Assembly: GCA_028277445.1 (NCBI GenBank)
Contig: JANQGG010000034.1
Span: forward strand, 62,001-126,000
Reading direction: 5' to 3'
DNA: 64,000 nt
Source: Chloroherpetonaceae bacterium
Lineage (GTDB): Bacteria > Bacteroidota > Chlorobiia > Chlorobiales > Chloroherpetonaceae
A model generated the notes under the pieces. It was not told the origin of the DNA. It was given only the letters and a program-made list of their open reading frames with translations, and did not search any database. This document shows, piece after piece, positions 1-64,000 of the stretch (position 1 is its first letter; each line of letters starts with the position of its first letter). The position numbers were made by a program, and so were the translations under genes.

Positions 1-2
1 TC

Positions 3-584
3 TATCCCCCGGATGAAAGCACGTTTGTGGCCGAGGAAAATATTATTGTCGGTAACGTGTCGTTTTATGGGGCAACCGGTGGCGAAGCTTATATCCGGGG
101 AATGGCAGGCGAGCGTTTTTGTGTAAGAAACAGCGGCGTTCGGGCTGTGGTGGAATCGGTTGGCGATCATGGATGCGAGTACATGACGGGCGGACGTGTG
201 GTGATTTTAGGCCATACCGGACGAAATTTTGCAGCCGGAATGTCCGGTGGTGTGGCTTATGTCTTTGATATGGATGGCAAATTTGAAAATCGTTGCAACC
301 AGCAAATGGTGGATTTGGATCCCTTGGATGATGCCGAGGAAATTGCCGAGGTTAAAGAGATGATTCAAAAACACTTTAACTATACCTCAAGCACAAAGGC
401 CAATCAGTTGTTGTCTTTATGGGAAGAGATTTTGCCGAAGTTTGTCAAAGTTATTCCAAGGGATTACAAACGTGCCATGGAAGCCATGAAGCGTGTCAAA
501 AGCATGGGTGTTGAAGGCGAAGATGCCATTATGATGGCTTTTGAAGAAAATGCGAAAGATGTAGCGCGGGTTAGCGGAAATTAG
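3..584 (+). CDS. gltB: glutamate synthase large subunit, C-terminal end (partial)
   Basis: This is the 3' end of the NADPH-dependent glutamate synthase alpha subunit; the reading frame is open to the window edge, so the start lies upstream. The visible part is the C-terminal beta-helix (GXGXG) domain, with repeated Gly-rich strands such as [17 protein letters not shown] and [17 protein letters not shown]. In the family this domain packs between the FMN synthase and amidotransferase domains and has a structural role. It ends 25 bp before gltD on the same strand, the usual gltBD operon order, so the two subunits are probably co-expressed for ammonia assimilation into glutamate. Identification is secure; only the length is unknown. 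Confidence 0.96.
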
Positions 585-609
585 TAAAAAGATAGTTCTT
601 ACAGGTATT

Positions 610-2085
610 ATGGGAAAACAAACAGGATTTTTAGAATACGATCGTGAGATTCCTCAGGATAGGGATCCTTCCAAACGCATACGCGACTGGGAAGAATTTC
701 ATCTTCCGATGTATAGAGAAGAGCTGGAAAACCAGGGCGCCCGTTGCATGGATTGTGGCACGCCATATTGCCATACCGGCATGATTTTATCGGGCGTTGC
801 CAGTGGTTGCCCGATCAACAATCTTATCCCGGAATGGAACGATTTGGTCTATAAAGGCTTGTGGCGGCATGCTTACGAACGGCTAATGAAAACCAATAAT
901 TTTCCTGAATTCACCGGCAGGGTTTGCCCTGCGCCGTGTGAAGGATCATGTGTTTTAGGTATTATTGAACCGCCGGTAACCATCAAAAATATTGAGTGCT
1001 CAATTATTGATCGTGCGTTTGAAGAAGAGTGGGTAGAGCCTCAACAACCTAAACTATGCACAGGAAAAAAGGTGGCTGTGGTGGGTTCCGGCCCTGCGGG
1101 CCTTGCTTGTGCGGCTCAACTCAATAAAGCCGGACATCATGTTGTGGTTTATGAACGCGACGATCAGGTTGGCGGGCTTTTGATGTATGGCATTCCCAAC
1201 ATGAAGCTTGATAAAACCGTTGTACAGCGACGCGTTAAGCTTATGGAGGCCGAAGGCATTGAATTTATCACTAATACCGAAGTCGGTAAAGATATCGCCA
1301 TTGAAAGCCTTCAAAATGATATGGATGCCATAGTGTTGTGCTGTGGCGCTACAATTCCTCGCGATTTAACCATTGACGGTCGCGAGTTAAACGGCGTCCA
1401 TTTTGCGATGGATTTTCTAACCGCCAGTACAAAATCGTTATTGAATCAAACGCAGCCAGAACTTACTGCAGAAGGCAAGCATGTTATTGTGATAGGCGGT
1501 GGAGATACCGGTACGGATTGCGTAGGTACATCGCTGCGCCAGAACTGTAAGGATGTGGTTCAGCTCGAAATTATGCCGAAGCCACCATTCCAGCGCGATC
1601 AAAGCAATCCTTGGCCTGAATGGCCCAAGATATTTAAAATGGATTACGGCCAGGAAGAAGCTGCGGCCATCCAGGGGGATGATCCCAGAGAATATTGCGT
1701 CATGACAAACAAATTTGTGGGCGATGGAAACGGTAATGTAAAAGAAGTGCACACCGTAAAAGGCAAGTGGATTACACTCGAAGACGGCCGCAAAACACTT
1801 AAAGTGATTCCGGGAACGGAAAAGGTGTATCCGGCCGACCTGGTGCTTTTAGCGATGGGTTTTATCGGACCGGATGAAACGATCCCAAAAGCGCTCAATC
1901 TTGATCGCGACGCCAGAAACAATGTTAAAGCCGATTACGGTAAATTTAAAACCAATGTGGATGGCATTTTTGTTGCCGGTGATATGCGTCGGGGACAAAG
2001 CTTGGTTGTTTGGGCGATTAACGAAGGCCGCGCCGCCGCCCGCGAATGCGACCGGTATTTAATGGGTGAGACGCAGTTGCCTTAA
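610..2085 (+). CDS. gltD: glutamate synthase small subunit
   Basis: This is the beta subunit (491 aa, normal length), which passes electrons from NADPH through FAD to the large subunit. The N-terminal cysteine clusters that bind 4Fe-4S centres are visible: C46, C49, C54 and C67, then C106, C110 and C114. An FAD dinucleotide fold follows (GSGPAG at about 159-164), then an NADPH fold (GGGDTGTDC at about residue 300), and a C-terminal FAD-contacting region containing VAGDMRRG. It follows gltB directly and should share its promoter. Nothing looks unusual. Confidence 0.97.
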
Positions 2086-2234
2086 GCGGTTGTTCTAATA
2101 GTTTTTTTATAAAAGCTCTGACTGAAAGGTTGGGGCATCTTTTGTGAGATGGGAAGTTATTTTAATTTTGAATAAAGTTATTAACATTTCTAGAAAATTT
2201 AATAGCAGAATTTATGCTCCATTGAGCCAAATTA

Positions 2235-2450
2235 TTAATGGGGTTTTTCCAATATTCTCATCATTTCGATTTTGTTGATTACGAAATTGTTTGCTTTCGA
2301 AAAACCAATAAATAGTTGAGGTGTTTTTTCATTAAAATTAGCATTTGCATACCAAGCATACGAACGATCTTCTAAATCAATCCAGGTATTATCAATGATA
2401 TTTGCAGGTATTTGACTTACTAAATCTGGAGTAGAGTTATTTGTCAACAT
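2235..2450 (-). CDS. small hypothetical protein, doubtful
   Basis: An open frame continues upstream to 2498, but that longer start lies inside the terminator hairpin of the upstream psd-like gene, so I prefer the internal ATG at 2450 (71 aa). The protein is polar with several aromatic residues and has no signal peptide or recognisable motif. It could be a real small gene, read-through sequence, or the C-terminal scrap of a lost gene. No homologous family is recognised. It lies in the gap between gltD and the psd-like gene and has no clear ribosome binding site. Confidence 0.25.
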   Translation of the reverse strand: MLTNNSTPDLVSQIPANIIDNTWIDLEDRSYAWYANANFNEKTPQLFIGFSKANNFVINKIEMMRILEKPH

Positions 2451-2477
2451 ATAAGTAGCCTTTTCTAGCTTAGCTTT

Positions 2478-2511
2478 AAAAAACCAATAGCCACTCATAG
2501 CGGCTATTGGT
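2478..2511 (-). terminator. Rho-independent terminator of the psd-like gene
   Basis: A perfect 10-bp inverted repeat (ACCAATAGCC / GGCTATTGGT, 9-nt loop) starts just downstream of the psd-like stop codon. On the minus strand it is followed by six T residues, the standard intrinsic terminator layout. Confidence 0.85.
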
Positions 2512-2521
2512 ATAGTTTATA

Positions 2522-3679
2522 TTAAAAGTTAAATTGTACTTTAGTTGCAGTTTTTTTATTCATTGTACCTATCTCTTGTCCTTGAGGTATCCTTACTGCA
2601 GGGAATACGCCTTTTTCAAATAAAAGTATATTTAAAGAGCCTCCGTATTGGAAATAACCAACCTCCTCTCCTTTTACAATTGGCTGTGGAGTATCTCCCG
2701 AAGTGATTTTCTTGAATTTTGAATCAAAAATAACTGATGAAATGGTGTTTAACCCAACAGGAATCATAGCCACTTTTCCATATTCTTTGGTTTGAATTAT
2801 TAGATAACCTCTTCTAAAATGTTCAAAGATGCTATAGTCATATCCATAACCAACATCTCCATTATGAATCAGTTCAGGAAAATCTTTGATTCCAAAATAA
2901 ATGCCTGCTACGTCTTCGTTTGATTCAATTACCTTTCCGCTTACTGGAGAGTGGTAACGGTGATAAACTGTAGGCATTAAAATATTAGAAACAGCTGTTC
3001 CTCCTTCGAAGTAAATAGTATATTTTGATCCATTTAAAAGCTGATAAACGCTAAGTTCCTGCGTTTTAATACTTAAAGGTTTATTTACAGTAAGATTATC
3101 ATCAATCATATTAACTATTGCATCTGCTGGAGATACAACAACAGAATCATCATTTGGAGAGCTTACAGGTCTTGGTGTGATTAATTCTCTTGAGAAAAAT
3201 TGATTGAAGTTTTGATACCCTCCCTCTGGGATAATATATTTTGACATTTCCTCTTTGCCAATTTCGGTCATCCAATGCTTAACAAGTGTTTTGGATTCAG
3301 AAGAATCCATTTTCTGACCATTTAAGTCTACATAAATAGCAGTCATAAGATACCCTATTCCACCTGTTACAAAATTTAACCCATTTTGATTTTCGTAGTA
3401 AAGCCAGCTAAATTTTTGGATGTACTGTAATCCTGTTTCAAGATCAGGATTCCACTGATACCATTCTTGGAAGAAGTCACATAAATTATCTAATGCTTCA
3501 TCTTCAGGTTTATTCCACTCATATTCTACACTTGGATCCGTCTCTTGTGGAAATGGTTTTACGGTTTCTACGGCCTTTAAATACATTGTTCTGAAATTGC
3601 AGTAATCAGCGTTATACCAATTTCTAATTAATGAGATAAAATCATTAATACTATTAACTTTAAAATCTTTTTTTTCCAT
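2522..3679 (-). CDS. phosphatidylserine decarboxylase-like pyruvoyl enzyme
   Basis: This 385-aa protein resembles the long phosphatidylserine decarboxylase family members that carry an extra helical N-terminal region (about residues 1-150) before the catalytic domain. Catalytic-domain landmarks are NFNQFFSREL followed by RP, VVSPADA, YHRYHSPVSG and, near the C terminus, YFQYGGSLNILLFEKG. The GGS motif replaces the classical LGST. Its serine (S348) would be the self-cleavage residue that becomes the pyruvoyl group, leaving a small alpha chain of about 38 residues. In this family the enzyme decarboxylates phosphatidylserine or amino-acid-like substrates; which one applies here cannot be told. 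It is a single-gene unit with its own terminator, and it sits 40 bp downstream of a palindromic repeat shared with other accessory genes, which suggests acquisition. Confidence 0.85.
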   Translation of the reverse strand: MEKKDFKVNSINDFISLIRNWYNADYCNFRTMYLKAVETVKPFPQETDPSVEYEWNKPEDEALDNLCDFFQEWYQWNPDLETGLQYIQKFSWLYYENQNGLNFVTGGIGYLMTAIYVDLNGQKMDSSESKTLVKHWMTEIGKEEMSKYIIPEGGYQNFNQFFSRELITPRPVSSPNDDSVVVSPADAIVNMIDDNLTVNKPLSIKTQELSVYQLLNGSKYTIYFEGGTAVSNILMPTVYHRYHSPVSGKVIESNEDVAGIYFGIKDFPELIHNGDVGYGYDYSIFEHFRRGYLIIQTKEYGKVAMIPVGLNTISSVIFDSKFKKITSGDTPQPIVKGEEVGYFQYGGSLNILLFEKGVFPAVRIPQGQEIGTMNKKTATKVQFNF

Positions 3680-3718
3680 ATTAGTTATTATTTATGTGGG
3701 TTGATATTAAATTTTATA

Positions 3719-3815
3719 ACAGATAACATCGTGATAAACGAAATTTCGTTTATCGGGAGTATATGCTATACAATTTGTTCGTTTATTACGAAAAATAACC
3801 CGTAAGACGGGGGTA
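3719..3815. repeat. palindromic cassette-boundary repeat, copy a
   Basis: About 97 bp that align closely with 18277-18376, the region upstream of the Argonaute operon. Shared blocks include GATAACATCG, a near-perfect palindrome (GATAAACGAAA / TTTCGTTTATC), TATATGCTATA, TGTTCGTTTAT and AACCCGTAAGA. It lies 40 bp upstream of the psd-like start codon. See the findings for the attC-like hypothesis. Confidence 0.8.
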
Positions 3816-3914
3816 ACTAATGAAATGATTAGAGTTAAGTAAAAGTATAAACTTTTATAGAGTGTTCAAAACCAAAAATGGGAATTCTTTCTTATTCAAA
3901 GCATTGTTTTTTTA

Positions 3915-4448
3915 TTACTTTCGTTTAAATGTAAGTTGTACCAGTCCGCTCTTGTAAGATTTGCTTTCCACCAAATCAAACTTCGTCTCTTTTGATACGC
4001 CATTAAATAGTTGGATGCCTTCTCCAAGGATAATGGGAATAAGGGTCAGGATCATTTTATCAATCAGGTCGTTGTTGAGAAGCAGTGTGTTTATTTGACC
4101 GCCGCCAACCAGCCAGATATCTTTGCCGCGCTTAGTTTTAAGCTCTTTTACAAAGCCCGCAATATCTTCCGATATGAATGATACATACTCGGTGTTTTGG
4201 TACTCTTTTGAATGAGTGAAGACATAATTGGTCTTTTCAGGGTAAGGAAACGGGACATCAAACCCAAGTACCATTTTATAGGTGTTGTTGCCCATTAAGG
4301 TGGTATCAATGGTATTATAAAAGTCATGGTAGCCGTAATCTTCGCCAGGCGTCTCATACTCAGGATAGTGCAGCCAATCAATACCGCCATCCGACCGAGC
4401 GATAAAATTATCAAGGCTGGCTGCACTGTATAAAATCACTTCTCTCAT
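3915..4448 (-). CDS. dihydrofolate reductase-fold protein, RibD C-terminal family
   Basis: This 177-aa protein belongs to the stand-alone RibD C-terminal / YyaP-YwjB family with a dihydrofolate-reductase fold. Typical motifs are SLDNFIARSDGGIDWL near the N terminus, TTLMGNNTYKM, an FTHS block, the NADPH-binding loop DIWLVGGGQ (about 112-120) and LTLIPIILGEGIQLF. Members bind NADPH; most have no proven substrate, and some are selected as antibiotic-resistance or riboflavin-related reductases. It stands alone, with decayed PIN-toxin sequence just upstream. The fold assignment is secure but the reaction is unknown. Confidence 0.88.
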   Translation of the reverse strand: MREVILYSAASLDNFIARSDGGIDWLHYPEYETPGEDYGYHDFYNTIDTTLMGNNTYKMVLGFDVPFPYPEKTNYVFTHSKEYQNTEYVSFISEDIAGFVKELKTKRGKDIWLVGGGQINTLLLNNDLIDKMILTLIPIILGEGIQLFNGVSKETKFDLVESKSYKSGLVQLTFKRK

Positions 4449-4493
4449 AGCAAATTAGATGTCGCTTATAACTTAGCGAAAGCCATTAGATTT

Positions 4494-4596
4494 TTAGTTT
4501 GCTTTTAAACGCTGCAGATATTCAAATGGTGTCATGACCGGTATATCAGAATGTTTGTAATCTTTCTCATTGCGAGCTAAAATATTTGGCGATAAA
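4494..4596 (-). pseudogene. C-terminal remnant of a PIN-domain (VapC-type) toxin
   Basis: A short minus-strand frame ends with a stop at 4494 and reads ILARNEKDYKHSDIPVMTPF followed by EYLQRL. This matches the C-terminal signature of PIN_3-type toxins, in which an R-N-x-K-D-Y motif precedes a segment like IPVLSPEEFL. Everything upstream of about 4596, where a repeated intergenic element begins, is missing, so the toxin is a truncated relic. Confidence 0.55.
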
Positions 4597-4659
4597 CAAA
4601 CAGGTAATGACAAGAATAAAATCGTGCATTGAGCCTGCCGAAATGCCGATTTTGAAGAT
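4596..4659 (-). repeat. dispersed hairpin repeat, core copy 1
   Basis: Its reverse complement aligns over about 60 bp with 36690-36746 with few differences (TTCAAAATCGGCATTTCGGC, then GATTTTATTNTTGTCATT). The core ATCG..CATTGAGC / GCCGAAATGCCGAT folds as a hairpin and recurs inside both MITE-like elements. Confidence 0.75.
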
Positions 4660-4847
4660 CATGTTCCCTTCGGCACGCTCAGGGAACACTAATTTTGTCA
4701 TTAGTAACTTGTTTCAGCATCTCAACCAAATAGGCATTTTCTGAGACCCTGAAATTAATTCAGGGTGACCGATAACGTAAATGTGTCATTGGAAGAACTA
4801 TCAATTACTAACAAAGAGTATATCTCGGTGCGACCGATAATTCATTT
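4660..4847. repeat. non-coding stretch with two perfect hairpins
   Basis: No gene is visible. It contains a palindrome GTTCCCT / AGGGAAC (4663-4687, 11-nt loop) and a second one ACCCTGAA / TTCAGGGT (4746-4766, 5-nt loop). These resemble REP-type intergenic palindromes. Neither has the T-run of an intrinsic terminator. Confidence 0.6.
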
Positions 4848-5114
4848 CTAATGATTGTGCTCTTCATGGGTATGTCCATCTTTTTTATGGTCTTCATTTT
4901 TCACATAGTCCATTCCACAAACAGGGCATTTGCCTGCGTTATCACTCCCACTACCTATGCAATGCATTGGGCACACATAATCTGACGTGAATTCAGTTTG
5001 ATTACCCGTTTGTTCAGTTTTAGTTGTCTTGTTCGACGTATTACTGCACGAAGTGAGCGTTAATCCCATAGCTAATAATGCTATTAATACGAAGTTGAAT
5101 TTTGATTTTGTCAT
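4848..5114 (-). CDS. heavy-metal-binding lipoprotein
   Basis: This 88-aa protein has a lipoprotein signal (hydrophobic stretch ending LTSC, lipidated Cys at 23). A small heavy-metal-binding domain follows, with cysteines at 48, 52, 63 and 66 in the pattern CPMHC...CPVCGM, and then a His/Glu-rich tail (HTHEEHNH). The same CxM-type domain occurs near the N terminus of the CusB-like adaptor next door. It is probably anchored in the periplasm or outer membrane and captures copper or silver for the efflux complex. It is the last gene of the efflux operon, 185 bp after cusB. Confidence 0.85.
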   Translation of the reverse strand: MTKSKFNFVLIALLAMGLTLTSCSNTSNKTTKTEQTGNQTEFTSDYVCPMHCIGSGSDNAGKCPVCGMDYVKNEDHKKDGHTHEEHNH

Positions 5115-5188
5115 TGTTATAAAATTTAAAATGTGAATTAATAATAAATGATTATGTGGATTGATTTACCAATTTTATTCTGATGTGG

Positions 5189-5215
5189 TTTCAATACCCG
5201 CAGCTTGCAGTGAAG
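5189..5215. repeat. REP-like GCAGCTTGC motif, copy 1
   Basis: The motif TTTCAATACCCGCAGCTTGC recurs in degenerate form at about 14305, 34034, 36337 and, inverted, 39962. Complete members would be palindromic (CCCGCAGC / GCTGCGGG). This is a small intergenic repeat family of unknown function. Confidence 0.5.
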
Positions 5216-5299
5216 AGACAACCTAGATCAAAATCATAGTGAAAGACCAAAGATTATTCTTCACTTCTGGTGCCCTGTGGTTTGCTGCGCGGCAGTTCA

Positions 5300-7072
5300 T
5301 TACTTATGTATTGGTGCGTTTTTGAAATTTCTATGTATGGTATCCTGCACTATTCCGCAAGTGAGCATTTTTTCTCCGAAATAAGGATTAAGTATTTTCT
5401 CGTGTTTGCTGATCCATTCCGCTCCATGATTATCAAATGCCATTGGGCAATGCTGCACAAAGAATATATCGCTCACCACACCAAAAACGTTTAATGATTT
5501 TATGAGAGCCTGTGATAGAAAATCAAATTGTTTTCGTTGCTCTTCAATACCGCTTAGTTGAATGATCTTTCCACCATGCAATTGGAGCGCTTTTAATTGT
5601 TCCATCCAATAGATATGGGCTTTGTCCTTTACTAAGCTCATATCTACGTTATTCACAGCCTCTAACAAGTCTTTAGATTTCATGGCTGCTTGCTCGGCAT
5701 TGCTCTCCACCAAAGCGTCTTTCACGGGTAAATATGCATTAGCCACATTGGTGAGTTGCTTTTTAAACTCCAAAGGCGTATGGCTTGTATAATCGGGTAG
5801 ATGATGGGAATGAACGGCGTTTTTTGCCATGACATGTTTATTCATCATACTGGCTTGATTATTCAACTGTGCCGAAGCATCAATGACAAATGCACCGTTT
5901 GTGACGACTTCTTCTCCAAATGCTAGTCCGTTTATAACCGTATAGCCCGTTTTTGTGGCATCGCCAATTTCTATTTCTCTGTACTGGAAAGAAGGAATTT
6001 CGGTATCTGGCATTTTCACATATACAACAGAGCGCTCACCGGTCCATAGTACGCTTGATTTGGGAACAGTAAGATCAGTCGATTTCTTAGCGGTATTCAG
6101 CTGGCCGCTTATGAACATTTCAGGCTTTAACTTTCCGCCTGTATTTGTGACTTCTGCTCTAATTGTGGCTACTCTGGTTTGTGGATTAATGACAGGATTT
6201 ACAAAGGTGATGTTGCCAGTAAAGGTTTTATTTGGTATCGAAGGCGTAATAAAGCTAATTTTTCTACCTGCTCGTATCTTGGGCAAATCATTTTCATAGA
6301 CATCAAACAATGCCCAAAGAGTGTTTAAGTTCTGAATATGAAATAACACCTGGCCTGTGGTTAAATAATCGCCGACGGAAACTCTTTTTTGAGTGACTAT
6401 TCCGGAATGGTCTGCATAAATGTTAAAGGTTTCACGAATGGCTCCCGTTCGTAAAATATCCGACACAGTTTGGCTTCCTATTTTCCAGTATTTCAATTTG
6501 TTTTTGGCCGCGGTTAATAGCTTCGGGCTTATGTCTTTTATTTTTTGAGCTTCTAATAATTCTTTTTGTGCGGTGATTAATTCCGGTGAATAAATTGTAG
6601 CTACCGTTTGGCCTTTATTCACCTGCTCACCGGTGTAGCTAACAAACAGCTTTTCAATTCTACCCGGGATATGTGTAACCAAGCTTGCTGACCTGGTTTC
6701 ATCTGCCTGGATTTTACCATTAAGTTTAAGGGTCGCACCATCCGAAGCCACACCATTACCGACTATGGTTGTTTGAATATTGGCTAATTTGATAGCTTCG
6801 GCAGTCATTTGAAAGCCTGTTTCATGATCATTACTGGTTTGGCCTACACGTATTAAATCCATTCCACAAATCGGGCAATCGCCCGGCTCGTTTTGGCGGA
6901 TTTGAGGATGCATTGAACATGTCCATTGTTCGTCTGCTTTTGTTGATTTTATATAATTCGGTTGGTCATGTGAGTGACTGTTGCTTTCTTTAAACAACAT
7001 CCAACCGAGTAATAACCCTATTGCTAATGCAATGCTTGCGATGATATATGATTTATATTTTTTCATTTCCAA
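5300..7072 (-). CDS. cusB: CusB-like efflux periplasmic adaptor with metal-binding and DUF3347 domains
   Basis: This 590-aa membrane-fusion protein links the CusA pump to the CusC channel. Residues 10-27 form an N-terminal membrane anchor. Residues 50-73 are a heavy-metal-binding domain (C52, M54, C66, C69, M71). Barrel-sandwich and beta-barrel parts typical of RND adaptors follow (IPGRIEKLFVSYTGEQVNKG, SGIVTQKRVSVGDYL). The C-terminal 150 residues are a DUF3347 domain with HCPMAFDNHG and KMLTCG (C542, C572), giving a third putative metal site. It lies 5 bp downstream of the cusC-like gene. The His/Met/Cys enrichment implies Cu(I)/Ag(I), though Zn or other divalent metals are not excluded. 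Confidence 0.93.
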   Translation of the reverse strand: MEMKKYKSYIIASIALAIGLLLGWMLFKESNSHSHDQPNYIKSTKADEQWTCSMHPQIRQNEPGDCPICGMDLIRVGQTSNDHETGFQMTAEAIKLANIQTTIVGNGVASDGATLKLNGKIQADETRSASLVTHIPGRIEKLFVSYTGEQVNKGQTVATIYSPELITAQKELLEAQKIKDISPKLLTAAKNKLKYWKIGSQTVSDILRTGAIRETFNIYADHSGIVTQKRVSVGDYLTTGQVLFHIQNLNTLWALFDVYENDLPKIRAGRKISFITPSIPNKTFTGNITFVNPVINPQTRVATIRAEVTNTGGKLKPEMFISGQLNTAKKSTDLTVPKSSVLWTGERSVVYVKMPDTEIPSFQYREIEIGDATKTGYTVINGLAFGEEVVTNGAFVIDASAQLNNQASMMNKHVMAKNAVHSHHLPDYTSHTPLEFKKQLTNVANAYLPVKDALVESNAEQAAMKSKDLLEAVNNVDMSLVKDKAHIYWMEQLKALQLHGGKIIQLSGIEEQRKQFDFLSQALIKSLNVFGVVSDIFFVQHCPMAFDNHGAEWISKHEKILNPYFGEKMLTCGIVQDTIHRNFKNAPIHK

Positions 7073-7077
7073 TAATT

Positions 7078-8316
7078 TTAGTAGTCCGTTAATCTTTCAA
7101 TATTAAATTTTGCCAGGTGAGTTTGCGTAACGGCTTTTATTGCTTCTAATTCATACCTGTTTATATTGCTTTGCAATGTCATCAATTCATCAAACCTTCG
7201 GCCCTTGCCGCTGTATTCGGCCAATAATATGTTGTAAGCGCTGTTTGATAGTTCTATTTGTTTTTTAGCCAGTTCGTAGATCAACTTAGCGCTTTCATAA
7301 TCTGATTTGTAGGTTTGAATATTGCGAAGCATTCTATTGGTCAATTCTTCTTTTTGAAGGCCGTAGACTTGTTTTTTAAGTTGCTGTTCCTGTTCTACAG
7401 CAGCATACTTTTTCCGATAAATTGGAATAGAAACCACAATTTTAGGTATTAGAATATCTCTGCCGTTGTCAGCAGGAAAGGCATCGGTTCTGCCAGTGAC
7501 AAGGCTATAATCCAAACCAACTCCAAAAGTGGGTTTCCCTGATAAAGCATTTAAAGCAATCTCTTTATTAGCTGTCTCTATATTCCAATCCAGTTGCTTA
7601 ATTAATGGGTGGTTGGCTTGGATTTTCTTTTTGTATTGCACCAAATCATAGGCTAAGTCAGCCGGCGTTACCTGATTTGTATAGACTTGAATTATGGCGT
7701 TTGTTGGATTATTCAATGCTTCATTTATAGTAGCCCTAAATCTCTCTTTTTGTTCTTCAAGTAGTTGTATTTGCTTGTCGAGTTCTTCAATTTTTAATCG
7801 AACTGTAAGCACATCCGAAGCAATGGATTTTCCACTTTCAACTTTTGCCAGCGCCACCCTTTCTATGGTTTCGAAAATGCGGATATTCTTACGAAGAATG
7901 GCTTGCTTGGCTTGAAGCAAGTAGAGATTGTAATAAGCCGATTTTATGTTATAATCTATGTTTAATCTTACCGCTGCAATCCGCTCATATTTTGATTTTG
8001 CCATAGTCACCGCCACATCTTCCCTGGCTTTTAGGGTGCCAAACCAAGGGAACATTTGGCTTATTGAAACACTCAGTACTTGACTGCCCAATCTTGTTTC
8101 AGGCCTTAGTATAGGCACGCCAACTCCAACTGTTGGGTCAGGTAATTGAGTGACTTGTGGCGCTTTTTGTAGGGCAGCTTCGTGTTCTAACTGTACAGCT
8201 TTTAATTCGGGATTGTTTGAATAGGCTTTGCTTAGAAGGCTCTCCAATGACTGCCCTGGCAGTGTATTGGTAATTGCAAAGAAGCCAAGTAATATGAGGA
8301 TACATTTAGTTTTCAT
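7078..8316 (-). CDS. cusC: TolC-family outer membrane channel of the metal efflux system
   Basis: This 412-aa protein has a signal peptide (cleavage probably near NTLPGQ) and two repeats of long amphipathic helices that are typical of TolC/CusC outer-membrane factors (SLESLLSKAYSNNPELKAVQ at the start, a second repeat from about residue 230). It provides the exit duct for ions pumped by the RND permease. The start overlaps the end of cusA by 11 bp, so translation is probably coupled. It is shorter than E. coli CusC, as is usual for the Bacteroidota type. Confidence 0.9.
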   Translation of the reverse strand: MKTKCILILLGFFAITNTLPGQSLESLLSKAYSNNPELKAVQLEHEAALQKAPQVTQLPDPTVGVGVPILRPETRLGSQVLSVSISQMFPWFGTLKAREDVAVTMAKSKYERIAAVRLNIDYNIKSAYYNLYLLQAKQAILRKNIRIFETIERVALAKVESGKSIASDVLTVRLKIEELDKQIQLLEEQKERFRATINEALNNPTNAIIQVYTNQVTPADLAYDLVQYKKKIQANHPLIKQLDWNIETANKEIALNALSGKPTFGVGLDYSLVTGRTDAFPADNGRDILIPKIVVSIPIYRKKYAAVEQEQQLKKQVYGLQKEELTNRMLRNIQTYKSDYESAKLIYELAKKQIELSNSAYNILLAEYSGKGRRFDELMTLQSNINRYELEAIKAVTQTHLAKFNIERLTDY

Positions 8317-11300
8317 TGCCAGTCGTTTTTACATTCTTGGAATATTTTAAACCACTCTCTTTCCAAAGGGCATAAAGCACCGGAACGGTGAATATTGTGA
8401 TGACCTGCAAAGTCATCCCGCCAAAGGAAGGAATGGCCATGGGAAGCATAATATCGGCCCCACGTCCTGTTGATGTGAGCACAGGAAGTAATGCCAAAAT
8501 GGTTGTGGCTGTGGTCATCATTGCTGGTTTTATCCTACGCAAGCCGCCTTCTACAACAGCATCTCTTATCCCATCAATAGTCTGCGGTGAATTACGTGTG
8601 AAACTGTCTTTTAAGAATGTGGCGACCAAAACCCCATCATCTGTAGCAATACCGAATAACGCTAAGAAGCCAACCCAAACGGCTACACTTAGGTTAATGG
8701 ATTTCATTTGAAAGAGGTCTCTCATATTTGTTCCCAAGAGATCAAAATCCATGAACCAGGGCTGAGCGTATAACCAAATCATTATAAAGCCACCTGAGAA
8801 AGCCACAAACACTCCCGAAAAAACCATTAATGATGTTGTAACAGAACTAAACTGGAAATAAAGAATTAGAAAAATGAGGGCTAAGGCTATTGGAATGATT
8901 ATGGATAGTCTTTTATTAGCTCTTACTTGTTGCTCATAATTTCCAGCGAACTTGTAATTGATTCCAGCCGGTAAAATCAATTCACCTTTTTCAATTTTGT
9001 CAAGCAAGTATTTCTGTGCATTATTGACCACTTCAACTTCAGCAAAGCCAGCTTCTTTATCAAATAATACATACCCGACCAGAAATCCGTCCTCACTTTT
9101 TATGGCTTGCGGTCCTTGTTCATATTTAATCTCTACCAGATCACCTAATGGTAGTTGAAGGCCATTTGGAGCGGCTACTAAAATGTTTTTCAAACTATTT
9201 GGGTTGTCTCTTAGCTCTCTTGGGTAGCGTAGGCGAATGCCATATCGCTCCCGGCCTTCTACCGTAGTCGTCATTACCAAACCACCAACAGCAGCCTGAA
9301 TTTGTTTTTGGACATCAACGATTGAAAGTCCATAGCGACTTATTTTTTCACGGTCAATATCAAAAAGCATATAAGGTTTGCCGACTATTCGCTCGGCAAA
9401 AACAGCTGGCGCTTTTACACCCTTTACTTGTTTTAGGTGTTTTTCCAGTTCCAAGCCAAAAGCTTCTAGTGTTTCTAAATCAGATCCTTTAACCTTAATG
9501 CCCATTGGCGCTCTCATGCCAGTTTGAAGCATTATCAACCGCGTTTCAATAGGCTGTAATTTGGGAGCGGAAGTAACGCCGGGAATATTGGTTGCAGCTA
9601 CGATTTCATTCCAAATATCATCGGGTGAATGGATATGCTCGCGCCATTGGCGGAAATATGATCCATTTTCATCTTGAACTAAATCACGAATTTTTAGTCC
9701 TCTGAATAGCGCGTTGTTATGTTCGATAGCATCGCCACTGGCTAAAACATAGTTTCCATCTTTATTTTTTTTGAAGCGTAGCCGGCGGCCATTTGCATCT
9801 GTCATATATTCTGATTTGTACAGAATAACATTTTCATACATTGACATTGGCGCGGGGTCTAAAGCGCTTTCTACGCGCCCTGCTTTTCCGACTACAGTTT
9901 CTACCTCCGGAATGGCGGTTACGGCCATATCTAGCGCTCTAAGGTTTGCACCATTCATCTCCATACCTGAATGTGGCATCGAAGTTGGCATCAATAAAAA
10001 TGAACCTTCATCTAAAGCAGGCATAAACTCTTGCCCGGTGTTTTTGGCTATTTGAATGCCAAAGAAAATTAATGCGGCAACGAGCAGTAGAAATAGCAAC
10101 TTTACCTTTAACAAGAAGCGTAATATGGTTTCATAAAAATGAATGATCAGATAAAAACCGCCAATTAATACGCCAGATATGACCGCAAAGAAAAGGAAGT
10201 TTGTAAATACGGTTTGAGTAACGCCAAGCGGCATCCAAATTTTAGCCAAAAGCCAAGCCACCAATAAGGCATAAACGACATTTCTGGCTGTTTCAAAAAA
10301 GGAATGGAATTTCCCATCGTTAAATGATTTCAACCAATGGCTGATGATTCCCGTTAAGCCTACCGCTAGACCAATAATGCCCAAGTCATAAAATTGCCCG
10401 AATAGTAAGAAGACGCTCAATGCCATTAATGCAATATTGTAAGCAATGGACATCCATTTTGACTTTGCTTTTATGCCAAATAATTGTGTGGCCAAAGGCG
10501 GTATAATCGTAATGGCAACCACTGTTGAAGCTATTAATGCAAAGGTTTTTGTAAAGGCCAACGGTTTGAATAATTTGCCTTCGGCGGCGACCATTGTAAA
10601 TACAGGTAAGAAACTGACCAGAGTGGTAGCAACCGCAGTAATCACTGCTGATGCGACCTGGGTAGTGGCATTATAAATTGTAACCGAAAGAGCTTGCTTG
10701 GGCGGCGCTGATTTTATATGCGCTACCATGCTTTCTATGAGCACGATGCCCATATCCACCATAGTTCCGATAGCAATAGCAATACCTGATAGCGCTACAA
10801 TATTGGCATCTACGCCGAAGTATCGCATGGCAATAAAGCACATTAATACAGCAACGGGTAAAGAACCTGCCACCAATAAAGAGGATCTAAGATTGAGCAG
10901 CATTAGAATGACTACGATTATGGTAATCAGTATTTCTAATCCTAATGCTTCCTGAAGTGTACCTAAGGTTTCATTGATTAAATCGGTACGGTCGTAAAAT
11001 GGGACAATCGTAACTTGCGATATAGTACCATCCGTCAATGTTTTAGTAGGCAGTCCGGGCGCTATCTCGTTAATCTTTTCTTTTACATTGTTAATGACTT
11101 CCAGAGGATTGGCTCCATAGCGCGCAACCACCACACCACCTACGGCTTCTGCACCCGATTTGTCCAAAACACCCCTGCGAGCAGCCGGACCGATATTAAC
11201 TACAGCCACATCCTTTATTCGGATCGGGACGTTGTCCGTAGCTTTTATAACAGCATTTTCGATATCTTCAATAGACTTTACATAGCCTAAGCCCCTGACA

Positions 11301-12043
11301 AAGTATTCAACCAGATTTATTTCTAAGGTCTGAGCGCCAATATCCAAGTTGCTTTCCTTTATGGCTTTCATAACTTGATTGAGTGTAATGCCATAAACGC
11401 GCATTTTGTCCGCATTGACATCAACCTGATATTCCCGAACAAACCCGCCAATTGAGGCGACTTCTGAAACTCCTGAAGCGGAGGATAAACCAAAGCGTAC
11501 ATAGAAGTCTTGAATGGATCGTAGCTCGTGCAAATCCCAACCGCCTGTTGGGTTTCCTTGTTTGTCTCTGCCTTCTAATGTGTACCAAAAAATTTGTCCT
11601 AATGCTGTTGCATCTGGGCCTAATGTTGGTTTTACATCATCGGGCAGAAGATTGCCAGGTAGTGAGTTGAGTTTTTCGAGAATTCGGCTTCTACTCCAAT
11701 AGAACTCTACGCTTTCATCAAAAATGACATAGATACTCGATAAGCCAAACATTGAGTTGCTGCGGATGCTTTTTACTCCGGGTATCCCCAACAATGAAGT
11801 GGTTAACGGATAAGTGATTTGATCTTCTACATCTTGTGGAGACCGCCCCATCCACTTGGTAAATACGATTTGTTGGTTCTCACCAATATCGGGTATTGCA
11901 TCCACAGCTACCGGGTCTCTTGGTAAGCTATTGATGCCTAAATTGAAGGGGATTGTAACAAAACCCCATCCCACAAATAGTAATAATAAGAGCCAAGCGA
12001 CAAGCTTATTGTCTATAAAAAATTTGATTATTTGGTTTAACAT
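8306..12043 (-). CDS. cusA: CusA/CzcA-type heavy-metal RND permease
   Basis: This 1245-aa inner-membrane pump belongs to the HME branch of RND transporters. Evidence is the N-terminal helix, PDIGENQQIVFTKWMGRSPQ, the porter domains, the central transmembrane bundle with SGIAIAIGTMVDMGIVLIES (the acidic residue of the proton relay), and a C-terminal bundle with GIATDDGVLVATF. It is about 200 residues longer than E. coli CusA; the extra length lies in a membrane/linker insertion around 540-650 and in the second large loop. It exports monovalent (Cu/Ag) or divalent metal ions from the periplasm or cytoplasm using the proton gradient. It sits downstream of the Cys-rich protein gene, with a terminator-like hairpin in between. 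Confidence 0.95.
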   Translation of the reverse strand: MLNQIIKFFIDNKLVAWLLLLLFVGWGFVTIPFNLGINSLPRDPVAVDAIPDIGENQQIVFTKWMGRSPQDVEDQITYPLTTSLLGIPGVKSIRSNSMFGLSSIYVIFDESVEFYWSRSRILEKLNSLPGNLLPDDVKPTLGPDATALGQIFWYTLEGRDKQGNPTGGWDLHELRSIQDFYVRFGLSSASGVSEVASIGGFVREYQVDVNADKMRVYGITLNQVMKAIKESNLDIGAQTLEINLVEYFVRGLGYVKSIEDIENAVIKATDNVPIRIKDVAVVNIGPAARRGVLDKSGAEAVGGVVVARYGANPLEVINNVKEKINEIAPGLPTKTLTDGTISQVTIVPFYDRTDLINETLGTLQEALGLEILITIIVVILMLLNLRSSLLVAGSLPVAVLMCFIAMRYFGVDANIVALSGIAIAIGTMVDMGIVLIESMVAHIKSAPPKQALSVTIYNATTQVASAVITAVATTLVSFLPVFTMVAAEGKLFKPLAFTKTFALIASTVVAITIIPPLATQLFGIKAKSKWMSIAYNIALMALSVFLLFGQFYDLGIIGLAVGLTGIISHWLKSFNDGKFHSFFETARNVVYALLVAWLLAKIWMPLGVTQTVFTNFLFFAVISGVLIGGFYLIIHFYETILRFLLKVKLLFLLLVAALIFFGIQIAKNTGQEFMPALDEGSFLLMPTSMPHSGMEMNGANLRALDMAVTAIPEVETVVGKAGRVESALDPAPMSMYENVILYKSEYMTDANGRRLRFKKNKDGNYVLASGDAIEHNNALFRGLKIRDLVQDENGSYFRQWREHIHSPDDIWNEIVAATNIPGVTSAPKLQPIETRLIMLQTGMRAPMGIKVKGSDLETLEAFGLELEKHLKQVKGVKAPAVFAERIVGKPYMLFDIDREKISRYGLSIVDVQKQIQAAVGGLVMTTTVEGRERYGIRLRYPRELRDNPNSLKNILVAAPNGLQLPLGDLVEIKYEQGPQAIKSEDGFLVGYVLFDKEAGFAEVEVVNNAQKYLLDKIEKGELILPAGINYKFAGNYEQQVRANKRLSIIIPIALALIFLILYFQFSSVTTSLMVFSGVFVAFSGGFIMIWLYAQPWFMDFDLLGTNMRDLFQMKSINLSVAVWVGFLALFGIATDDGVLVATFLKDSFTRNSPQTIDGIRDAVVEGGLRRIKPAMMTTATTILALLPVLTSTGRGADIMLPMAIPSFGGMTLQVITIFTVPVLYALWKESGLKYSKNVKTTGNEN

Positions 12044-12076
12044 TATTCATTTTCATTCTAAAAATTTGACAATTAG

Positions 12077-12110
12077 AAAAAGCCCCAAGCTGCTAACCTA
12101 AGGTTTGGGG
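12077..12110 (-). terminator. intrinsic terminator or attenuator ahead of cusA
   Basis: On the minus strand a CCCCAA...TTGGGG hairpin is followed by CTTTTTC. It lies between the Cys-rich protein gene and cusA, where it would terminate or attenuate transcription of the efflux genes. Confidence 0.6.
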
Positions 12111-12130
12111 TGTGAATGAAAATGAATAAA

Positions 12131-12589
12131 TCAAGTAAGGAAGGTCTGATACAGGACTTGAATATCCCTATCCGGTACGGGTTGTTTATAGAATTTATCG
12201 GGGTGAAAATCTGATTCTACATTGTAGTTAAAAATGTAAGCGGCCAAGACTAGAGCTACAAATTCTAACTTAGTGTCTTGAAGCATTGCCAACTGTGGGC
12301 TTGGCGCTTCAACATCTGACTTTTCGATAACAATCGTTTCATTGTGGCAGCAATTATCTTCATCAGCTTCTGCTAAGTTATTGGCTTTATGGTGACATGT
12401 CTTTTTAGTTTTGTGGCAAGCTGGGGTTGATTGTTTTTCGTGACAACTTGTGGCTTTGCCAAAAAAGCTAATTTTTTTGAGTTGATCCTGGCAATAGTGT
12501 ACATCCATAGAAAATCCTGTTGAAGACACAAGCAACAACAAGGCCATTGAAATAGCTGTAATTCTATGTGATAGACTTTTTTTTATCAT
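12131..12589 (-). CDS. HYC_CC_PP-type cysteine-rich periplasmic protein
   Basis: This 152-aa protein has an N-terminal signal segment, then a HYC motif (31-33), a run of further Cys/His residues (C49, C58, C65, C80-C81, with several CH and HH pairs) and a Pro-containing C-terminal part (VEAPSPQ, later YKQPVPDRD). This layout matches the HYC_CC_PP family found next to metal-efflux genes in Bacteroidota. It probably binds copper or a related ion in the periplasm. It is the first gene of the efflux operon and is separated from cusA by a possible attenuator. Confidence 0.8.
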   Translation of the reverse strand: MIKKSLSHRITAISMALLLLVSSTGFSMDVHYCQDQLKKISFFGKATSCHEKQSTPACHKTKKTCHHKANNLAEADEDNCCHNETIVIEKSDVEAPSPQLAMLQDTKLEFVALVLAAYIFNYNVESDFHPDKFYKQPVPDRDIQVLYQTFLT

Positions 12590-12693
12590 TTGTAAAGATA
12601 CATTTTTAAAGCCGGATTAAAATATTTTCAGATTAATCTTGTCTTTTCTAAGAAGTATGTGTGAGACTCTACTTTTATTCTTATCCATTGTTA

Positions 12694-12873
12694 TCATAAT
12701 ATAGTCTTTCTTACATATCGTTTTTGGAAAAACGATGCTGTAACTACCCATGGATCATTTTCTGGTAAAACAATAATTTCAGGTTTAAAAATTTCCTGTT
12801 TCCCAAACCAGGCCTGCTCGGCTTCCACCCGATGCTTTAACAAAGCTGATTGCTGCTTAACAGACTTCTTTTA
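12694..12873 (-). pseudogene. 3' gene fragment, unidentified
   Basis: This 329-bp gap holds a coherent but startless reading frame ending at 12694. It includes KHRVEAEQAWFGKQEIFKPE and IIVLPENDPWVVTASFFQKR, which has normal protein-like composition. A TAA stop lies immediately upstream in frame and there is no start codon. I read it as the C-terminal remnant of a lost gene; the family was not recognised. Confidence 0.4.
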
Positions 12874-12918
12874 ACGTTCGCGTCAAACATCAATGTACCA
12901 ATGTTGTGTGTAGTTTTT

Positions 12919-13335
12919 TTATTTCTTCAAGTGTTGTTGTTTTAAATTGTCAATTATGGATTGAATGTTTTTCTGCCCTCCATCCATTATCTTTTTAGCA
13001 ATCAAAGCATCTTCTTTATCAACGGGCTTATATTTTAAACTCCAACGTGCATTTTCTATTAAAATCGGCAATAAATCAATTCCCTTTTCTGTTAAAGAGT
13101 AGCGAATTTTTTGTTTGTGTTGCTCATCACTTTGTTTGAATATTATACCTTCTTCTTCTAAGAATTTTAATCGATTGGATAGAATATTTGATGCTATTTT
13201 TTCTTTGGATTGCAGAAACTCGCGAAAGTATCTTTTGTTATTAAGCATCATATCTCTAATAATAAGCATCGTCCACTTATCGCCAATTACTTCAAGTGTC
13301 AAATTTTGGGGACAATATGATTTAGGTTCTTTCAA
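12919..13335 (-). CDS. HxlR-family transcriptional regulator
   Basis: This 138-aa winged-helix protein shows the HxlR signature: an N-terminal Cys in SYCPQNLTLEVIGDKWTMLI, then IIRDMMLNNKRYFREFLQS, the recognition helix region IASNILSNRLKFLEEEGII, and a wing with YSLTEKGIDLLPI. Family members sense electrophiles or redox change through the N-terminal Cys. It is transcribed away from an SRPBCC-domain gene, with a palindrome in the shared promoter region, so it most likely regulates that gene and itself. Confidence 0.92.
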   Translation of the reverse strand: MKEPKSYCPQNLTLEVIGDKWTMLIIRDMMLNNKRYFREFLQSKEKIASNILSNRLKFLEEEGIIFKQSDEQHKQKIRYSLTEKGIDLLPILIENARWSLKYKPVDKEDALIAKKIMDGGQKNIQSIIDNLKQQHLKK

Positions 13336-13424
13336 AATAAAATTATTAAAACCGCTTGCAATTTACAATTAGTTAGTTATATTTGAAACTGATTTCATTT
13401 TACAATCAGTTAAATTTATTAAAT
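13336..13424. promoter_or_regulatory. divergent promoter region with inverted repeat operator
   Basis: The 89 bp between the HxlR gene and the SRPBCC gene contain ACTGATT (13388-13394) and its exact complement AATCAGT (13404-13410), plus related TTAGTTAGTTA sequence to the left. HxlR proteins bind palindromic sites in such intergenic regions. This is a candidate operator for both genes. Confidence 0.55.
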
Positions 13425-13859
13425 ATGACTTCAAATCAAAAGAGTTATTCAAAAACAGTTAAAATAAATTGCAGTCCAAGTGCTGCTTTTGACGCATTAT
13501 CAATCAAAATTGGCGATTGGTGGGGTGATCAAGATAAACCTGCAAATCAATTAGGTGATGTATTCACAATGTCTTGGGGGGAACCATGGTATCAGTTTAA
13601 GATCGTAGAGTATATAACTCATGAAAAGATTACTTGGGAATGTATAGACTCCAAACAAATTATTGGAGACCTTGAAGGTGTAGAAAAAGAATGGGTGGGT
13701 ACACAACTTCAATGGACAATCAGTCAATTAAACGAAAATGAGATTGAACTTATTTTTAAACACGAAGGGTTAGCGCCGGATTTCATTTGTTATGATTTTT
13801 GTTCAAATACATGGGATAGGTTCTTAACGTTCAATCTTAAAAAATATTTAGAGAAGTAA
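13425..13859 (+). CDS. SRPBCC (AHSA1/START-like) domain protein
   Basis: I chose the ATG at 13425; the frame extends 14 codons upstream but those run through the operator. The 144-aa product has the helix-grip pattern of SRPBCC proteins: KTVKINCSPSAAFDAL at the start, WWGDQD, FKIVEYITHEKITWEC, LQWTISQLNENEIELIFKHE and a C-terminal helix with FLTFNLKKYL. Such proteins bind hydrophobic ligands, and no ligand can be named. It is the likely target of the divergent HxlR regulator. A 9-bp inverted motif (CACACAACA) flanks the two-gene unit on both outer sides. Confidence 0.8.
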   Translation: MTSNQKSYSKTVKINCSPSAAFDALSIKIGDWWGDQDKPANQLGDVFTMSWGEPWYQFKIVEYITHEKITWECIDSKQIIGDLEGVEKEWVGTQLQWTISQLNENEIELIFKHEGLAPDFICYDFCSNTWDRFLTFNLKKYLEK

Positions 13860-13921
13860 ATTAATCTATTTTCCAATGTACTAGAATTAATACCCAAGTA
13901 ATTTGAAAATCACACACAACA

Positions 13922-14145
13922 GACTTTAAGGATAAGCAGCTTACCAGGGGATATCTCGGCAGCCATGTTGAGAAGTCAGCTGAAGCCATAGTATTCTGAT
14001 TATTGGTAGACCAGGAGAAAGGCAGAAGATTAACCGTTCCAAATTAATTTGGGATGATCGAGGATATAAAGATAGTGCCATAGTCCCGGTTAAGTCCTTC
14101 ATGAAGAGGTACACAGTAACTAAAAAAGAAGTTGCCAAAGGTTAG
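13922..14145 (+). pseudogene. decayed gene fragments in two frames
   Basis: No intact gene lies in 13860-14333. Two coherent pieces occur on the plus strand: KQLTRGYLGSHVEKSAEAIV ending at a TGA at 13997-13999, and in another frame SKLIWDDRGYKDSAIVPVKS up to a TAG at 14143. The change of frame plus an in-frame stop suggests a frameshifted remnant of one or two genes. The first piece faintly recalls Bacteroidota RepA-like ATPases, but I would not name it. A palindrome CCGAA / TTCGG follows at about 14170. Confidence 0.35.
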
Positions 14146-14304
14146 TGAACTGCTGGATATAACCTGTTCCGAACTTGATTCGGGAAGACCCGCTTGGTTT
14201 GTCTTGAGCGAAGCCGAAGGACGCGGCGGTGTGAGGAGGCGTACTGGCAGTCATTCGTCCGCCAGCCGTCTACTCGATTAGCATTAGTTTTTTTTTAGTT
14301 TAAA

Positions 14305-14337
14305 GAATACCGCGAGGCTTGCCCCGGGGTAGTTCAT
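14305..14337. repeat. REP-like GCAGCTTGC motif, copy 2
   Basis: GAATACCGCGAGGCTTGCCC followed by CGGGGTAGTTCA is a degenerate palindrome of the family listed at 5189. It overlaps the stop codon of the adjacent secreted-protein gene. Confidence 0.5.
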
Positions 14338-15164
14338 TCCCACCAAGCTGATATTATCCATACATGTCTTGTGTCTCCTGGTCCAAAACGGCCATATCCT
14401 AAACCTTTTATTTGACCTGGGGCAATTGTAATTGTATTTGTCGAATAACTCGTATTTAATCCTAACCTTTGACCATAAGTAACCCCAATTCTTCCACTAG
14501 AATTATTGTTTGATTTTAATTTCCAAATAAATCCATCAGTATTATAGACCTTGTAGAGGGATAGACATCTTTTAGGGTTATTCGTATTACAATTTGTCAC
14601 AAGGGATTCCATGTTCTTTACTTTATCAGTTTCATTTGAATTTTTAACAATAAAGTCAGAAGTCAATTTTTGTGGAATTATTAATTCTTTTGGTGCTTCA
14701 TACTCTTTAGTTATTCCATCTTCTTCAATTGTGAAAAAATAATTTAAATAAATTAATGTTGAAGCGACTCTAAATAATTCTTCATTTACTGGTGAAATCG
14801 ATATTCCAGTAATTTCTGTTCCTTTTAAAAGTGTTCCTTTTTTAGACCAATTCAAATTTACGACAGACCCGTTATCTACTTCACCGTTTTTTTTAATCTG
14901 GACTAATTTTTTTCCACTTGCATCTGACAGGGAATAATTATCTAGAAATTGAGCTATTATTTTTTGATTTTTATTTCTTACAATGCCCGTACTTGTTACT
15001 GTGCCAATAATATCTTTATTTACAATTATTTGTCCAGAGTTATTTAGTGCAATAACCTCTATTTTATTATCAAAAATTTTAAAACTAGAAATTTTTAGTT
15101 CTTGTGCATTTAAATTTCCGATAACTGCTATCAGTACAATCAGAGTTTTAATTAAGTTTTTCAT
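14334..15164 (-). CDS. secreted protein of unknown function
   Basis: This 276-aa protein has a clear signal peptide (MKNLIKTLIVLIAVIGNLNA, likely cut after NA-Q). The mature part is polar and Asn/Thr-rich, with alternating hydrophobic strands and a C-terminal third rich in Gly/Ser (SSGRIGVTYGQRLG, PGQIKGLGYGRFGPG). Two cysteines near CNTNNPKRC may pair. No family is recognised. It lies downstream of the short-Argonaute genes, in the same direction but separated by an approximately 130-bp palindromic repeat, so it looks like the next cassette rather than part of that operon. Confidence 0.7.
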   Translation of the reverse strand: MKNLIKTLIVLIAVIGNLNAQELKISSFKIFDNKIEVIALNNSGQIIVNKDIIGTVTSTGIVRNKNQKIIAQFLDNYSLSDASGKKLVQIKKNGEVDNGSVVNLNWSKKGTLLKGTEITGISISPVNEELFRVASTLIYLNYFFTIEEDGITKEYEAPKELIIPQKLTSDFIVKNSNETDKVKNMESLVTNCNTNNPKRCLSLYKVYNTDGFIWKLKSNNNSSGRIGVTYGQRLGLNTSYSTNTITIAPGQIKGLGYGRFGPGDTRHVWIISAWWE

Positions 15165-15187
15165 ATTCGTGTTTTGTTTTAATTAAT

Positions 15188-15320
15188 GCTAACGGATCAG
15201 TATAAGCGTAGTGCGGGTTTCAAAGCACTTCACTTTCAAGTTTGTACCGATGTTTATCTATTTTTAATTCGTTCATTTTAAGCGCTTCTCCGGCATTACG
15301 TTTATACAATGTTACCTGCG
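15188..15320. repeat. palindromic cassette-boundary repeat, copy d
   Basis: This imperfect palindrome fills the gap between the Argonaute gene stop and the next gene. Its ends are inverted copies: TAACGGATCAGTATAAGCGT on the left, and on the other strand TAACATTGTATAAACGTAAT. The CGCAGGTAACAT end also matches copy e (CTTGCAGGTAACATCGGG) upstream of the operon, so both sides of the Argonaute module carry related ends. Confidence 0.7.
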
Positions 15321-15327
15321 AGTTTTC

Positions 15328-16767
15328 TTACATATAAAAACTATATTTCAGTTCCATCGGATCACCTGGGCCCAAGTATTTGAGAATTTCTCCAACATTT
15401 CGTGCACATTCAATTGTAATGGGATATTTCCTGTCAAACTGGGTATTATTCCAATTCATTTTTGTCAAGCCAATAATTTCTTCACAAATAAGATATGGAG
15501 ACTCATCATATTCAAATAATCTAACTTCTATTGGACTTGGAATATATTTACCTGTATATGTTTCGTAATGTGGAATTGAGCCTCTAGTATACAACAAATG
15601 TCTATCTTCAGTAAGTTTTAAGTGAGTACCTCTTAATGGTGGATATTGTTCTGTACGATATAGTCTAACGGGAGAAGGTTGGATTGCAATTAGGTCAACT
15701 TGGTAAATATTTGATTTTTTTGCAGCCTGTTTAAATCCATAAATCTCATCTGAGTTAAAATTAGATGTTTTATGAAGCACTAATCTTTTTGGATAAATTT
15801 TAACAGAATCGTAATATTCTTTTAGTGAAAGTGATAGTAGATTAAAAGCTTGTTCTTCAGAAAGATGTGGAATTCTATTGTTTTTATTAGTTCGAATTTC
15901 TTCTCCTCTTAGAATTACACCTTTACCTAATTCATTGAAAATTTGAGCAATGCTTGTTTGTGTACTTTTCCTATCTCGGCTTCTGTAAAAACTTATACCT
16001 GCATAACATGTAGTTTCCGAAAAATCTTTTCTAATCAAAGCCCATGGTGTGCCTGATGCTTTGTAATAAATTGCAGTAAAAAAATTCCATGCAATTGTTG
16101 CAGGATCCTGCATTGTTGCATTTGGATTTGAAATTTTATCCCTCATTAATTGCAAAGGAATTTTGTGCTTCATTGCCTTTGCTTTTAATAATCGTCTAAA
16201 ATTTTGTTCTAAATAATTAGTTTCTTCATATTCATAGGGATCACTTTCATAGTTTTCATCCTCTTCTAATTCTTCATCTATATTTTCTTTTATGGAGGTT
16301 AGAAACTTATCGCTTAAAACACATAGTATTACATCAGGCTTTTTATTATTTGATAAGTATTTTATCTCTGTTAGATATAATTCAGCAATTAGTTCAATTC
16401 TTTCGCTAAGTTTATCACAATTATTAATTATGTCTAGGAAGTCAGAATTATTGATGTTTCTAATATACCCTTCATCGTAAACTATTTCAGATTTAAAACC
16501 TATACTTCTATTAAATCCACAAAAATTCATAAACAGGTTTGGATGTGGATTTTTACTTTGTTTTCCTTCAATATGTATTTTTGAGTTTTCCAGCCATTCA
16601 AGTATCTGGTCAGTGCTTTCGGACTTTCCAATAATACCAATATTTATTTTTTCAGGCCGAACAAGTTCAATATCATATGGATTAAAAGAATATATACCTT
16701 GTCTGGGACAAATATGCTGATCTGTTCCAAATTGCAGACTCGGTTCTTCTATGAATTTTATATTCAT
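15328..16767 (-). CDS. short prokaryotic Argonaute (MID-PIWI)
   Basis: The product is 479 aa from the ATG at 16767; a TTG one codon upstream is less likely. It has the size and layout of short pAgos: a MID domain and a PIWI domain with no N or PAZ domain. The MID 5'-phosphate pocket is visible as HKIPLQLMRDK (H201, K202, Q206, K211), preceded by LLKAKAM. PIWI landmarks are AIYYKASGTPWAL (232-244), CYAGISFYR (254-262), GKGVILRGEE (281-290), RLVLHKTSNF (328-337) and YTRGSIPHYETYTGKYIPSP (393-412). The first catalytic Asp is replaced by Ser (S259 in GISF), so slicing is not expected, as in all short pAgos. In the family the protein uses a guide to sense invader nucleic acid and activates its APAZ partner. 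It starts at the stop codon of that partner (TGATG overlap). Confidence 0.93.
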   Translation of the reverse strand: MNIKFIEEPSLQFGTDQHICPRQGIYSFNPYDIELVRPEKINIGIIGKSESTDQILEWLENSKIHIEGKQSKNPHPNLFMNFCGFNRSIGFKSEIVYDEGYIRNINNSDFLDIINNCDKLSERIELIAELYLTEIKYLSNNKKPDVILCVLSDKFLTSIKENIDEELEEDENYESDPYEYEETNYLEQNFRRLLKAKAMKHKIPLQLMRDKISNPNATMQDPATIAWNFFTAIYYKASGTPWALIRKDFSETTCYAGISFYRSRDRKSTQTSIAQIFNELGKGVILRGEEIRTNKNNRIPHLSEEQAFNLLSLSLKEYYDSVKIYPKRLVLHKTSNFNSDEIYGFKQAAKKSNIYQVDLIAIQPSPVRLYRTEQYPPLRGTHLKLTEDRHLLYTRGSIPHYETYTGKYIPSPIEVRLFEYDESPYLICEEIIGLTKMNWNNTQFDRKYPITIECARNVGEILKYLGPGDPMELKYSFYM

Positions 16768-18260
16768 CAATCGAATAAAGTTTGTGTTAATTCTGTATCC
16801 TCAGTTAACAACCCATTAATATTCTCAGTCTGTACTTCTTTAACTGGTAGCCATTTTTCATCGTTCAACTTTGGTGTGAATGCAATTGGTTTAAACTCAT
16901 TTAGTTTGAGAATTATATTTTTATTAGAAAATAAATCCTCATACCTCAAATAATAACTCCAAAATCTGTAGAAGTAATAGACAGACTTATTACTTTCTAA
17001 GCGCTTAATCCCAGACAAGTATGATTCCTCAAACCTGCTTCTCTTCCTTCCACCTGGATTTGTAAAACTCCAAGTTGAGTTTATTACTAAAAACCAATCA
17101 TTATTTAATAATTCAAAACTAGGTTTGAAGGCTAAATGTTTGTAACAAATAACATGATTCTCTATTTTATTCCTCAATTCAAAAATTACAGTTTTTTTAG
17201 CTTTGTTTATTGCTACCCATGAAACTGCTTTGGGACCTTTGTTTTTCTTGTCAATTTTGAATCTAATAATCCCTTTTTTATTAACCCATTCTAAATCTTT
17301 GAAATAACAATCCTGAATTAGACTGTTTCTAAGTATATTTTTAAATATTTTTAGTTTGTCTTCATCTGCTAAATAGTATTCAGAACTATCATTTTCTTCG
17401 ATTGTACCTTTATCAACTGCACTGCGTAAAGGTTCATTGCTATTATAAAGGTTTCGAAAGGTATATATTCTATTGTTTCTTAATACCCAGTCGTTAAAAT
17501 AGATTTCTTGATGTATCAATTGGTTTTTTAACAGCCTTCCCTTATCTTTTATTTTCCTTATTCGTTTCCAGCCTTTTGATTCTCTATATATATTTATTCT
17601 AGTTGTAATAACTTCTTCGTCTAAAAACAAATCTGCTGAATAAAGCTTTTCTGGTACATTTATTTTTAACAAATTACAATATAGATTCTCATATTCACTT
17701 TTTAAATAACCAGATTTAAACTTTTTCTCTCTTGATTCAATTTGGATATCAGAAAACTCATGTTTAAATATTCTCGATATGTAGGTTAGTTTTTCAAGTG
17801 ATTGATTACTAAGTCGCTTTATTAAGTCATTAGTGTCGAGGATATGTTCTGTAACATCAAATTGAAATTTATTATCAATAAGCGATGATATTTTAGAAAT
17901 AGGATAATTTTTATTCTTTCCAGCAATAAAAAAGAAATATATAACATCAAAATAGTCTGTTTGAGAATGCTCAATGAATTTTGTTAAAGACTCAATAACT
18001 TTTTGTGATGTAGCTGTTGAAGAAACTTGTATTCCAACACGATTATGAAAATCAGCCAGATCTATTGATGGATAGTTTTTATGGGATGTAATGTTTAGGT
18101 TTTCTAGGTCTAAATCAAGAACTTTATTTAGAATTGGGATTAAAAAATTCTCAGCATGAATATTAATATCGTATAACCCTTGTGCATTATACGATTTCAC
18201 TTCTTCTGTAAATCTCGAAGAATACTTTATTATTTCATTTATAATACTTTGTCTATTCAT
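16767..18260 (-). CDS. nuclease-APAZ effector partner of short Argonaute (SPARDA-like)
   Basis: This 497-aa protein is the upstream gene of the Argonaute operon. Residues 1-150 look like a restriction-type nuclease with SMEK/PD-(D/E)XK flavour: NIHAENFLIPILN (E37), NYPSIDLAD (D67), VGIQVSSTATSQK (Q78, K87), then strand-rich YFDVIYFFFIAG. The canonical final E-x-K is replaced by Q-V-S, so catalysis needs checking. Residues from about 190 on match what an APAZ region should be: no other known domain, about 300 aa, strand-rich, paired with a PAZ-less pAgo. There is no TIR (SPARTA) or SIR2 (SPARSA) domain, which leaves the DREN-APAZ class (SPARDA). Predicted role: on Argonaute activation it degrades DNA and/or RNA and aborts infection. 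The SPARDA assignment is inference. Confidence 0.8.
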   Translation of the reverse strand: MNRQSIINEIIKYSSRFTEEVKSYNAQGLYDINIHAENFLIPILNKVLDLDLENLNITSHKNYPSIDLADFHNRVGIQVSSTATSQKVIESLTKFIEHSQTDYFDVIYFFFIAGKNKNYPISKISSLIDNKFQFDVTEHILDTNDLIKRLSNQSLEKLTYISRIFKHEFSDIQIESREKKFKSGYLKSEYENLYCNLLKINVPEKLYSADLFLDEEVITTRINIYRESKGWKRIRKIKDKGRLLKNQLIHQEIYFNDWVLRNNRIYTFRNLYNSNEPLRSAVDKGTIEENDSSEYYLADEDKLKIFKNILRNSLIQDCYFKDLEWVNKKGIIRFKIDKKNKGPKAVSWVAINKAKKTVIFELRNKIENHVICYKHLAFKPSFELLNNDWFLVINSTWSFTNPGGRKRSRFEESYLSGIKRLESNKSVYYFYRFWSYYLRYEDLFSNKNIILKLNEFKPIAFTPKLNDEKWLPVKEVQTENINGLLTEDTELTQTLFD

Positions 18261-18276
18261 TTATGTCTTTCAAAAA

Positions 18277-18376
18277 CTTGCAGGTAACATCGGGATAAGC
18301 GCATTCCGTTTATCGGGACTATATGCTATAGAAATGTTCGTTTATCACGCAAATTAACCCGTAAGATAGAGGGGTT
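18277..18376. repeat. palindromic cassette-boundary repeat, copy e
   Basis: It lies 17 bp upstream of the nuclease-APAZ start codon and aligns over about 95 bp with copy a at 3719. It contains GATAAGCGCATTCCGTTTATC, TATATGCTATA, GTTCGTTTATCACG and AACCCGTAAGA. It is a boundary of the Argonaute module, possibly also its promoter region. Confidence 0.8.
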
Positions 18377-18458
18377 ATAACATTTAATACATTTAATGTT
18401 TAGAGTTAACTCAAGATATATACAATTTATTATTTTTCAAAAATGCATTAAAAAAATC

Positions 18459-18635
18459 ATGACTGGAAAAACCGTTTTGATCACAGGAGCTACCGGCGGC
18501 ATTGGCAAGCAAACGGCTTACGATTTAGCCGGGCTTGGCGCAAATACCTGGATACATGAAAGAAATTTCGAATGTAAGAAAAAGGGAGATATGCCTTTAT
18601 TTATTGGACTCTTTTTTAATCAATATTTCAAATAA
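18459..18635 (+). pseudogene. 5' fragment duplicate of the SDR gene
   Basis: From about 18440 to 18574 the DNA repeats 19222-19356 almost exactly, including 15 bp before the ATG. The predicted start MTGKTVLITGATGGIGKQTA matches the intact SDR with a few substitutions. After about 38 codons the similarity stops and the frame runs into unrelated DNA that belongs to a PIN-toxin remnant on the other strand. It is a truncated copy and cannot encode an enzyme. Confidence 0.85.
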
Positions 18636-18952
18636 TTCGTTAGTTGTTATTAGTCTTTTGAATCCCGAATTTTTTAGTCCTGTAATAAGCTTTTTTATGA
18701 AAACGGTGGGGGACAATGGAATGATTAACCACGGTGACATTTCTTAGAATGAGTTCATAAGTTTCAAGGAACTCGTTTTCGGTGAGATAAGCAATATATT
18801 TTATTTTTATGATTTAAGATTTCATAACGAATATATTCTGGAGCGAAGAAATGAAAGTATTTTGATCCGTTGATTATTATTTGAGCGATTCTACTATTAA
18901 TATTTAGAATTGCACTAAATAGAATATTGGAGTCAACAATAATTTTAGTCAT
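18597..18952 (-). pseudogene. frameshifted PIN-domain toxin
   Basis: The start overlaps the antitoxin gene and reads MTKIIVDSNILFSAILN, with the first PIN Asp, then APEYIRYEILNHKNKI. The frame is then lost to an early stop. The next pieces continue in other frames: IAYLTENEFLETYELILRNV, and finally KKLITGLKNSGFKRLITTNE ending at 18597, which is the normal C-terminal form. The central segment with the D-x-x-D-x-x-F/Y catalytic part is missing. At least two disruptions make it inactive as read, unless they are sequencing errors. Confidence 0.7.
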
Positions 18953-19154
18953 TAAAACCAATATCTTTTTTTATTCTGGCCCAACGATCTTTTTTAACAT
19001 CTTTGATTAAATTATCAAAGTCCTGCTGAGTTGCTTCGGAATTTGATGTCAATTCTTCATAGCTAAGGTAATCAAGAATTGATTGAATCCGGGTTGCATT
19101 ATTTCCTGCTTTAAACCTGACCAATATCTCATTGTTTTGTCGTTCTACGATCAT
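18945..19154 (-). CDS. antitoxin of the broken PIN locus
   Basis: This 69-aa acidic/basic protein is encoded directly upstream of the PIN remnant and overlaps its start by 8 bp, the usual layout of an antitoxin-toxin pair. It reads MIVERQNNEILVRFKAGNNA and ends KKDRWARIKKDIGFND; the middle has a helical segment IQSILDYLSYEELTSNSEAT. No specific family is certain, but the size and position fit a VapB-like antitoxin. It remains intact although the toxin is broken, and may now be an orphan. Confidence 0.6.
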   Translation of the reverse strand: MIVERQNNEILVRFKAGNNATRIQSILDYLSYEELTSNSEATQQDFDNLIKDVKKDRWARIKKDIGFND

Positions 19155-19240
19155 ATTATATTTTAATAAAAATTTGCCTATTTGTGATAAACCTTCGATT
19201 GTTTTAACTAAAGTAAATTAAAAAACGCATTAAAAAAATC

Positions 19241-20053
19241 ATGACTGGAAAAACCGTTTTGATCACAGGAGCTACCGACGGCATTGGCATGCAAACGGCT
19301 TACGATTTAGCTGGACTTGGCGCAAATGTTTGGATACATGGCCGAAATCCGGAACGTCTGGAAAATGTTTTGTCTGAACTTAAAAACATTGCCCCTAATG
19401 GCCAGCACGGCTCATGCCAAGCTGATTTTAGCAGCTTTGCACAAACTAGAAAACTGGCCGAAGACGTGAATCAGTCGCTGGATCGTTTGGATGTGCTTAT
19501 CAACAATGCCGGCGTGTTTATGAATGAGTTTGAGGAATCTGAAGATGGCTACGAGATGACTTTCGCCGTCAATCATCTGGCGCATTTTTTACTCACGCTC
19601 GAACTGTTGCCGTTGCTTCAAAAAAGCGCCCCTTCACGCATCATCAATGTAAGTTCTATTGCTCACCAGGGCGGCGGAATAGATTATGATACTTTAAACA
19701 GCAAACATCATTTTGATGGGTACAGGGCATATTGTCTCTCAAAACTGGCTAATATTCTCTTTACCCGGCAGCTTGTTTTGGAGTTGGAAGGCACCGGGAT
19801 CACCGCTAATTCACTGCATCCGGGAGTGGTAACTACCAAGCTTCTTTGGGCTGGATTTAGTATTGAAGGCGTTGGATTGGAAGAAGGCGCTGAAACTTCG
19901 GTGTATTGCGCGAGCTCACCGGAACTTGAGAATGTAACCGGAAAGTATTTCATTAAGAAAATGCCGGCCACGCCTTCCAAATACGCTCAGGATGATGAAG
20001 CCGCCAGAGAATTATGGGATAAAAGCCTGGAGATGGTGGGTTTGCGGGATTAG
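19241..20053 (+). CDS. short-chain dehydrogenase/reductase (SDR)
   Basis: This 270-aa NAD(P)-dependent oxidoreductase has a classical SDR core: TGATDGIG at 9-16, NNAG at 88-91, a serine block INVSSI (136-140) and the catalytic Y164-x-x-x-K168 in YRAYCLSK. The sequence around SLHPGVVTTKL resembles the retinol-dehydrogenase/WW-domain-oxidoreductase-like branch. The substrate is unknown. A truncated copy of its 5' end lies 782 bp upstream, with a toxin-antitoxin locus in between. Its last 4 bp overlap the end of the convergent DUF2442 gene. Confidence 0.92.
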   Translation: MTGKTVLITGATDGIGMQTAYDLAGLGANVWIHGRNPERLENVLSELKNIAPNGQHGSCQADFSSFAQTRKLAEDVNQSLDRLDVLINNAGVFMNEFEESEDGYEMTFAVNHLAHFLLTLELLPLLQKSAPSRIINVSSIAHQGGGIDYDTLNSKHHFDGYRAYCLSKLANILFTRQLVLELEGTGITANSLHPGVVTTKLLWAGFSIEGVGLEEGAETSVYCASSPELENVTGKYFIKKMPATPSKYAQDDEAARELWDKSLEMVGLRD

Positions 20054-20307
20054 TCATGAACAAGTTTTGAGTCTGCTGGCTCACTTTGCTCATAAAGCAC
20101 TTCAGGATCGATATCAGCATGATTTGCCCATTCGACTGTATCAAAGCTTATCTTAACAGTATTAAATAATTTGATGTCTTTAAGCTGCTTAAACAAGCCA
20201 ATATCTAGATATGGCTTCATATCGAACAGTCGTTTTTCCCCATTCTCAAATGTAAGCAATAGTTTGTAATCTTCTTTAGGGGCGACTTGTTTTACAGCAA
20301 GATACAT
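20050..20307 (-). CDS. DUF2442 domain protein
   Basis: This 85-aa protein has the DUF2442 pattern: VKQVAPKEDYKLLLTFENGE, RLFDMKPYL, VKISFDTVEWANHADIDPEV and LYEQ. Its partner DUF4160 is encoded 5 bp upstream in the same direction. DUF4160-DUF2442 pairs recur widely and behave like small mobile modules, often suspected to be toxin-antitoxin-like; function is unproven. The gene is convergent with the SDR gene and overlaps its end. Confidence 0.85.
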   Translation of the reverse strand: MYLAVKQVAPKEDYKLLLTFENGEKRLFDMKPYLDIGLFKQLKDIKLFNTVKISFDTVEWANHADIDPEVLYEQSEPADSKLVHD

Positions 20308-20312
20308 AATTG

Positions 20313-20579
20313 TTATTTTAAAGGTTCAATTTTGAAAGGCGTTTCTCCGTTTTGACATAATTCCCAATCAGCCAGCAATTCTTCTTTATGTATTTCCATC
20401 CATGCTTGAATTAATCTGGTTTGTTTTAAAGGCATTTTACCTCCTAATAATTCAAAGTCACCAATGCTAAAAGATGCTTTATTATTTTGATAATAAGCAT
20501 GGATATGTGGTGGATTATGTTCACTGGGTGCAAAATACATTCTAATGATGATACCATAAAACATAGAAATAGTAGGCAT
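20313..20579 (-). CDS. DUF4160 domain protein
   Basis: This 88-aa protein matches DUF4160: PTISMFYGIIIRMYFAPSEH, then the characteristic NPPHIHAYYQNNKASFSIGD, and a C-terminal LIQAWMEIHKEELLADWELC. It is transcribed together with the DUF2442 gene just downstream. The His-rich PPHIHA motif is diagnostic. The biochemical role is unknown. Confidence 0.88.
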   Translation of the reverse strand: MPTISMFYGIIIRMYFAPSEHNPPHIHAYYQNNKASFSIGDFELLGGKMPLKQTRLIQAWMEIHKEELLADWELCQNGETPFKIEPLK

Positions 20580-20603
20580 ATTTAATACTGTTATTTAATG
20601 TAT

Positions 20604-21938
20604 CTACCTATCAAAAACCAACTTTTGCCCGTTTAGTAGCGGTTTAATCTCGCCGTTTTCATAGACAATCTCTCCATTAACAAGCGTTGCCACGATGCTG
20701 GATTTAAAGGTATACCCCTCGAACGGCGACCAGCCGCATTTGTAAAGCGCCTTATCACTCGTTACGACATCGGGCTTGTCAAGATCAACCAAAACCAGAT
20801 CGGCAAAATAGCCTTCACGAAGATATCCGCGATCAGTGATATTATATCTTTTCGCTACAGCATGGCTGGTTTTTTCTGCGATGCGTTCCAATGAAAACAA
20901 ACCTCGGTGGAAGTGCTCCAAAATGGATTGGAAGGCATGTTGCATCAATGGCAAACCGGAGGGTGCCTTAAAGTAAGTGTTGCTTTTTTCTTCAAGCGTG
21001 TGCGGGGCGTGGTCGGTGGCAATAATATCAATCACATCGGTTTGAACCGCTTTGATGAGCGCTGCGCGGTCTGCAGTGGTTTTAATTGCCGGATTGCATT
21101 TGATAAGCGTGCCTTTCGTGTCATAATCCTCCTGATCAAAAAACAAATGGTGCGCGCACACTTCCAGCGAGATTTGCTTGTTTTCAACCGCGCCTTTGGT
21201 AAAAAGCTCTAATTCCTTTTCGGTGGTAATATGCAGGACATGAAGCTTAGCGCCATGAGTTTTGGCAAGTTCCACAGCCATTGAACTGGATTTGTAACAC
21301 GCCTCAGCGCTGCGGATATCAGCATGGCAACGGATGGGTACATCTTCGCCATACTTTTCACGAAACTTTGCTTCATTTTCCAAAATGGTGGGCGAGTCCT
21401 CGCAATGCGTGGCTATAAGGGTGGGAGCGGTTTTAAAAATAGCGTCCAGTGTCTCAGGACGATCCACCAGCATGTTACCCGTAGAGCTGCCCATAAACAC
21501 TTTAATGCCGCAAGCCGAAGTTGGATCCAAAGATTGAAGCTCTGTTAAATTATCATTCGTGGCACCCAGATAGAACGAGTAATTGGCAGCCATTCTTCCC
21601 TGAGCCAGTTTGAATTTTTCTTCCAGTGCATTCAGGGTAGTGATGGGCGGATTGTTGTTCGGCATATCCATCACCGAGGTGATCCCACCGGCCACGGCCG
21701 CTATGGATTCGCTTCGCATATTGGCTTTATGGGGTTGGCCAGGCTCGCGGAAATGAACCTGATCATCAATCATGCCTGGAAAAAGGTATTTTCCATTGGC
21801 ATCCAGAACCGTATCGCCATATTCTGGGGTGATTTCGGCGGCAATTTTTTCAATGCGTTGGTTTTCTATGAGAATATCGCCGGGGGTTAAGCTGCCTTCA
21901 TTTACCATGACGGCATTTACGATTAAAGTTCTTGGCAT
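20604..21938 (-). CDS. pyrC: dihydroorotase
   Basis: This 444-aa class I dihydroorotase makes dihydroorotate from carbamoyl-aspartate in pyrimidine synthesis. Metal and active-site residues are visible: DQVHFREPG (H62, R64), the carboxylated lysine in CGIKVFMGSS, a His in ATHCED, a His in LHVLHITTEKE, and the catalytic Asp in ATDHAPHT. Overall layout and length are normal. An allantoinase or other hydantoinase-type amidohydrolase is a possible alternative, but DMPNNNP and HFREPG favour dihydroorotase. queH lies just upstream in the same direction with a 9-bp gap. Confidence 0.92.
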   Translation of the reverse strand: MPRTLIVNAVMVNEGSLTPGDILIENQRIEKIAAEITPEYGDTVLDANGKYLFPGMIDDQVHFREPGQPHKANMRSESIAAVAGGITSVMDMPNNNPPITTLNALEEKFKLAQGRMAANYSFYLGATNDNLTELQSLDPTSACGIKVFMGSSTGNMLVDRPETLDAIFKTAPTLIATHCEDSPTILENEAKFREKYGEDVPIRCHADIRSAEACYKSSSMAVELAKTHGAKLHVLHITTEKELELFTKGAVENKQISLEVCAHHLFFDQEDYDTKGTLIKCNPAIKTTADRAALIKAVQTDVIDIIATDHAPHTLEEKSNTYFKAPSGLPLMQHAFQSILEHFHRGLFSLERIAEKTSHAVAKRYNITDRGYLREGYFADLVLVDLDKPDVVTSDKALYKCGWSPFEGYTFKSSIVATLVNGEIVYENGEIKPLLNGQKLVFDR

Positions 21939-21947
21939 AACTATGGG

Positions 21948-22508
21948 TTAAAGATTGCAGGCGACGCGCTTAGGCTGTTGGGTTTCGGCCAGGCTGAATT
22001 CGCATCCGCAATAAGATTGGCGGTATAGATCCAGCTCTTCACTGAGCTGCAAGCTCCGCAAAAAGCCGTGCTTCTTTTTAAAATCGTAAGGCACATATTT
22101 GGGGAAAGCTTTCCCAAGTTCAAAGATCATTCGGGATACTTTATGCGGGCTTAAAGTAAGTGTGGTGGTAAATGTCGGAAAATTCAGGCGATCTGCAAGC
22201 ATGGCGGTGCGTTCCAGGCTATAATTAAAACATACCGGGCAGCGCGCACCCTTTTCAGGCTCATGTTCCAATCCTCTCACTTTTTCGCGCCAGGTATCAT
22301 GATCATACGTATCTTCTTCTATCACCACTTGCCAGTGGTTGGCAAGTTTATGAGCATAGGCCAGCCGTTTTTGATATTCTTCCCGAGGATAGATATTTGA
22401 ATTGCTGAAATAGAGCGCCACCTCGTAGCCGTCCAGCATGAGTCGTTCCCCTGAAGCCGAAGCACATGGCGCGCAGCACATATGTACCAAAATTTGTTTT
22501 GTCATCAT
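21948..22508 (-). CDS. queH: epoxyqueuosine reductase QueH
   Basis: This 186-aa QueH (DUF208) enzyme performs the last step of queuosine tRNA modification, reducing epoxyqueuosine to queuosine. The conserved cysteine set is complete: C11-C12 and C15 in MCCAPC, C90 and C93 in ARCPVC, and C167 and C169 in YCGC, which bind a 4Fe-4S cluster and an adjacent metal. Other matches are SNSNIYPREEYQKR and FTTTLTLSPHKV. It replaces the unrelated QueG. It is followed by pyrC in the same direction. Confidence 0.95.
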   Translation of the reverse strand: MMTKQILVHMCCAPCASASGERLMLDGYEVALYFSNSNIYPREEYQKRLAYAHKLANHWQVVIEEDTYDHDTWREKVRGLEHEPEKGARCPVCFNYSLERTAMLADRLNFPTFTTTLTLSPHKVSRMIFELGKAFPKYVPYDFKKKHGFLRSLQLSEELDLYRQSYCGCEFSLAETQQPKRVACNL

Positions 22509-22642
22509 CTCATTTTCTTCCTGATCTTAGCTTAAAATATAATGCGTTCGAGCCTAACTTTCCTTCATTGTTGCATGAAAATTGTGGCGTAAACTGTATA
22601 TTTTATTGTTTGATAAAGGATTAACCATTCAATATTGGTCTT

Positions 22643-22915
22643 ATGCAGCAACAAGAGTTAAACGAGATGCTTCAAAAACTTCACCAGGAGCTTTCTTCAA
22701 CCAAATCTCTGGATGAGAGTTCCAAAGAATTGCTTTTGGATATCCAGGGCGATCTGGACGTGATTCTGGATGAAGAGCAGGAAACCGGAGAAGAGGATCA
22801 TCAAAGTCTTAGCGATAAACTTCGCGATGCTATTGATGAGTATGAAGAGTCGCACCCGAATCTCGTCATTGCCATGAAGCATGTGCTGGATAGCCTTGCC
22901 AACATGGGATTATAA
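22643..22915 (+). CDS. DUF4404 family small acidic protein
   Basis: This 90-aa acidic helical protein has the DUF4404 layout: LNEMLQKLHQELSST, a central acidic stretch with DVILDEEQETGEEDHQSLSD, and ESHPNLVIAMKHVLDSLANM at the end. Function is unknown in the family. It is followed 10 bp later by a YjbR-type gene on the same strand, so the two are probably co-transcribed. Confidence 0.8.
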   Translation: MQQQELNEMLQKLHQELSSTKSLDESSKELLLDIQGDLDVILDEEQETGEEDHQSLSDKLRDAIDEYEESHPNLVIAMKHVLDSLANMGL

Positions 22916-22925
22916 TTTTACAACG

Positions 22926-23279
22926 ATGGATCTGGAAACTTACCGACTGTTTTGCCTCTCGTTTAAAGGCGTCACTGAAGGCACTCCATTTGGTGATAGT
23001 GCCCTGGTGTTTAAAGTGGAAGGGAAGATGTTTGCCTTGGCTGAATTGAACGCCTTTGAAAGTATCAACATAAAATGCGATCCCGAGAAAGCCATTGAAT
23101 TACGGGAACGGTACCCGGCAGTCACCCCAGGCTACCATATGAATAAAAAACATTGGAACACGGTCGCTATGGATGGCGCCATTCCTGATGACCTGGTTAA
23201 GACCTGGACTACGGATTCCTATAACCTGGTTGTGAAAAGCCTGTCAAAAGCAATGAGGGAGAAGCTGCAAGCTTCATAG
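22926..23279 (+). CDS. MmcQ/YjbR family protein
   Basis: I chose the ATG at 22926 (117 aa); the frame extends upstream into the DUF4404 gene but that would overlap it. The protein matches the MmcQ/YjbR (CyaY-like fold) family: LSFKGVTEGTPFGDSALVFK, KMFALAEL, INIKCDPEKAIELRE, and the signature PGYHMNKKHWNTV. These are small DNA-binding-like proteins of unclear role. It probably forms a two-gene unit with DUF4404. Confidence 0.9.
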   Translation: MDLETYRLFCLSFKGVTEGTPFGDSALVFKVEGKMFALAELNAFESINIKCDPEKAIELRERYPAVTPGYHMNKKHWNTVAMDGAIPDDLVKTWTTDSYNLVVKSLSKAMREKLQAS

Positions 23280-23285
23280 CTTGGC

Positions 23286-23690
23286 TCAACCCACTCGCTT
23301 CCAAATTTGTGTTCGGTAAAATAACCATAGATAACCACGAACATACAAATCCCCATTTTCAATCCAGAGCTTGCAATCATAGATATCGCCTTTTTCTGGA
23401 TCTAAGATAGTACCATTTTTAAGTTCACCATCATCCATTACCATGTCCCGGATAATTTCCATGCCGAGCATTTTTTGATTTTTTCGATCATCGGGGCATT
23501 TGTCGCAAATAGGATCAGGATCCTCATCGGGTTTGGGAAAAAGTTGAATGATTTTTCCAAAATATTTGCCTTCTTTTTGAAATATGTCCACAATTGAGGT
23601 TTCTTCACCCGAATCTTCATCAAAAGATTTCCATGATCCAATGTAGGGGTTTGTTGTGTTTTGCTGAGTTGAAGGATTATCCATAACCAA
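23286..23690 (-). CDS. DUF2147-like protein without signal peptide
   Basis: This 134-aa protein resembles the DUF2147 family (lipocalin-like beta barrel): PYIGSWKSFDEDSGEETSIV, GKIIQLF, ICDKCPDD, a central MLGMEIIRDM, and DPEKGDIYDCKLWIENGDLY followed by an aromatic YLWLFYRTQIWKRV. Most members are exported, but this start lacks a signal peptide, so it may be cytosolic or the start may be wrong. A broken copy of its N-terminal part lies at 25618-25711, beyond the lactate permease gene. Confidence 0.82.
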   Translation of the reverse strand: MVMDNPSTQQNTTNPYIGSWKSFDEDSGEETSIVDIFQKEGKYFGKIIQLFPKPDEDPDPICDKCPDDRKNQKMLGMEIIRDMVMDDGELKNGTILDPEKGDIYDCKLWIENGDLYVRGYLWLFYRTQIWKRVG

Positions 23691-23841
23691 GAAAAGTTGA
23701 GATTGATTAATGTTTAAATGCAGGATAATATAATGGTAAGCAGGTAAAAAAACATTGAAATTGAGTTCGGATGTTTACATTTAGTGCTATTACCACAGAT
23801 TGATTTTTCATTGTCGTCGTTCAGTTGAGACGGGACGATGT

Positions 23842-25431
23842 TCAAAAAAAAGCTAAAGCAATCACTCCGGCTAAGACACCATAAATGAGCATGGGGAGTA
23901 CGGTTCGTTTTAAAATAAATCCTTCCTGATTAGATAGAGCGAGCACGGATGTTACTGCAACAATATTATTAATACACACCATATTGCCAAATGCCCCACC
24001 CACCGATTGCAAGGCAAGGGTGGTTGTCCGATCCAGACCAATTTCAAGCGAAATAGAATTCTGAATACCGGCAAATGTCAGATTGGAAATTGTGGCAGAA
24101 CCTGAAAAGAAAGAACCGACAGCTCCAAGAAATGCTGCGAAAAATGTCCAATTATTTCCTGCCAGATCTGCCAGCACATTGCCTATCGTATTTACAGCCG
24201 ATCTTTCACCACCCATCATCATGAGGTTTACAAAGATCAATGCGCCTAATAAGGCATATGTGGGATTTTGCATTTGTTTAACCGTTATGGAAAAAACTGA
24301 GGCTATGCGTTGTTTGGGTGACTTATAGATCCAAAATGCGAAAAGCGAAATCACGCCAAATGGAATAAAGGAAGGCACATAAAGGATTTTATGAGACCAA
24401 TCGGTTGGTGTCTGGAAGATGTTCTCTAACCCAACGAACAGGGAAAGGCTGATCCAAAAGTCACCCAACATGCCTAATGAAAAATGTGCAGAAGGGCTTT
24501 TTGCCATCAACAATTGTTGGATGCCAAGCTGAGGAATACGTGTTACTACAAGAATAAGAATGGTTCCCCATAATGGGAAAGTGGCTTTTACAAGCTGAGG
24601 AATGGTTATTTGCCCCTTGCTATCAGCGTTGTCTTGAGAATCAGTAGAGTTTAATAAGCCTATTTTTTTCTGAGCCAGCAATGCTGAGGCAACCAGCCCA
24701 ACGGCACCGCCAATGAGCGCCGGAAATTCATAATTAAATGACGAAACCATCAGATATGGCACAACGGTGAACGCAACACTTAACACAACATAAAGTCCAT
24801 TTTTTAAAATGCTTTTCCAACTCACCAGTTGTAGTAACGCCATGACCACAATAAACAGGGCAACAATCGTATGGATGGTAGCTGACTTGAACGCAATCGT
24901 TAAGGTTTCGGCCTCGGTTAAATCTATGGCCGAGAAACCAAACCAAGTGGGCGTTCCAACCGCGCCAAAGGATACGGGTACGGAGTTCATCATTAATGCC
25001 AGAATGGCAACCTTTATCGGATTGTACCCCAGTCCAACTAAAACGGGTGCGGCAATGGCTGCTGGCGTGCCAAATCCGCTTGCGCCTTCAATCAGAAACG
25101 GAAATGCCCACCCAACGATCATAAGCTGAGCAACCTGGTTATCCGTAACACTGTTAAGCCATGTTTTTACGGTGGCAATACTTCCGGTTTCCTCCATGGT
25201 TTTGAACAAAAAAACCGCTCCGCCAATAATTAAGATGGGCGTCCACGCAACCAGCAAGCCTTTCAGGACATTGGCGTGGATGAAGTTCGGATCGTATTCG
25301 AAGACAATGAGTGATATGAAATAGAGAAGAACAGCTACGAGGGGCAGAGCCCGGCTGGAAGGCATGCCATTTTTCTTGACCATCAACCATATCAACAAAA
25401 GTATTGGGATAAACGAGAACGCTATGGCCAT
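23842..25431 (-). CDS. lctP: L-lactate permease
   Basis: This 529-aa inner-membrane transporter of the LctP family takes up lactate (and glycolate) with protons. Many hydrophobic segments are visible along the whole length. Family motifs include WAFPFLIEGASGFGTPAAIA, PVSFGAVGTPTWFGF, FFSGSATISNLTFAGIQ and a C-terminal VCINNIVAV. It is a monocistronic gene between an intact and a truncated DUF2147 gene. Length and motifs are normal. Confidence 0.95.
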   Translation of the reverse strand: MAIAFSFIPILLLIWLMVKKNGMPSSRALPLVAVLLYFISLIVFEYDPNFIHANVLKGLLVAWTPILIIGGAVFLFKTMEETGSIATVKTWLNSVTDNQVAQLMIVGWAFPFLIEGASGFGTPAAIAAPVLVGLGYNPIKVAILALMMNSVPVSFGAVGTPTWFGFSAIDLTEAETLTIAFKSATIHTIVALFIVVMALLQLVSWKSILKNGLYVVLSVAFTVVPYLMVSSFNYEFPALIGGAVGLVASALLAQKKIGLLNSTDSQDNADSKGQITIPQLVKATFPLWGTILILVVTRIPQLGIQQLLMAKSPSAHFSLGMLGDFWISLSLFVGLENIFQTPTDWSHKILYVPSFIPFGVISLFAFWIYKSPKQRIASVFSITVKQMQNPTYALLGALIFVNLMMMGGERSAVNTIGNVLADLAGNNWTFFAAFLGAVGSFFSGSATISNLTFAGIQNSISLEIGLDRTTTLALQSVGGAFGNMVCINNIVAVTSVLALSNQEGFILKRTVLPMLIYGVLAGVIALAFF

Positions 25432-25617
25432 TTTTTGTGAGGTATGAATTAAAAACAGTCTCTAAAGTTCCGGCTTCAGAGCACGGCATTATATAGCAAT
25501 TTATTTCTGATAACTCGTTATACAAGCATTAAGAAATCGTTTGTGCTTAAAAAAATAAAAGTGATGATGAATTTTAGTATTGATTAAGGTAATTCTTGAG
25601 AGATGTTGAAATATTGT

Positions 25618-25711
25618 TAAAGATTTCCACAATGGAGGTTTCTTAGCCGGAATTTTCATCAAAAGATTTCCAGGAACCAATGTATGGGGCGGTTGTTTGT
25701 TCTGAAGGCAT
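25618..25711 (-). pseudogene. 5' fragment of a second DUF2147 gene
   Basis: The minus strand reads PYIGSWKSFDEN, then a stop codon (TAA) in place of the Glu codon, then ETSIVEIF. This is nearly the same as the start of the intact gene at 23690. Beyond about 25618 similarity ends. It is a decayed partial paralogue that brackets the lactate permease gene from the other side. Confidence 0.8.
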
Positions 25712-25740
25712 AAAATGATTATTAAGATTATTATTAATAA

Positions 25741-26727
25741 TTAAAATGGAAGATCGTCTTTATTGGGTACCCACGCATTTTCTTCAATAACTAAAGAAAA
25801 ATTATCGTTATTCCAGTCTGATTTTCTAATAAATTTTAATTTATCATCATCATCAAAAATTTTTTTAAATATATGTAATGTGAACTTTTTTTTATTGGTT
25901 TCTTTATACCAAATATAATGAGGTTCTTCTTCATCACTAGATATCATTCGATCTGTATTACCTTCAAATTCATAACCTCTAGCTTTCAATAAACCATCTA
26001 AATCTTCTTTCCCTTCAATATAAAAATTATATGGTATATCTAACTCATTTTTAATTCTTTCGACTAATGGATGATTAATGGTTAATATTCGATTAATTTC
26101 ATCCGATTGATCTTTATTTTCATCACTTAAATAATTAACTAATTTATTAAGAGTTTGAGCAGTTTTTTCTAATCCTTTAATTAAACTGACTTCTTTTATT
26201 CTTATTTGATCTTCTAAAAAACTTTGAAATAAACCTGCGAATTGTTCTTTTAGAAATTTTGTGATATCTGAGGCAGTTTCAAAACCATATATTGCATTAT
26301 TTGTACTTAATGATTTAATTTCTTCTATGAATTGATATATACGTTTATCATCAACATATTTATACAAAGTATGATTGTCTTTATTGATTAAATAAGTCTC
26401 ATATTCAGAAAGTACATTTTTATCAATGAAAATATATACTTGTTTATTTTCTTTAAGAGCGGTTTTTAATTCTAATTGAGAAATAGAATCAGATTTATTA
26501 TTAGATTCATTTCCATAACGTCCTCCAACAATTGAAACCAGTATATCAACACCCTTAATCTCTTTATAGCAGTAGTCTTCTAATGCATTTTCTTTACCAT
26601 ATGGTATTTCACCTTCTTCATTTCTTACAGGTTCATATCCTAATTGTTCTAAAAAAAGATCAATATTAGCTCTAACTTGTCTTAAATCATAAAATGTAGA
26701 ACTTATGAATATTCTTGGTTTAGCCAT
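25741..26727 (-). CDS. DUF4062 (TIR-like fold) domain protein
   Basis: This 328-aa protein begins with a DUF4062 domain (about residues 1-90): PRIFISSTFYDLRQVRANID, LEQLGYEPVRNEEGEIPYGK, YCYKEIKGVDILVSIVGGRY and SISQLELKTALKENKQVYIF. DUF4062 is related to TIR-like domains and occurs at the N terminus of signalling and conflict proteins. The rest (about 150-328) is helical and then mixed, with no recognised motif. It lies directly downstream of an orphan DUF2281 antitoxin gene. AT-rich codon use suggests recent transfer. A defence role is possible but not shown. Confidence 0.8.
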   Translation of the reverse strand: MAKPRIFISSTFYDLRQVRANIDLFLEQLGYEPVRNEEGEIPYGKENALEDYCYKEIKGVDILVSIVGGRYGNESNNKSDSISQLELKTALKENKQVYIFIDKNVLSEYETYLINKDNHTLYKYVDDKRIYQFIEEIKSLSTNNAIYGFETASDITKFLKEQFAGLFQSFLEDQIRIKEVSLIKGLEKTAQTLNKLVNYLSDENKDQSDEINRILTINHPLVERIKNELDIPYNFYIEGKEDLDGLLKARGYEFEGNTDRMISSDEEEPHYIWYKETNKKKFTLHIFKKIFDDDDKLKFIRKSDWNNDNFSLVIEENAWVPNKDDLPF

Positions 26728-26767
26728 AAATTTTCAGTTTAATAAATAATCAGTAATATTTACTTAA

Positions 26768-26971
26768 TTACATGTAATCTTTAAAATCCTCAAGGGGTTC
26801 ATCAAAATCATCATGCATTATAAATAATCCTTTTGCGCACCCAAACTTTCTTTCTTTAATCTTTGTCTTTGATTTTTTTTTGATTTTTAGGAACTCAACA
26901 AAATCTTTTACCTCTTGTTTAAGCGAGTTGGGTAATTTGCTGATTTCAGTATATAGTTCAATATTGCTCAT
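26768..26971 (-). CDS. DUF2281 (VapB-type) antitoxin, without toxin
   Basis: This 67-aa protein matches DUF2281 antitoxins: IELYTEISKLPNSLKQEVKD, FVEFLKIKKK and an acidic end DDFDEPLEDFKDYM. It closely resembles the antitoxin at 29011-29220, which does have a PIN toxin. Here the gene downstream is the DUF4062 protein and no PIN gene is present, so it is an orphan, or the toxin was replaced. Confidence 0.85.
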   Translation of the reverse strand: MSNIELYTEISKLPNSLKQEVKDFVEFLKIKKKSKTKIKERKFGCAKGLFIMHDDFDEPLEDFKDYM

Positions 26972-27200
26972 ATTAAATTCCTGGCGTTCTTAAACATTTT
27001 ACATAACGGCATACTTATACCACAAATGTAACGAATTATCTATACTTGGAAACATGTTTTCAAGACTTCTTAATGAAATAAAGTATTAGACTGGCTTAAA
27101 AAGTCCGTTTAAACAATATTAATAATCCTTTTCATATTGCTTCAGGCTGTTTTTAAACCAAGTCATTGATATGAGTCTATAGAAATATTCCCCAAAGTCT

Positions 27201-28541
27201 TTAATCCTCCTGATCCATCGACCCGTACCAGTTGATCTTTCGCGAAAGGAACATCGTCAGGGCGATCACTGCAAATAACCCAATGCTGCCGATAAGCAAC
27301 GAATAAGCTTCCATTTGCAGGATGGTGTAAAGGAACACGTACAGTAGCACAAGCTCCAGCGACACCAGTAAAGTGACTTTCATGTTCCTGAATATCTGCG
27401 CGGAATAAGCAGAGATGAGTCCTATGACTGCACCACTGGCAATCAGAAATGCCCAGTCGAGTCCAATGTGTTCGGCGAGGGAAATCAGCAGCGAGTAAAA
27501 CACGCAGAGCGCAAGCCCGATCAAAAAGTATTGTATGGGATGCACGCGTTTTTTCTGGGTGATTTCTGAGAGAATGAAAATCAAAAAGGTCAGCGAAAGA
27601 AAAATAATCGCGTATTTCACCGAGCGCTCGGACTTTTGATACAAATCCACCGCAAAAATCAAATCCACACCAAACTTGGAGTTAATGACCGGGTATTGAT
27701 TTTCCAACCACTGCTGGGGATAGGTTCGGTTCAACGCCAAAATGTTCCAGGACGCTTCAAATCCATCCTTTGAAACCGTTCTCTCGTCGGGCAGAAATGC
27801 ACCGGAAAAGCTGGGGTCTTTCCAGTTGGAACTAAGCTTTACCGTGGTTTCTTTGCCTACCGGGATAAAATTCAGTGACTGACTGCCATTAACATCCAGG
27901 GTAAACTCAAATGTGTTCACAGCGTTATTGATGTTTCCAATCATGGCTGAGACGCCCGAACTTAAGACATCGCGCGAGGGAATGCCGGGACTTGCTTCGT
28001 AGGCGCTATCGTTAAACCGGAAGTTGATAAGTTTATTTATGCCGCGCATATCGGTGATCCCGAAACACAGGGTGGTTTCATCATACAGGATTTGGCTCTC
28101 TGTGAGTTTCCACACTGAGAAATCCGGTTTTTGAAACACGCCGCTCAGCTTTAGTTTGGATGAATACACCACCACCTCATAGATGCTTCTGTAGCGCACT
28201 TCGGGCGAGGCGCTGCCTTCAATGCTGAGTTCTGAAGGCAGGAAATGCGCATATTTTTTTACTACTTCTTTGCGCTCTTTGTAGGTATTTTTGCCATCAT
28301 CTTTTTCCTTGATAGTTTGCGTAACCAGGTAAGGAATACTAAGGATTGGGCCGGTCAAGAGCTGCTCATTGGCCCATTTGGAACTCACATCGCGAATAAC
28401 TTTATCACGGGTCATTTCGCGTTCATAGATGATAGACTCAATCATCGAAGCCGGAATCAGAAGAAGCAGGGTTAAAATCGCAATGACAATAAACTTGAAC
28501 GTGATGGATTCTTTTGCCCAGGTTTTAAAATCTCCGGCCAT
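27201..28541 (-). CDS. creD: CreD-like inner membrane protein
   Basis: This 446-aa protein matches CreD (cell envelope integrity protein): an N-terminal helix (IVIAILTLLLLIPASMIESI), a RDKVIRDVSSKWANEQLLTG motif followed by PILSIPY, a large periplasmic segment (about 60-300), and six hydrophobic segments in the last 150 residues. Typical is YALFGL-like HPIQYFLIGLALCVFYSLLI. CreD maintains the envelope and affects colicin and beta-lactam responses in enterobacteria; its role in this organism is not known. It is a single gene with no CreBC two-component genes nearby. Confidence 0.9.
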   Translation of the reverse strand: MAGDFKTWAKESITFKFIVIAILTLLLLIPASMIESIIYEREMTRDKVIRDVSSKWANEQLLTGPILSIPYLVTQTIKEKDDGKNTYKERKEVVKKYAHFLPSELSIEGSASPEVRYRSIYEVVVYSSKLKLSGVFQKPDFSVWKLTESQILYDETTLCFGITDMRGINKLINFRFNDSAYEASPGIPSRDVLSSGVSAMIGNINNAVNTFEFTLDVNGSQSLNFIPVGKETTVKLSSNWKDPSFSGAFLPDERTVSKDGFEASWNILALNRTYPQQWLENQYPVINSKFGVDLIFAVDLYQKSERSVKYAIIFLSLTFLIFILSEITQKKRVHPIQYFLIGLALCVFYSLLISLAEHIGLDWAFLIASGAVIGLISAYSAQIFRNMKVTLLVSLELVLLYVFLYTILQMEAYSLLIGSIGLFAVIALTMFLSRKINWYGSMDQED

Positions 28542-28627
28542 AGTGGTGTGCGTTTAGGTTTTTTATGGAATGCCATTTAAGATTAGGATATCTTTTTGGG
28601 AGTTGCAATAGCTTTACAAAGGTAGTT

Positions 28628-29011
28628 TTACCAAATGGTATCAATAGGGTATGATTTAAAATGAATGTCTTTAGTTATAACTGTTAAATTGGAAGATATA
28701 GCTTGAGATATAATAATTCTATCAAAAGGATCTTTATGGAATTTCTCAAGAGATAGTAATACTTTTATATCACTTAAATCAATCGGTAAAATTGCAAAAT
28801 CATTATCTGAGAGAAAATTTTCTATTGTTTTGAATCCGCCTTTAATTTCTAATTTTTCCAGTGAAAGTTTAATTGCAATTTCCCAAATGCTAGCGATACT
28901 GATATAACAACGATTTGAAAAATCTTGAATGGTATTTACAATATGATTTGGAAGTTGTTTATCTCCTGTAATAAACCATAAAAATGCATGTGTATCAATT
29001 AAAAGATTCAT
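28628..29011 (-). CDS. vapC: VapC-type PIN-domain toxin
   Basis: This 127-aa PIN ribonuclease shows the acidic active-site residues: D6 in LIDTHAFLWF, E43-E46 region in SIWEIAIKLSL, and Asp residues in KDPFDRIIISQAI, then TKD. Family members cleave tRNA or rRNA when released from the antitoxin. The ATG overlaps the antitoxin stop (TAATG), which is typical coupling. Its partner is the DUF2281 gene just upstream. All catalytic residues are present, so it is probably active. Confidence 0.92.
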   Translation of the reverse strand: MNLLIDTHAFLWFITGDKQLPNHIVNTIQDFSNRCYISIASIWEIAIKLSLEKLEIKGGFKTIENFLSDNDFAILPIDLSDIKVLLSLEKFHKDPFDRIIISQAISSNLTVITKDIHFKSYPIDTIW

Positions 29012-29220
29012 TACATATAGTCTTTAAAATCTTCTATTGGATCATCAAAACCTGGTTTAATTTTTATAGCATTTTTAGCATAACCAAACTGACGCTGCTT
29101 TTTTTGTTTTTTTGTGGAGTTCTTCTTTTTAGCGATAAGGAAATCCACAAAATCCAACACTTCATTTTTAAGGTTTGTTGGCAACGAAGTGATTTTTGTA
29201 TACAATGATATATCCGTCAT
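29011..29220 (-). CDS. vapB: DUF2281 antitoxin of the VapC locus
   Basis: This 69-aa antitoxin has the DUF2281 N-terminal (ISLYTKITSLPTNLKNEVLD), a basic middle (AKKKNSTKKQKKQRQFGYAK) and an acidic C terminus (GFDDPIEDFKDYM) that would enter the toxin active site. It is co-transcribed with the PIN toxin, overlapping by one base. It is similar to the orphan antitoxin 2 kb away, suggesting duplication. Confidence 0.9.
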   Translation of the reverse strand: MTDISLYTKITSLPTNLKNEVLDFVDFLIAKKKNSTKKQKKQRQFGYAKNAIKIKPGFDDPIEDFKDYM

Positions 29221-29300
29221 AATTAATCTTCAAGTATTTAGAGTCAAGACTTAAGCAACTTACATAAAGACCTAATTAGTTTCAAACCATAAGCTTCAAA

Positions 29301-30050
29301 TTATTTATCCATCTTTTTCCGCTCACTCCTGAGTCCATGTTTAATAATCCACAGGGTTTCTTTGCTGGGGTGATCCTGTTCCCAATCCGAAATAATCAGT
29401 TTAGTTAACTCGGGTTTTTCTTTCATCAAATCGTTGAGGTTATTGCCCACGGACTTTTGCACAAACTTTTCTTTATCGTGTCTTAGGTTGGTGAGAATGT
29501 GTTTGTAGAGATCAAACTCCTGAACCGCCACCATACTTTTCTTGGCCCAGGGCAAGCGCGGACGCAGGCCTTCACTGGCAAGGCGCCTGACATGGACATT
29601 TTCATCCTTGCTCCATTTCAGGATAATTTCCATCGTGTTTCTGGGCTCGGCGGCAATGATCGGGCGTATGGCAAATTCACCCGTGAAGCGTTTGGTGAGT
29701 TCATAAATAAAATCAATTGAAAGTGGGATATTCTTTGTACTGTGTCGCTCAACATAGCGGCCAACCGGCCACAGCCACCAGCCATATGTAAACATGCCCG
29801 TTGTGGTTTGAAGCTCCGGGCCTAAAATTTGGGTAAAAAGTGAGAGATCGTTCTCATAAGTTCCGGTCAGGTATGTTTCAAAGGCATTTGCAAACAAATC
29901 CTGGCGATCTGTAAATTCTTTACCTTCCAGTTGGTTGGTGATAAACTCAATAAAGGCTTTTTCATCAAACGTTGGCCATACCGCGGAGAGTTTCCCTGCG
30001 ATCAGTTTGGCGCACTCCGCATCGTAGTAATCTTTAAATTTTTTAGCCAT
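29301..30050 (-). CDS. DNA alkylation repair protein (AlkD-like, HEAT repeats)
   Basis: This 249-aa protein is related to AlkD-type DNA glycosylases that use HEAT-like repeats. Landmarks are VWPTFDEKAFIEFIT near the start, the linker region with TYGWWLWPVGRYVERH, and WSKDENVHVRRLASEGLRPR followed by LRHDKEKFVQKSVGNNLNDL. The catalytic Trp and Asp of AlkD cannot be placed by eye. It is transcribed with the DUF3857 gene upstream (15-bp gap). It repairs positively charged alkylated bases in the family; here this is a prediction. Confidence 0.85.
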   Translation of the reverse strand: MAKKFKDYYDAECAKLIAGKLSAVWPTFDEKAFIEFITNQLEGKEFTDRQDLFANAFETYLTGTYENDLSLFTQILGPELQTTTGMFTYGWWLWPVGRYVERHSTKNIPLSIDFIYELTKRFTGEFAIRPIIAAEPRNTMEIILKWSKDENVHVRRLASEGLRPRLPWAKKSMVAVQEFDLYKHILTNLRHDKEKFVQKSVGNNLNDLMKEKPELTKLIISDWEQDHPSKETLWIIKHGLRSERKKMDK

Positions 30051-30065
30051 TGCGGTGTATAAGTA

Positions 30066-31967
30066 TTATTGTTTGATGAATACTGCTTTGGCATGATCTG
30101 CTGTTTTAATATCAACAAAAAAATCTCTCAATTTGCCATATGTTTCCGCTGGATAGGTGCCCTTTTTTAAATGGAGTTCCCGGATATGGATCATCTTTTC
30201 TTCCTCTATAGTGATTTGACTTCGATAATCACCAAATTCTGTGGTTATTGATACAGCTTTTGGCAAGTGCTCTACCGTAAAACCGGTTGGGAGTTTAAAG
30301 AAAGTGGTATCGATTTCAGAGCGGTTATTACGAATAAGAATGGGGTATTTGCGTTTCTCAGTTTTCGAAGGAACAAATCTGGACTTGCTCAGGATGTTCA
30401 AAGGGATGAACAAACGGTTTCCAATGCCGGAAGCATAATTATTAACCTCAATATTTAGGTTGAGCTTGGCAGAAGGGCTCATCTCTTTTTTATGGCTCAG
30501 ATCATATTGGTTGATTTTATAATGGTTGAGTCTCAAAGACTCATACAATTCTTTCTTCTGATCTTCAGGCGATAAACGAAACAGTCCTGACATGAGTTCA
30601 TAGTGAAGGCCCTTGTAAGTTGTTGTTCCCTCATACGTTAAGACACTGTTTGAACGAAGCTCAGCATAGCCTTTTCTGGTTTTAACATTATGCTCTGCGG
30701 AATAGTCGGGTGTTTTAACCAGCGCGCTTTTTCCCGGAGTAACCAACAGGCAATGCCGGTTGTGATTCCCGAAACCGATATATCCGAAAGGCTTAGACTG
30801 GCTGGTGCATTCCAACCATAGCGTGTCTTTGGCATCAGGTACGCATACAATGATATGGTTGAATTGATTGCTTGGAAACGAGGGTATAATATCGGTCGTT
30901 TTTCGGTCATTATTTATAATAGCATAATGAGATTTTACACCGACTGTCTTCAACATGCTGATCATATAATTGGATAACGCCTTGCAATCCCCATACTTTT
31001 TCTCATCTACAACGCTTGCCTTAAATGGCTGAAAGCCGCCAATCCCTAATTGCACGCTTACATAGCGGGTGTTTTCCTGGAGGTAATTATAGAGAATGCG
31101 GGTTTTCTCTTCAACAGAACTTGCATCTTTTGTTAAGTTGATCAGTTTTTGTTTTGTCTCTGCCGGAAGTTCATCCCTGTTTTTTAACAAATTTACACTC
31201 CACTCTCCAAAATCTTTCCATGTTTTCAATGACCCTTTATAGCCGTCGTATTCAAACTGATTTGCTGAGATCATGATATTTGGAAAGATGTCCCATTTAT
31301 CAGGCATGTGTATTTGTTCTTCGATGGCCTGTATATTTTGAAGCGTCCAGGATCGTATAGTTTCAGAATCGGTTGTGATGACTTTTGATTTATCTGGGAT
31401 ATTGTTTTCCAGAATACGGCAGTCGTAATCTTTTGGAGTTTTCAGGCTGAACTCGGCATGTTGAAGCGAGATGCCAAAATCCTGAATAGGCACCCAGGGA
31501 TCAATGTTTATCGTATGCTCGTCAGACTTTGAAAATTCAATCTCAATGGTATAGGGGAGCCTGCTCAGCGAATAATCCAGTCGGATGATCCTGTTTTTAT
31601 CAAACAGGTTAAAGGAAAGGGCTTTCAGGTCTTCAAAATCAGAACCATCGGCCTCATAAACTTCGTTTCCTTCTGCATCGTAGGCCTTTAAAGAATAATC
31701 GTAAATATCGCTGAACTCATCATAAAATTCCCTGAAATATCCGTGAGATTGAGCGCCGTTTGTTAAAATGGTGATGGCATATTTGCACCTGGTAATTTGC
31801 TCATCGGTGCTCCAGATCTCTTGTTTGATTGAACTGTACCTTATAACCGCATCAGCGCCTTTAAGCAAGTGACCGGGGATATTTTCTACCGCATAAATAC
31901 GGTCTTGTGTTGCGCTTAATGGATGGTAACTAAAAAGAAAAAGTGTAACTGTTAATACAAATCTCAT
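30066..31967 (-). CDS. secreted DUF3857/transglutaminase-like protein, paralogue 1
   Basis: This 633-aa exported protein has a signal peptide (FVLTVTLFLFSYHPLSATQ). A DUF3857 domain (about 40-240) is followed by a transglutaminase-like core: a Cys in KKYGDCKALSNYMISMLKTV (the catalytic Cys), His in SNQFNHIIVCV and Asp-like residue in DTLWLECTSQ. A C-terminal beta domain (about 430-633) follows. Such proteins are common in Bacteroidota and their substrate is unknown. It is followed 15 bp later by the AlkD-like gene. It is the most diverged of three neighbouring paralogues. Confidence 0.88.
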   Translation of the reverse strand: MRFVLTVTLFLFSYHPLSATQDRIYAVENIPGHLLKGADAVIRYSSIKQEIWSTDEQITRCKYAITILTNGAQSHGYFREFYDEFSDIYDYSLKAYDAEGNEVYEADGSDFEDLKALSFNLFDKNRIIRLDYSLSRLPYTIEIEFSKSDEHTINIDPWVPIQDFGISLQHAEFSLKTPKDYDCRILENNIPDKSKVITTDSETIRSWTLQNIQAIEEQIHMPDKWDIFPNIMISANQFEYDGYKGSLKTWKDFGEWSVNLLKNRDELPAETKQKLINLTKDASSVEEKTRILYNYLQENTRYVSVQLGIGGFQPFKASVVDEKKYGDCKALSNYMISMLKTVGVKSHYAIINNDRKTTDIIPSFPSNQFNHIIVCVPDAKDTLWLECTSQSKPFGYIGFGNHNRHCLLVTPGKSALVKTPDYSAEHNVKTRKGYAELRSNSVLTYEGTTTYKGLHYELMSGLFRLSPEDQKKELYESLRLNHYKINQYDLSHKKEMSPSAKLNLNIEVNNYASGIGNRLFIPLNILSKSRFVPSKTEKRKYPILIRNNRSEIDTTFFKLPTGFTVEHLPKAVSITTEFGDYRSQITIEEEKMIHIRELHLKKGTYPAETYGKLRDFFVDIKTADHAKAVFIKQ

Positions 31968-32022
31968 ACGTTGATGATAGATTTAATGCTATGTCGAAAA
32001 AAGTTCAATACAACTTGCTTGT

Positions 32023-33986
32023 TTAGGTGGATTTTTTCAAAAGGATTTGAGCGCTATGAATTTTAATCACATCATTATACAGCTGTTTTAATTGCTCATA
32101 TTCTTCAAGAGTAAAGAGTGTTTTATTAATGTTGAATTTAAACACAACCGATAGGATAGCGCCTGGCCGAAATTCTTAACTGAAAACATCAATGAGGCGC
32201 CTTTTTCAGGAAGTTCGATCCATTTTTCCGAAGGCAATTCTTCCACGGTATAACCTTTCGGAATCTGAATTTGAGCAATATAGTTTACGGCTTCAGGGTA
32301 GGCGTATTCAACCGGGTAATCGCGCTTTTCTAGTTTAAAAGGATTATCTGTGAGCCTGCCATCAACAAAGGGATTTAACAACAGCAGGTTTCCGGTTTGC
32401 TGCGCGATTGCGCTGGATTTGAAACGATAATAAATCGTTAATGGATCATAAGGCGTATTCTGATTTAAAGAATCAAGCGATAACTCGGCATCTGTAAATT
32501 TGTTACTGTAGTCATTGAGGTATTCTTCTGTGCTTTTATGATTCGATAAATCTTTACGCTTTTCAATAGCAGCGTACCCCTTACTGGTTTCTTTCATTTC
32601 CCCGAATATTTTCCCATCCGGATCTAATGTGAGTTTGGTATAATAGGTTTTATTGGAGTCAAATTTTGGCGATAATTCAACCCATTTGCCGCCATTTTCA
32701 TCAATCAAACGGCCATGATAGTTCAGACAGCGTGCCGGTAAAATGCCGGCGGGCATAAACTTATCAGTAGCATCCAAAAGTACGGTTTTATTGTTGAATG
32801 TTACTGAAGCAATCACATAATTGAATTGATCAACCATAAATAATAATGGATGGATAAATCCATTGGAACGGGTGCTTAAAAGAACCGGGTCGGCCTGATA
32901 TCCCATTGTGCGCATAGCTGCAACAAGCAGGAGGTTAATATCAGCGCTACTTCCGATTTTTTTCTCCCAGGCATCTTCAACGCTTTTAGACAGAAACCAA
33001 TTTATTTTATTCCATGCCATGCTTTTTTGAATATGTCTGTACAGGGCTTTGATCCGCTCAAAATCGCCGTTGTATGTTGCTTTTATGGTTTCTATATCAG
33101 CTTCGAGAACATTGCCACGATATAATTGCTCGCCAAAATTATAGTGTTTGAGTAAATCGGTTGAAACGCTTTTCCAGGATCCTCTAAGATCTTTCGAAAA
33201 ACCAAGAGGGGGTCTATAGGAGCGCAATTCAAATTCTACACCTGAAAGATAATTTTGCATGCATGTCATGTGCGACTCTTTCTGAAAAGCCGGAATGTCT
33301 TTGACTTCAAAATCTATGGTTTTTACCGAATAAGAGCCGGAAGAAGGGGATGTGTGGTATGAATTGACCTTTCTCTGAATATCGTAGCTTCCTTTTACGA
33401 GCTCTTTGAACCTGAAATATTCAGGGATAGCGACTTCATACCGGCTGTGCCGAACCGGTATTTCCCATTGAAATTCCCAGTCACGTATATCCAAGTATTT
33501 AATCCGTATGGTGTATTCTGCATCAATGACTGAACCTACCTTAACATTGGGCACCTCAAATTTTGTGAGATTCCAGTAATCATTTAAACGTTCTTCATAC
33601 GTATCTGAACCGTCAAGCTCTTGCTCCATGATTTTGCCATTTTCCAGTGTAAATGAACTGGCTTCAATATCATAGATATCGGCATTCTTGTAATAAACGG
33701 GAATTTCAAAATTAGCGTAAGTGTAGCCTTCCTTTTTAAGGATTTTAATCCGGGTGATTCTGTGATAGTCAACCACAAAACCATCGTAGGTTAGAATAAT
33801 GCGTGAGGTTCCGTAATCACATAATACGGCAGCAGCGGCTGAAGAATCAGACGGATAATGCGTCATTTTTAAATCCTCTATCGGGATTTCGCCAAACTCA
33901 ATGGGCGCATCGTCGGCTAAAGAAAGAGATGTATTTAAAGTAAAGGCAATAAAGAAAAGTAGAGACAAGGTTTTTAAAAACATCAT
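32023..33986 (-). pseudogene. DUF3857/transglutaminase-like protein, paralogue 2, frameshifted near C terminus
   Basis: The open frame runs 33986-32088 (632 aa) and ends in unrelated residues after SVKNFGQAL. In another frame the expected end continues: VVFKFNINKTLFTLEEYEQL, then QLYNDVIKIHSAQILLKKST with a stop at 32023. This matches the intact neighbour (KLIFSVKNSGQ..., IHNAEILLKKST) closely. The shift lies at about 32155-32168 around GGCCAGGCGC and is explained by one missing or two extra bases. The rest is a normal signal peptide (MFLKTLSLLFFIAFTLNTSL), DUF3857 domain and a transglutaminase region in which the usual Cys is replaced (KKIGSSADINLLLVAAMRTM). Only the last 40 residues are affected, so it may still be functional, or this may be a sequencing error. 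Confidence 0.85.
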
Positions 33987-34033
33987 GGGAGTTATTTGGG
34001 TTACGGTTTTTTAACTAAGAACATTTAATTCTA

Positions 34034-34072
34034 AAGAATTCCTCGAGGCTCTGCCACGGGGAAATTCATTTG
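34034..34072. repeat. REP-like GCAGCTTGC motif, copy 3
   Basis: GAATTCCTCGAGGCTCTGCC followed by ACGGGGAAATTCATTTGG is a degenerate copy of the palindromic family at 5189 and 14305. It lies in the gap between paralogues 2 and 3. Confidence 0.45.
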
Positions 34073-34235
34073 GTTTATCTGCTTGCTATGGTGGTAAAAC
34101 AGTGCAAACGAAGATAACATTTAATGCTTAAATGTTACAGACAATTTTTATCGTTTAGCTTCAAAACCAGTAGCTTGTTGTTAATCATGATTCCAAAACA
34201 GTCGTCAACTAGTAAACAAAGTGCATGCAGACCAG

Positions 34236-36194
34236 TTAAGTGCTTTTTTTCAAGAGGATTTCAGCATTATGAATTTTAATAACTTCGTTATATAGCTGTT
34301 TTAATTGATCATATTCATCAGGTGTAAATACTGTTTTATTGATTTTGAATTTAAAAACAACCAATAAAATCTGGCCAGAATTTTTTACTGAAAAGATTAA
34401 AGACCCTCCGTTTTCAGGAAGTACTATCCATTGTTCAGCAGGTAATTCTTCAACCGTGTAACCTTCGGGTAGTTTTATTTGAGTAACATAGTTCAGTTCT
34501 TTTGGGTAGGTGTATTCAACCGGATAGTCACGTTTTTCCAATTTAAATGGATTTTCTTTGATTCTTCCTAAAATAAAGGGATTAACTAAATGTAGATTCA
34601 TGGATTGAGAGGACAAGCTTGAATACTTAAATTGATAGTAAAGCGTTAATGGTTTATATGGATCAATCTGTCTAAGAGAATCAAGAGAAAGTTTTGCAGT
34701 GAAATATTGATTGCTGTATTCTTTATTATAGTCGTCAACACTATTGTGGTTTGATAACTTTTTTTGCATTTCAATAGCTGCGTATCCAATTGAGATTTCT
34801 TTTATTTTGCCGGAAATATTTCCATCCAGATTAAGTGTAAGATCAACATAGTAAGTTTTATTAAAATTAACTCTGGGAGATAAATCAACCCATTCACCGC
34901 CATTTTCATCGATTAACCGGCCATGGTAGTTCAAACAACGAGAAGGTAATATGCCGGCAGGCATGAACTTATCCGTTGCATCCAAAAGTATGCTTTTATT
35001 GTTGAATGTAACCGAAGCAATCACATAATTGAATTGACTCACCAGATAAAATTTTTGATGAACAAAACCATTCGAACGGGTGCTTAAAAGAACAGGATTT
35101 GCTTTATAACCCATGGTGCGAAGCCCAGCAATAAGTAACAGATTAATATCAGCTGAACTACCTATTTTTTTCTCCCATGCATCTTCAATGCTTTCGGAAA
35201 AGACTCGCTTATTGCCATTCCATGCCATGTTTTTTTTGATATGTTCATATAAAGCTTTAATCCTCTGAAAATTATTAGTATGATTAGCTTTTATAGTTTC
35301 TATAACCTTTTCAAGAACATCTCCGTTATCTAATTGATCTCCAAACTCATCACGTTCGAATAAATTAGTGGAAATGCTTTTCCATGATTCTGTAAGGTCT
35401 GTTGTGTCTCCATAGATCCCTTTGTAAGATCGAAGTTCAAATTCTATGCCCAAAAGATGATTCGTGATGCTTGTGATATGAGATTCTTTTTGAAAAGCCG
35501 GAATGTCGGTGGCTTTAAAATCAATGTATTTGATCCAATAAGTACCGATAATCGTTGAAACTTCAAATTTCCTGACTGTACTGGTGATTTTATGTTTCCC
35601 TTTTTGAAATATGTCAAACATGAAATATTCAGGTATGGCCACCGCATACTGGCTTTGCCTCACCGGTATTTCCCATTGAACCGCCCAGTTACGTATGATA
35701 CTACGCTTGATCCGAATCTTGTACTTAACCTCAATAACGGTGCCAACCTTTACATTGGGAACTTCAAATTTCGTAACATCCCAATTGTCATTGTAACGCA
35801 GTTTGAAGATATCTGATTTTTTAATCTCATGTTTATGGATTGTACCATCTTCCAGTGTATAAGAAAATGCTTCAAGATCATTCAACTCTTCATAGTCATT
35901 AAAAATGGGTATTTTAAAATTAGCGTATTTATAGCCATCCTTATTAAGAATTTTAATTCGAGATATCCTTTGATAATCAACCACAAATCCATAGTAATCA
36001 GCAAAAAAGATAGAATTCCCATAATCACATAATACAGCAGCAACAGCCGATGAATCAGATGGATAATGGGTCATTTTTAAATCCTCTATCGGGATTTCGC
36101 CAAATTTTATAGGTGGGGTAATAGCTAAGGATGATGTGTTATAAAAACAAAAAAGGATAAAAAGTATAACGCCTGGGATTTTTTGATACATCAT
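34236..36194 (-). CDS. DUF3857/transglutaminase-like protein, paralogue 3
   Basis: This 652-aa protein is closely related to paralogue 2 over its whole length (shared EIPIEDLKMTHYPSDSSA, AWEKKIGSSADINLLL, KFMPAGILPSRCLNYHGRLI). It has a signal peptide (VILFILFCFYNTSSLAIT), a DUF3857 domain and a transglutaminase-like domain. As in paralogue 2, a Ser occupies the position where paralogue 1 has the catalytic Cys (IGSSAD versus YGDCKA), so transglutaminase chemistry is unlikely. It is a tandem duplicate with paralogue 2 and separated from it by a REP-like repeat. Confidence 0.88.
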   Translation of the reverse strand: MMYQKIPGVILFILFCFYNTSSLAITPPIKFGEIPIEDLKMTHYPSDSSAVAAVLCDYGNSIFFADYYGFVVDYQRISRIKILNKDGYKYANFKIPIFNDYEELNDLEAFSYTLEDGTIHKHEIKKSDIFKLRYNDNWDVTKFEVPNVKVGTVIEVKYKIRIKRSIIRNWAVQWEIPVRQSQYAVAIPEYFMFDIFQKGKHKITSTVRKFEVSTIIGTYWIKYIDFKATDIPAFQKESHITSITNHLLGIEFELRSYKGIYGDTTDLTESWKSISTNLFERDEFGDQLDNGDVLEKVIETIKANHTNNFQRIKALYEHIKKNMAWNGNKRVFSESIEDAWEKKIGSSADINLLLIAGLRTMGYKANPVLLSTRSNGFVHQKFYLVSQFNYVIASVTFNNKSILLDATDKFMPAGILPSRCLNYHGRLIDENGGEWVDLSPRVNFNKTYYVDLTLNLDGNISGKIKEISIGYAAIEMQKKLSNHNSVDDYNKEYSNQYFTAKLSLDSLRQIDPYKPLTLYYQFKYSSLSSQSMNLHLVNPFILGRIKENPFKLEKRDYPVEYTYPKELNYVTQIKLPEGYTVEELPAEQWIVLPENGGSLIFSVKNSGQILLVVFKFKINKTVFTPDEYDQLKQLYNEVIKIHNAEILLKKST

Positions 36195-36608
36195 GGGGCT
36201 TTTTCTCAGAGGAAAATGATTTTTATTTTTATGATAATTGCATCAAACTTAGCAAACGAAAATAACAAAAATGATAATACTATGATTTGATTCAATTCTA
36301 AAAATAGCATTTAAATACAATTTTTAGTGCGTTTCAGGGTTCAATACCCTGCAGCTTACTCTGAATCGTCTTAGGGGTGCAGACCAAAGTCAAGTGACTG
36401 ACCAAAACGTTAAGCGCCTTGGATGCCGGATTGAGTTGCTTCCAATGACTAAAATTTGTTGATGCCTGAATGTTTGTTGAAATGCATGCTGAGCTTGCCG
36501 AAGCATCAACTTAGCGGAAAAAACCAATCCTTAGGGGGCAGGGGTGTGTTACTCTGGATCGCCACACGCCTTCTAGGCGTTTCCAATCACGCATTAGAAT
36601 CAGCTATA

Positions 36609-36630
36609 ACAAGGGGTTGCAACCCCTTGT
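36609..36630 (+). terminator. perfect hairpin followed by T-run
   Basis: ACAAGGGGTTG / CAACCCCTTGT is a perfect 11-bp inverted repeat followed by TTTTT on the plus strand. It has terminator form but no plus-strand gene precedes it. It may be a repeat-type palindrome or a terminator of an unseen RNA. Confidence 0.4.
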
Positions 36631-36689
36631 TTTTGAAGTTACATTCGCTAGCACAGGAAAAATTCGTCATTTCATATTTGTGTTTTGGT

Positions 36690-36746
36690 CTTCAAAATCG
36701 GCATTTCGGCTACGCTCCGATTTTATTATTGTCATTGCCTGTTTGT
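36690..36746 (+). repeat. dispersed hairpin repeat, core copy 2
   Basis: Matches the reverse complement of 4596-4659 with few changes (CTTCAAAATCGGCATTTCGG, TTATTNTTGTCATTGCCTGT). Related core sequence occurs in both MITE-like elements. Confidence 0.75.
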
Positions 36747-36824
36747 GTTGGACCAGTCCAAATCATTAACTCCGCATGATGTCTGACACTTAATGTTGAT
36801 AGTTACAATCACTTTAAAACGTTA

Positions 36825-37640
36825 TTAGTCTTTCAGCAATGCCACTGGTTCTGAACAACCGATTATTTCCTTAATGGTTTTGGCTAACGAGGCGTTTAGC
36901 CAGACCCGGATTAATGGCGTTGATTGTGATGTTTTAGAACGCTGAGACATCTTGAGCCAATCATTTAATTCGAAAAATTCCCGTTTAAGAAAAGCTTTGA
37001 TAGAATCATTATAAGTGCCACACCCTTCGAATTTATCCTCTGAAACGGGTTTTTGGCGACCAATCGCGTCTAAAACCAAATGTATATTTTTTGGAAAATT
37101 ATGGTGGCAAATATCCATTCGTATCGCTTGTAGTTCCAGGTCTTTTAAAGCGCCGCTTTCTTGCAACGTTTCGCAACTCTTCCAATCCCAGGTTAAACGA
37201 GCTACCAGCAACTTAACAAGGCGTTGTTTATCTTGGCTTTTTTCACCGAGCCATTTATGAACTTGCTCGATTAAGGCTTCAGTGGATGCGGATTTTGTGG
37301 CGCTACGTTGGGCGTTTCCAAGCCAAAGCTTCAATGCATCAAGGTATTGCAAGCCTAAGGAGCTTCTCCCAGTCGTATCATTTTTGGAGGCATCATAACC
37401 ATTATGGCAATGATATTGGCCAATTCCTGAGGGCTTAACGCGAGGTGATAAATTGTCAATAGAGGACGTAATAAGCTTTAAATGACGCTGATATTTGAAA
37501 TGACACCCTTCAAAACGTGTGATCAGTTCACGTATAGTTTTGGCATTTTCCGGTAATGGTTCAAGTTTTTTTTCAAACGCATTGATTGCCAGGATTTCAG
37601 GATCACTTTCGGAACACACAATATTTGACCAAACATTCAT
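36825..37640 (-). CDS. hypothetical protein, unknown family
   Basis: This 271-aa soluble protein has no signal peptide or membrane segment and no recognised motif. Visible features are a Lys/Glu-rich, mostly helical composition, TKSASTEALIEQVHKWLGEK, LVARLTWDWKSCETLQ and a Cys-containing HCHNGYD near residue 80. A weak resemblance to the GC-richer, short-helix style of phage or mobile-element proteins is subjective. It lies alone, facing away from the outer-membrane gene, and is AT/GC balanced like its surroundings. I cannot assign a function. Confidence 0.6.
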   Translation of the reverse strand: MNVWSNIVCSESDPEILAINAFEKKLEPLPENAKTIRELITRFEGCHFKYQRHLKLITSSIDNLSPRVKPSGIGQYHCHNGYDASKNDTTGRSSLGLQYLDALKLWLGNAQRSATKSASTEALIEQVHKWLGEKSQDKQRLVKLLVARLTWDWKSCETLQESGALKDLELQAIRMDICHHNFPKNIHLVLDAIGRQKPVSEDKFEGCGTYNDSIKAFLKREFFELNDWLKMSQRSKTSQSTPLIRVWLNASLAKTIKEIIGCSEPVALLKD

Positions 37641-37689
37641 AGCAGAACATGAAAAAAGTTAACACATGTAGCAGATCAAATGTTAAAGA

Positions 37690-38601
37690 CTACAAGAGAA
37701 TTTTATACTCAATGGCTAAAACAAACCCTCGCGTCAGGCCGTCAGGCCGTTCATCACGAATGATCAGGGGCAAGGCCGCATTAAAACGTAAGGTATTGCC
37801 TGGATTTAGTTCGTAGTCCAAAAATGCATTCAAATTCAGGGTTAGCCCCTGTGAGCCATCTATATCCTTTTCTTCACCCTGTGCATCGGTATAAGTGTCG
37901 TTTGAAAGGTGATAGACAGGCAAAAGGCTTGGCGTAAGCTTCAAAGCCTCGTTAAGTGCAAATGGGTAGGAGAGCCTCAGGATCACATCTCCCTGCCGCT
38001 CGTAGTTATTGGTGGATTGAAATTCCCGTAATTTGGAGCCCTGGGGGTAATTTTCTGCCAGGAATTCATTGCTGTTTTGAGACAAGGGCTGTTGAAGCGC
38101 CAAAGCAACTTGTAGCTTCTCCACACTAAAACCAAAACCAACGATAAGATCAAAGGTGCCCAGACTCGACTGGTAATCCATAGGCAGCGACAATCCGTCT
38201 TTTTTAGCATTGCCATCGCTCAGGGGGATTTTTGTGCCCAATGTTAACATCACCTGATCGGAAACCCTATAGCTTGCCGTGGCATAGATATCCGAGAATC
38301 CGAACTCTGAGATATCGTTACCGCTTTGAGTGATTGCGGTAAGTTTGGTTTCGAAACCAAGCGTCTCGGTAAGCCGATGCGACAAAGTAAGAGAATTGCT
38401 AAGCGTTGAAATTGAGTTATCGGCGCTGCCAAATGTTGAGCCAATACTGAGTTGGGTTTTTCTTTCATAATGCTCAGCGGAGTGAGGCTGAAAGCTTGCC
38501 ATGGTGCAAGCGCCGGCATCGCTGCATCCCTGAGCATGAGCGGCAGAAGGCAAAACCGTTAAGAGAAAACCAGATATGAGAAGTGAGAGATAAAGTTTCA
38601 T
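37690..38601 (-). CDS. outer-membrane beta-barrel protein
   Basis: This 303-aa protein starts with a signal peptide (MKLYLSLLISGFLLTVLPSA, cleaved after AHA). The mature part shows alternating hydrophobic/polar strands throughout (LSIGSTFGSADN, TLTLGT-like, LQVALALQQPL, FVLAIEYKILL) and an aromatic-poor but strand-terminating C-terminus. This is typical of an outer-membrane barrel such as transporters of the MetA-pathway type. A short Cys-containing N-terminal stretch (GCSDAGAC) is unusual. Substrate unknown. It is followed by the unknown gene at 36825 in the same direction with a 49-bp gap. Confidence 0.7.
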   Translation of the reverse strand: MKLYLSLLISGFLLTVLPSAAHAQGCSDAGACTMASFQPHSAEHYERKTQLSIGSTFGSADNSISTLSNSLTLSHRLTETLGFETKLTAITQSGNDISEFGFSDIYATASYRVSDQVMLTLGTKIPLSDGNAKKDGLSLPMDYQSSLGTFDLIVGFGFSVEKLQVALALQQPLSQNSNEFLAENYPQGSKLREFQSTNNYERQGDVILRLSYPFALNEALKLTPSLLPVYHLSNDTYTDAQGEEKDIDGSQGLTLNLNAFLDYELNPGNTLRFNAALPLIIRDERPDGLTRGFVLAIEYKILL

Positions 38602-38705
38602 GGGTTGTAAAGTTATGATGCTTGAAATTTGTATTAAAGCAGTGAATCTAATTAAAAATTAAACCCATTTGTCATGCATATCATTTCGTTTTCTTGGCGA
38701 TAGAA

Positions 38706-38736
38706 TCAGAACCAGGGTGTTTTTATTGGTTCCTGA
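38706..38736 (-). terminator. hairpin after the methyltransferase gene
   Basis: TCAGAACCA / TGGTTCCTGA form a stem with one bulge. It lies about 100 bp downstream of the methyltransferase stop. No T-run follows, so it is a weak terminator candidate. Confidence 0.3.
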
Positions 38737-38831
38737 CCTTCTAGCCCCAATATAGCCAGTCAAATGGATCGCGTTTTTTTACGGCAAAGCATGCCGGCAA
38801 TGGCTCAATCAACCCAGATCAATTTAAAGAT

Positions 38832-39452
38832 TCAGGAGTCATTTTCCTGAAACAGGGCATAAATATAGGGCCGGTCATCCCCTTTAGGATTTACATAGAT
38901 GTAATCTTCGCTTTGGATCAGTTTGAACGTTGAAAGTTCAACATGCAAATCTTGAGCGTCGTATTGTTTAACATTCAAGCCGGCGCATTTGGTGGCGCCG
39001 GTTTTTGAAAACTCAGCAAAAACGGCATAACCACCTTTTTTAAGGGTTGTTTTGAGATTTTGAAAATACCCTCGTATGGATGACGGATCGGTTAAAAAAT
39101 GCAATACGGCGCGATCCAGCCAAATATCAATAGAATCCGGTTCTATGGGCAGCGGTTGTGAAATATCCTGGCATATCCAATGAACCCGATTTTCGGCATC
39201 CGGATGCCTTAACTTTGCTTTTTCAATGGCTTTGGGGCTTAAATCGTTGAGTACAAGTTTTGCATTAGCGCCCAAAAGAACATCCAACAATCCTGAAGTG
39301 CCAATTCCCGGAACGAAAAGCGTTTTGTTTTCCCAGTCCGGTATTTGATCCAGAAATTTTAATGTTTGAGAAAAATTTTTTTCGTACCAACCTAATTGTT
39401 GATGCTCGGTATTGTGGAAAATCTCATCCCAATGCTCTGTAAGTGTCTTCAT
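38832..39452 (-). CDS. class I SAM-dependent methyltransferase
   Basis: I chose the internal ATG at 39452 (206 aa), because MKTLTEHWDEIFHNTEHQQL is the typical start of this family; the longer frame adds 14 hydrophobic residues. The SAM-binding motif is FVPGIGTSGLLDVLLGANAK, followed by an acidic residue in LVLNDLSPKAIEKA, and then IWLDRAVLHFLTD. It resembles thiopurine or arsenite-type small-molecule methyltransferases that act on soluble substrates. The exact substrate is unknown. It stands alone. Confidence 0.85.
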   Translation of the reverse strand: MKTLTEHWDEIFHNTEHQQLGWYEKNFSQTLKFLDQIPDWENKTLFVPGIGTSGLLDVLLGANAKLVLNDLSPKAIEKAKLRHPDAENRVHWICQDISQPLPIEPDSIDIWLDRAVLHFLTDPSSIRGYFQNLKTTLKKGGYAVFAEFSKTGATKCAGLNVKQYDAQDLHVELSTFKLIQSEDYIYVNPKGDDRPYIYALFQENDS

Positions 39453-39622
39453 AATCGAAAATTTGGTGAGGTTAAAAATCAGGATATGGTTCACAGAAGC
39501 TTATGAGATGCAAGAAATTTTTAGTGTGCCGTGAATAGGTATGGTTATAAACCTATGCTATTATGGGTTTAAATACAAATCCAATGAACACCCCCGTGGC
39601 AAGCAATGAGGTATCAGAAGTT

Positions 39623-39643
39623 ATGCCGGACTTGATCCGGCAT
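39623..39643. repeat. REP-like palindrome
   Basis: ATGCCGG / CCGGCAT with a 7-nt loop ACTTGAT. A related motif (CCGAACTTGATTCGG) is at about 14170, and a half-site at about 36422. This is a typical dispersed intergenic palindrome. Confidence 0.6.
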
Positions 39644-39669
39644 CCTGAAAGATAATCTTTGGTCTTTTG

Positions 39670-39930
39670 TTAATCCGGTGTGTATAGTTTAGGAATCAGA
39701 ATAGTTGATGTTTTCTAAAAAAATCGGTCATTGAGCGTAGCCGAAATGCCGATTTTGAAGGTTATGCTCTCATCAATTGTGTATAGGCAATGCTTCGGCT
39801 CCGCTCAGCATACCTCTCAGCAAGCGCTCCGAACACACGTTTTTAGAACTATGTAACTAAAATAGAGTGATAAATTAAAGGTTTCGTCTCAGATTTATCT
39901 AATAATGCTTTTATTATAACACCGGGTTAA
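39670..39930 (+). mobile_element. MITE-like element A with terminal inverted repeats
   Basis: This 261-bp unit has 12-bp ends TTAATCCGGTGT (39670) and ACACCGGGTTAA (39919), which are inverted repeats with one mismatch. It aligns with the reverse complement of 55221-55477: about 65 bp at the left (GTGTATAGTTTAGGAATCAG, AATAGTTGATGTTTTCTAAA) and about 90 bp at the right (ACGTTTTTAGAACTATGTAA, AGAGTGATAAATTAAAG, CGTCTCAGAT) are nearly identical. The middle differs and holds REP-like hairpins. There is no coding sequence. Confidence 0.75.
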
Positions 39931-39961
39931 TATTAAAATTCTCACCTGTTCAGGATTGTCT

Positions 39962-39992
39962 ATTCGCAGCAAGCTGCAGGGAAGTGAACCCG
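39962..39992. repeat. REP-like GCAGCTTGC motif, copy 5 (inverted)
   Basis: CGCAGCAAGCTGCAGGGAAG followed by TGAACCCGC, the reverse-complement orientation of the family at 5189. Confidence 0.5.
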
Positions 39993-40070
39993 CTTCAGAA
40001 TAAAACTAATTGTTATTAATAATTTTAATCAATACAGAAAGTTTGTAAATTATACCAAAATCTGTTGAAC

Positions 40071-40904
40071 ATGGTTTTTACACGATCCAAAAATACCCCG
40101 CTACCTGTTTTATTTTTGATGACTGTCATCGCGGCGCTATTGCCATGTCGTTCATATTGCCAAATTAATGAACGTGATGAAAAAACACCGGAAGTTGGAA
40201 TCTCGGAACATTTGGATCGGTTTGTGCCTGATGTAGCCTTGATTGATCGGGATTCTTCTCAGGTTCAATTAGCGGATTTAATTAATAAACCGACCGTTAT
40301 TTCTTTTGTGTATTACAATTGCCCAGGGTTGTGCAGTCCGCTCTTGGATGGAATTGCCGAAATGATCGAAAAAACTGATTTGGAGCTTGGCGCTGATTAT
40401 CAAGTTCTTACCATTAGTTTTAACCCCGAAGATACCCCAAGTTTAGGACGCTCCAAAAAGAAAAATTACACGGCACAGATCACGAAAGACGCAAATACGC
40501 GAGACCATTGGATTTGGTTAACGGCTGATAGCGCAACGATTTACACGATTACGCAAGCGATGGGTTTTCATTACAAACGCGAAGGTAAAGAGTTTGCACA
40601 TGCCGCAGCAATTATGTTTTTGAGTCCTGAAGGAAAGATCACGCGCTATCTTTACGGCACTTATTTTTTACCATTTGATGTAAAAATGGCGGCGATCGAA
40701 GCCTCTGAAGGTCGCTCATCGCCAACCATCAACAAGGTGTTGCGGTTTTGTTTCAATTACGACGCCAAAGGCCGGCGTTACGTGTTTAACATCAATAAAA
40801 TTACCGGGGCAGTGGTGCTCTCAGGCGCACTGATTTTCTTTTTAACGCTGGTTTTCAAAAAACGCGGCACAAAAACCGGCAACGCGCCTAACGAAAAAAA
40901 TTAA
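40071..40904 (+). CDS. SCO1/SenC-family copper chaperone for cytochrome oxidase
   Basis: I chose the ATG at 40071 (277 aa; a TTG lies two codons earlier). The protein has an N-terminal membrane anchor/signal (about 11-30), the copper-binding C84-x-x-x-C88 in YYNCPGLCSPLLDG and a matching His (H177, in EFAHAAAI), plus a C-terminal transmembrane segment near VVLSGALIFFLTLVF. SCO proteins deliver copper to the CuA site of subunit II, which is encoded downstream. It is the first gene of the oxidase operon. Confidence 0.93.
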   Translation: MVFTRSKNTPLPVLFLMTVIAALLPCRSYCQINERDEKTPEVGISEHLDRFVPDVALIDRDSSQVQLADLINKPTVISFVYYNCPGLCSPLLDGIAEMIEKTDLELGADYQVLTISFNPEDTPSLGRSKKKNYTAQITKDANTRDHWIWLTADSATIYTITQAMGFHYKREGKEFAHAAAIMFLSPEGKITRYLYGTYFLPFDVKMAAIEASEGRSSPTINKVLRFCFNYDAKGRRYVFNINKITGAVVLSGALIFFLTLVFKKRGTKTGNAPNEKN

Positions 40905-40924
40905 CCTAACTGTAATTTGACTTC

Positions 40925-42529
40925 ATGTCGGAAGTAACCCATCATAAAAGTTTTTTAGAAAACTCAGAAGGTAAGAACGTCGTTCTTTCGTGGTTGTTTT
41001 CAACCGATCACAAGCGTATTGGATTGATTTACCTTTACCTGATCGGGATATTTTTTATTGTTGCGGTGTTTTTTGGGTTTTTAATGCGTTTGGAACTCAT
41101 TGCACCGGGTAAAGATATCATGGACCCCCAACTCTATAACGGGCTTTTTACCGTGCATGGGGTGATCATGATTTTTCTCTTTATCATTCCCGGAATCCCG
41201 GCTGTGTTTGGAAACCTGATGCTCCCGATCATGATTGGCGCAAAAGATGTGGCCTTTCCCCGGCTCAATTTACTATCCCTGTGGATTTATATCATCGGCG
41301 CAATGCTGGCCTTAACCACATTAATGGGCGCCGATAAACTGCCCGATACCGGTTGGACATTTTACGCCCCATACAGCATCAAATCCAACACCTATGTTAT
41401 GCAGGCCGTGCTTGCCGCGTTTATTTTAGGATTTTCATCCATTCTCACCGGGCTAAATTTTATCACCACCATTCATTGGCTCCGCGCACCGGGAATGAGC
41501 TGGTTTAAAATGCCGCTTTTTTCATGGGCATTGTATGCCACGGCATGGATTCAGCTTTTAGCCACACCGGTTGTCGGAATTACATTGTTGATGATTGCGG
41601 CGGAGCGCTACTTGGGCATAGGCTTGTTTGATCCATCCCTTGGCGGCGATCCGATTCTCTATCAGCATTTGTTCTGGATTTATTCACACCCGGCGGTTTA
41701 TATTATGGTGCTGCCGGCTATGGGCATCGTGAGTGAAATTTTGCCGGTGTTTGCCCGCCGGCGAATTTTTGGCTACAACGCCATGGCCGTCACCAGCCTT
41801 GCCATTGCTTTTATCGGTTACCTCGTATGGGGGCATCACATGTTTACATCGGGTATGAGCGGCCCGGCGCGGATTATCTTTTCATTTCTTACATTTTTGG
41901 TGGCGGTTCCCTCGGCCATTAAAGTGTTCAACTGGGTGACAACGCTCTATAAAGGCTCTATCGATCTAAAACCGCCCATGCTTTATGTGCTGGCGTTTAT
42001 CTTTAATTTTATGATCGGCGGCCTGACGGGCTTGGTCAACGGCGCTCTGGCCACAGATGTCCATGTGCATGATACCTATTTTATCGTCGGGCATTTTCAT
42101 TATGTGATGTTTGGCGGAACAGGCTTTTCGTTTTTTGCAGCCATGTACTATTGGTTTCCGAAAATTTATGGCCGCATGTACGATATCAAATGGGCCAATA
42201 TCGGATTTTGGATCATATTTGTAGGATTCAACATTCTTTATTTCCCCATGTTCATCGTTGGCATGATGGGGATGCCGAGGCGTTATTACGATTATCTCCC
42301 GGAATTTCATTGGCCTAACATCGTTTCAACCGTCGGATCATGGATTCTGATCGTAGGCATTGTGATCATGCTCGTTAATATTATCCGAGGGTCAATGAAA
42401 GGGCCGAAAGTCGGGCAAAATCCATGGCGAGGTTTAACCTTGGAGTGGCAAACCCAAACGCCGCCGATTACCGAAAATTTTGAGCAAATTCCCAGCGTTA
42501 CCGAGCGGCCATACGAATACAAAGACTAA
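40925..42529 (+). CDS. ctaD: cytochrome c oxidase subunit I (A2-type)
   Basis: This 534-aa catalytic subunit has about 12 transmembrane segments. Landmarks: the heme-a ligand H78 in FTVHGVIM, the CuB and cross-link region YSHPAVY (253-259), H304-H305 in WGHHMFTSG, and HVHDTYFIVGHFHY (380-393), which holds the heme ligands. The sequence YSHPxV with Ala instead of the Glu of GHPEV marks the A2 subclass of heme-copper oxidases. It reduces oxygen and pumps protons. It follows the SCO gene by 20 bp. Confidence 0.97.
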   Translation: MSEVTHHKSFLENSEGKNVVLSWLFSTDHKRIGLIYLYLIGIFFIVAVFFGFLMRLELIAPGKDIMDPQLYNGLFTVHGVIMIFLFIIPGIPAVFGNLMLPIMIGAKDVAFPRLNLLSLWIYIIGAMLALTTLMGADKLPDTGWTFYAPYSIKSNTYVMQAVLAAFILGFSSILTGLNFITTIHWLRAPGMSWFKMPLFSWALYATAWIQLLATPVVGITLLMIAAERYLGIGLFDPSLGGDPILYQHLFWIYSHPAVYIMVLPAMGIVSEILPVFARRRIFGYNAMAVTSLAIAFIGYLVWGHHMFTSGMSGPARIIFSFLTFLVAVPSAIKVFNWVTTLYKGSIDLKPPMLYVLAFIFNFMIGGLTGLVNGALATDVHVHDTYFIVGHFHYVMFGGTGFSFFAAMYYWFPKIYGRMYDIKWANIGFWIIFVGFNILYFPMFIVGMMGMPRRYYDYLPEFHWPNIVSTVGSWILIVGIVIMLVNIIRGSMKGPKVGQNPWRGLTLEWQTQTPPITENFEQIPSVTERPYEYKD

Positions 42530-42543
42530 AAACCGTAACCATT

Positions 42544-43164
42544 TTGAGCGACACTGCAACACATATTGTCGAGCATCACTTGGATGAACAAGCCTCCAAA
42601 TTTGGTATGTGGCTCTTTTTATTTACCGAGCTGCTTTTGTTTGGCGGTTTGTTTCTGGTCTATTCCATTTATCGATACTTGAATCAGGATGATTTTGCAC
42701 GGGGGGGCAGCGAGCTGGATATGTATATCGGGGCCATCAACACAGTGATTTTGTTAACCAGCAGTTTGAGCGTTGCCATGTCGATAACGGCCATTCAAAA
42801 AAACAACAAACGAATGGCTGTGATCTTGTTATGGATTACTATTGTTTTGGCGCTTGTGTTCCTAGTGAATAAATACTTTGAATGGTCGCATAAATATCAT
42901 GTTGGGCTGTATCCGGGAACAGAAACATTCAGAACGCTTCCGGCCGGTGAAGGTTTGTTTTTTCTGCTCTATTATTTTATGACCGGCTTGCATGGCGTGC
43001 ATGTCATCATCGGCGCCATATTACTAGGTTTTGTCATAGAGCGTGTTTTGGATGGCAAAATCACATCGGAAAACTATGTCTTTCAGGAAAATGGCGCATT
43101 GTATTGGCACCTGGTTGATTTAATCTGGATTTATTTATTTCCGTTATTCTACTTAATTCATTAA
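42544..43164 (+). CDS. ctaE: cytochrome c oxidase subunit III
   Basis: This 206-aa subunit starts with a TTG codon, since no ATG fits. It has about five transmembrane segments and typical features: FGMWLFLFTELLLFGGLFL near the start, a conserved EGLFFLLYYFMTGLHGVHVI and a C-terminal WHLVDLIWIYLFPLFYL. It stabilises the oxidase core. The spacing from ctaD is 14 bp. Confidence 0.94.
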   Translation: MSDTATHIVEHHLDEQASKFGMWLFLFTELLLFGGLFLVYSIYRYLNQDDFARGGSELDMYIGAINTVILLTSSLSVAMSITAIQKNNKRMAVILLWITIVLALVFLVNKYFEWSHKYHVGLYPGTETFRTLPAGEGLFFLLYYFMTGLHGVHVIIGAILLGFVIERVLDGKITSENYVFQENGALYWHLVDLIWIYLFPLFYLIH

Positions 43165-43174
43165 CACGAGACAT

Positions 43175-43459
43175 TTGAAGCAAGAAAACGAGCATAGCAT
43201 GAGCTACAGCGCAAATATTTGGGTATGGGCTATTTTGATTGTGCTTACCTTTGTCACAGTAAAAGTGGCTGAGTTCGACCTGCAGAATCTTACCGTTGCC
43301 GTTGCATTGTTACTAGCTTCGGCTAAAGCAACGATTGTAGCCATGTATTTCATGCATTTAAAGTTCGAGAGCAAGCTGTTTATTGTGATGGTTTTATTTA
43401 CGCTCTTGATTTTCGGCTCGTTTATTTTACTAACCTTTATTGATTACTGGACGAGATAA
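43175..43459 (+). CDS. ctaF: cytochrome c oxidase subunit IV
   Basis: This 94-aa protein belongs to the bacterial subunit IV family, with three hydrophobic segments (IWVWAILIVLTFVTVKVAEF, AVALLLASAKATIVAMYFMH, and MVLFTLLIFGSFILLTF) and a conserved basic-plus-Met region MYFMHLKFESKL. The start is uncertain: a TTG at 43175 or an ATG at 43199. Its stop codon overlaps the ATG of ctaC (TAATG). Confidence 0.88.
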   Translation: MKQENEHSMSYSANIWVWAILIVLTFVTVKVAEFDLQNLTVAVALLLASAKATIVAMYFMHLKFESKLFIVMVLFTLLIFGSFILLTFIDYWTR

Positions 43460-44388
43460 TGAATACCGGCGCTTCTAATTTTGTTGAAGGGGTTGATCTG
43501 GCCTTTTGGGTGACTATCGGCATTTCCGTTGTATTCTTGATCGGTATTACAACAGTTATCATTGTTTTTCTCTTCAAATACAATAAAAATAGGCATCCCA
43601 AACCGGTTGATGTAAAAGACAATTACACCCTTGAGATCATCTGGACGGTAATTCCGACCATTATTTTCCTGTTGATGTTTTATTACGGGTTTATTGGGTA
43701 CGTGCCGATGCGTGAAGTACCCAGCGGCGCACTTGAGGTGAAAGTAACGGGCATGATGTGGTCGTGGTTTTTTGAGTATGAGAACGGCAAAAAAAGCAAT
43801 GTGCTGATTGTGCCGAAAGATAAACCGGTTCGCCTGAATTTGTACTCGCCGGATATCCTGCACAGCTTTTATGTTCCGGCATTCCGGGTTAAAGAGGATG
43901 TGGTGCCGAAAGTAGATAATTACATGTGGTTTACGGCCACGTTGATCGGTGATTATGATATTCTGTGCGCGGAGTATTGCGGCGAACGCCATTCGTATAT
44001 GATCAGCAAAGTCGTGGTAAAGGATGAACGCAATTTTTTGGAATGGTATACATCCGAAGAAAAAGATATCCATATGGAACTGACGTCCGTTGGGTTTCAA
44101 GTCTCCCAGGAATATGGGTGTTTGGGATGCCACTCCAGCGACGGTTCAAAAATGTACGGGCCGACATTCAAAGGCCTATACCAATCCAAACGCACGGTTT
44201 TTCTTGAAAATGATGAAAAAAAAGATGTGGCTGCTGATGAAGGCTATTTAACACGTGCGATGCTAGAACCGAATGCTGAAGTGGTTCAGGGTTATACGAA
44301 AGGCTCTATGCCTTCCTATAAAGGGAGTATGACGGATGAAGAAGTGGAGCAAGTGATTGAATACATTAAATCGTTGGATGAAAAATAA
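43459..44388 (+). CDS. ctaC: cytochrome c oxidase subunit II with C-terminal cytochrome c domain
   Basis: This 309-aa subunit is of the caa3 type. Two N-terminal transmembrane segments (about 16-40 and 58-82) precede the CuA domain, whose ligands are H135, C170, E172, C174, H178 and M181 (DILCAEYCGERHSYM). A fused cytochrome c domain follows: C221-L-G-C224-H225 heme motif, with a likely axial Met M284 in GSMPSYKG. It takes electrons from cytochrome c and passes them to subunit I. Its position last in the operon, after subunits I, III and IV, is unusual. Its end overlaps the start of ctaB. Confidence 0.96.
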   Translation: MNTGASNFVEGVDLAFWVTIGISVVFLIGITTVIIVFLFKYNKNRHPKPVDVKDNYTLEIIWTVIPTIIFLLMFYYGFIGYVPMREVPSGALEVKVTGMMWSWFFEYENGKKSNVLIVPKDKPVRLNLYSPDILHSFYVPAFRVKEDVVPKVDNYMWFTATLIGDYDILCAEYCGERHSYMISKVVVKDERNFLEWYTSEEKDIHMELTSVGFQVSQEYGCLGCHSSDGSKMYGPTFKGLYQSKRTVFLENDEKKDVAADEGYLTRAMLEPNAEVVQGYTKGSMPSYKGSMTDEEVEQVIEYIKSLDEK

Positions 44389-45253
44389 GATATACAAGTT
44401 TATTACAATCCTCCTTGAGCTTGGTAAGATCAAAATTACCTTTCCGGTAGCTGCCACTACATTTCTTGGATACTTTTTGAAAACAACAGCATTTGATGTG
44501 TCTTTGTTGCTCACCACGGTTGGATTGTTTTTTATAGCCAGCGCTTCTGCAGCATTAAACCATGTTCAGGATCAGGATATTGATGCTATGATGATCCGAA
44601 CCCAAGACCGGCCATTACCTAAAGCTCGGATTTCCGAAAATGCCGTGCTTGGTTTGATCGTGGTGTGGTTTTCGCTTGGTTCGATTTTGCTTTATTTCGG
44701 CGCAAACCTTACGGCAGTAATTTTAGGGTGGTTTGCTTTGTTTTGGTACAATGCGGTTTATACCCCGTTAAAACGTGCGACGGCTTTGGCGGTTGTTCCC
44801 GGTGCATTAATTGGCGCCGTGCCCCCAATTGTTGGCTGGGTTGGCGCGGGCGGACAGTGGTACGAAAAACATGCACTGTTGCTTGGCGCATTTATGTTTT
44901 TGTGGCAAATCCCGCATTTCTGGATGCTTTTGGTGCAAAAAACCAGCGATTTTCAGCGAGCCGGCCTGCCAATCATCACGGCGCGTTTTTCACCCAAGGT
45001 CGTTCATGGATTCATCCTAACCGGCATTGCACTCATGCTCTGCGCAGCAATCGCTTTCCCTGTTTTTGAGCTGATGGCGCTTGGTGGCGGTGAGATCGTG
45101 ATTTACATCTTATGCATATCGCTGGTAGTATATTATGGAATAATTCAAGAAACACAGGGGCTGGATTTCAAAGAAAAAAAACCGTTTGTAGCCATTAACA
45201 TATTTGCATTAGGTTTACTTTTAACCATTTTTTTTGACGCTTTAATCGCTTAA
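44378..45253 (+). CDS. ctaB: protoheme IX farnesyltransferase (heme O synthase)
   Basis: I chose the ATG at 44378, which overlaps ctaC by 11 bp. The 291-aa membrane enzyme has about eight or nine transmembrane segments and the prenyltransferase motif NHVQDQDIDAMMIRTQDRPL, plus a second conserved YTPLKRATALAVVPGALIG. It adds farnesyl to heme b, giving heme O for the oxidase. The first motif (N-x-x-x-D-x-x-x-D) binds the diphosphate through Mg ions. Confidence 0.94.
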   Translation: MKNKIYKFITILLELGKIKITFPVAATTFLGYFLKTTAFDVSLLLTTVGLFFIASASAALNHVQDQDIDAMMIRTQDRPLPKARISENAVLGLIVVWFSLGSILLYFGANLTAVILGWFALFWYNAVYTPLKRATALAVVPGALIGAVPPIVGWVGAGGQWYEKHALLLGAFMFLWQIPHFWMLLVQKTSDFQRAGLPIITARFSPKVVHGFILTGIALMLCAAIAFPVFELMALGGGEIVIYILCISLVVYYGIIQETQGLDFKEKKPFVAINIFALGLLLTIFFDALIA

Positions 45254-45264
45254 CTCTCACAACT

Positions 45265-45582
45265 ATGAAATATCTTATCGTTGTTCTCGGACTCTTTTTT
45301 GTGTTTATGGGCTGCCAGGCTGATAAGACTGGAAAAGAGAAATCCATTGTTGAAACCCCAGAGTTTCAAACTGCGACGTTTCAGGTGCAAGGCATGACAT
45401 GTGAAGGCTGTGAAAACGCCATTCAAAAAGCGGTTCAAAAACTACCAGGCGTAAAAACCGTCAAAGCCAGCCATGTTGAACAGAATACCGTGGTGGAATT
45501 TAATGCTAACGAAACCTCAGAAGTAGCCTTGGCCGAAGCGATCAAAAAAACAGGGTACAGGGTGGTTGGGGAAAAGAAGTGA
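45265..45582 (+). CDS. heavy-metal-associated (HMA) domain lipoprotein
   Basis: This 105-aa protein has a lipoprotein signal with Cys at 17 (VFMGCQAD), then a ferredoxin-like HMA fold with GMTCEGC (M44, C46, C49) and a second half ending TGYRVVGEKK. It probably binds Cu(I) and may hand it to the oxidase or receive it, since it follows ctaB by 11 bp. A role in mercury or zinc binding cannot be excluded. Confidence 0.88.
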   Translation: MKYLIVVLGLFFVFMGCQADKTGKEKSIVETPEFQTATFQVQGMTCEGCENAIQKAVQKLPGVKTVKASHVEQNTVVEFNANETSEVALAEAIKKTGYRVVGEKK

Positions 45583-45588
45583 TTTGAT

Positions 45589-45763
45589 ATTTTTTATCAG
45601 ATGCAGCTTGAATTTTGATCCAATCGGGCAAAAGATCGCCAAATTCTTCTGTAATCTCTTGAGTTGTGAGTAAGTTACCATATATCTTTCACAATAGGTT
45701 GAACTCATCAATCTTATGAAAAAGTATCAATGTGCTAGTATCTGTAATAACAGTCTTAGGCAT
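45589..45763 (-). pseudogene. DUF3368-type PIN toxin remnant
   Basis: The minus strand reads MPKTVITDTSTLILFHKIDE, then FNLL, a stop (TGA), and IYGNLLTTQEITEEFGDLLP followed by DWIKIQAAS. These are the first 70 residues of a DUF3368-type toxin with its first acidic residue. It has one internal stop and is cut short at its 3' end by the convergent HMA gene. Confidence 0.7.
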
Positions 45764-45766
45764 TGG

Positions 45767-45995
45767 CTATATTGGAATGTAAATCAGAAATTGAAGTGCT
45801 AAATACTGAAACCCATATTTTCCAAGCATCTCGATAAAAGCCCTTTTTGAAAGTCCAACCATTTAAGCCGCTTGACTTGCTGATAGTTTTGCTTCTTCAT
45901 AAAGTTTAGAAGCAACAATCATTGAAAAATCGTAATCTTTCAAATCAAGATTATCCGGTACATTTAGCTTAATTGATGCTAATCTTTCATTTGGT
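45767..45995 (-). pseudogene. UPF0175-type antitoxin remnant
   Basis: The frame reads KLNVPDNLDLKDYDFSMIVA, SKLYEEAKLSASQAA, a stop, then MVGLSKRAFIEMLGKYGFQY. A single TAA replaces the expected GAA (Glu) of the conserved QAAE-x-x-GLSKREF motif. The toxin fragment follows directly, so the pair was a UPF0175/DUF3368 module. It has no visible start codon. Confidence 0.7.
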
Positions 45996-46039
45996 TATAA
46001 AACAGGTTGTTATTTGCTAACCACTATAACCGTCATTGC

Positions 46040-46676
46040 CTATAGCTTTTGTTGGCTGCTGGGTGTATTCTCAAAATTTATAAAGTCATATTCAGGTTTT
46101 TCTATAAACAAACTTACATCGACTGTTTCAATTTTTTTTAAAGTTGCTTTAATTGCTACATCTGATTGGTCTATTCCAATCCATCGTCTGTTGTTTATTT
46201 GAGCAGATTTTAATGTTGTACCTGAGCCACAAAAACAGTCTAAAATAATACTTTTGGGATTTGATGAAGTCTTGATTATTAGGTCAAGCAAATCAGAATT
46301 TTTTTCTGTCGGGTAGGAAGGATACTGAGGGTCTTTAAATTCCCAGATGTCCTGTACTCTTTTACCTTCTCTTTCATCTGAATAGATGATTTTTCTTGGA
46401 TTGCCATTTGTAGACCATTCAATAAGGCCTTCTTTGTCCCATTGCTCCAATGTCTCAATATCAGTTCTCCAGTGTCTGCCTTTAGGTGGTAAAATCCCTT
46501 TAAACGGTTTATTAGAATTCCCATTTTCGGTTTCACCAAGGTGCATGAATTGGAACCGTAGTGTATCTTCTTCCTTCTTTATCAAATTTTGAAAAAAGTT
46601 TCTCCAGATCTTTTTCAGAGTATTTCTCTCTTGGTTCATTCCAAATAGGGTTTGTTTTTGTGCTTAAAGGCTTTTT
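46040..46676 (-). pseudogene. DNA methyltransferase, C-terminal remnant, frameshifted
   Basis: The C-terminal part encodes a beta-class DNA methyltransferase region: NKPFKGILPPKGRHWRTD, WDKEGLIEWSTNGNPRKIIY, VQDIWEFKDPQYPSYPTEKN and the SAM motif LDCFCGSGTTLKSAQ. Upstream the correct frame reads WNEPREKYSEKDLEKLFSKF, DKEGRRYTTVPIHAP and then shifts at about 46542, where one extra T explains the change. The DPPY-type catalytic N-terminal half is absent. The upstream end is fused to an unrelated fragment. Confidence 0.75.
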
Positions 46677-46806
46677 CAATTTCGGCCCAAATAGTTTCAT
46701 CAATATCTCTTATTCCCTCTGGGATTGTCGGGTAAACTTGAAATAAATCGTCCAAATACGATCTTTGATTAGCGTATTCTATGCTAAGTTTAGTCCAATG
46801 ATTCAT
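46667..46806 (-). pseudogene. N-terminal fragment, possibly a restriction enzyme
   Basis: From the ATG at 46806 the frame reads NHWTKLSIEYANQRSYLDDL, FQVYPTIPEGIRDIDETIW and ends after AFKHKNK at the junction with the methyltransferase remnant. It recalls the start of some type II restriction enzymes but I cannot name the family. Its position directly before a methyltransferase fragment suggests an internal deletion of an R-M pair. Confidence 0.4.
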
Positions 46807-46825
46807 TGGTTTATTAGGTTTTTGA

Positions 46826-46966
46826 GCCTTGCAGCCAACGCTGAGTATATGCAAAGTAGCCGTTTACGGGCGAATCACCTATCACCGTTACAATTTTTAA
46901 GCGGGCTACAGCCCTTGAATTTACTACTATCACGCCTATTTTGTATTTACATTGTGTGTGCTGCCC
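46826..46966. repeat. palindromic cassette-boundary repeat, copy g
   Basis: Imperfect palindrome whose ends are CTTGCAGCCAACGCTGAG and TTGTGTGTGCTGCC, with internal hairpins (GGGCT / AGCCC at 46903-46914). It lies about 20 bp upstream of the R-M fragment start, in the same relative position as copies a, e and f. Confidence 0.55.
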
Positions 46967-46984
46967 TTTTAGCTCTTTTCAAAT

Positions 46985-47240
46985 TTAGTCAATTTTATTT
47001 TTCAGTGAATCTCTCATTCTTAGAATTGATTTACTTGCAGTGGGTGATAGCGAATCTAAATATTGCTCTTGAGTGAGATAAGCAATTTCATTTGATAGTA
47101 CAGGGTATTGTTTTGCTATTTTGATAATCAGTTTAAAATCATTGAAATGGACAGATGGTTTCTTGTGTGTCTTTTCCCAAACATCTACACAAATGTTAAA
47201 AAGAACCCCGGCCTTAAAGAGGTATTCGGAGGGATGAAGG
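46985..47240 (-). pseudogene. 3' gene fragment, unidentified
   Basis: A startless coherent frame ends at 46985: SEYLFKAGVLFNICVDVWEK, HFNDFKLIIKIAKQYPVLSN, YLTQEQYLDSLSPTASKSIL, RMRDSLKNKID. It has an upstream in-frame TGA and no start codon. The family was not recognised. The remaining sequence up to 47412 contains no gene I can support. Confidence 0.5.
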
Positions 47241-47412
47241 GCTAGACCGGTCCTTCATCAGGCAGAGAAAAACCAATTTATAAATTAGTCACAGAGAGGT
47301 AGGCGATTTTCATTATATTATTCCCCCTTTTGGAGCAAAGCGCCAAACACGACGCTTACGCCAAACAAGCTTTCACAGCAGGTCCATGTAGCCTTGCCAG
47401 TGAGAAACCTGC

Positions 47413-49230
47413 TCACTTCTTCCCCCGATACCATACTTCAAGGGCATAGAGGTTCCAAAGCATCTTGGCCCGCTTTTCCGCCGGAACATCCGCCTTGTTC
47501 GCCAAAAGCAAATCGATAAATGCCCTCTCGACATAGAATTCCGAATAGCATCCTTTTTGCAGCGAATCGTGAATATTCTCTTTAAGTTCAGAATCCACCC
47601 ACGTTTTAAGCGGGATTTCGAATCCGCGTTTGGGCTGACTGATGAGTTCGGATGGGAGATATTTCTCCGCCAGCTTCCGCAAAGCGTACTTGGTCGTGGT
47701 TTTATTGATTTTCATCGAATCAGAAAGCCGGGGTGCGAACTCCAACATGTATTTGGATAAAAACGGACTACGCCCTTCCAGCGAATGGGCCATCGTCGCA
47801 ATATCCATCTTGGGCAGCAGGTCACCGAACAGAATCAACCCGAAATCCAACATCAGCATTTTGGAAAGCTCCGAATACCTGCCGGACATTGTCTCAGAAA
47901 CCATTGCTTCAAAGTAGAATGGTTCGGGCTTCAACAGCATCTGTTCATACTGTTCCCAGATATCATTGGTTGCCCGTAGATAGAGCGAAAGCGAAGACTT
48001 GGACGCACCCATTTGCAACAAACGGTAGGCGAAGTTGTATCGGCTCTTTTTATTCCGGGGCTTGGGAAGCAGCGGCGCGAGAAACGAAAGGGTTTTGGCC
48101 ATCCCCATCATACCGTTGGCAAACGGTACGTACCGCCGGTATCCTCCAAACAGTTCATCCGCTCCATCACCATTTAAAATCACTGTCACATGCTCTTTGG
48201 CCGCCTGACTCACATAATAACTCGGTATGCTACTTGAATCAAAAAAAGGCTGTCCGTAATTGAGCAAAATCGTTTCAATATCCTCTTTCAGGTTCATCGA
48301 CACTTTCAACTCATGGTGTTCGGTCTGGTACTTGTCCGCCATCAACCTTGCCAGCGGGGCTTCGTCATACGTCCCGTCAAAACTTACCGTGAAGGTTTTT
48401 AGCCGTTCACGGTATTTGGACGCCATCGCGACCACCAGTGAGGAATCAATCCCACCAGACAAAAACGCACCCACCTCCAGATCCGAACTGAGCAGACGGT
48501 CTTTGACACTTTTTTCAAGATGCGAATCCAGCCTCTCCAACAACTCGGATTCCGACCCCGCCATTGCGGGTAAGGCATACTGTTTTTCAATCGACCAGTA
48601 ACTGTTTTTCGAAATTTCCAGCGAATCAAGGTCAACCCCCAGCCAATGGCCGTTTTCAAGTGCTTCAACCCCTTTATAGGCCGTATGGTTTTTCCAAAAG
48701 AGGCCGCTGCGCACATACCCTGCAAGCGCCTCTTCATCGGCTTCAAGGTCTATCAATGAACCCAGTGCATTCAACTCACTGGCAAAATAGAACGCCCCAC
48801 CTTTTTGGGTATAATAGAGGGGCTTTTTACCCGCCCGGTCACGTGCGAGGAATAAACGGTTCTGATCCCGGTCCAGCATGGCAAACGCAAACATCCCATC
48901 CAGCATCTCAAACATCGCTTCACGGTATTTCACATACAGATAAAGCAGCACTTCCGTATCGGAACTGGTCTGAAACGTAAATTCACGCAGCTCGTGTTTC
49001 AGTTCGGCATAGTTGTAGATTTCACCGTTAAACACCAGGGAAAACGCGTTGTAGTGCATCGGCTGGTGAGCATGTTCCAGATCGATAATGGAAAGACGCG
49101 TATGCGCCAGTGTAACCCTGTTCCGGGCATCCGTATACACATGCTGCGCATCCGGTCCACGATGCACAAGCCTGTCTATATAGTTGGTTTCCTTACCTGA
49201 ATCATTGATCGAACCGGCGATACCACACAT
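47413..49230 (-). CDS. asnB: asparagine synthase (glutamine-hydrolysing)
   Basis: This 605-aa AsnB has the N-terminal nucleophile Cys (MCGIAGS) and class II glutaminase features (LVHRGPDAQ, LVFNGEIYNYAEL). The C-terminal synthase domain has the PP-loop FLSGGIDSSLVVAMA and the conserved GDGADELFGGY. It makes asparagine, or an amide in polysaccharide or peptide biosynthesis. By eye its third codon positions are more G/C rich than the neighbouring genes, and the flanking DNA is decayed. It may belong to a lost cell-surface cluster. Confidence 0.95.
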   Translation of the reverse strand: MCGIAGSINDSGKETNYIDRLVHRGPDAQHVYTDARNRVTLAHTRLSIIDLEHAHQPMHYNAFSLVFNGEIYNYAELKHELREFTFQTSSDTEVLLYLYVKYREAMFEMLDGMFAFAMLDRDQNRLFLARDRAGKKPLYYTQKGGAFYFASELNALGSLIDLEADEEALAGYVRSGLFWKNHTAYKGVEALENGHWLGVDLDSLEISKNSYWSIEKQYALPAMAGSESELLERLDSHLEKSVKDRLLSSDLEVGAFLSGGIDSSLVVAMASKYRERLKTFTVSFDGTYDEAPLARLMADKYQTEHHELKVSMNLKEDIETILLNYGQPFFDSSSIPSYYVSQAAKEHVTVILNGDGADELFGGYRRYVPFANGMMGMAKTLSFLAPLLPKPRNKKSRYNFAYRLLQMGASKSSLSLYLRATNDIWEQYEQMLLKPEPFYFEAMVSETMSGRYSELSKMLMLDFGLILFGDLLPKMDIATMAHSLEGRSPFLSKYMLEFAPRLSDSMKINKTTTKYALRKLAEKYLPSELISQPKRGFEIPLKTWVDSELKENIHDSLQKGCYSEFYVERAFIDLLLANKADVPAEKRAKMLWNLYALEVWYRGKK

Positions 49231-49237
49231 AGGTTTC

Positions 49238-49399
49238 TTATATCTTCAATTTAAAAACTTTGGCCAACGGATTCAATATGACAGGTTCAAACAGGTTCGG
49301 GTCATATTTCCCCAGGACAAAAAGCTGGATAAACAGTGATTGGATATAACTCTCTTCCAATACGAGAAACTTTCGGTAACTCTGCATGTAAATCACACT
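49238..49399 (-). pseudogene. 3' gene fragment upstream of asnB
   Basis: A coherent frame ends at 49238 and reads YMQSYRKFLVLEESYIQSLF, then IQLFVLGKYDPNLFEPVILN, PLAKVFKLKI. No start codon. It resembles the C-terminal part of a cell-surface biosynthesis protein but I cannot identify the family. Confidence 0.45.
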
Positions 49400-49578
49400 T
49401 AATTTCGAATTCGGGTTGATTTTCTGTTCTGTGGTTCTTTGAGCACCCAGATTTCCTCTATGCCGCCTTCATTTAATTGAAGCAAGTCTCTCTTAGCAAA
49501 ATATTGTATTGCTATATCACTAGCCTTAAGTAAAGGCTCTACAGGATCGTATTTTAAAAGATTTAACCAGTTTTCCAT
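49399..49578 (-). pseudogene. 5' gene fragment, unidentified
   Basis: The frame from the ATG at 49578 reads MENWLNLLKYDPVEPLLKAS, DIAIQYFAKRDLLQLNEGGI, EEIWVLKEPQNRK and stops at 49399, exactly where the preceding fragment begins. It looks like the first 59 residues of a larger protein truncated by a deletion. The start lies just downstream of repeat copy h. Confidence 0.5.
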
Positions 49579-49589
49579 GGTTTCTCAAA

Positions 49590-49692
49590 CGTTATGTACA
49601 ACGTTTGCGGCTACCCGAAGTTGGCGACCATCGGGAGCCAACTTCGGGTGAAGCGACGAAGGAACGGAACCGGGTAATCGCTGTTGTGCGAT
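49590..49692. repeat. palindromic cassette-boundary repeat, copy h
   Basis: Contains a perfect 13-bp stem (ACCCGAAGTTGGC / GCCAACTTCGGGT, 11-nt loop, 49613-49649) between CATAACGTTTGAG-type sequence and CTGTTGTGCGATGG. The outer core pairs GTACAACG with GTTGTGCG. It separates the methyltransferase gene (49710) from the next fragment start (49578). Confidence 0.7.
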
Positions 49693-49709
49693 GGAGCGAG
49701 CCATTCATC

Positions 49710-50480
49710 TCATCTTCTTTTTATTACCAAAGTTGTACATACCACTTTATTTTCAAGCACTTCATTTTCTTCTTCTTGTTTTTGTATATAATTCTCGAAT
49801 AAGTCTTTTTTATCTGGGTGTTTATCAATTAACTCCATACATCGCTTTTTCAAATCATCAAAAATATAGTTATCAGAGTCTTTAATTCTATCACTTTGCA
49901 TTATATCATCTTCGATTAAATTCATTCCCGCTTCATTTATCTGATGAAGAAGTTCTTGCTTATTTAACATCAAGGGATGGGTATAATCGCTATTATCTTC
50001 TATGTACCCATCGTCAATTATAATTATTCCTGAATTATTGAGGTGTTTAGATAATGTTGACAATGTTGAATAATAATTTCCAAAAACAGGTCCTATGGCA
50101 CCAAGAATAATAATGTCATATGTTTTTAAATCTTTTATTTTTTCTCTGATATCGCCTATTTCAAATTTACAAAAATGTTCTACATCATATTCAATTGCTT
50201 TCCCTTGAGCATACGAAATAAATTCAGGTATTGCGTCAATGCCATAACATTTACAGCTGAATTGATGGGCAACTTTTATGGAAACTGCTCCTTTTCCACA
50301 ACCTAAATCAAGAACTTCCAAATTGTCATATCTATTGAAATGTTTACCTATCAGTTTAATTATAGCTTCTGGATCTGAGCCTATTTCCCAAATATCTTGT
50401 AATATATAAGGTAAGAATGGGAATAGTTCTTTATTAGAACCATCCATTGCGATTACAACGCTTTCTTCGATAGATTTCAT
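49710..50480 (-). CDS. class I SAM-dependent methyltransferase
   Basis: This 256-aa protein has a SAM-binding core: VLDLGCGKGAVSIKVAHQFS (motif I), an acidic residue in CYGIDAIPEFISYAQ, FEIGDI, and TYDIIILGAIGPVF. The N-terminal region (ELFPFLPYILQDIWEIGSDP) and the C-terminal helical tail are unusual for the family and give no substrate. AT-rich codon use and location between two palindromic repeats (copies f and h) suggest an acquired single-gene cassette. Confidence 0.88.
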   Translation of the reverse strand: MKSIEESVVIAMDGSNKELFPFLPYILQDIWEIGSDPEAIIKLIGKHFNRYDNLEVLDLGCGKGAVSIKVAHQFSCKCYGIDAIPEFISYAQGKAIEYDVEHFCKFEIGDIREKIKDLKTYDIIILGAIGPVFGNYYSTLSTLSKHLNNSGIIIIDDGYIEDNSDYTHPLMLNKQELLHQINEAGMNLIEDDIMQSDRIKDSDNYIFDDLKKRCMELIDKHPDKKDLFENYIQKQEEENEVLENKVVCTTLVIKRR

Positions 50481-50510
50481 TTACTATTCTCTTTTCTTTG
50501 CTCGCTCTTT

Positions 50511-50556
50511 CGCACAACGTCGGGATAAATGAAATTACGTTTATCACGAAAAGTAT
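50511..50556. repeat. palindromic cassette-boundary repeat, copy f
   Basis: CGCACAACGTCGGGATAAAT followed by GAAATTACGTTTATCACG. The GATAAATGAAATT / ACGTTTATC part resembles copies a and e. It lies 30 bp upstream of the methyltransferase start. Confidence 0.65.
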
Positions 50557-50583
50557 CGATTAATAGATGAAGAAACAACAAAT

Positions 50584-51747
50584 TTATTTCTCTCCAATTT
50601 CAACCGTACTACCATCTTCCATATTGTTTGGTGGGTGGGAAATGACAAGATCGCCTTCGGAAAGCCCTTCCACAATCTCAGCATGAAACCGGGAGCGTTT
50701 GCCAAGTTTCACCTTGGTTTGCTTGGCTTGACTTCCATCAACTTTAAAGACGGCCCATCCCGAATTTGCCCGAAAGAGCGCGTTTTGAGGGATTTGCAAC
50801 ACCGCATCATTTTCCCATAAAATGATTTTAGCTTCAATACGGAAGTTGTCGCCAAGACGCGGTTCAGGCTGACAGAGTTTGGCAATAATATTGACACGTT
50901 TTTCTTCTATGCCTAGCGCCGAAACTTTGGTAAAAGCCGCGGGCTCAATGCGATCCACATAAGCCTTGAGCGCGGTTTCACCACCCCAGTTTTCAATCAT
51001 AACGGTTTGCCCGGTTTTGACTTTTACGGCATCGTTCGAAAGCACATCCACCACAATTTCCATTTCGGTTTTGTCGCCGATGGCGGCAATGAGCGTTCCG
51101 GCTTCTACCACGCGCTCGCTTTTTTCATGCACACGCAAGAGAGTGCCCGTTACCGGAGCTTTGATAGATAATAATTGGCGTCTGTTTGTGCGCGCTGCCT
51201 TTAAGGCCTCAAGCTCGTATAGGGCTGCGCTGGCGCTGAGTTCGGCGCTTTTGCGCTGTTTTTCCAAAACCTCGACTTGGGTTTGTTGCTCGTCGAAGGC
51301 TTCCTGAGAAATGGCGCGTCCGGCTATCAGCTTTTCAAATCGCGATTTGGTTTGCCTGGCCAGTTGCAAGTGCTCAGTGATCTCTTCCACCTCTGCTTCA
51401 GCTGCAGCCAGCGATTTCTCAGCGGCACGTATGCGTTGGGTGAGTTCCTCTTTTTCGCGAGGATTCAGCGGTGGGGGAGACATGGTGGCAATCCGATCGC
51501 CTTTCTTTAATGCCACACCCTCTTTTAAATCAATGCGGTGAAGGGTGCCGGAAATCGGTGCGGCAATTTGGAAACATTCGCATACCTGTGTGGTGCCTTC
51601 TTCTTCCAATGTCACCTGAAAGGGACTCTTCGAGACTTTAACGGTCTGAACAGAAATCGGGTCGGGTTGCATGGCCAAGATCACTAAAATCAAAAGCGCT
51701 ATACCGGCAGCGCCAAGAACGAGTTGTTTTTTTGTAAGGTTTAACAT
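50584..51747 (-). CDS. HlyD/MacA-like periplasmic adaptor
   Basis: This 387-aa membrane-fusion protein has an N-terminal transmembrane anchor (about 7-24), a lipoyl/biotinyl-like half (ISGTLHRIDLKEGVALKKGD), a long coiled-coil (about 90-190, EKSLAAAEAEVEEITEHLQL), then the second lipoyl half (APVTGTLLRVHEKSERVVEA). It connects the ABC transporter to the outside. It is 6 bp downstream of the permease gene and forms one operon with it and the ATPase gene. Confidence 0.92.
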   Translation of the reverse strand: MLNLTKKQLVLGAAGIALLILVILAMQPDPISVQTVKVSKSPFQVTLEEEGTTQVCECFQIAAPISGTLHRIDLKEGVALKKGDRIATMSPPPLNPREKEELTQRIRAAEKSLAAAEAEVEEITEHLQLARQTKSRFEKLIAGRAISQEAFDEQQTQVEVLEKQRKSAELSASAALYELEALKAARTNRRQLLSIKAPVTGTLLRVHEKSERVVEAGTLIAAIGDKTEMEIVVDVLSNDAVKVKTGQTVMIENWGGETALKAYVDRIEPAAFTKVSALGIEEKRVNIIAKLCQPEPRLGDNFRIEAKIILWENDAVLQIPQNALFRANSGWAVFKVDGSQAKQTKVKLGKRSRFHAEIVEGLSEGDLVISHPPNNMEDGSTVEIGEK

Positions 51748-51753
51748 GATTGT

Positions 51754-54126
51754 TTATTCGCGAGTTTTGAGCACTTCAATTAAATCCAAATGCGCCAATC
51801 GTTGATTAATAATCCATCCCGAAGCAATGGCTACCATCACGATCACAATAAAAGCAAAAAAGAAATTTTCGCTGCTCAGTATAAACGGCATCCGAAAGAT
51901 TTCTGAATCGTAAGCTGCAGGCATCATGGCCGAAAGACCCGTACCTAGCAAAAATCCGATGGGAATGCCAAAGGCGGTAAGGATGGCTTGTTCACCCAGC
52001 AAAATTACTGAAATTTCCTGTTTTCTGAGACCTAAAACCCTAAGGCTGGCCAGTTCTCTCCCACGCTCCGAAAGGGAAATCCGGGCGCCGTTATAAACAA
52101 CGGCAAAGGCAATGGTGCAGGCAAAAAATGTGAGAATAGTGGTGGTTACTATCATGCTTTGGGTAATATCGTCGGAAAATCTCTCTTTCATGGCTTTTAG
52201 AAAAATAGAACCGGTGACACTGGGCATATCTTTAAAGGCGGCGTAAAGCGAATCTTTTTGAGCATAGTCAATGGTCAGGATGGCGGAATTTGCCGCTCCT
52301 TTTGATCCTGACAGATCATCCAACAGGCTTTTTTGCATATAAGCGGCAAGGCCAAACATTTCATCAATGGTGGCGCTTAAAATCACCTGGTGGGTGCGTT
52401 GCTGGCCATGTAAGAAAGACACCGTCAAAGTATCGCCGGGTTTGGCGCCTATGATTTCAGCCAGTTTTGTTGTCAATAGCAGGCCGCTGTTTGGTACTGG
52501 CACCAATCGTAGTTTGCTGTCAATCAATGGGCGTAGGTCGGAATTCGGATTTAAGCCGGTGATTCCCATACGTCTTGAGCGTTGTTTGTAACGCAAGCGA
52601 ACCGGTTCTGTACGCACAAGCTCAACCTGACGAATACCATTGAGGTTTTGGAGCTCGTACAACACCGATTTCGGGAGAGGCTCTGTAAAAACCAGGGTCA
52701 GGTCTTCGTGATGTTTTAAATCAAACTCCACCCACATCATATGATCCATGGCGTCGTACATGTAACGACCGGAGATCATTATAGAAACCGCAAAGCCAAT
52801 CATTATGGCCGACAAGGTTGATTTCCACCACCGGCGCTCGAGGTTTCGAACAATGATCCGCCAGGGAACCGTCACCCAGTGTTTTAAACCCAGTTTTTCG
52901 AGCCAAAACGCTTTAAAGGTAGCCGGTGATTCGGGACGCATGGCTTCGGCAGGCGGGAGTTTTATGGCCTGTTTCACCGCAGAAAGTGATCCGAATCCCG
53001 CTGCCAGAGCGCTTAGGCTAACGGACATGATGGCATCGTTAAACCGGAATACATAGTCCAAAGACGGAAAATGAAAATAAATGGTGTAATAATCAGTAAG
53101 CCCGGCACCGCCCCAAGCCCCAAGAAGTGTGCCCAACACGCCACCTAGTGCAATCGGGAACAGCGAAAAACCCAGGTAATGCAGTCCCACTTGCCAGTTG
53201 CTGTAGCCAAATGCTTTTAAAATGGCAATGATATCGCGCTGCGTGCTGACGAGACGACGCAAGATGATGTTCAACAGGAAAATTGCTACACCAAGGAAAA
53301 TGGACGGCACAACCGTGATCATTGATGCAAACTGTTTGATTTCATCGCTGATAAACTGGTGAGAGACATGCTCGCTTCGCCCATAAGCGCCCAAACTGCC
53401 ATAAGGCTTAAATAGATCATCCAGTCGCCGGATCACTTCTGCTTCAACCGCATCATGGGTAAGGGTTAAGACCAAATTATTGAACGATCCCGACATGTTG
53501 AACGCAGCTTCGAGGGCTTTTTGACTCACCCAGAACACACCAAAGCGTTTGTTATCGGCAAAGAAAGCTCCACTTTGAACTTCGTAAATGTATTCGGGTG
53601 AAAGGCCAATGCCAACAATCCGAAAGGCTTCTTTGCGACCATTCAAAATGGCGTGAATTTCATCGCCAACCTCTAATGCATTAGCTTCGGCAAAGGCCTC
53701 ACTCACAATGATTTCGTCATGAGCTGTTGGTGAAAGCCTGCGACCATCACGAATAAAAAGATCATTTAAAATCGGGCCGTCATTCGGAGGCAGAGAAACA
53801 AACTGTCCGGTGGCCGGTTCATCCAGTCCCTCGATATCCAGAGATACATCATAGACAAGCCTGGTAGAAAGAGAGGCAACGCCCGGAATGGCTTTTACAC
53901 GTTCACGATAATACGCCGGTGCGCGTTTAACCTGCAAAAACACATCTGCAAAACGGTAATTGCTATAGTACTGATCTTTGGAGCGAACCAGCGATTCTTT
54001 GACGCTGCTCATGGAAACAAAAACCATCACCCCGCAAGCTACCACGAGAGCTACGGCAATCAACTGCCCTTTCAGGTGAAGCGCTTCACGTAAAAGCTTT
54101 TTATGGAGGACTGATAACGGCATCAA
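51754..54126 (-). CDS. FtsX/MacB-type ABC transporter permease
   Basis: This 790-aa permease has a duplicated FtsX layout: an N-terminal helix (GQLIAVALVVACGVMVFVSM), a large periplasmic domain, transmembrane segments at about 270-390, then a second helix, extracellular domain and three C-terminal segments (ILTFFACTIAFAVVYNGARI, EISVILLGEQAILTAFGIPI). This is the arrangement in which one polypeptide carries both membrane halves. With the ATPase and HlyD adaptor it forms a tripartite exporter or lipoprotein-type pump. Substrate unknown. Confidence 0.92.
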   Translation of the reverse strand: MMPLSVLHKKLLREALHLKGQLIAVALVVACGVMVFVSMSSVKESLVRSKDQYYSNYRFADVFLQVKRAPAYYRERVKAIPGVASLSTRLVYDVSLDIEGLDEPATGQFVSLPPNDGPILNDLFIRDGRRLSPTAHDEIIVSEAFAEANALEVGDEIHAILNGRKEAFRIVGIGLSPEYIYEVQSGAFFADNKRFGVFWVSQKALEAAFNMSGSFNNLVLTLTHDAVEAEVIRRLDDLFKPYGSLGAYGRSEHVSHQFISDEIKQFASMITVVPSIFLGVAIFLLNIILRRLVSTQRDIIAILKAFGYSNWQVGLHYLGFSLFPIALGGVLGTLLGAWGGAGLTDYYTIYFHFPSLDYVFRFNDAIMSVSLSALAAGFGSLSAVKQAIKLPPAEAMRPESPATFKAFWLEKLGLKHWVTVPWRIIVRNLERRWWKSTLSAIMIGFAVSIMISGRYMYDAMDHMMWVEFDLKHHEDLTLVFTEPLPKSVLYELQNLNGIRQVELVRTEPVRLRYKQRSRRMGITGLNPNSDLRPLIDSKLRLVPVPNSGLLLTTKLAEIIGAKPGDTLTVSFLHGQQRTHQVILSATIDEMFGLAAYMQKSLLDDLSGSKGAANSAILTIDYAQKDSLYAAFKDMPSVTGSIFLKAMKERFSDDITQSMIVTTTILTFFACTIAFAVVYNGARISLSERGRELASLRVLGLRKQEISVILLGEQAILTAFGIPIGFLLGTGLSAMMPAAYDSEIFRMPFILSSENFFFAFIVIVMVAIASGWIINQRLAHLDLIEVLKTRE

Positions 54127-54279
54127 GACGAATTAGTCGGTGTGGAAATTTTACGATCCAGTAAAAAATAATCATTTGTTAAATCGGTTACTTCTCAGAT
54201 TGCAAGCGTTCATGGATGTTTGCTTTTGAAGGCATCGCTTACTTAAAAATGATAAGTTGATAATTATAGCGTTCATTGT

Positions 54280-55011
54280 TTACCAAGTCAGTTCTGATGG
54301 TGAAATCTTTGTGGTATTGTGTGTTTTTTCAATGACTTCACCGCTTCTTAGTTTTACGACGCGGTCGGCCATTTGTGATATGGATGCGTTATGGGTAATC
54401 AAAACCGTAGTAGCGCCCAATTCTTTATTGATACGCTCAATCACTTCCAAAACGACTTTTCCGGTATTAAAGTCTAATGCTCCGGTAGGTTCGTCACAGA
54501 GCAAAAGCTCAGGTTGCTTGGCAATGGCACGCGCAATAGCAACACGCTGCTGCTCGCCGCCCGAAAGTTGCGAAGGAAAGTGGTGTTGGCGCTCAGACAA
54601 ACCAACAAGAGCTAAGGCATCTTTAGGCATTAATGGATTTAAGGCGATATCGGTGACAAGTTCAACATTTTCCAGCGCTGTTAAACTGGGAATGAGGTTG
54701 TAGAATTGAAACACAAAACCAACGGTTTTTCGGCGATACTCCGTTAAAGTATTTTCATCGGCATTTGTAAGATTCTCATTGCGATAAAAAAAATCACCGG
54801 AAGTGGCCGTATCCAGTCCGCCAATGATATTTAATAAGGTGGATTTTCCACTGCCTGAAGTGCCAAGTAGAACGGTGAGTTCATGCTCAATAAATTCAAG
54901 TGAAACAGATTTGAGGGCAGGCACTTCAACTTCACCCATCAAATAAATTTTTGTAAGGTCATGGGTTTTAAGAACTATCGAGTTAGAATTCTGTTGATTG
55001 GAATCTGTCAC
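54280..55011 (-). CDS. MacB/LolD-type ABC transporter ATPase
   Basis: This 243-aa ATPase has Walker A ([11 protein letters not shown]), signature [14 protein letters not shown], Walker B ([12 protein letters not shown]) and a switch His in LITHNASI. It is first in the operon, 153 bp before the permease. By family it powers the FtsX-type permease and the adaptor. Typical for exporters of peptides, lipoproteins or antibiotics. Confidence 0.95.
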
Positions 55012-55081
55012 AGATTAAGAAAAGGATAGAATTTCAGTTGAATAAAAGACATGGTTTAATAATGATGTTTGCATCCATAGA

Positions 55082-55220
55082 TCAAATTATTGTTGTTATC
55101 AGCTTAATAGACCAATCGTGCTCTCGATCTATTCGTCGTGTCCATAATCCAGCCAAATCATATTTTAATTGGTTGTGGTTTTCCCAAACCGGAATAGGAT
55201 GTTTTTGAATATCTTTGATA
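55082..55220 (-). pseudogene. YoeB/Txe-type toxin remnant, cut by a MITE-like element
   Basis: The minus strand reads IKDIQKHPIPVWENHNQLKY, then DLAGLWTRRIDREHDWSIKL and a stop at 55082. It matches the C-terminal half of YoeB/Txe toxins (I-x-D-I, LK-x-D-L-x-G, W-x-R-R-I-D-x-E-H), but the usual PEPLK becomes NHNQLK and the final HY is lost. The N-terminal half is missing exactly where element B ends. Confidence 0.7.
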
Positions 55221-55477
55221 TTAACCCGGTGTTAGTAATAATAGTATTGTTAGATTGATCTGAGACGAAAACTTTAATTTATCACTCTATTTTTAGTTAC
55301 ATAGTTCTAAAAACGTGTTTCATGAGTTGGCGCATGCCGAAACGCCAACGAAAGGAGCACTATAGGCAAAATCGGTACTTCGTTATGCTCAGCACAAGCA
55401 TTTCGGCTACGCTCAATGCCCGATTTTTTTAGAAAACATCAACTATTCTGATTCCTAAACTATACACGCTGGATTGA
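55221..55477 (-). mobile_element. MITE-like element B with terminal inverted repeats
   Basis: This 257-bp unit is the reverse complement of element A at 39670, with the same ends (TTAACCCGGTGT at 55221 and ACGCTGGATTGA at the other side, weaker). The outer arms match element A nearly base for base; the middle differs, with GCATTTCGGCTACGCTCAAT and GCCGAAACGCCAACGAAAG. No coding sequence. Confidence 0.75.
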
Positions 55478-55486
55478 TAAAAAAGT

Positions 55487-56317
55487 TCAAGAATTCAGGG
55501 TCTTTTTCAGCAATTTGGCTTCGGGGCAATCTTCGATAAGATTGTGGTTCATTTCCAAAGCCGGTTCGGCAACATCAACGCTGCCAATCACTTTGGCAGG
55601 GACGCCTGCTGCTGTTGAGTGCGGCGGAATGTCTTTCAGTACAACGCTGCATGCGGCAATTTTTGAGCCTTCACCCACTTCAACATTTCCAAGTATTTTA
55701 GCGCCTGCGCCAATCAACACGCCTTTACGAACTTTAGGGTGCCTGTCGCCGGTTTCCTTACCTGTACCGCCTAATGTGACTTCGTGAAGCATTGAGACAT
55801 TATCTTCTACAACGGCAGTTTCTCCAATAACCAAACTCGAGGCATGATCTATAAAAATACCGCGACCAATTAGAGCTGCTGGGTGAATATCGGCGGCAAA
55901 TTCCTCCGAAATGCGGCTCTGTAAAAACAATGCCATGGTATGCCTGCCTTTCTTCCATAACCAATGCGCAACGCGGTACGATTCCAATGAATGAAAACCT
56001 TTAAAAAACAGCAATGGGATATGGCTTTTAAACGTGGCTGGATCACGTTCAACAACCGCAATAACATCGGCTCGTAAAATGCAATCAATATCCTCGATAT
56101 TGGCATAGGCTTCGCTGAAAATATCAATTAAATGCTCGGTAGAAAGAATTGAATTAGAAAGTTTATGTGCGAGATGAAAAATCAATGCATCACGAAGAGA
56201 GTTGTGCTTTAAAACTGTTTCTTCAAGAAATTTTGCAAGAATCGGTTCGTTTTGAACCTGCTCGCGTACTTCGCGGCAAATAATTTCCCACAAGAGTGTA
56301 TTTTGTTCATTGTTCAT
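55487..56317 (-). CDS. cysE: serine O-acetyltransferase
   Basis: This 276-aa enzyme acetylates serine for cysteine synthesis. The N-terminal helical domain (about 1-130; LLWEIICREVREQVQNEPIL, VAHWLWKKGRHTMALFLQSR) is followed by the hexapeptide-repeat acyltransferase: DIHPAALIGRGIFIDHASSL, VIGETAVVEDNVSML, HEVTLGGTGKETGDRHPKVR, then GAGAKILGNVEVGEGSKIAA. The catalytic His lies in FIDHAS or HEVT; both are present. Length normal. Confidence 0.96.
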   Translation of the reverse strand: MNNEQNTLLWEIICREVREQVQNEPILAKFLEETVLKHNSLRDALIFHLAHKLSNSILSTEHLIDIFSEAYANIEDIDCILRADVIAVVERDPATFKSHIPLLFFKGFHSLESYRVAHWLWKKGRHTMALFLQSRISEEFAADIHPAALIGRGIFIDHASSLVIGETAVVEDNVSMLHEVTLGGTGKETGDRHPKVRKGVLIGAGAKILGNVEVGEGSKIAACSVVLKDIPPHSTAAGVPAKVIGSVDVAEPALEMNHNLIEDCPEAKLLKKTLNS

Positions 56318-56377
56318 ACTAACAATAAGGCATAATTGACAACTTATAGAGCCATTGCAAGATACAAAAAATGATGC

Positions 56378-57814
56378 TTAAACGGTTTTACTTTTTTGAA
56401 TCAAGCGTTCATAATCCTCTTTTAAAAAAACGATGGCTTTTTCCCGATCGTAAGGGATTAGGCCGTCAATGATGGCATTTTCCATGTTCTTTTTGAGCAT
56501 GCCCACTAGTTTGCCTTCAGGAATATTGAACATAGTCATAATTTCATTGCCATTAACCGGAGGACGCCATTTGGCTAAAAGGTCTTTTTCGGAAACCAAC
56601 GAAATTTTTTCCTCTACACTAGCAAAGTTAGCCATGATTTTCTGAACCTTTTTAGGATTTTTGCTGGTTACATCGGCTCGGCAGAGTTTCATCAGGTCGT
56701 CCAGGTGTTCGCCCGCTTCAAACATTAACCTACGAACTGCAGAATCGGTAATCTCTTCATGCGAAAGCGGGATCGGGCGCAAATGCAGACGAACAAGTTT
56801 TTGAACATACTCCAGATGGGTTAAAGGAAATGCCATTCGCTTAAATAATTTAGGAAGCATGCCGGCGCCAACGGCATCGTGGCCGTGAAATGTCCAGCCC
56901 GCACTCTGGCGGAATCGTTTGGTTCGCGGTTTGCCAACATCGTGGAACAGGGCGGCAAACCTGAGCCAAAGGTCGTCGGAAACCAATGAAATATTATCCA
57001 CAACTTTCAGGGTGTGATAAAATGTATCTTTATGGCCCACACCATCAACCTGTTCAACGCCGGCCATCAGCGAAAGCTCCGGCAAAAATTCACCCAACAG
57101 ACCGGTTTCATGGAGTAATCCCAAACCGATTGAAGGCGTTGGGGACAGCATGATTTTATAGAGTTCATCGCGGATGCGTTCTTTGGAAACAATCTGAAGG
57201 CGGCTATGCATGGTTTTAATGGCTTGAAAAACATCGTTTTGGATTTCAAATCCCAATTGCGAGGCAAACCGCGCTGCACGCATCATGCGTAACGGATCAT
57301 CCGAAAAGGTTTGATCGGGGCATAGCGGCGTTCGTATGAGTTTATTTTGTAGGTCGGCAGTCGCATCGAACAAATCCACAATACGGCCAAATGATGAGGC
57401 ATTGAGCGACAAAGCCAGGGCATTGATTGTAAAATCGCGGCGGCAAAGGTCGTCTTCCAACGTGCCAATCTCAGTAATAGGTTTACGTGAATCGGGATTG
57501 TAGCTTTCTTTGCGAGCGCCGACAAATTCAAGCTCTAACAAATCGTTTTCTGTATCCATTAGAGTAAGGCGGGCAGTTCGGAAACGCTCAAAGAAAACAA
57601 AATTGGCGCCATGAAACTTTTTTTGAACGGCTTTAGCATAGGGGAGAGGATTGCCAACCACCATAACATCAATGTCTTTGTTGGGACGATTTAAGTATAA
57701 ATCGCGAACATATCCACCCACGCAATAGCATTCCAAATTAAGGTCATCGGCGATTTTGCCAAGTGTTGAAAAAAGGGGATTCTGTTTCAAGTTTTGTGTG
57801 AACTGTGTGTTCAT
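56378..57814 (-). CDS. cca: CCA-adding enzyme / poly(A) polymerase-family tRNA nucleotidyltransferase
   Basis: This 478-aa class II nucleotidyltransferase has the head motif VGGYVRDLYLNR with D47-x-D49 (KDIDVMVVG), a neck region (RRDFTINALALS), and a C-terminal HD domain (LFHDVGKPRTKRF, HGHDAVG). It adds or repairs the CCA end of tRNA; the HD domain may add phosphohydrolase activity. A poly(A) polymerase role is a possible alternative. Upstream sits the ChaN-like gene. Confidence 0.92.
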   Translation of the reverse strand: MNTQFTQNLKQNPLFSTLGKIADDLNLECYCVGGYVRDLYLNRPNKDIDVMVVGNPLPYAKAVQKKFHGANFVFFERFRTARLTLMDTENDLLELEFVGARKESYNPDSRKPITEIGTLEDDLCRRDFTINALALSLNASSFGRIVDLFDATADLQNKLIRTPLCPDQTFSDDPLRMMRAARFASQLGFEIQNDVFQAIKTMHSRLQIVSKERIRDELYKIMLSPTPSIGLGLLHETGLLGEFLPELSLMAGVEQVDGVGHKDTFYHTLKVVDNISLVSDDLWLRFAALFHDVGKPRTKRFRQSAGWTFHGHDAVGAGMLPKLFKRMAFPLTHLEYVQKLVRLHLRPIPLSHEEITDSAVRRLMFEAGEHLDDLMKLCRADVTSKNPKKVQKIMANFASVEEKISLVSEKDLLAKWRPPVNGNEIMTMFNIPEGKLVGMLKKNMENAIIDGLIPYDREKAIVFLKEDYERLIQKSKTV

Positions 57815-57966
57815 GTACGATTAACTTTCAGCCTAATAAAAATCATAAACTTATATAATATAAAAGTTTAGCTGATAAAAATTGTTGGTGCCGTTTTAAG
57901 TGGCCAAGATTTTATAACTGCTTCGATTTTATTGTAACAACTCAACAATAACTTATGCGATTGAGT

Positions 57967-58830
57967 TTAGTAGGTTTTGGTCATATCCTTATCCACACAA
58001 ATGATAAAATCAGCCCTTCCAATATGCTCAGGTTCCAATTCATGGATGTTTTCCTGATTAACGGTTGATATTGTAGCTAGATTTAGCTGTTTATCATGTT
58101 GGTTCAAGTGCCATACAATGCCTTCAAAGAAATCGGAGTGATAGCGGCCATTAAGATGCAAAAATAAGCAATCTTCGTTTAGATGGTTTAAAATAAAATG
58201 CGCCATAGTGGCGTCTTTAATAGCTTGTGCCTGAACAAACTCAGGTGAACCGTGGCTATGAGCCATTTTGAGGATTTTTTTGTATTGGGGCAGATCAGGA
58301 TCAAAAGCAATTGGCAGAGGCGCTATCCAGGCTTTTTCTTCGTTGGTTAAACTATCCAGCGCTTTTAAACCGCCTTCTTTGAAGACTTTATTTGCAAACC
58401 TCCTTGGGATGCTGGTTCCAATAAAAAGAATCCCTTTGGATTTGGCGAAATCCACCAGCGGGACATAATCCGTCTTAAAATTTTTCCAAAGCCGTGCTAA
58501 TGAATCCAGGCCTTTTATATCTATTTGGCCGTTTAAATAGGCATTAAGGGCTTCTTGGTTGTCCCTTTCAATCATTTCTGCGCCAAGGATCAGAGACGTG
58601 TGTTTGGAGATATCTTTGGCCAACTCCAACTGAAGCCAATGGGCGATGGGATTGTCATGGAGTTCGCCAAAAAGGACAAGCTCTTTGTGTTTCAAAGCAT
58701 TTAACATGGCTTCATATGAGCTTGGCTCTCCCTTACTGGTATAAATGGCATATGCAGATTTATGGTGTTGTCCGTAAAGTGGCAAGGTTACCATCAGACA
58801 TAAGAGCAGGTGCAAGGCTTTCATAATCAT
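57967..58830 (-). CDS. ChaN-like haem-binding lipoprotein-family protein
   Basis: This 287-aa exported protein (signal around ALHLLLCLMVTLPLYG) matches the ChaN/DUF399 family: LVLFGELHDNPIAHWLQLEL (E56, H58), LGAEMIERDNQEALNAYLNG, then GTSIPRRFANKV and the end VNQENIHELEPEHIGRADFI. ChaN in Campylobacter binds haem and takes part in iron uptake. Here the role is inferred. No lipobox Cys is visible. Confidence 0.82.
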   Translation of the reverse strand: MIMKALHLLLCLMVTLPLYGQHHKSAYAIYTSKGEPSSYEAMLNALKHKELVLFGELHDNPIAHWLQLELAKDISKHTSLILGAEMIERDNQEALNAYLNGQIDIKGLDSLARLWKNFKTDYVPLVDFAKSKGILFIGTSIPRRFANKVFKEGGLKALDSLTNEEKAWIAPLPIAFDPDLPQYKKILKMAHSHGSPEFVQAQAIKDATMAHFILNHLNEDCLFLHLNGRYHSDFFEGIVWHLNQHDKQLNLATISTVNQENIHELEPEHIGRADFIICVDKDMTKTY

Positions 58831-58913
58831 TATATAAAGTGAGGGTATTGTTTAAAACAGGCAACGGACTAATTTCCTTAAACTTAAAGCATTATAGATG
58901 ATTTTTTGAGGAT

Positions 58914-59315
58914 TTACCCATTTAGCAGTTTTAAGCCATATGTTTCGTAGTTTTTAAACCGTTTGTCCTGAGTGAGCATAGCATAATCTTTTCGGATGGC
59001 TTCCCAAATGAGCAAACGATCAAACGGGTCTTTGTGAATTGTGTTAGGTAATTTATAAAAGGTGGCATACGAGGTATGATCAATATCTTCAATAGTATAC
59101 CCAGAGTTTATGAGTATGTCAGGTAATTTATCAGGGGTGATGTTTTTTAATTGTAGTTTATTAAGTGAATATTTTAGACTGATTTCAAAGAATGAAATAC
59201 TGCTAATGATAATTTCATTTTTTTCATCTTTAATTAATTCAATTTCTTTTTTTGATAATTTAGAATCGTCAAATAATAGATAAAGTAAAATATGGGTATC
59301 AATCAAAACGTTCAT
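58914..59315 (-). CDS. vapC: VapC-type PIN-domain toxin
   Basis: This 133-aa PIN ribonuclease has D6 in LIDTHILLYL, a Glu in FFEISLKYSL, the KDPFDRLLIWEAI motif and TQDKRFKNY. It overlaps its antitoxin by 4 bp (ATGA) and is 127-133 aa long like the other active VapC at 28628, with which it shares the same sub-family (DTHxLL, DPFDR). Catalytic residues are intact. Confidence 0.9.
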   Translation of the reverse strand: MNVLIDTHILLYLLFDDSKLSKKEIELIKDEKNEIIISSISFFEISLKYSLNKLQLKNITPDKLPDILINSGYTIEDIDHTSYATFYKLPNTIHKDPFDRLLIWEAIRKDYAMLTQDKRFKNYETYGLKLLNG

Positions 59316-59548
59316 AGTGTTAATAAGTCTTCATCACTGATTTTAAAATCATCATTGATTGTAAATGAGGCCTTACCTTTTAATAGTCCTACTTTTCGCT
59401 TTTTCTGTTCATATTTTTTATAAGGTACAATAACAGCAATCTTTTCATGTTTTTTTCCATATTCGATGATAATTTCTTCTCCCTTCTTTACAGAAGTAAT
59501 AACATCAGAAAAATTTGCTTTTAAGTGAGCAACGGTTAGTGCTTTCAT
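59312..59548 (-). CDS. Phd/YefM-type antitoxin
   Basis: This 78-aa antitoxin has the Phd/YefM N-terminal fold (ALTVAHLKANFSDVITSVKK, GEEIIIEYGKKHEKIAVIVP) and a C-terminal acidic tail. It is paired with a VapC toxin rather than Doc, a frequent mix. It probably represses its own promoter together with the toxin. A palindrome TTGACA-CGT-TGTCAA lies about 80 bp upstream. Confidence 0.88.
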   Translation of the reverse strand: MKALTVAHLKANFSDVITSVKKGEEIIIEYGKKHEKIAVIVPYKKYEQKKRKVGLLKGKASFTINDDFKISDEDLLTL

Positions 59549-59627
59549 GATTTGATCGTGAATTAATTTTTTAACTTGTGCAACTTATATGGACTATAAA
59601 TTGAATTTCTAACAATTTAGTTCATTC

Positions 59628-59642
59628 TTGACACGTTGTCAA
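59628..59642. promoter_or_regulatory. palindrome, possible antitoxin operator
   Basis: TTGACA / TGTCAA with a 3-nt loop, about 80 bp upstream of the antitoxin start. It could be an operator or part of a -35 region. The evidence is only the palindrome. Confidence 0.3.
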
Positions 59643-59686
59643 TTAATTTTTAAGCATTTTTAAAATCTATTGAAAACAGTTTTCAC

Positions 59687-60739
59687 TTAAGCCTTAAAGA
59701 GCGCCTGACTTTCTTTGATCTTTTCCGTGATTTGAATGGCTACATCCAGCGCCTGGCGACCTTCCTGGGCCGAAACCACAGCCGGCGTGCCGGTTTGAAT
59801 CGATTTAATAAACGACTCCAGTTCGCATTTCAGGGCATTGATCTTTGGAATATCGGGGCTTAAAAATTCAAGCTTTTTCTCACCAAGCGCATCCTGAATA
59901 TCCCCAAACAAGGCAATAATTTTCTCGGTTGCAAATTCCTTGAGCGAACTTTGGGTTTTCATCGGTTCATCTACAATTCGAAACACCTCGGCTTTGCCTA
60001 CGGTTAAATCCAGTGAAGCATAACTTTTGGGATGGTTGCAGAAAAAGCGAATTTTACGTTCTTTTTTACGACTAATCCGGCTTGCGCTTACATTAGCAAC
60101 TGCTCCATTATCAAACTCTAACCGAGCATTGGCCATATCCAATTCATCCGAGAATACCGATATGCCCGAAGCAGAAATGGATTTTACAGGCGCTTTAACC
60201 AGTGAGAGCACCAAATCTATATCATGGATCATCAGATCCAAAATCACCGAAACATCCGTTACGCGTTTGGAAAATCCGGAAAGGCGTTCGGCCGTTATAA
60301 AGATGGGTGTGCCAATTTCCGATTCAATAGCCTGAATAGCCGGATTAAAGCGTTCAATGTGTCCAACTTGTATCAGACGGTTTTGTTTTGTTGCAATGTC
60401 TATTAATTCATCGGCTTCAGAAACAGTACGCGTAATCGGTTTTTCAATAAATACATGAAGGTTGTGTTCCAGCAAAAATTTTGCGATTTGGTGATGAGAA
60501 CTGGTTGTTGTTGCAATGATGGCAGCGTTGGACTGGTTAGCAACCTCTTCCAATGAGCTTAATACCCGGGTATTGTACTTATTTGAGATTTCTTTGGCGT
60601 GGGTTTCATTTAAGTCAAACACACCGGAAAGTGAAATATCGGTCTGTTCCTTGCTGATTTCTCTGAGCAATTTGGTATGAAATTCGCCGAGTTTGCCTAC
60701 GCCAACAACGGCAATGTTTAAGACTGTTTTTTCTGTCAT
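59687..60739 (-). CDS. Gfo/Idh/MocA-family oxidoreductase
   Basis: This 350-aa NAD(P)-dependent sugar-type oxidoreductase has the Rossmann motif AVVGVGKLGEFHTKLL (about 10-26), the family motif HVFIEKPITRTVSEADELID, and HIERFNPAIQAIE. A His in DLMIHDIDLVLSLV is the likely catalytic residue. The substrate is unknown, but such enzymes often act in cell-wall sugar or inositol pathways. It is alone upstream of a toxin-antitoxin locus. Confidence 0.92.
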   Translation of the reverse strand: MTEKTVLNIAVVGVGKLGEFHTKLLREISKEQTDISLSGVFDLNETHAKEISNKYNTRVLSSLEEVANQSNAAIIATTTSSHHQIAKFLLEHNLHVFIEKPITRTVSEADELIDIATKQNRLIQVGHIERFNPAIQAIESEIGTPIFITAERLSGFSKRVTDVSVILDLMIHDIDLVLSLVKAPVKSISASGISVFSDELDMANARLEFDNGAVANVSASRISRKKERKIRFFCNHPKSYASLDLTVGKAEVFRIVDEPMKTQSSLKEFATEKIIALFGDIQDALGEKKLEFLSPDIPKINALKCELESFIKSIQTGTPAVVSAQEGRQALDVAIQITEKIKESQALFKA

Positions 60740-60816
60740 TCTAAATGTGGTTTAGTTTCAGTGAGAGTTAATGTAAGAAAATGAGGGGTTATGTTTTACC
60801 TGGGAATAGATAAAAC

Positions 60817-61392
60817 TTAATGTGAAGAGGCTTTTGGCCGTACGCCATTTGAGTTAAACTTTTTGGGATATTTAGCATGAATTGGCTCATAAAATAGTCT
60901 GATACGCTCAAAATCGGCGTTTATATCGCCATTGGGTATGAAGCTTGGACCAATACCGCAACACTTTTTTTCGTAATCAGCAAATCCCATTAAAATAGGT
61001 ATATGCGCTTGACGTGCAATGTGGTAAAAACCACTTTTCCAATAATCCACGCGTTTTCGAGTGCCTTCGGGTGTGACAACCAGAAAAAATTCGGGTCTTG
61101 TATTTATCTCTTCCAGAATTTGCTGAACCGTATGTTGTCTGGCGCGTCGATCAACCGGAATGCCGCCTAAGAATCGCATGATAAATCCAAACGGAGGTTT
61201 AAATAACGTGTGTTTGCCGATCCAATTGACTTTTCGCTTCAAGTACCATGCGATCATGAGCATAAAAAAGAAATCCCAGTTGGAGGTATGCGGCGCTGCT
61301 ATAGCAACCATTTTCGGAGGTAAGGGTAAATTGCCGGAAAAACGCCACGGCGATAACTTAAAAAATAGCCGGGCCATCCAATGTGTGAGCAT
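60817..61392 (-). CDS. PlsC-like 1-acyl-glycerol-phosphate acyltransferase family protein
   Basis: This 191-aa enzyme has the acyltransferase motif HTSNWD (H35 and D40, the H-x4-D pattern), GKHTLFKPPFGFIMRFLGGI and VTPEGTRKRVDYWKSGFYHI. The family acylates lysophosphatidic acid or related glycolipids at the inner membrane. This shorter form (about 190 aa) is the type common in Bacteroidota, whose substrate is not certain. It is 78 bp downstream of nothing obvious and next to the MFS gene. Confidence 0.88.
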   Translation of the reverse strand: MLTHWMARLFFKLSPWRFSGNLPLPPKMVAIAAPHTSNWDFFFMLMIAWYLKRKVNWIGKHTLFKPPFGFIMRFLGGIPVDRRARQHTVQQILEEINTRPEFFLVVTPEGTRKRVDYWKSGFYHIARQAHIPILMGFADYEKKCCGIGPSFIPNGDINADFERIRLFYEPIHAKYPKKFNSNGVRPKASSH

Positions 61393-61409
61393 TTTTTTTA
61401 ATTGATTGA

Positions 61410-62606
61410 TTAACTCCCAACAGAAGAGGGCGCCACTTCTATTTCATAATTAAACAGAGTGTATGCGATCATGCAGGAAAAAAACACCAAAAATCCGCCC
61501 ATTAAATACGGGGCATGTATATCAAAGCCATAGAGCACGCTTCCGCTAAATGGGCCAAGAATCCGGGCCATCGACCCAACGGATTGATTTATGCCCAGAA
61601 TTTCGCCTTGCTCATGCTCAGGAGTATACATCGAAATCAAAGATGAGCCAATCGGGATGATCAGGCCATTTCCTGCAGCAAGCATGGCTAAAAAGATCAA
61701 TCCATATGTGAATAGCGAATCGCTGGGCAGGTATGGAATAAATACCAAACCAATGGCAACAATGACAGTACCGATCAAAAATACCTTACGCTCGCCCAAC
61801 GATTTGGTGAGCTTTCCGATTAAAAATCCTTGGACAACCACTGAAACAATCCCCACATAGGCAAACAAATACCCGATGCTTTGATCGGTGGCGTAATAAA
61901 ATTCTTTCCATAACAAAGCCGCTGAAACCTGCATATTGACAAAGGCAAACAGGAATAAAAACGTGACGATCATAATCCGTGAAACCGCAGGTCGTTGGAA
62001 CGCTTCCACCATTTTTGCCAGATTAAAGAACTGAACTTTGGCGTTCGGGTTTTTTTTCTTTATGGATTCAGGGAGTAGAAAATAGGCCATAATCAAATCC
62101 AACAAGGTGAGCGCTGCGGCGACATAACCGACCCATTCAATGCCATAATTTGTTTTTAAAAATCCACCTAAAGGCGGACCTAGAACAAAACCCAGGCCAA
62201 ACGCCGCGCCAATAATGCCCATGGCTTTTGATCGGTTCGAGCTATCGGTAATATCCGTGATATAAGCTTGGGTGGTTGAAATATTAGCTGATCCAATACC
62301 GGCAAGTACACGTGATATAATTAAAAGAATGATCGTATCGGCTTGTGAGAAAATCAAATACGAAATGGATGACGTGGCAATACTGACAAGTAAAATGGGA
62401 CGACGTCCAATTTTATCGCTAATTGTACCCCAAATAGGCGCAAAGAAAAACTGCATGATGGAGAAACTGGCGGCAATAAGACCGATCATTAACGGTGATG
62501 CGCCAATATCTTTTGAATAGGTCGGAAGCAGAGGAAGCACAATACCAAAGCCTACCAGGTCAATAAACATGGTAAAGAATAAAACAAAAAGCGGCGATTT
62601 TTTCAT
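61410..62606 (-). CDS. MFS transporter, TCR/Tet-like
   Basis: I chose the ATG at 62606 (398 aa; the longer frame starts at a TTG two codons earlier). The protein has twelve transmembrane segments and MFS drug-exporter motifs: FTMFIDLVGFGIVLPLLPTY, GTISDKIGRRPILL (motif A), SRVLAGIGSANISTTQAYIT and FGLGFVLGPPLGGFL (motif C). The TCR/Tet family includes tetracycline exporters, but no substrate can be assigned. It lies 17 bp upstream of the PlsC-like gene in the same direction. Confidence 0.92.
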   Translation of the reverse strand: MKKSPLFVLFFTMFIDLVGFGIVLPLLPTYSKDIGASPLMIGLIAASFSIMQFFFAPIWGTISDKIGRRPILLVSIATSSISYLIFSQADTIILLIISRVLAGIGSANISTTQAYITDITDSSNRSKAMGIIGAAFGLGFVLGPPLGGFLKTNYGIEWVGYVAAALTLLDLIMAYFLLPESIKKKNPNAKVQFFNLAKMVEAFQRPAVSRIMIVTFLFLFAFVNMQVSAALLWKEFYYATDQSIGYLFAYVGIVSVVVQGFLIGKLTKSLGERKVFLIGTVIVAIGLVFIPYLPSDSLFTYGLIFLAMLAAGNGLIIPIGSSLISMYTPEHEQGEILGINQSVGSMARILGPFSGSVLYGFDIHAPYLMGGFLVFFSCMIAYTLFNYEIEVAPSSVGS

Positions 62607-62802
62607 GAACAAGAAAAGCTGGTTTTTTTAAACTGGTTTAAACATTATAGACTTGGGCTCTCTCCGATGGGAATATAAGAAAGCTTAAGGATATTATTTA
62701 GCAGTTGCAATCTGAAAATTGAGTTTATGAAACGTCTTAACGTAAAAAATTGATTTTAAGATTGATTGATTTCATCTCCTTTAAATTAAATAGCAAAAAC
62801 CT

Positions 62803-63276
62803 ATGGCTAAATTAGATTTACTTGAAGTTGGGGCTAAAGCCCCAAGCTTTGAAACCATCGATCAGGATGGAAATCCCGTTAAACTGGATGATTTTAAGGG
62901 AAAAAAAGTTGTCCTTTATTTTTACCCCAAAGATGATACGCCGGGATGTACGAAAGAAGCTTGCGCATTTCGGGACAATTTACCCAAATTTGACAAGCTT
63001 AATATTGAAGTATTGGGCGTAAGTGTGGATAATCAGAAAAAACACAAAAAGTTTGCCGATAAATATGAATTGTCGTTTAAACTGTTGGTTGATGAAGAAA
63101 AGATAATTGTACAGAAATATAAAGTTTGGGGGCTAAAGAAAATGATGGGCCGCGAGTATATGGGTACCAATCGCGTCACCTATATCATTGATGAAAACGG
63201 CAAAATCATGAAAGTATATCCTAAGGTTAAACCCGAAAAGCACGCCGAAGAAATTCTACAGGATATAAATGCTTAA
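62803..63276 (+). CDS. bcp: thioredoxin-dependent peroxiredoxin (BCP)
   Basis: This 157-aa peroxiredoxin reduces hydrogen peroxide and organic peroxides. It has the BCP motif YPKDDTPGCTKEACAFRDNL, with peroxidatic C49 and resolving C54 (C-x4-C), and the expected FEAI-like start and KLLVDEE region. Length is normal. It is transcribed away from the MFS gene. Confidence 0.96.
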   Translation: MAKLDLLEVGAKAPSFETIDQDGNPVKLDDFKGKKVVLYFYPKDDTPGCTKEACAFRDNLPKFDKLNIEVLGVSVDNQKKHKKFADKYELSFKLLVDEEKIIVQKYKVWGLKKMMGREYMGTNRVTYIIDENGKIMKVYPKVKPEKHAEEILQDINA

Positions 63277-63458
63277 CCAAATAGAGATGGGTCTTACAGA
63301 CATGGCTCATCTCCCTTTCAACTTATCAATCCAAAACCGGTAAAGAATGTTTTTACGAGGAATAAACCGATAAAAGGTTTGGTGCATTGAATGTTTTTTT
63401 TCAACTTTCCGTGTGAGTAATTCCTTCAAAGGTTTTTTAATGAAATTATTTAATCTGT

Positions 63459-64000
63459 ATGGCTAAGAATGACGAATATTCTCTCCCACATAAAGGTATG
63501 GTATTGATTGCCTCACCGGATTTGCTGGATCCGAATTTCAAGCGCTCGGTGGTCTTATTGTGTGAGCATAACAGCGAAGGATCATTTGGGTTGATTTTAA
63601 ATAAACCGTTGAATATAAAAATCAGCGATGCTGTTGAAGACCTTGCCGATTGGGATTTGCCGTTGAATATTGGTGGGCCGGTTCAAAATAATACCATTCA
63701 TGTATTGCATCGCCGTGGCGATTTAATTTCCGATTCGCTCGAAATTGATGATGGCGTGTTTTGGGGAGGCAATTATGAAGAAATTCAATCCTTGGTAAAC
63801 ACCGGTCAAATCAATGCCGAGGAATTCAGATTTTTCCTGGGTTATTCGGGTTGGGGCATTGGTCAGCTTGAAGATGAAATGCAGGAAGATTCCTGGTATC
63901 AATCTTCGATAACAAACGATTTGGCGTTTAATACATTACCTGAGAAAATGTGGTCCAATGTGTTGCGCCGAAAAGGCGGGGATTACGCTATTATTGCCAA
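63459..64000 (+). CDS. YqgE/AlgH family protein (UPF0301), partial
   Basis: This 180-codon reading frame runs off the window end. It matches YqgE/AlgH: GMVLIASPDLLDPNFKRSVV, LCEHNSEGSFGLILNKPLNI, and the signature GGPVQNNTIHVLHRRGDL; then FFLGYSGWGIGQLEDEM. Function is not established; AlgH affects alginate and virulence regulation in Pseudomonas. The 182 bp between bcp and this gene hold a small palindrome (GAGATG / CATCTC) and nothing else I can support. Confidence 0.92.
   Translation, partial: MAKNDEYSLPHKGMVLIASPDLLDPNFKRSVVLLCEHNSEGSFGLILNKPLNIKISDAVEDLADWDLPLNIGGPVQNNTIHVLHRRGDLISDSLEIDDGVFWGGNYEEIQSLVNTGQINAEEFRFFLGYSGWGIGQLEDEMQEDSWYQSSITNDLAFNTLPEKMWSNVLRRKGGDYAIIA

Follow-up and report, generated by a model that had tools for sequence, protein, structure and literature searches.

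A DUF4062 protein with an SSB-like C-terminal tip, encoded behind an orphan vapB gene, as a predicted stand-alone TIR-like NADase

The DUF4062 gene that lies directly behind an orphan VapB antitoxin gene (vapB1) is, in the reading that we regard as the more probable one, a stand-alone anti-phage TIR-like NADase effector-sensor that was horizontally acquired as single-gene cargo, for which VapB1 is no partner and whose C-terminal tip docks on proteins that bind the tip of single-stranded DNA-binding protein (SSB). What the data themselves show of this reading are the domain family, the conserved Glu column, the TIR-like fold of the model, the conservation and specificity of the tip, the prophage and defence contexts and the lack of a recurrent antitoxin. 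Judged from its sequence and predicted model, the protein is a variant of the Swarozyc/TIR-like NADases with an SSB-type tip, and no description of such a tip on DUF4062 proteins was found in the open literature, searched as articles without their supplements.

Organization and composition of the locus

The window analyzed here is the whole stretch of 64,000 nucleotides, and its features that bear on the DUF4062 gene are the following:

25618-25705 (-): 5'-end remnant of a DUF2147 gene, immediately downstream of the DUF4062 gene (blastn to the intact copy)
25741-26727 (-): DUF4062 gene, 328 aa (open reading frame list and Pfam DUF4062)
25744-25761 (-): codons of the KDDLPF tip, the stop codon being 25741-25743
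26470-26472 (-): codon of Glu86, predicted to be catalytic, in the column of KpSwz E97 (alignments and profile match)
26728-26767: intergenic region that separates vapB1 from the DUF4062 gene, 40 bp, 12.5% GC (reading frame coordinates)
26768-26971 (-): vapB1, intact orphan DUF2281/VapB antitoxin gene, 67 aa (Pfam, NCBIfam)
27023-27030 (-): TACATTTG, putative Bacteroidota-type -7 motif upstream of vapB1 (motif scan)
27201-28541: creD, between the two VapB loci (Pfam)
28628-29220 (-): vapB2-vapC2 cassette, DUF2281 plus PIN, complete, 2 kb from vapB1 (reading frames, Pfam, NCBIfam)
28628-29011 (-): vapC2, PIN, 127 aa
29011-29220 (-): vapB2, DUF2281, 69 aa

It is clear that two similar DUF2281 antitoxins lie 2 kb apart and that one of them has its PIN toxin, as the earlier note had claimed. 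The products of vapB1 and vapB2 match Pfam DUF2281 (E 1.4e-21 and 5.1e-18, respectively), are both named VapB by NCBIfam NF050009 and are 57% identical, while the 127-aa VapC2 matches PIN with an E value of 5.1e-15. VapB1 keeps the conserved C-terminal motif ...DFDEPLEDFKDYM that is common to VapB2. The placement of vapB1 directly upstream of the DUF4062 gene on the same strand is likewise confirmed, with a gap of 40 bp in place of the 41 bp first written.

The GC content of the DUF4062 gene is 25.1% and that of vapB1 is 29.4%, against 44.2% for lctP and 45.9% for creD on the flanks. The DUF2147 remnant is 88 bp long and matches the intact copy beyond lctP, at 23286-23690, with 81.8% identity (E 5e-21), which indicates that the site beside the DUF4062 gene was rearranged in the past. 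The DUF4062 gene looks like AT-rich cargo that was acquired behind an orphan vapB.

Several further elements were observed in the window. A short pAgo (PADLOC pAgo_I, 3e-176) and its REase/SMEK-type Aga partner (3.5e-133) occupy 15328-18260 (-) at 28-30% GC; the distance between this SPARDA-like system and the DUF4062 gene is 7.5 kb. An Rfam match to group II intron D1-D4 (45 bits, gathering threshold 35) at 13939-14023 (+) adjoins an AT-rich island. A truncated short-chain-dehydrogenase-like copy, the start of which resembles by eye that of the intact gene at 19241-20053, adjoins an AT-rich PIN_2 fragment (18396-18635 and 18764-19154). An AT-rich DUF4160-DUF2442 pair at 20050-20579 (-) is a candidate TA-like cassette, and a similar pair, recognized by eye, also follows the DUF4062 gene at locus L052. 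There is an AT-rich PIN cassette (29% GC) at 58914-59548 (-), the small upstream gene of which appears by eye to encode a Phd-type antitoxin-like protein, and two tandem similar proteins of 632 and 652 aa, with the N-terminal motif GEIPIEDLKMTHYP in common, are encoded at 32088-36194 (-).

Transcription of the DUF4062 gene

Within the 473 bp upstream of the start of the DUF4062 gene the only TANNTTTG lies before vapB1, whereas five of the seven relative loci examined have this motif 25-66 bp ahead of the start of the gene; given that the motif is short and that 0.33 occurrences are expected by chance in shuffled sequences, this is weak evidence. We take TACATTTG to be a -7 motif of the Bacteroidota type. 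Consensus matches to a full promoter, whether sigma-70-like or of the Bacteroidota type, were no more frequent than in shuffled sequences, and no full -33/-7 promoter was found here.

The position of the motif and the short same-strand gap behind vapB1 would fit a capture that is transcriptional only, in which the DUF4062 gene entered the site next to vapB1, possibly in place of vapC1, and, its own promoter being lost, came to use the VapB-autoregulated one, with no neutralization between the two proteins. Nonetheless, the shortness of the motif and the missing full promoter speak against this, and VapB tends to repress weakly when VapC is missing, so that we consider such a capture rather unlikely, though still to be reckoned with. 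It is compatible with the DUF4062 protein being a stand-alone effector, which is the best explanation.

Domain, catalytic residue and predicted fold

In a 2026 preprint, DUF4062 is described as a family of TIR-like NADases and Swarozyc as an anti-phage abortive-infection system, in which the C-terminal winged-helix AUX domain of the protein KpSwz binds the phage portal (PMC13174449). Pfam DUF4062 (PF13271, E 5.3e-17) covers only residues 5-90 of the 328-aa protein of the window, which can be divided into a predicted TIR-like NADase domain (about 1-150), a helical stalk (152-200), a C-terminal domain (about 205-316) and the tip (323-328). The only PDB relative detected by sequence was KpSwz, to which the subfamily profile matches in the N-terminal domain (E 6.6e-5). 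Glu86 is invariant in both alignments, with 11/11 rows in A2 and 13/13 in A3, and aligns with the Ala of the deposited KpSwz E97A chain, so that its assignment to the E97 column is deduced from the substitution and construct numbering of that chain; L052, a closer relative of KpSwz in the survey (E 7e-55), has Glu in the same column.

The AlphaFold2 model of the full-length protein consists of a TIR-like core, a long helix spanning residues 152-200, the C-terminal domain and a low-confidence tail (319-328), with modest overall confidence (mean pLDDT 70.1, pTM 0.45). It matches TIR folds and the deoxyribosyltransferase folds of DNPH1/NDT, which, together with the report cited above, bears out the earlier description of DUF4062 as TIR-like. 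The C-terminal domain modelled alone reached a pLDDT of 75.8. Searches of the PDB with its fold yielded no clear relative, the best match having an E value of 0.83 in Foldseek and a Z of 5.1 in VIA; KpSwz was absent among its Foldseek matches in a library with entries to April 2026, and the C-terminal profile gave no sequence match to the winged-helix AUX domain of KpSwz. Neither PADLOC nor NCBIfam gave the DUF4062 protein a meaningful name.

The protein shares with Swarozyc, represented by KpSwz (PDB 10wc, 11cq and 11cv), the N-terminal DUF4062 domain, the catalytic Glu column, a similar length (a 326-residue chain versus 328 aa) and, by the predicted model, the succession of TIR-like core, helical stalk and C-terminal domain, in addition to being the product of a single gene with patchy horizontal spread. 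It differs from KpSwz in its C-terminal domain, for which no relation to the portal-binding AUX could be detected by sequence, and in carrying an SSB-like tip, which L052 lacks; the term SSB does not occur in the main text of the preprint (PMC13174449). As judged by sequence and model, the protein is most likely a TIR-like NADase of a subfamily that is distinct from KpSwz and has its own C-terminal domain.

An SSB-like tip at the C-terminus

The DUF4062 protein ends in ...VPNKDDLPF and the main SSB of the host in ...FEPEKDDLPF, the last six residues being identical, while the second SSB of the source genome has no such end. A tip made of acidic residues and an X-Pro-Phe end is found in 14 of the 15 distinct full-length members of the subfamily (the window protein, L014, L015, L017, L086, L087, L088, L090, L093, L094, L096, L097, L098 and L130); the only tipless member is L085, which ends in ...DDVEAIF. 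It is absent from all of the 19 further DUF4062 proteins that have closed ends, including L089, L091 and L092, with which only about the first 200 residues are common; this check covered reading frames no shorter than 120 aa that have an SST-like motif within their first 120 residues, and so a minority of the 107 DUF4062 places of the survey described below, with L001, L002, L006, L018, L023 and L103 skipped as duplicates and L012 and L054, which have no visible end, outside the 19. Among 12 sequences, the mean pairwise identity of the last six residues is 61%, and that of each of the three six-residue blocks ahead of them is 6-7%, although the comparison is made in register from the C-terminus and indels lower the identity of the preceding blocks. 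The tip has the make-up of the SSB tip (DDDIPF in E. coli), with the same terminal acidic-hydrophobic-Pro-Phe arrangement on a flexible, poorly conserved linker, and differs in being attached to a predicted TIR-like NADase with no OB fold.

The SSB tips of five genomes that carry members are KDDLPF, INDLPF, EDDLPF, EDDLPF and DESLPF. These resemble the tips of the members, but in two of the host genomes the SSB deviates to some extent from the DUF4062 tip, which means that exact matching to the host is not general. In the 3.42-Mb source genome, the DNA pattern [DE]D[LIVFM]PF-stop has three matches, namely the DUF4062 gene, SSB and a UvrD-like helicase (control 0), and in seven genomes it has 15 (control 2): five SSBs, four DUF3127 proteins, four members of the DUF4062 subfamily, one UvrD-like helicase and one DNA polymerase B, where L117, L126 and L129 were named SSB from their positions. 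This indicates that the tip is rare and otherwise tied to proteins of DNA metabolism, plus DUF3127.

Some of the proteins found in this way are of interest in their own right. The UvrD-like helicase (G000:C36, L116:1501-2871 (-)) ends in ...NPSDDLPF and is thus a repair helicase with a tip of the SSB type, and the family B DNA polymerase of L123 (G001:C1:1031335-1031352) ends in ...DEDVPF, also of the SSB type. The four DUF3127 proteins (L119, L120, L122 and L124) carry an acidic-LPF tip like that of SSB, and the sequence of this tip suggests that DUF3127 may be an SSB-hub or ssDNA-related protein.

The LPF-type end could instead be a degron that is read by ClpXP and keeps a toxic enzyme scarce, given that in some strains of Streptococcus mutans the last three residues of SsbA, LPF, suffice for degradation by ClpXP (PMC5143411). 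In that system altered motifs impeded degradation, and GFP carrying DDDLPF was not degraded by E. coli (PMC5143411). The tips of the family also end in VPF, IPF, DPF, NPF, SPF and FPF. The alignments show that the acidic residues before PF are conserved as well, and altogether a degron is improbable. A further reading, in which the tip is a ligand of the sliding clamp or an incidental acidic end that docks on nothing, is quite improbable: peptides that bind the clamp likewise have a hydrophobic end and one of the 15 members lacks the tip, but the Gln of the clamp motif is missing, the Phe is strictly terminal, and all other proteins with the tip in the seven genomes are SSB, DNA helicase, DNA polymerase or DUF3127. 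Docking of the SSB type is the reading proposed for the tip.

Distribution and genomic neighbourhoods of the subfamily

The subfamily is rare and patchy. It was detected in 3 of 394 genomes of the phylum (E 1e-15), in 4 of 299 of the family of the Flavobacterium limicola genome G351 (E 1e-20), the locus of which is L017, and in 3 of 395 of the class of that genome (E 1e-30), one detection being N-terminal only in each case; these counts include the source genome where it was searched. Searches for further homologues in plasmids and phages gave N-terminal relatives only, and neither a search in E. coli nor a single-sequence viral scan with the DUF4062 protein of the window gave a match. When conserved flanks that might have travelled with the gene were sought by comparing 400 bp on either side with seven relatives by blastn, the upstream flank gave one weak 30-bp match (E 0.003, L017) and the downstream flank nothing below E 0.1.

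Four members (L086, L087, L088 and L090) lie inside prophage tail operons, where they adjoin genes for tail completion (phrog_26) and/or baseplate assembly (phrog_6142), and are single AT-rich genes of 32-36% GC in loci of 52-56%. The prophages that carry them are presumably P2-like. This tail-baseplate site is different from the defence hotspot of P2 phages, which is located between gpA and gpQ (PMC9122126). L085 has the richest defence neighbourhood, although it is the tipless member, and adjoins ThsA, ThsB and a KAP NTPase (Thoeris), while L097 adjoins SduA (Shedu). Against a role in defence speak L096, which is found beside a MucBP-domain protein that is not a known defence gene, and several Bacteroidota members that lie among ordinary genes. 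No recurrent partner gene was found among the listed neighbours of the members. The prophage and defence contexts, among them the short pAgo pair of the window, together with the lack of a recurring partner, fit a self-contained defence gene.

The pairing of vapB1 with the DUF4062 gene

Across 296 genomes of the phylum there are 97 DUF2281 and 107 DUF4062 places, and the order seen at vapB1, with DUF2281 directly upstream of DUF4062, occurs at one of each, in the source genome. The two families lie within 2 kb of each other only there and in G304, where the DUF4062 gene comes first and DUF2281 follows it after two small reading frames (DUF4160 and DUF2442 by eye). The available flanks of the other full-length homologue loci held no DUF2281 (0/15; L014-L017, L085-L088, L090, L093, L094, L096-L098 and L130), where L015 and L016 are near-identical, the duplicates L018 and L103 are uncounted and the upstream flank of L014 is 218 bp. 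The suggestion of a new pairing between antitoxin and effector, for which the earlier note had named a lack of recurrence in other genomes as the refuting outcome, is therefore not supported, and a new DUF2281-DUF4062 TA pair was rejected.

The usual downstream neighbour of DUF2281 is PIN. A scan of 31 of the 97 places, in which the ends of reading frames were assumed from the match position where the phmmer seeds missed, found 26 with a reading frame within 150 bp, and 22 of these 26 are PIN; the DUF2281-PIN pairs mostly overlap or abut, compared with the 40 bp that separate vapB1 and the DUF4062 gene. In another bacterium, VapC and DUF2281 form a working TA pair (PMC12654330). The vapB2-vapC2 cassette is an ordinary member of this type, whereas vapB1, which encodes the same type of Type II VapBC antitoxin, has no adjacent PIN gene and has DUF4062 as its neighbour at 40 bp. 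The third DUF2281 of the source genome (G000:C48:79416-79613, L003) is 55% identical and is also not followed by a PIN gene, which means that an orphan DUF2281 is not peculiar to the DUF4062 site. Given the rarity of the pairing, PIN as the usual neighbour and the orphan DUF2281 elsewhere in the genome, the most fitting reading of vapB1 is an orphan VapB gene, which is probably a bystander or the source of transcription for the DUF4062 gene.

As to how the orphan arose, an accident, which had been proposed as decay of the PIN gene, is favoured, and this gene may have decayed in place, although a tblastn search with VapC2 over 23601-28600 found no PIN remnant (best E 0.74), and the 40-bp gap is too short for a PIN gene.

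TA genes were also observed beside another DUF4062 gene, on the Enterococcus plasmid pXD5 (L081:2766-5420), where it lies between a Fic-family gene and an AbrB/Doc TA pair; the partners are different and the TA pair is downstream. It is very improbable that VapB1 neutralizes or directly controls the predicted TIR-like NADase as a functional partner, since the same strand, the 40-bp distance, the intact vapB1 with no PIN remnant and the TA genes downstream on pXD5 and in G304 are outweighed by the single occurrence of the order, the motif shared with VapB2, whose toxin is PIN, and the prevalence of closely spaced PIN genes behind DUF2281. This negative result means that an antitoxin beside an effector gene is no evidence of a pair unless the arrangement is recurrent.

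Proposed mechanism and significance

For the stand-alone effector, it can be proposed that the DUF4062 gene landed behind an orphan vapB, the promoter of which may now drive it. By analogy with KpSwz, the TIR-like heads and the helical stalk would hold the resting protein in an autoinhibited oligomer. The disordered tip would copy the acidic tip of SSB and dock on proteins with an SSB-tip pocket, candidates being host replication or recombination proteins at ssDNA, or proteins of the phage that exploit this pocket. Where the phage replicates or recombines, a perturbation or a multivalent assembly would realign the heads, leading to NAD+ hydrolysis and abortion of the infection. In this scheme, the hydrolysis of NAD+, the role in defence, the binding of the tip and what sets it off are inferred. 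Against the docking step speak the tipless L085 and the possible degron role of LPF. Against the scheme as a whole speak the modest confidence of the full-length model and the C-terminal domain, which matches neither KpSwz by sequence nor a PDB fold clearly and so offers no guide to how a signal would reach the heads.

Phage SSB is the trigger of several defence systems, among them AbpAB, a nuclease-helicase pair (PMC10732053), which makes sensing through the SSB hub plausible as a theme. The feature in common with the DUF4062 protein would be the sensing of phage infection via ssDNA-protein complexes. Of the systems named in that work, none is known to be a TIR-like NADase that carries a tip of the SSB type. 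It is possible, and is put forward tentatively, that these proteins are a new TIR-like NADase immune subfamily that uses its SSB-tip mimic as bait, becomes part of the SSB hub and is set off once the tip is engaged or displaced by replication or recombination proteins of a phage.

If this is true, one gene would couple a short linear motif of a host protein to NAD+ depletion. The short separable peptide, identical to the tip of the host SSB, offers a concrete and testable idea of what the subfamily may sense, and suggests that an immune effector may contain a short motif that mimics a hub protein of the host.
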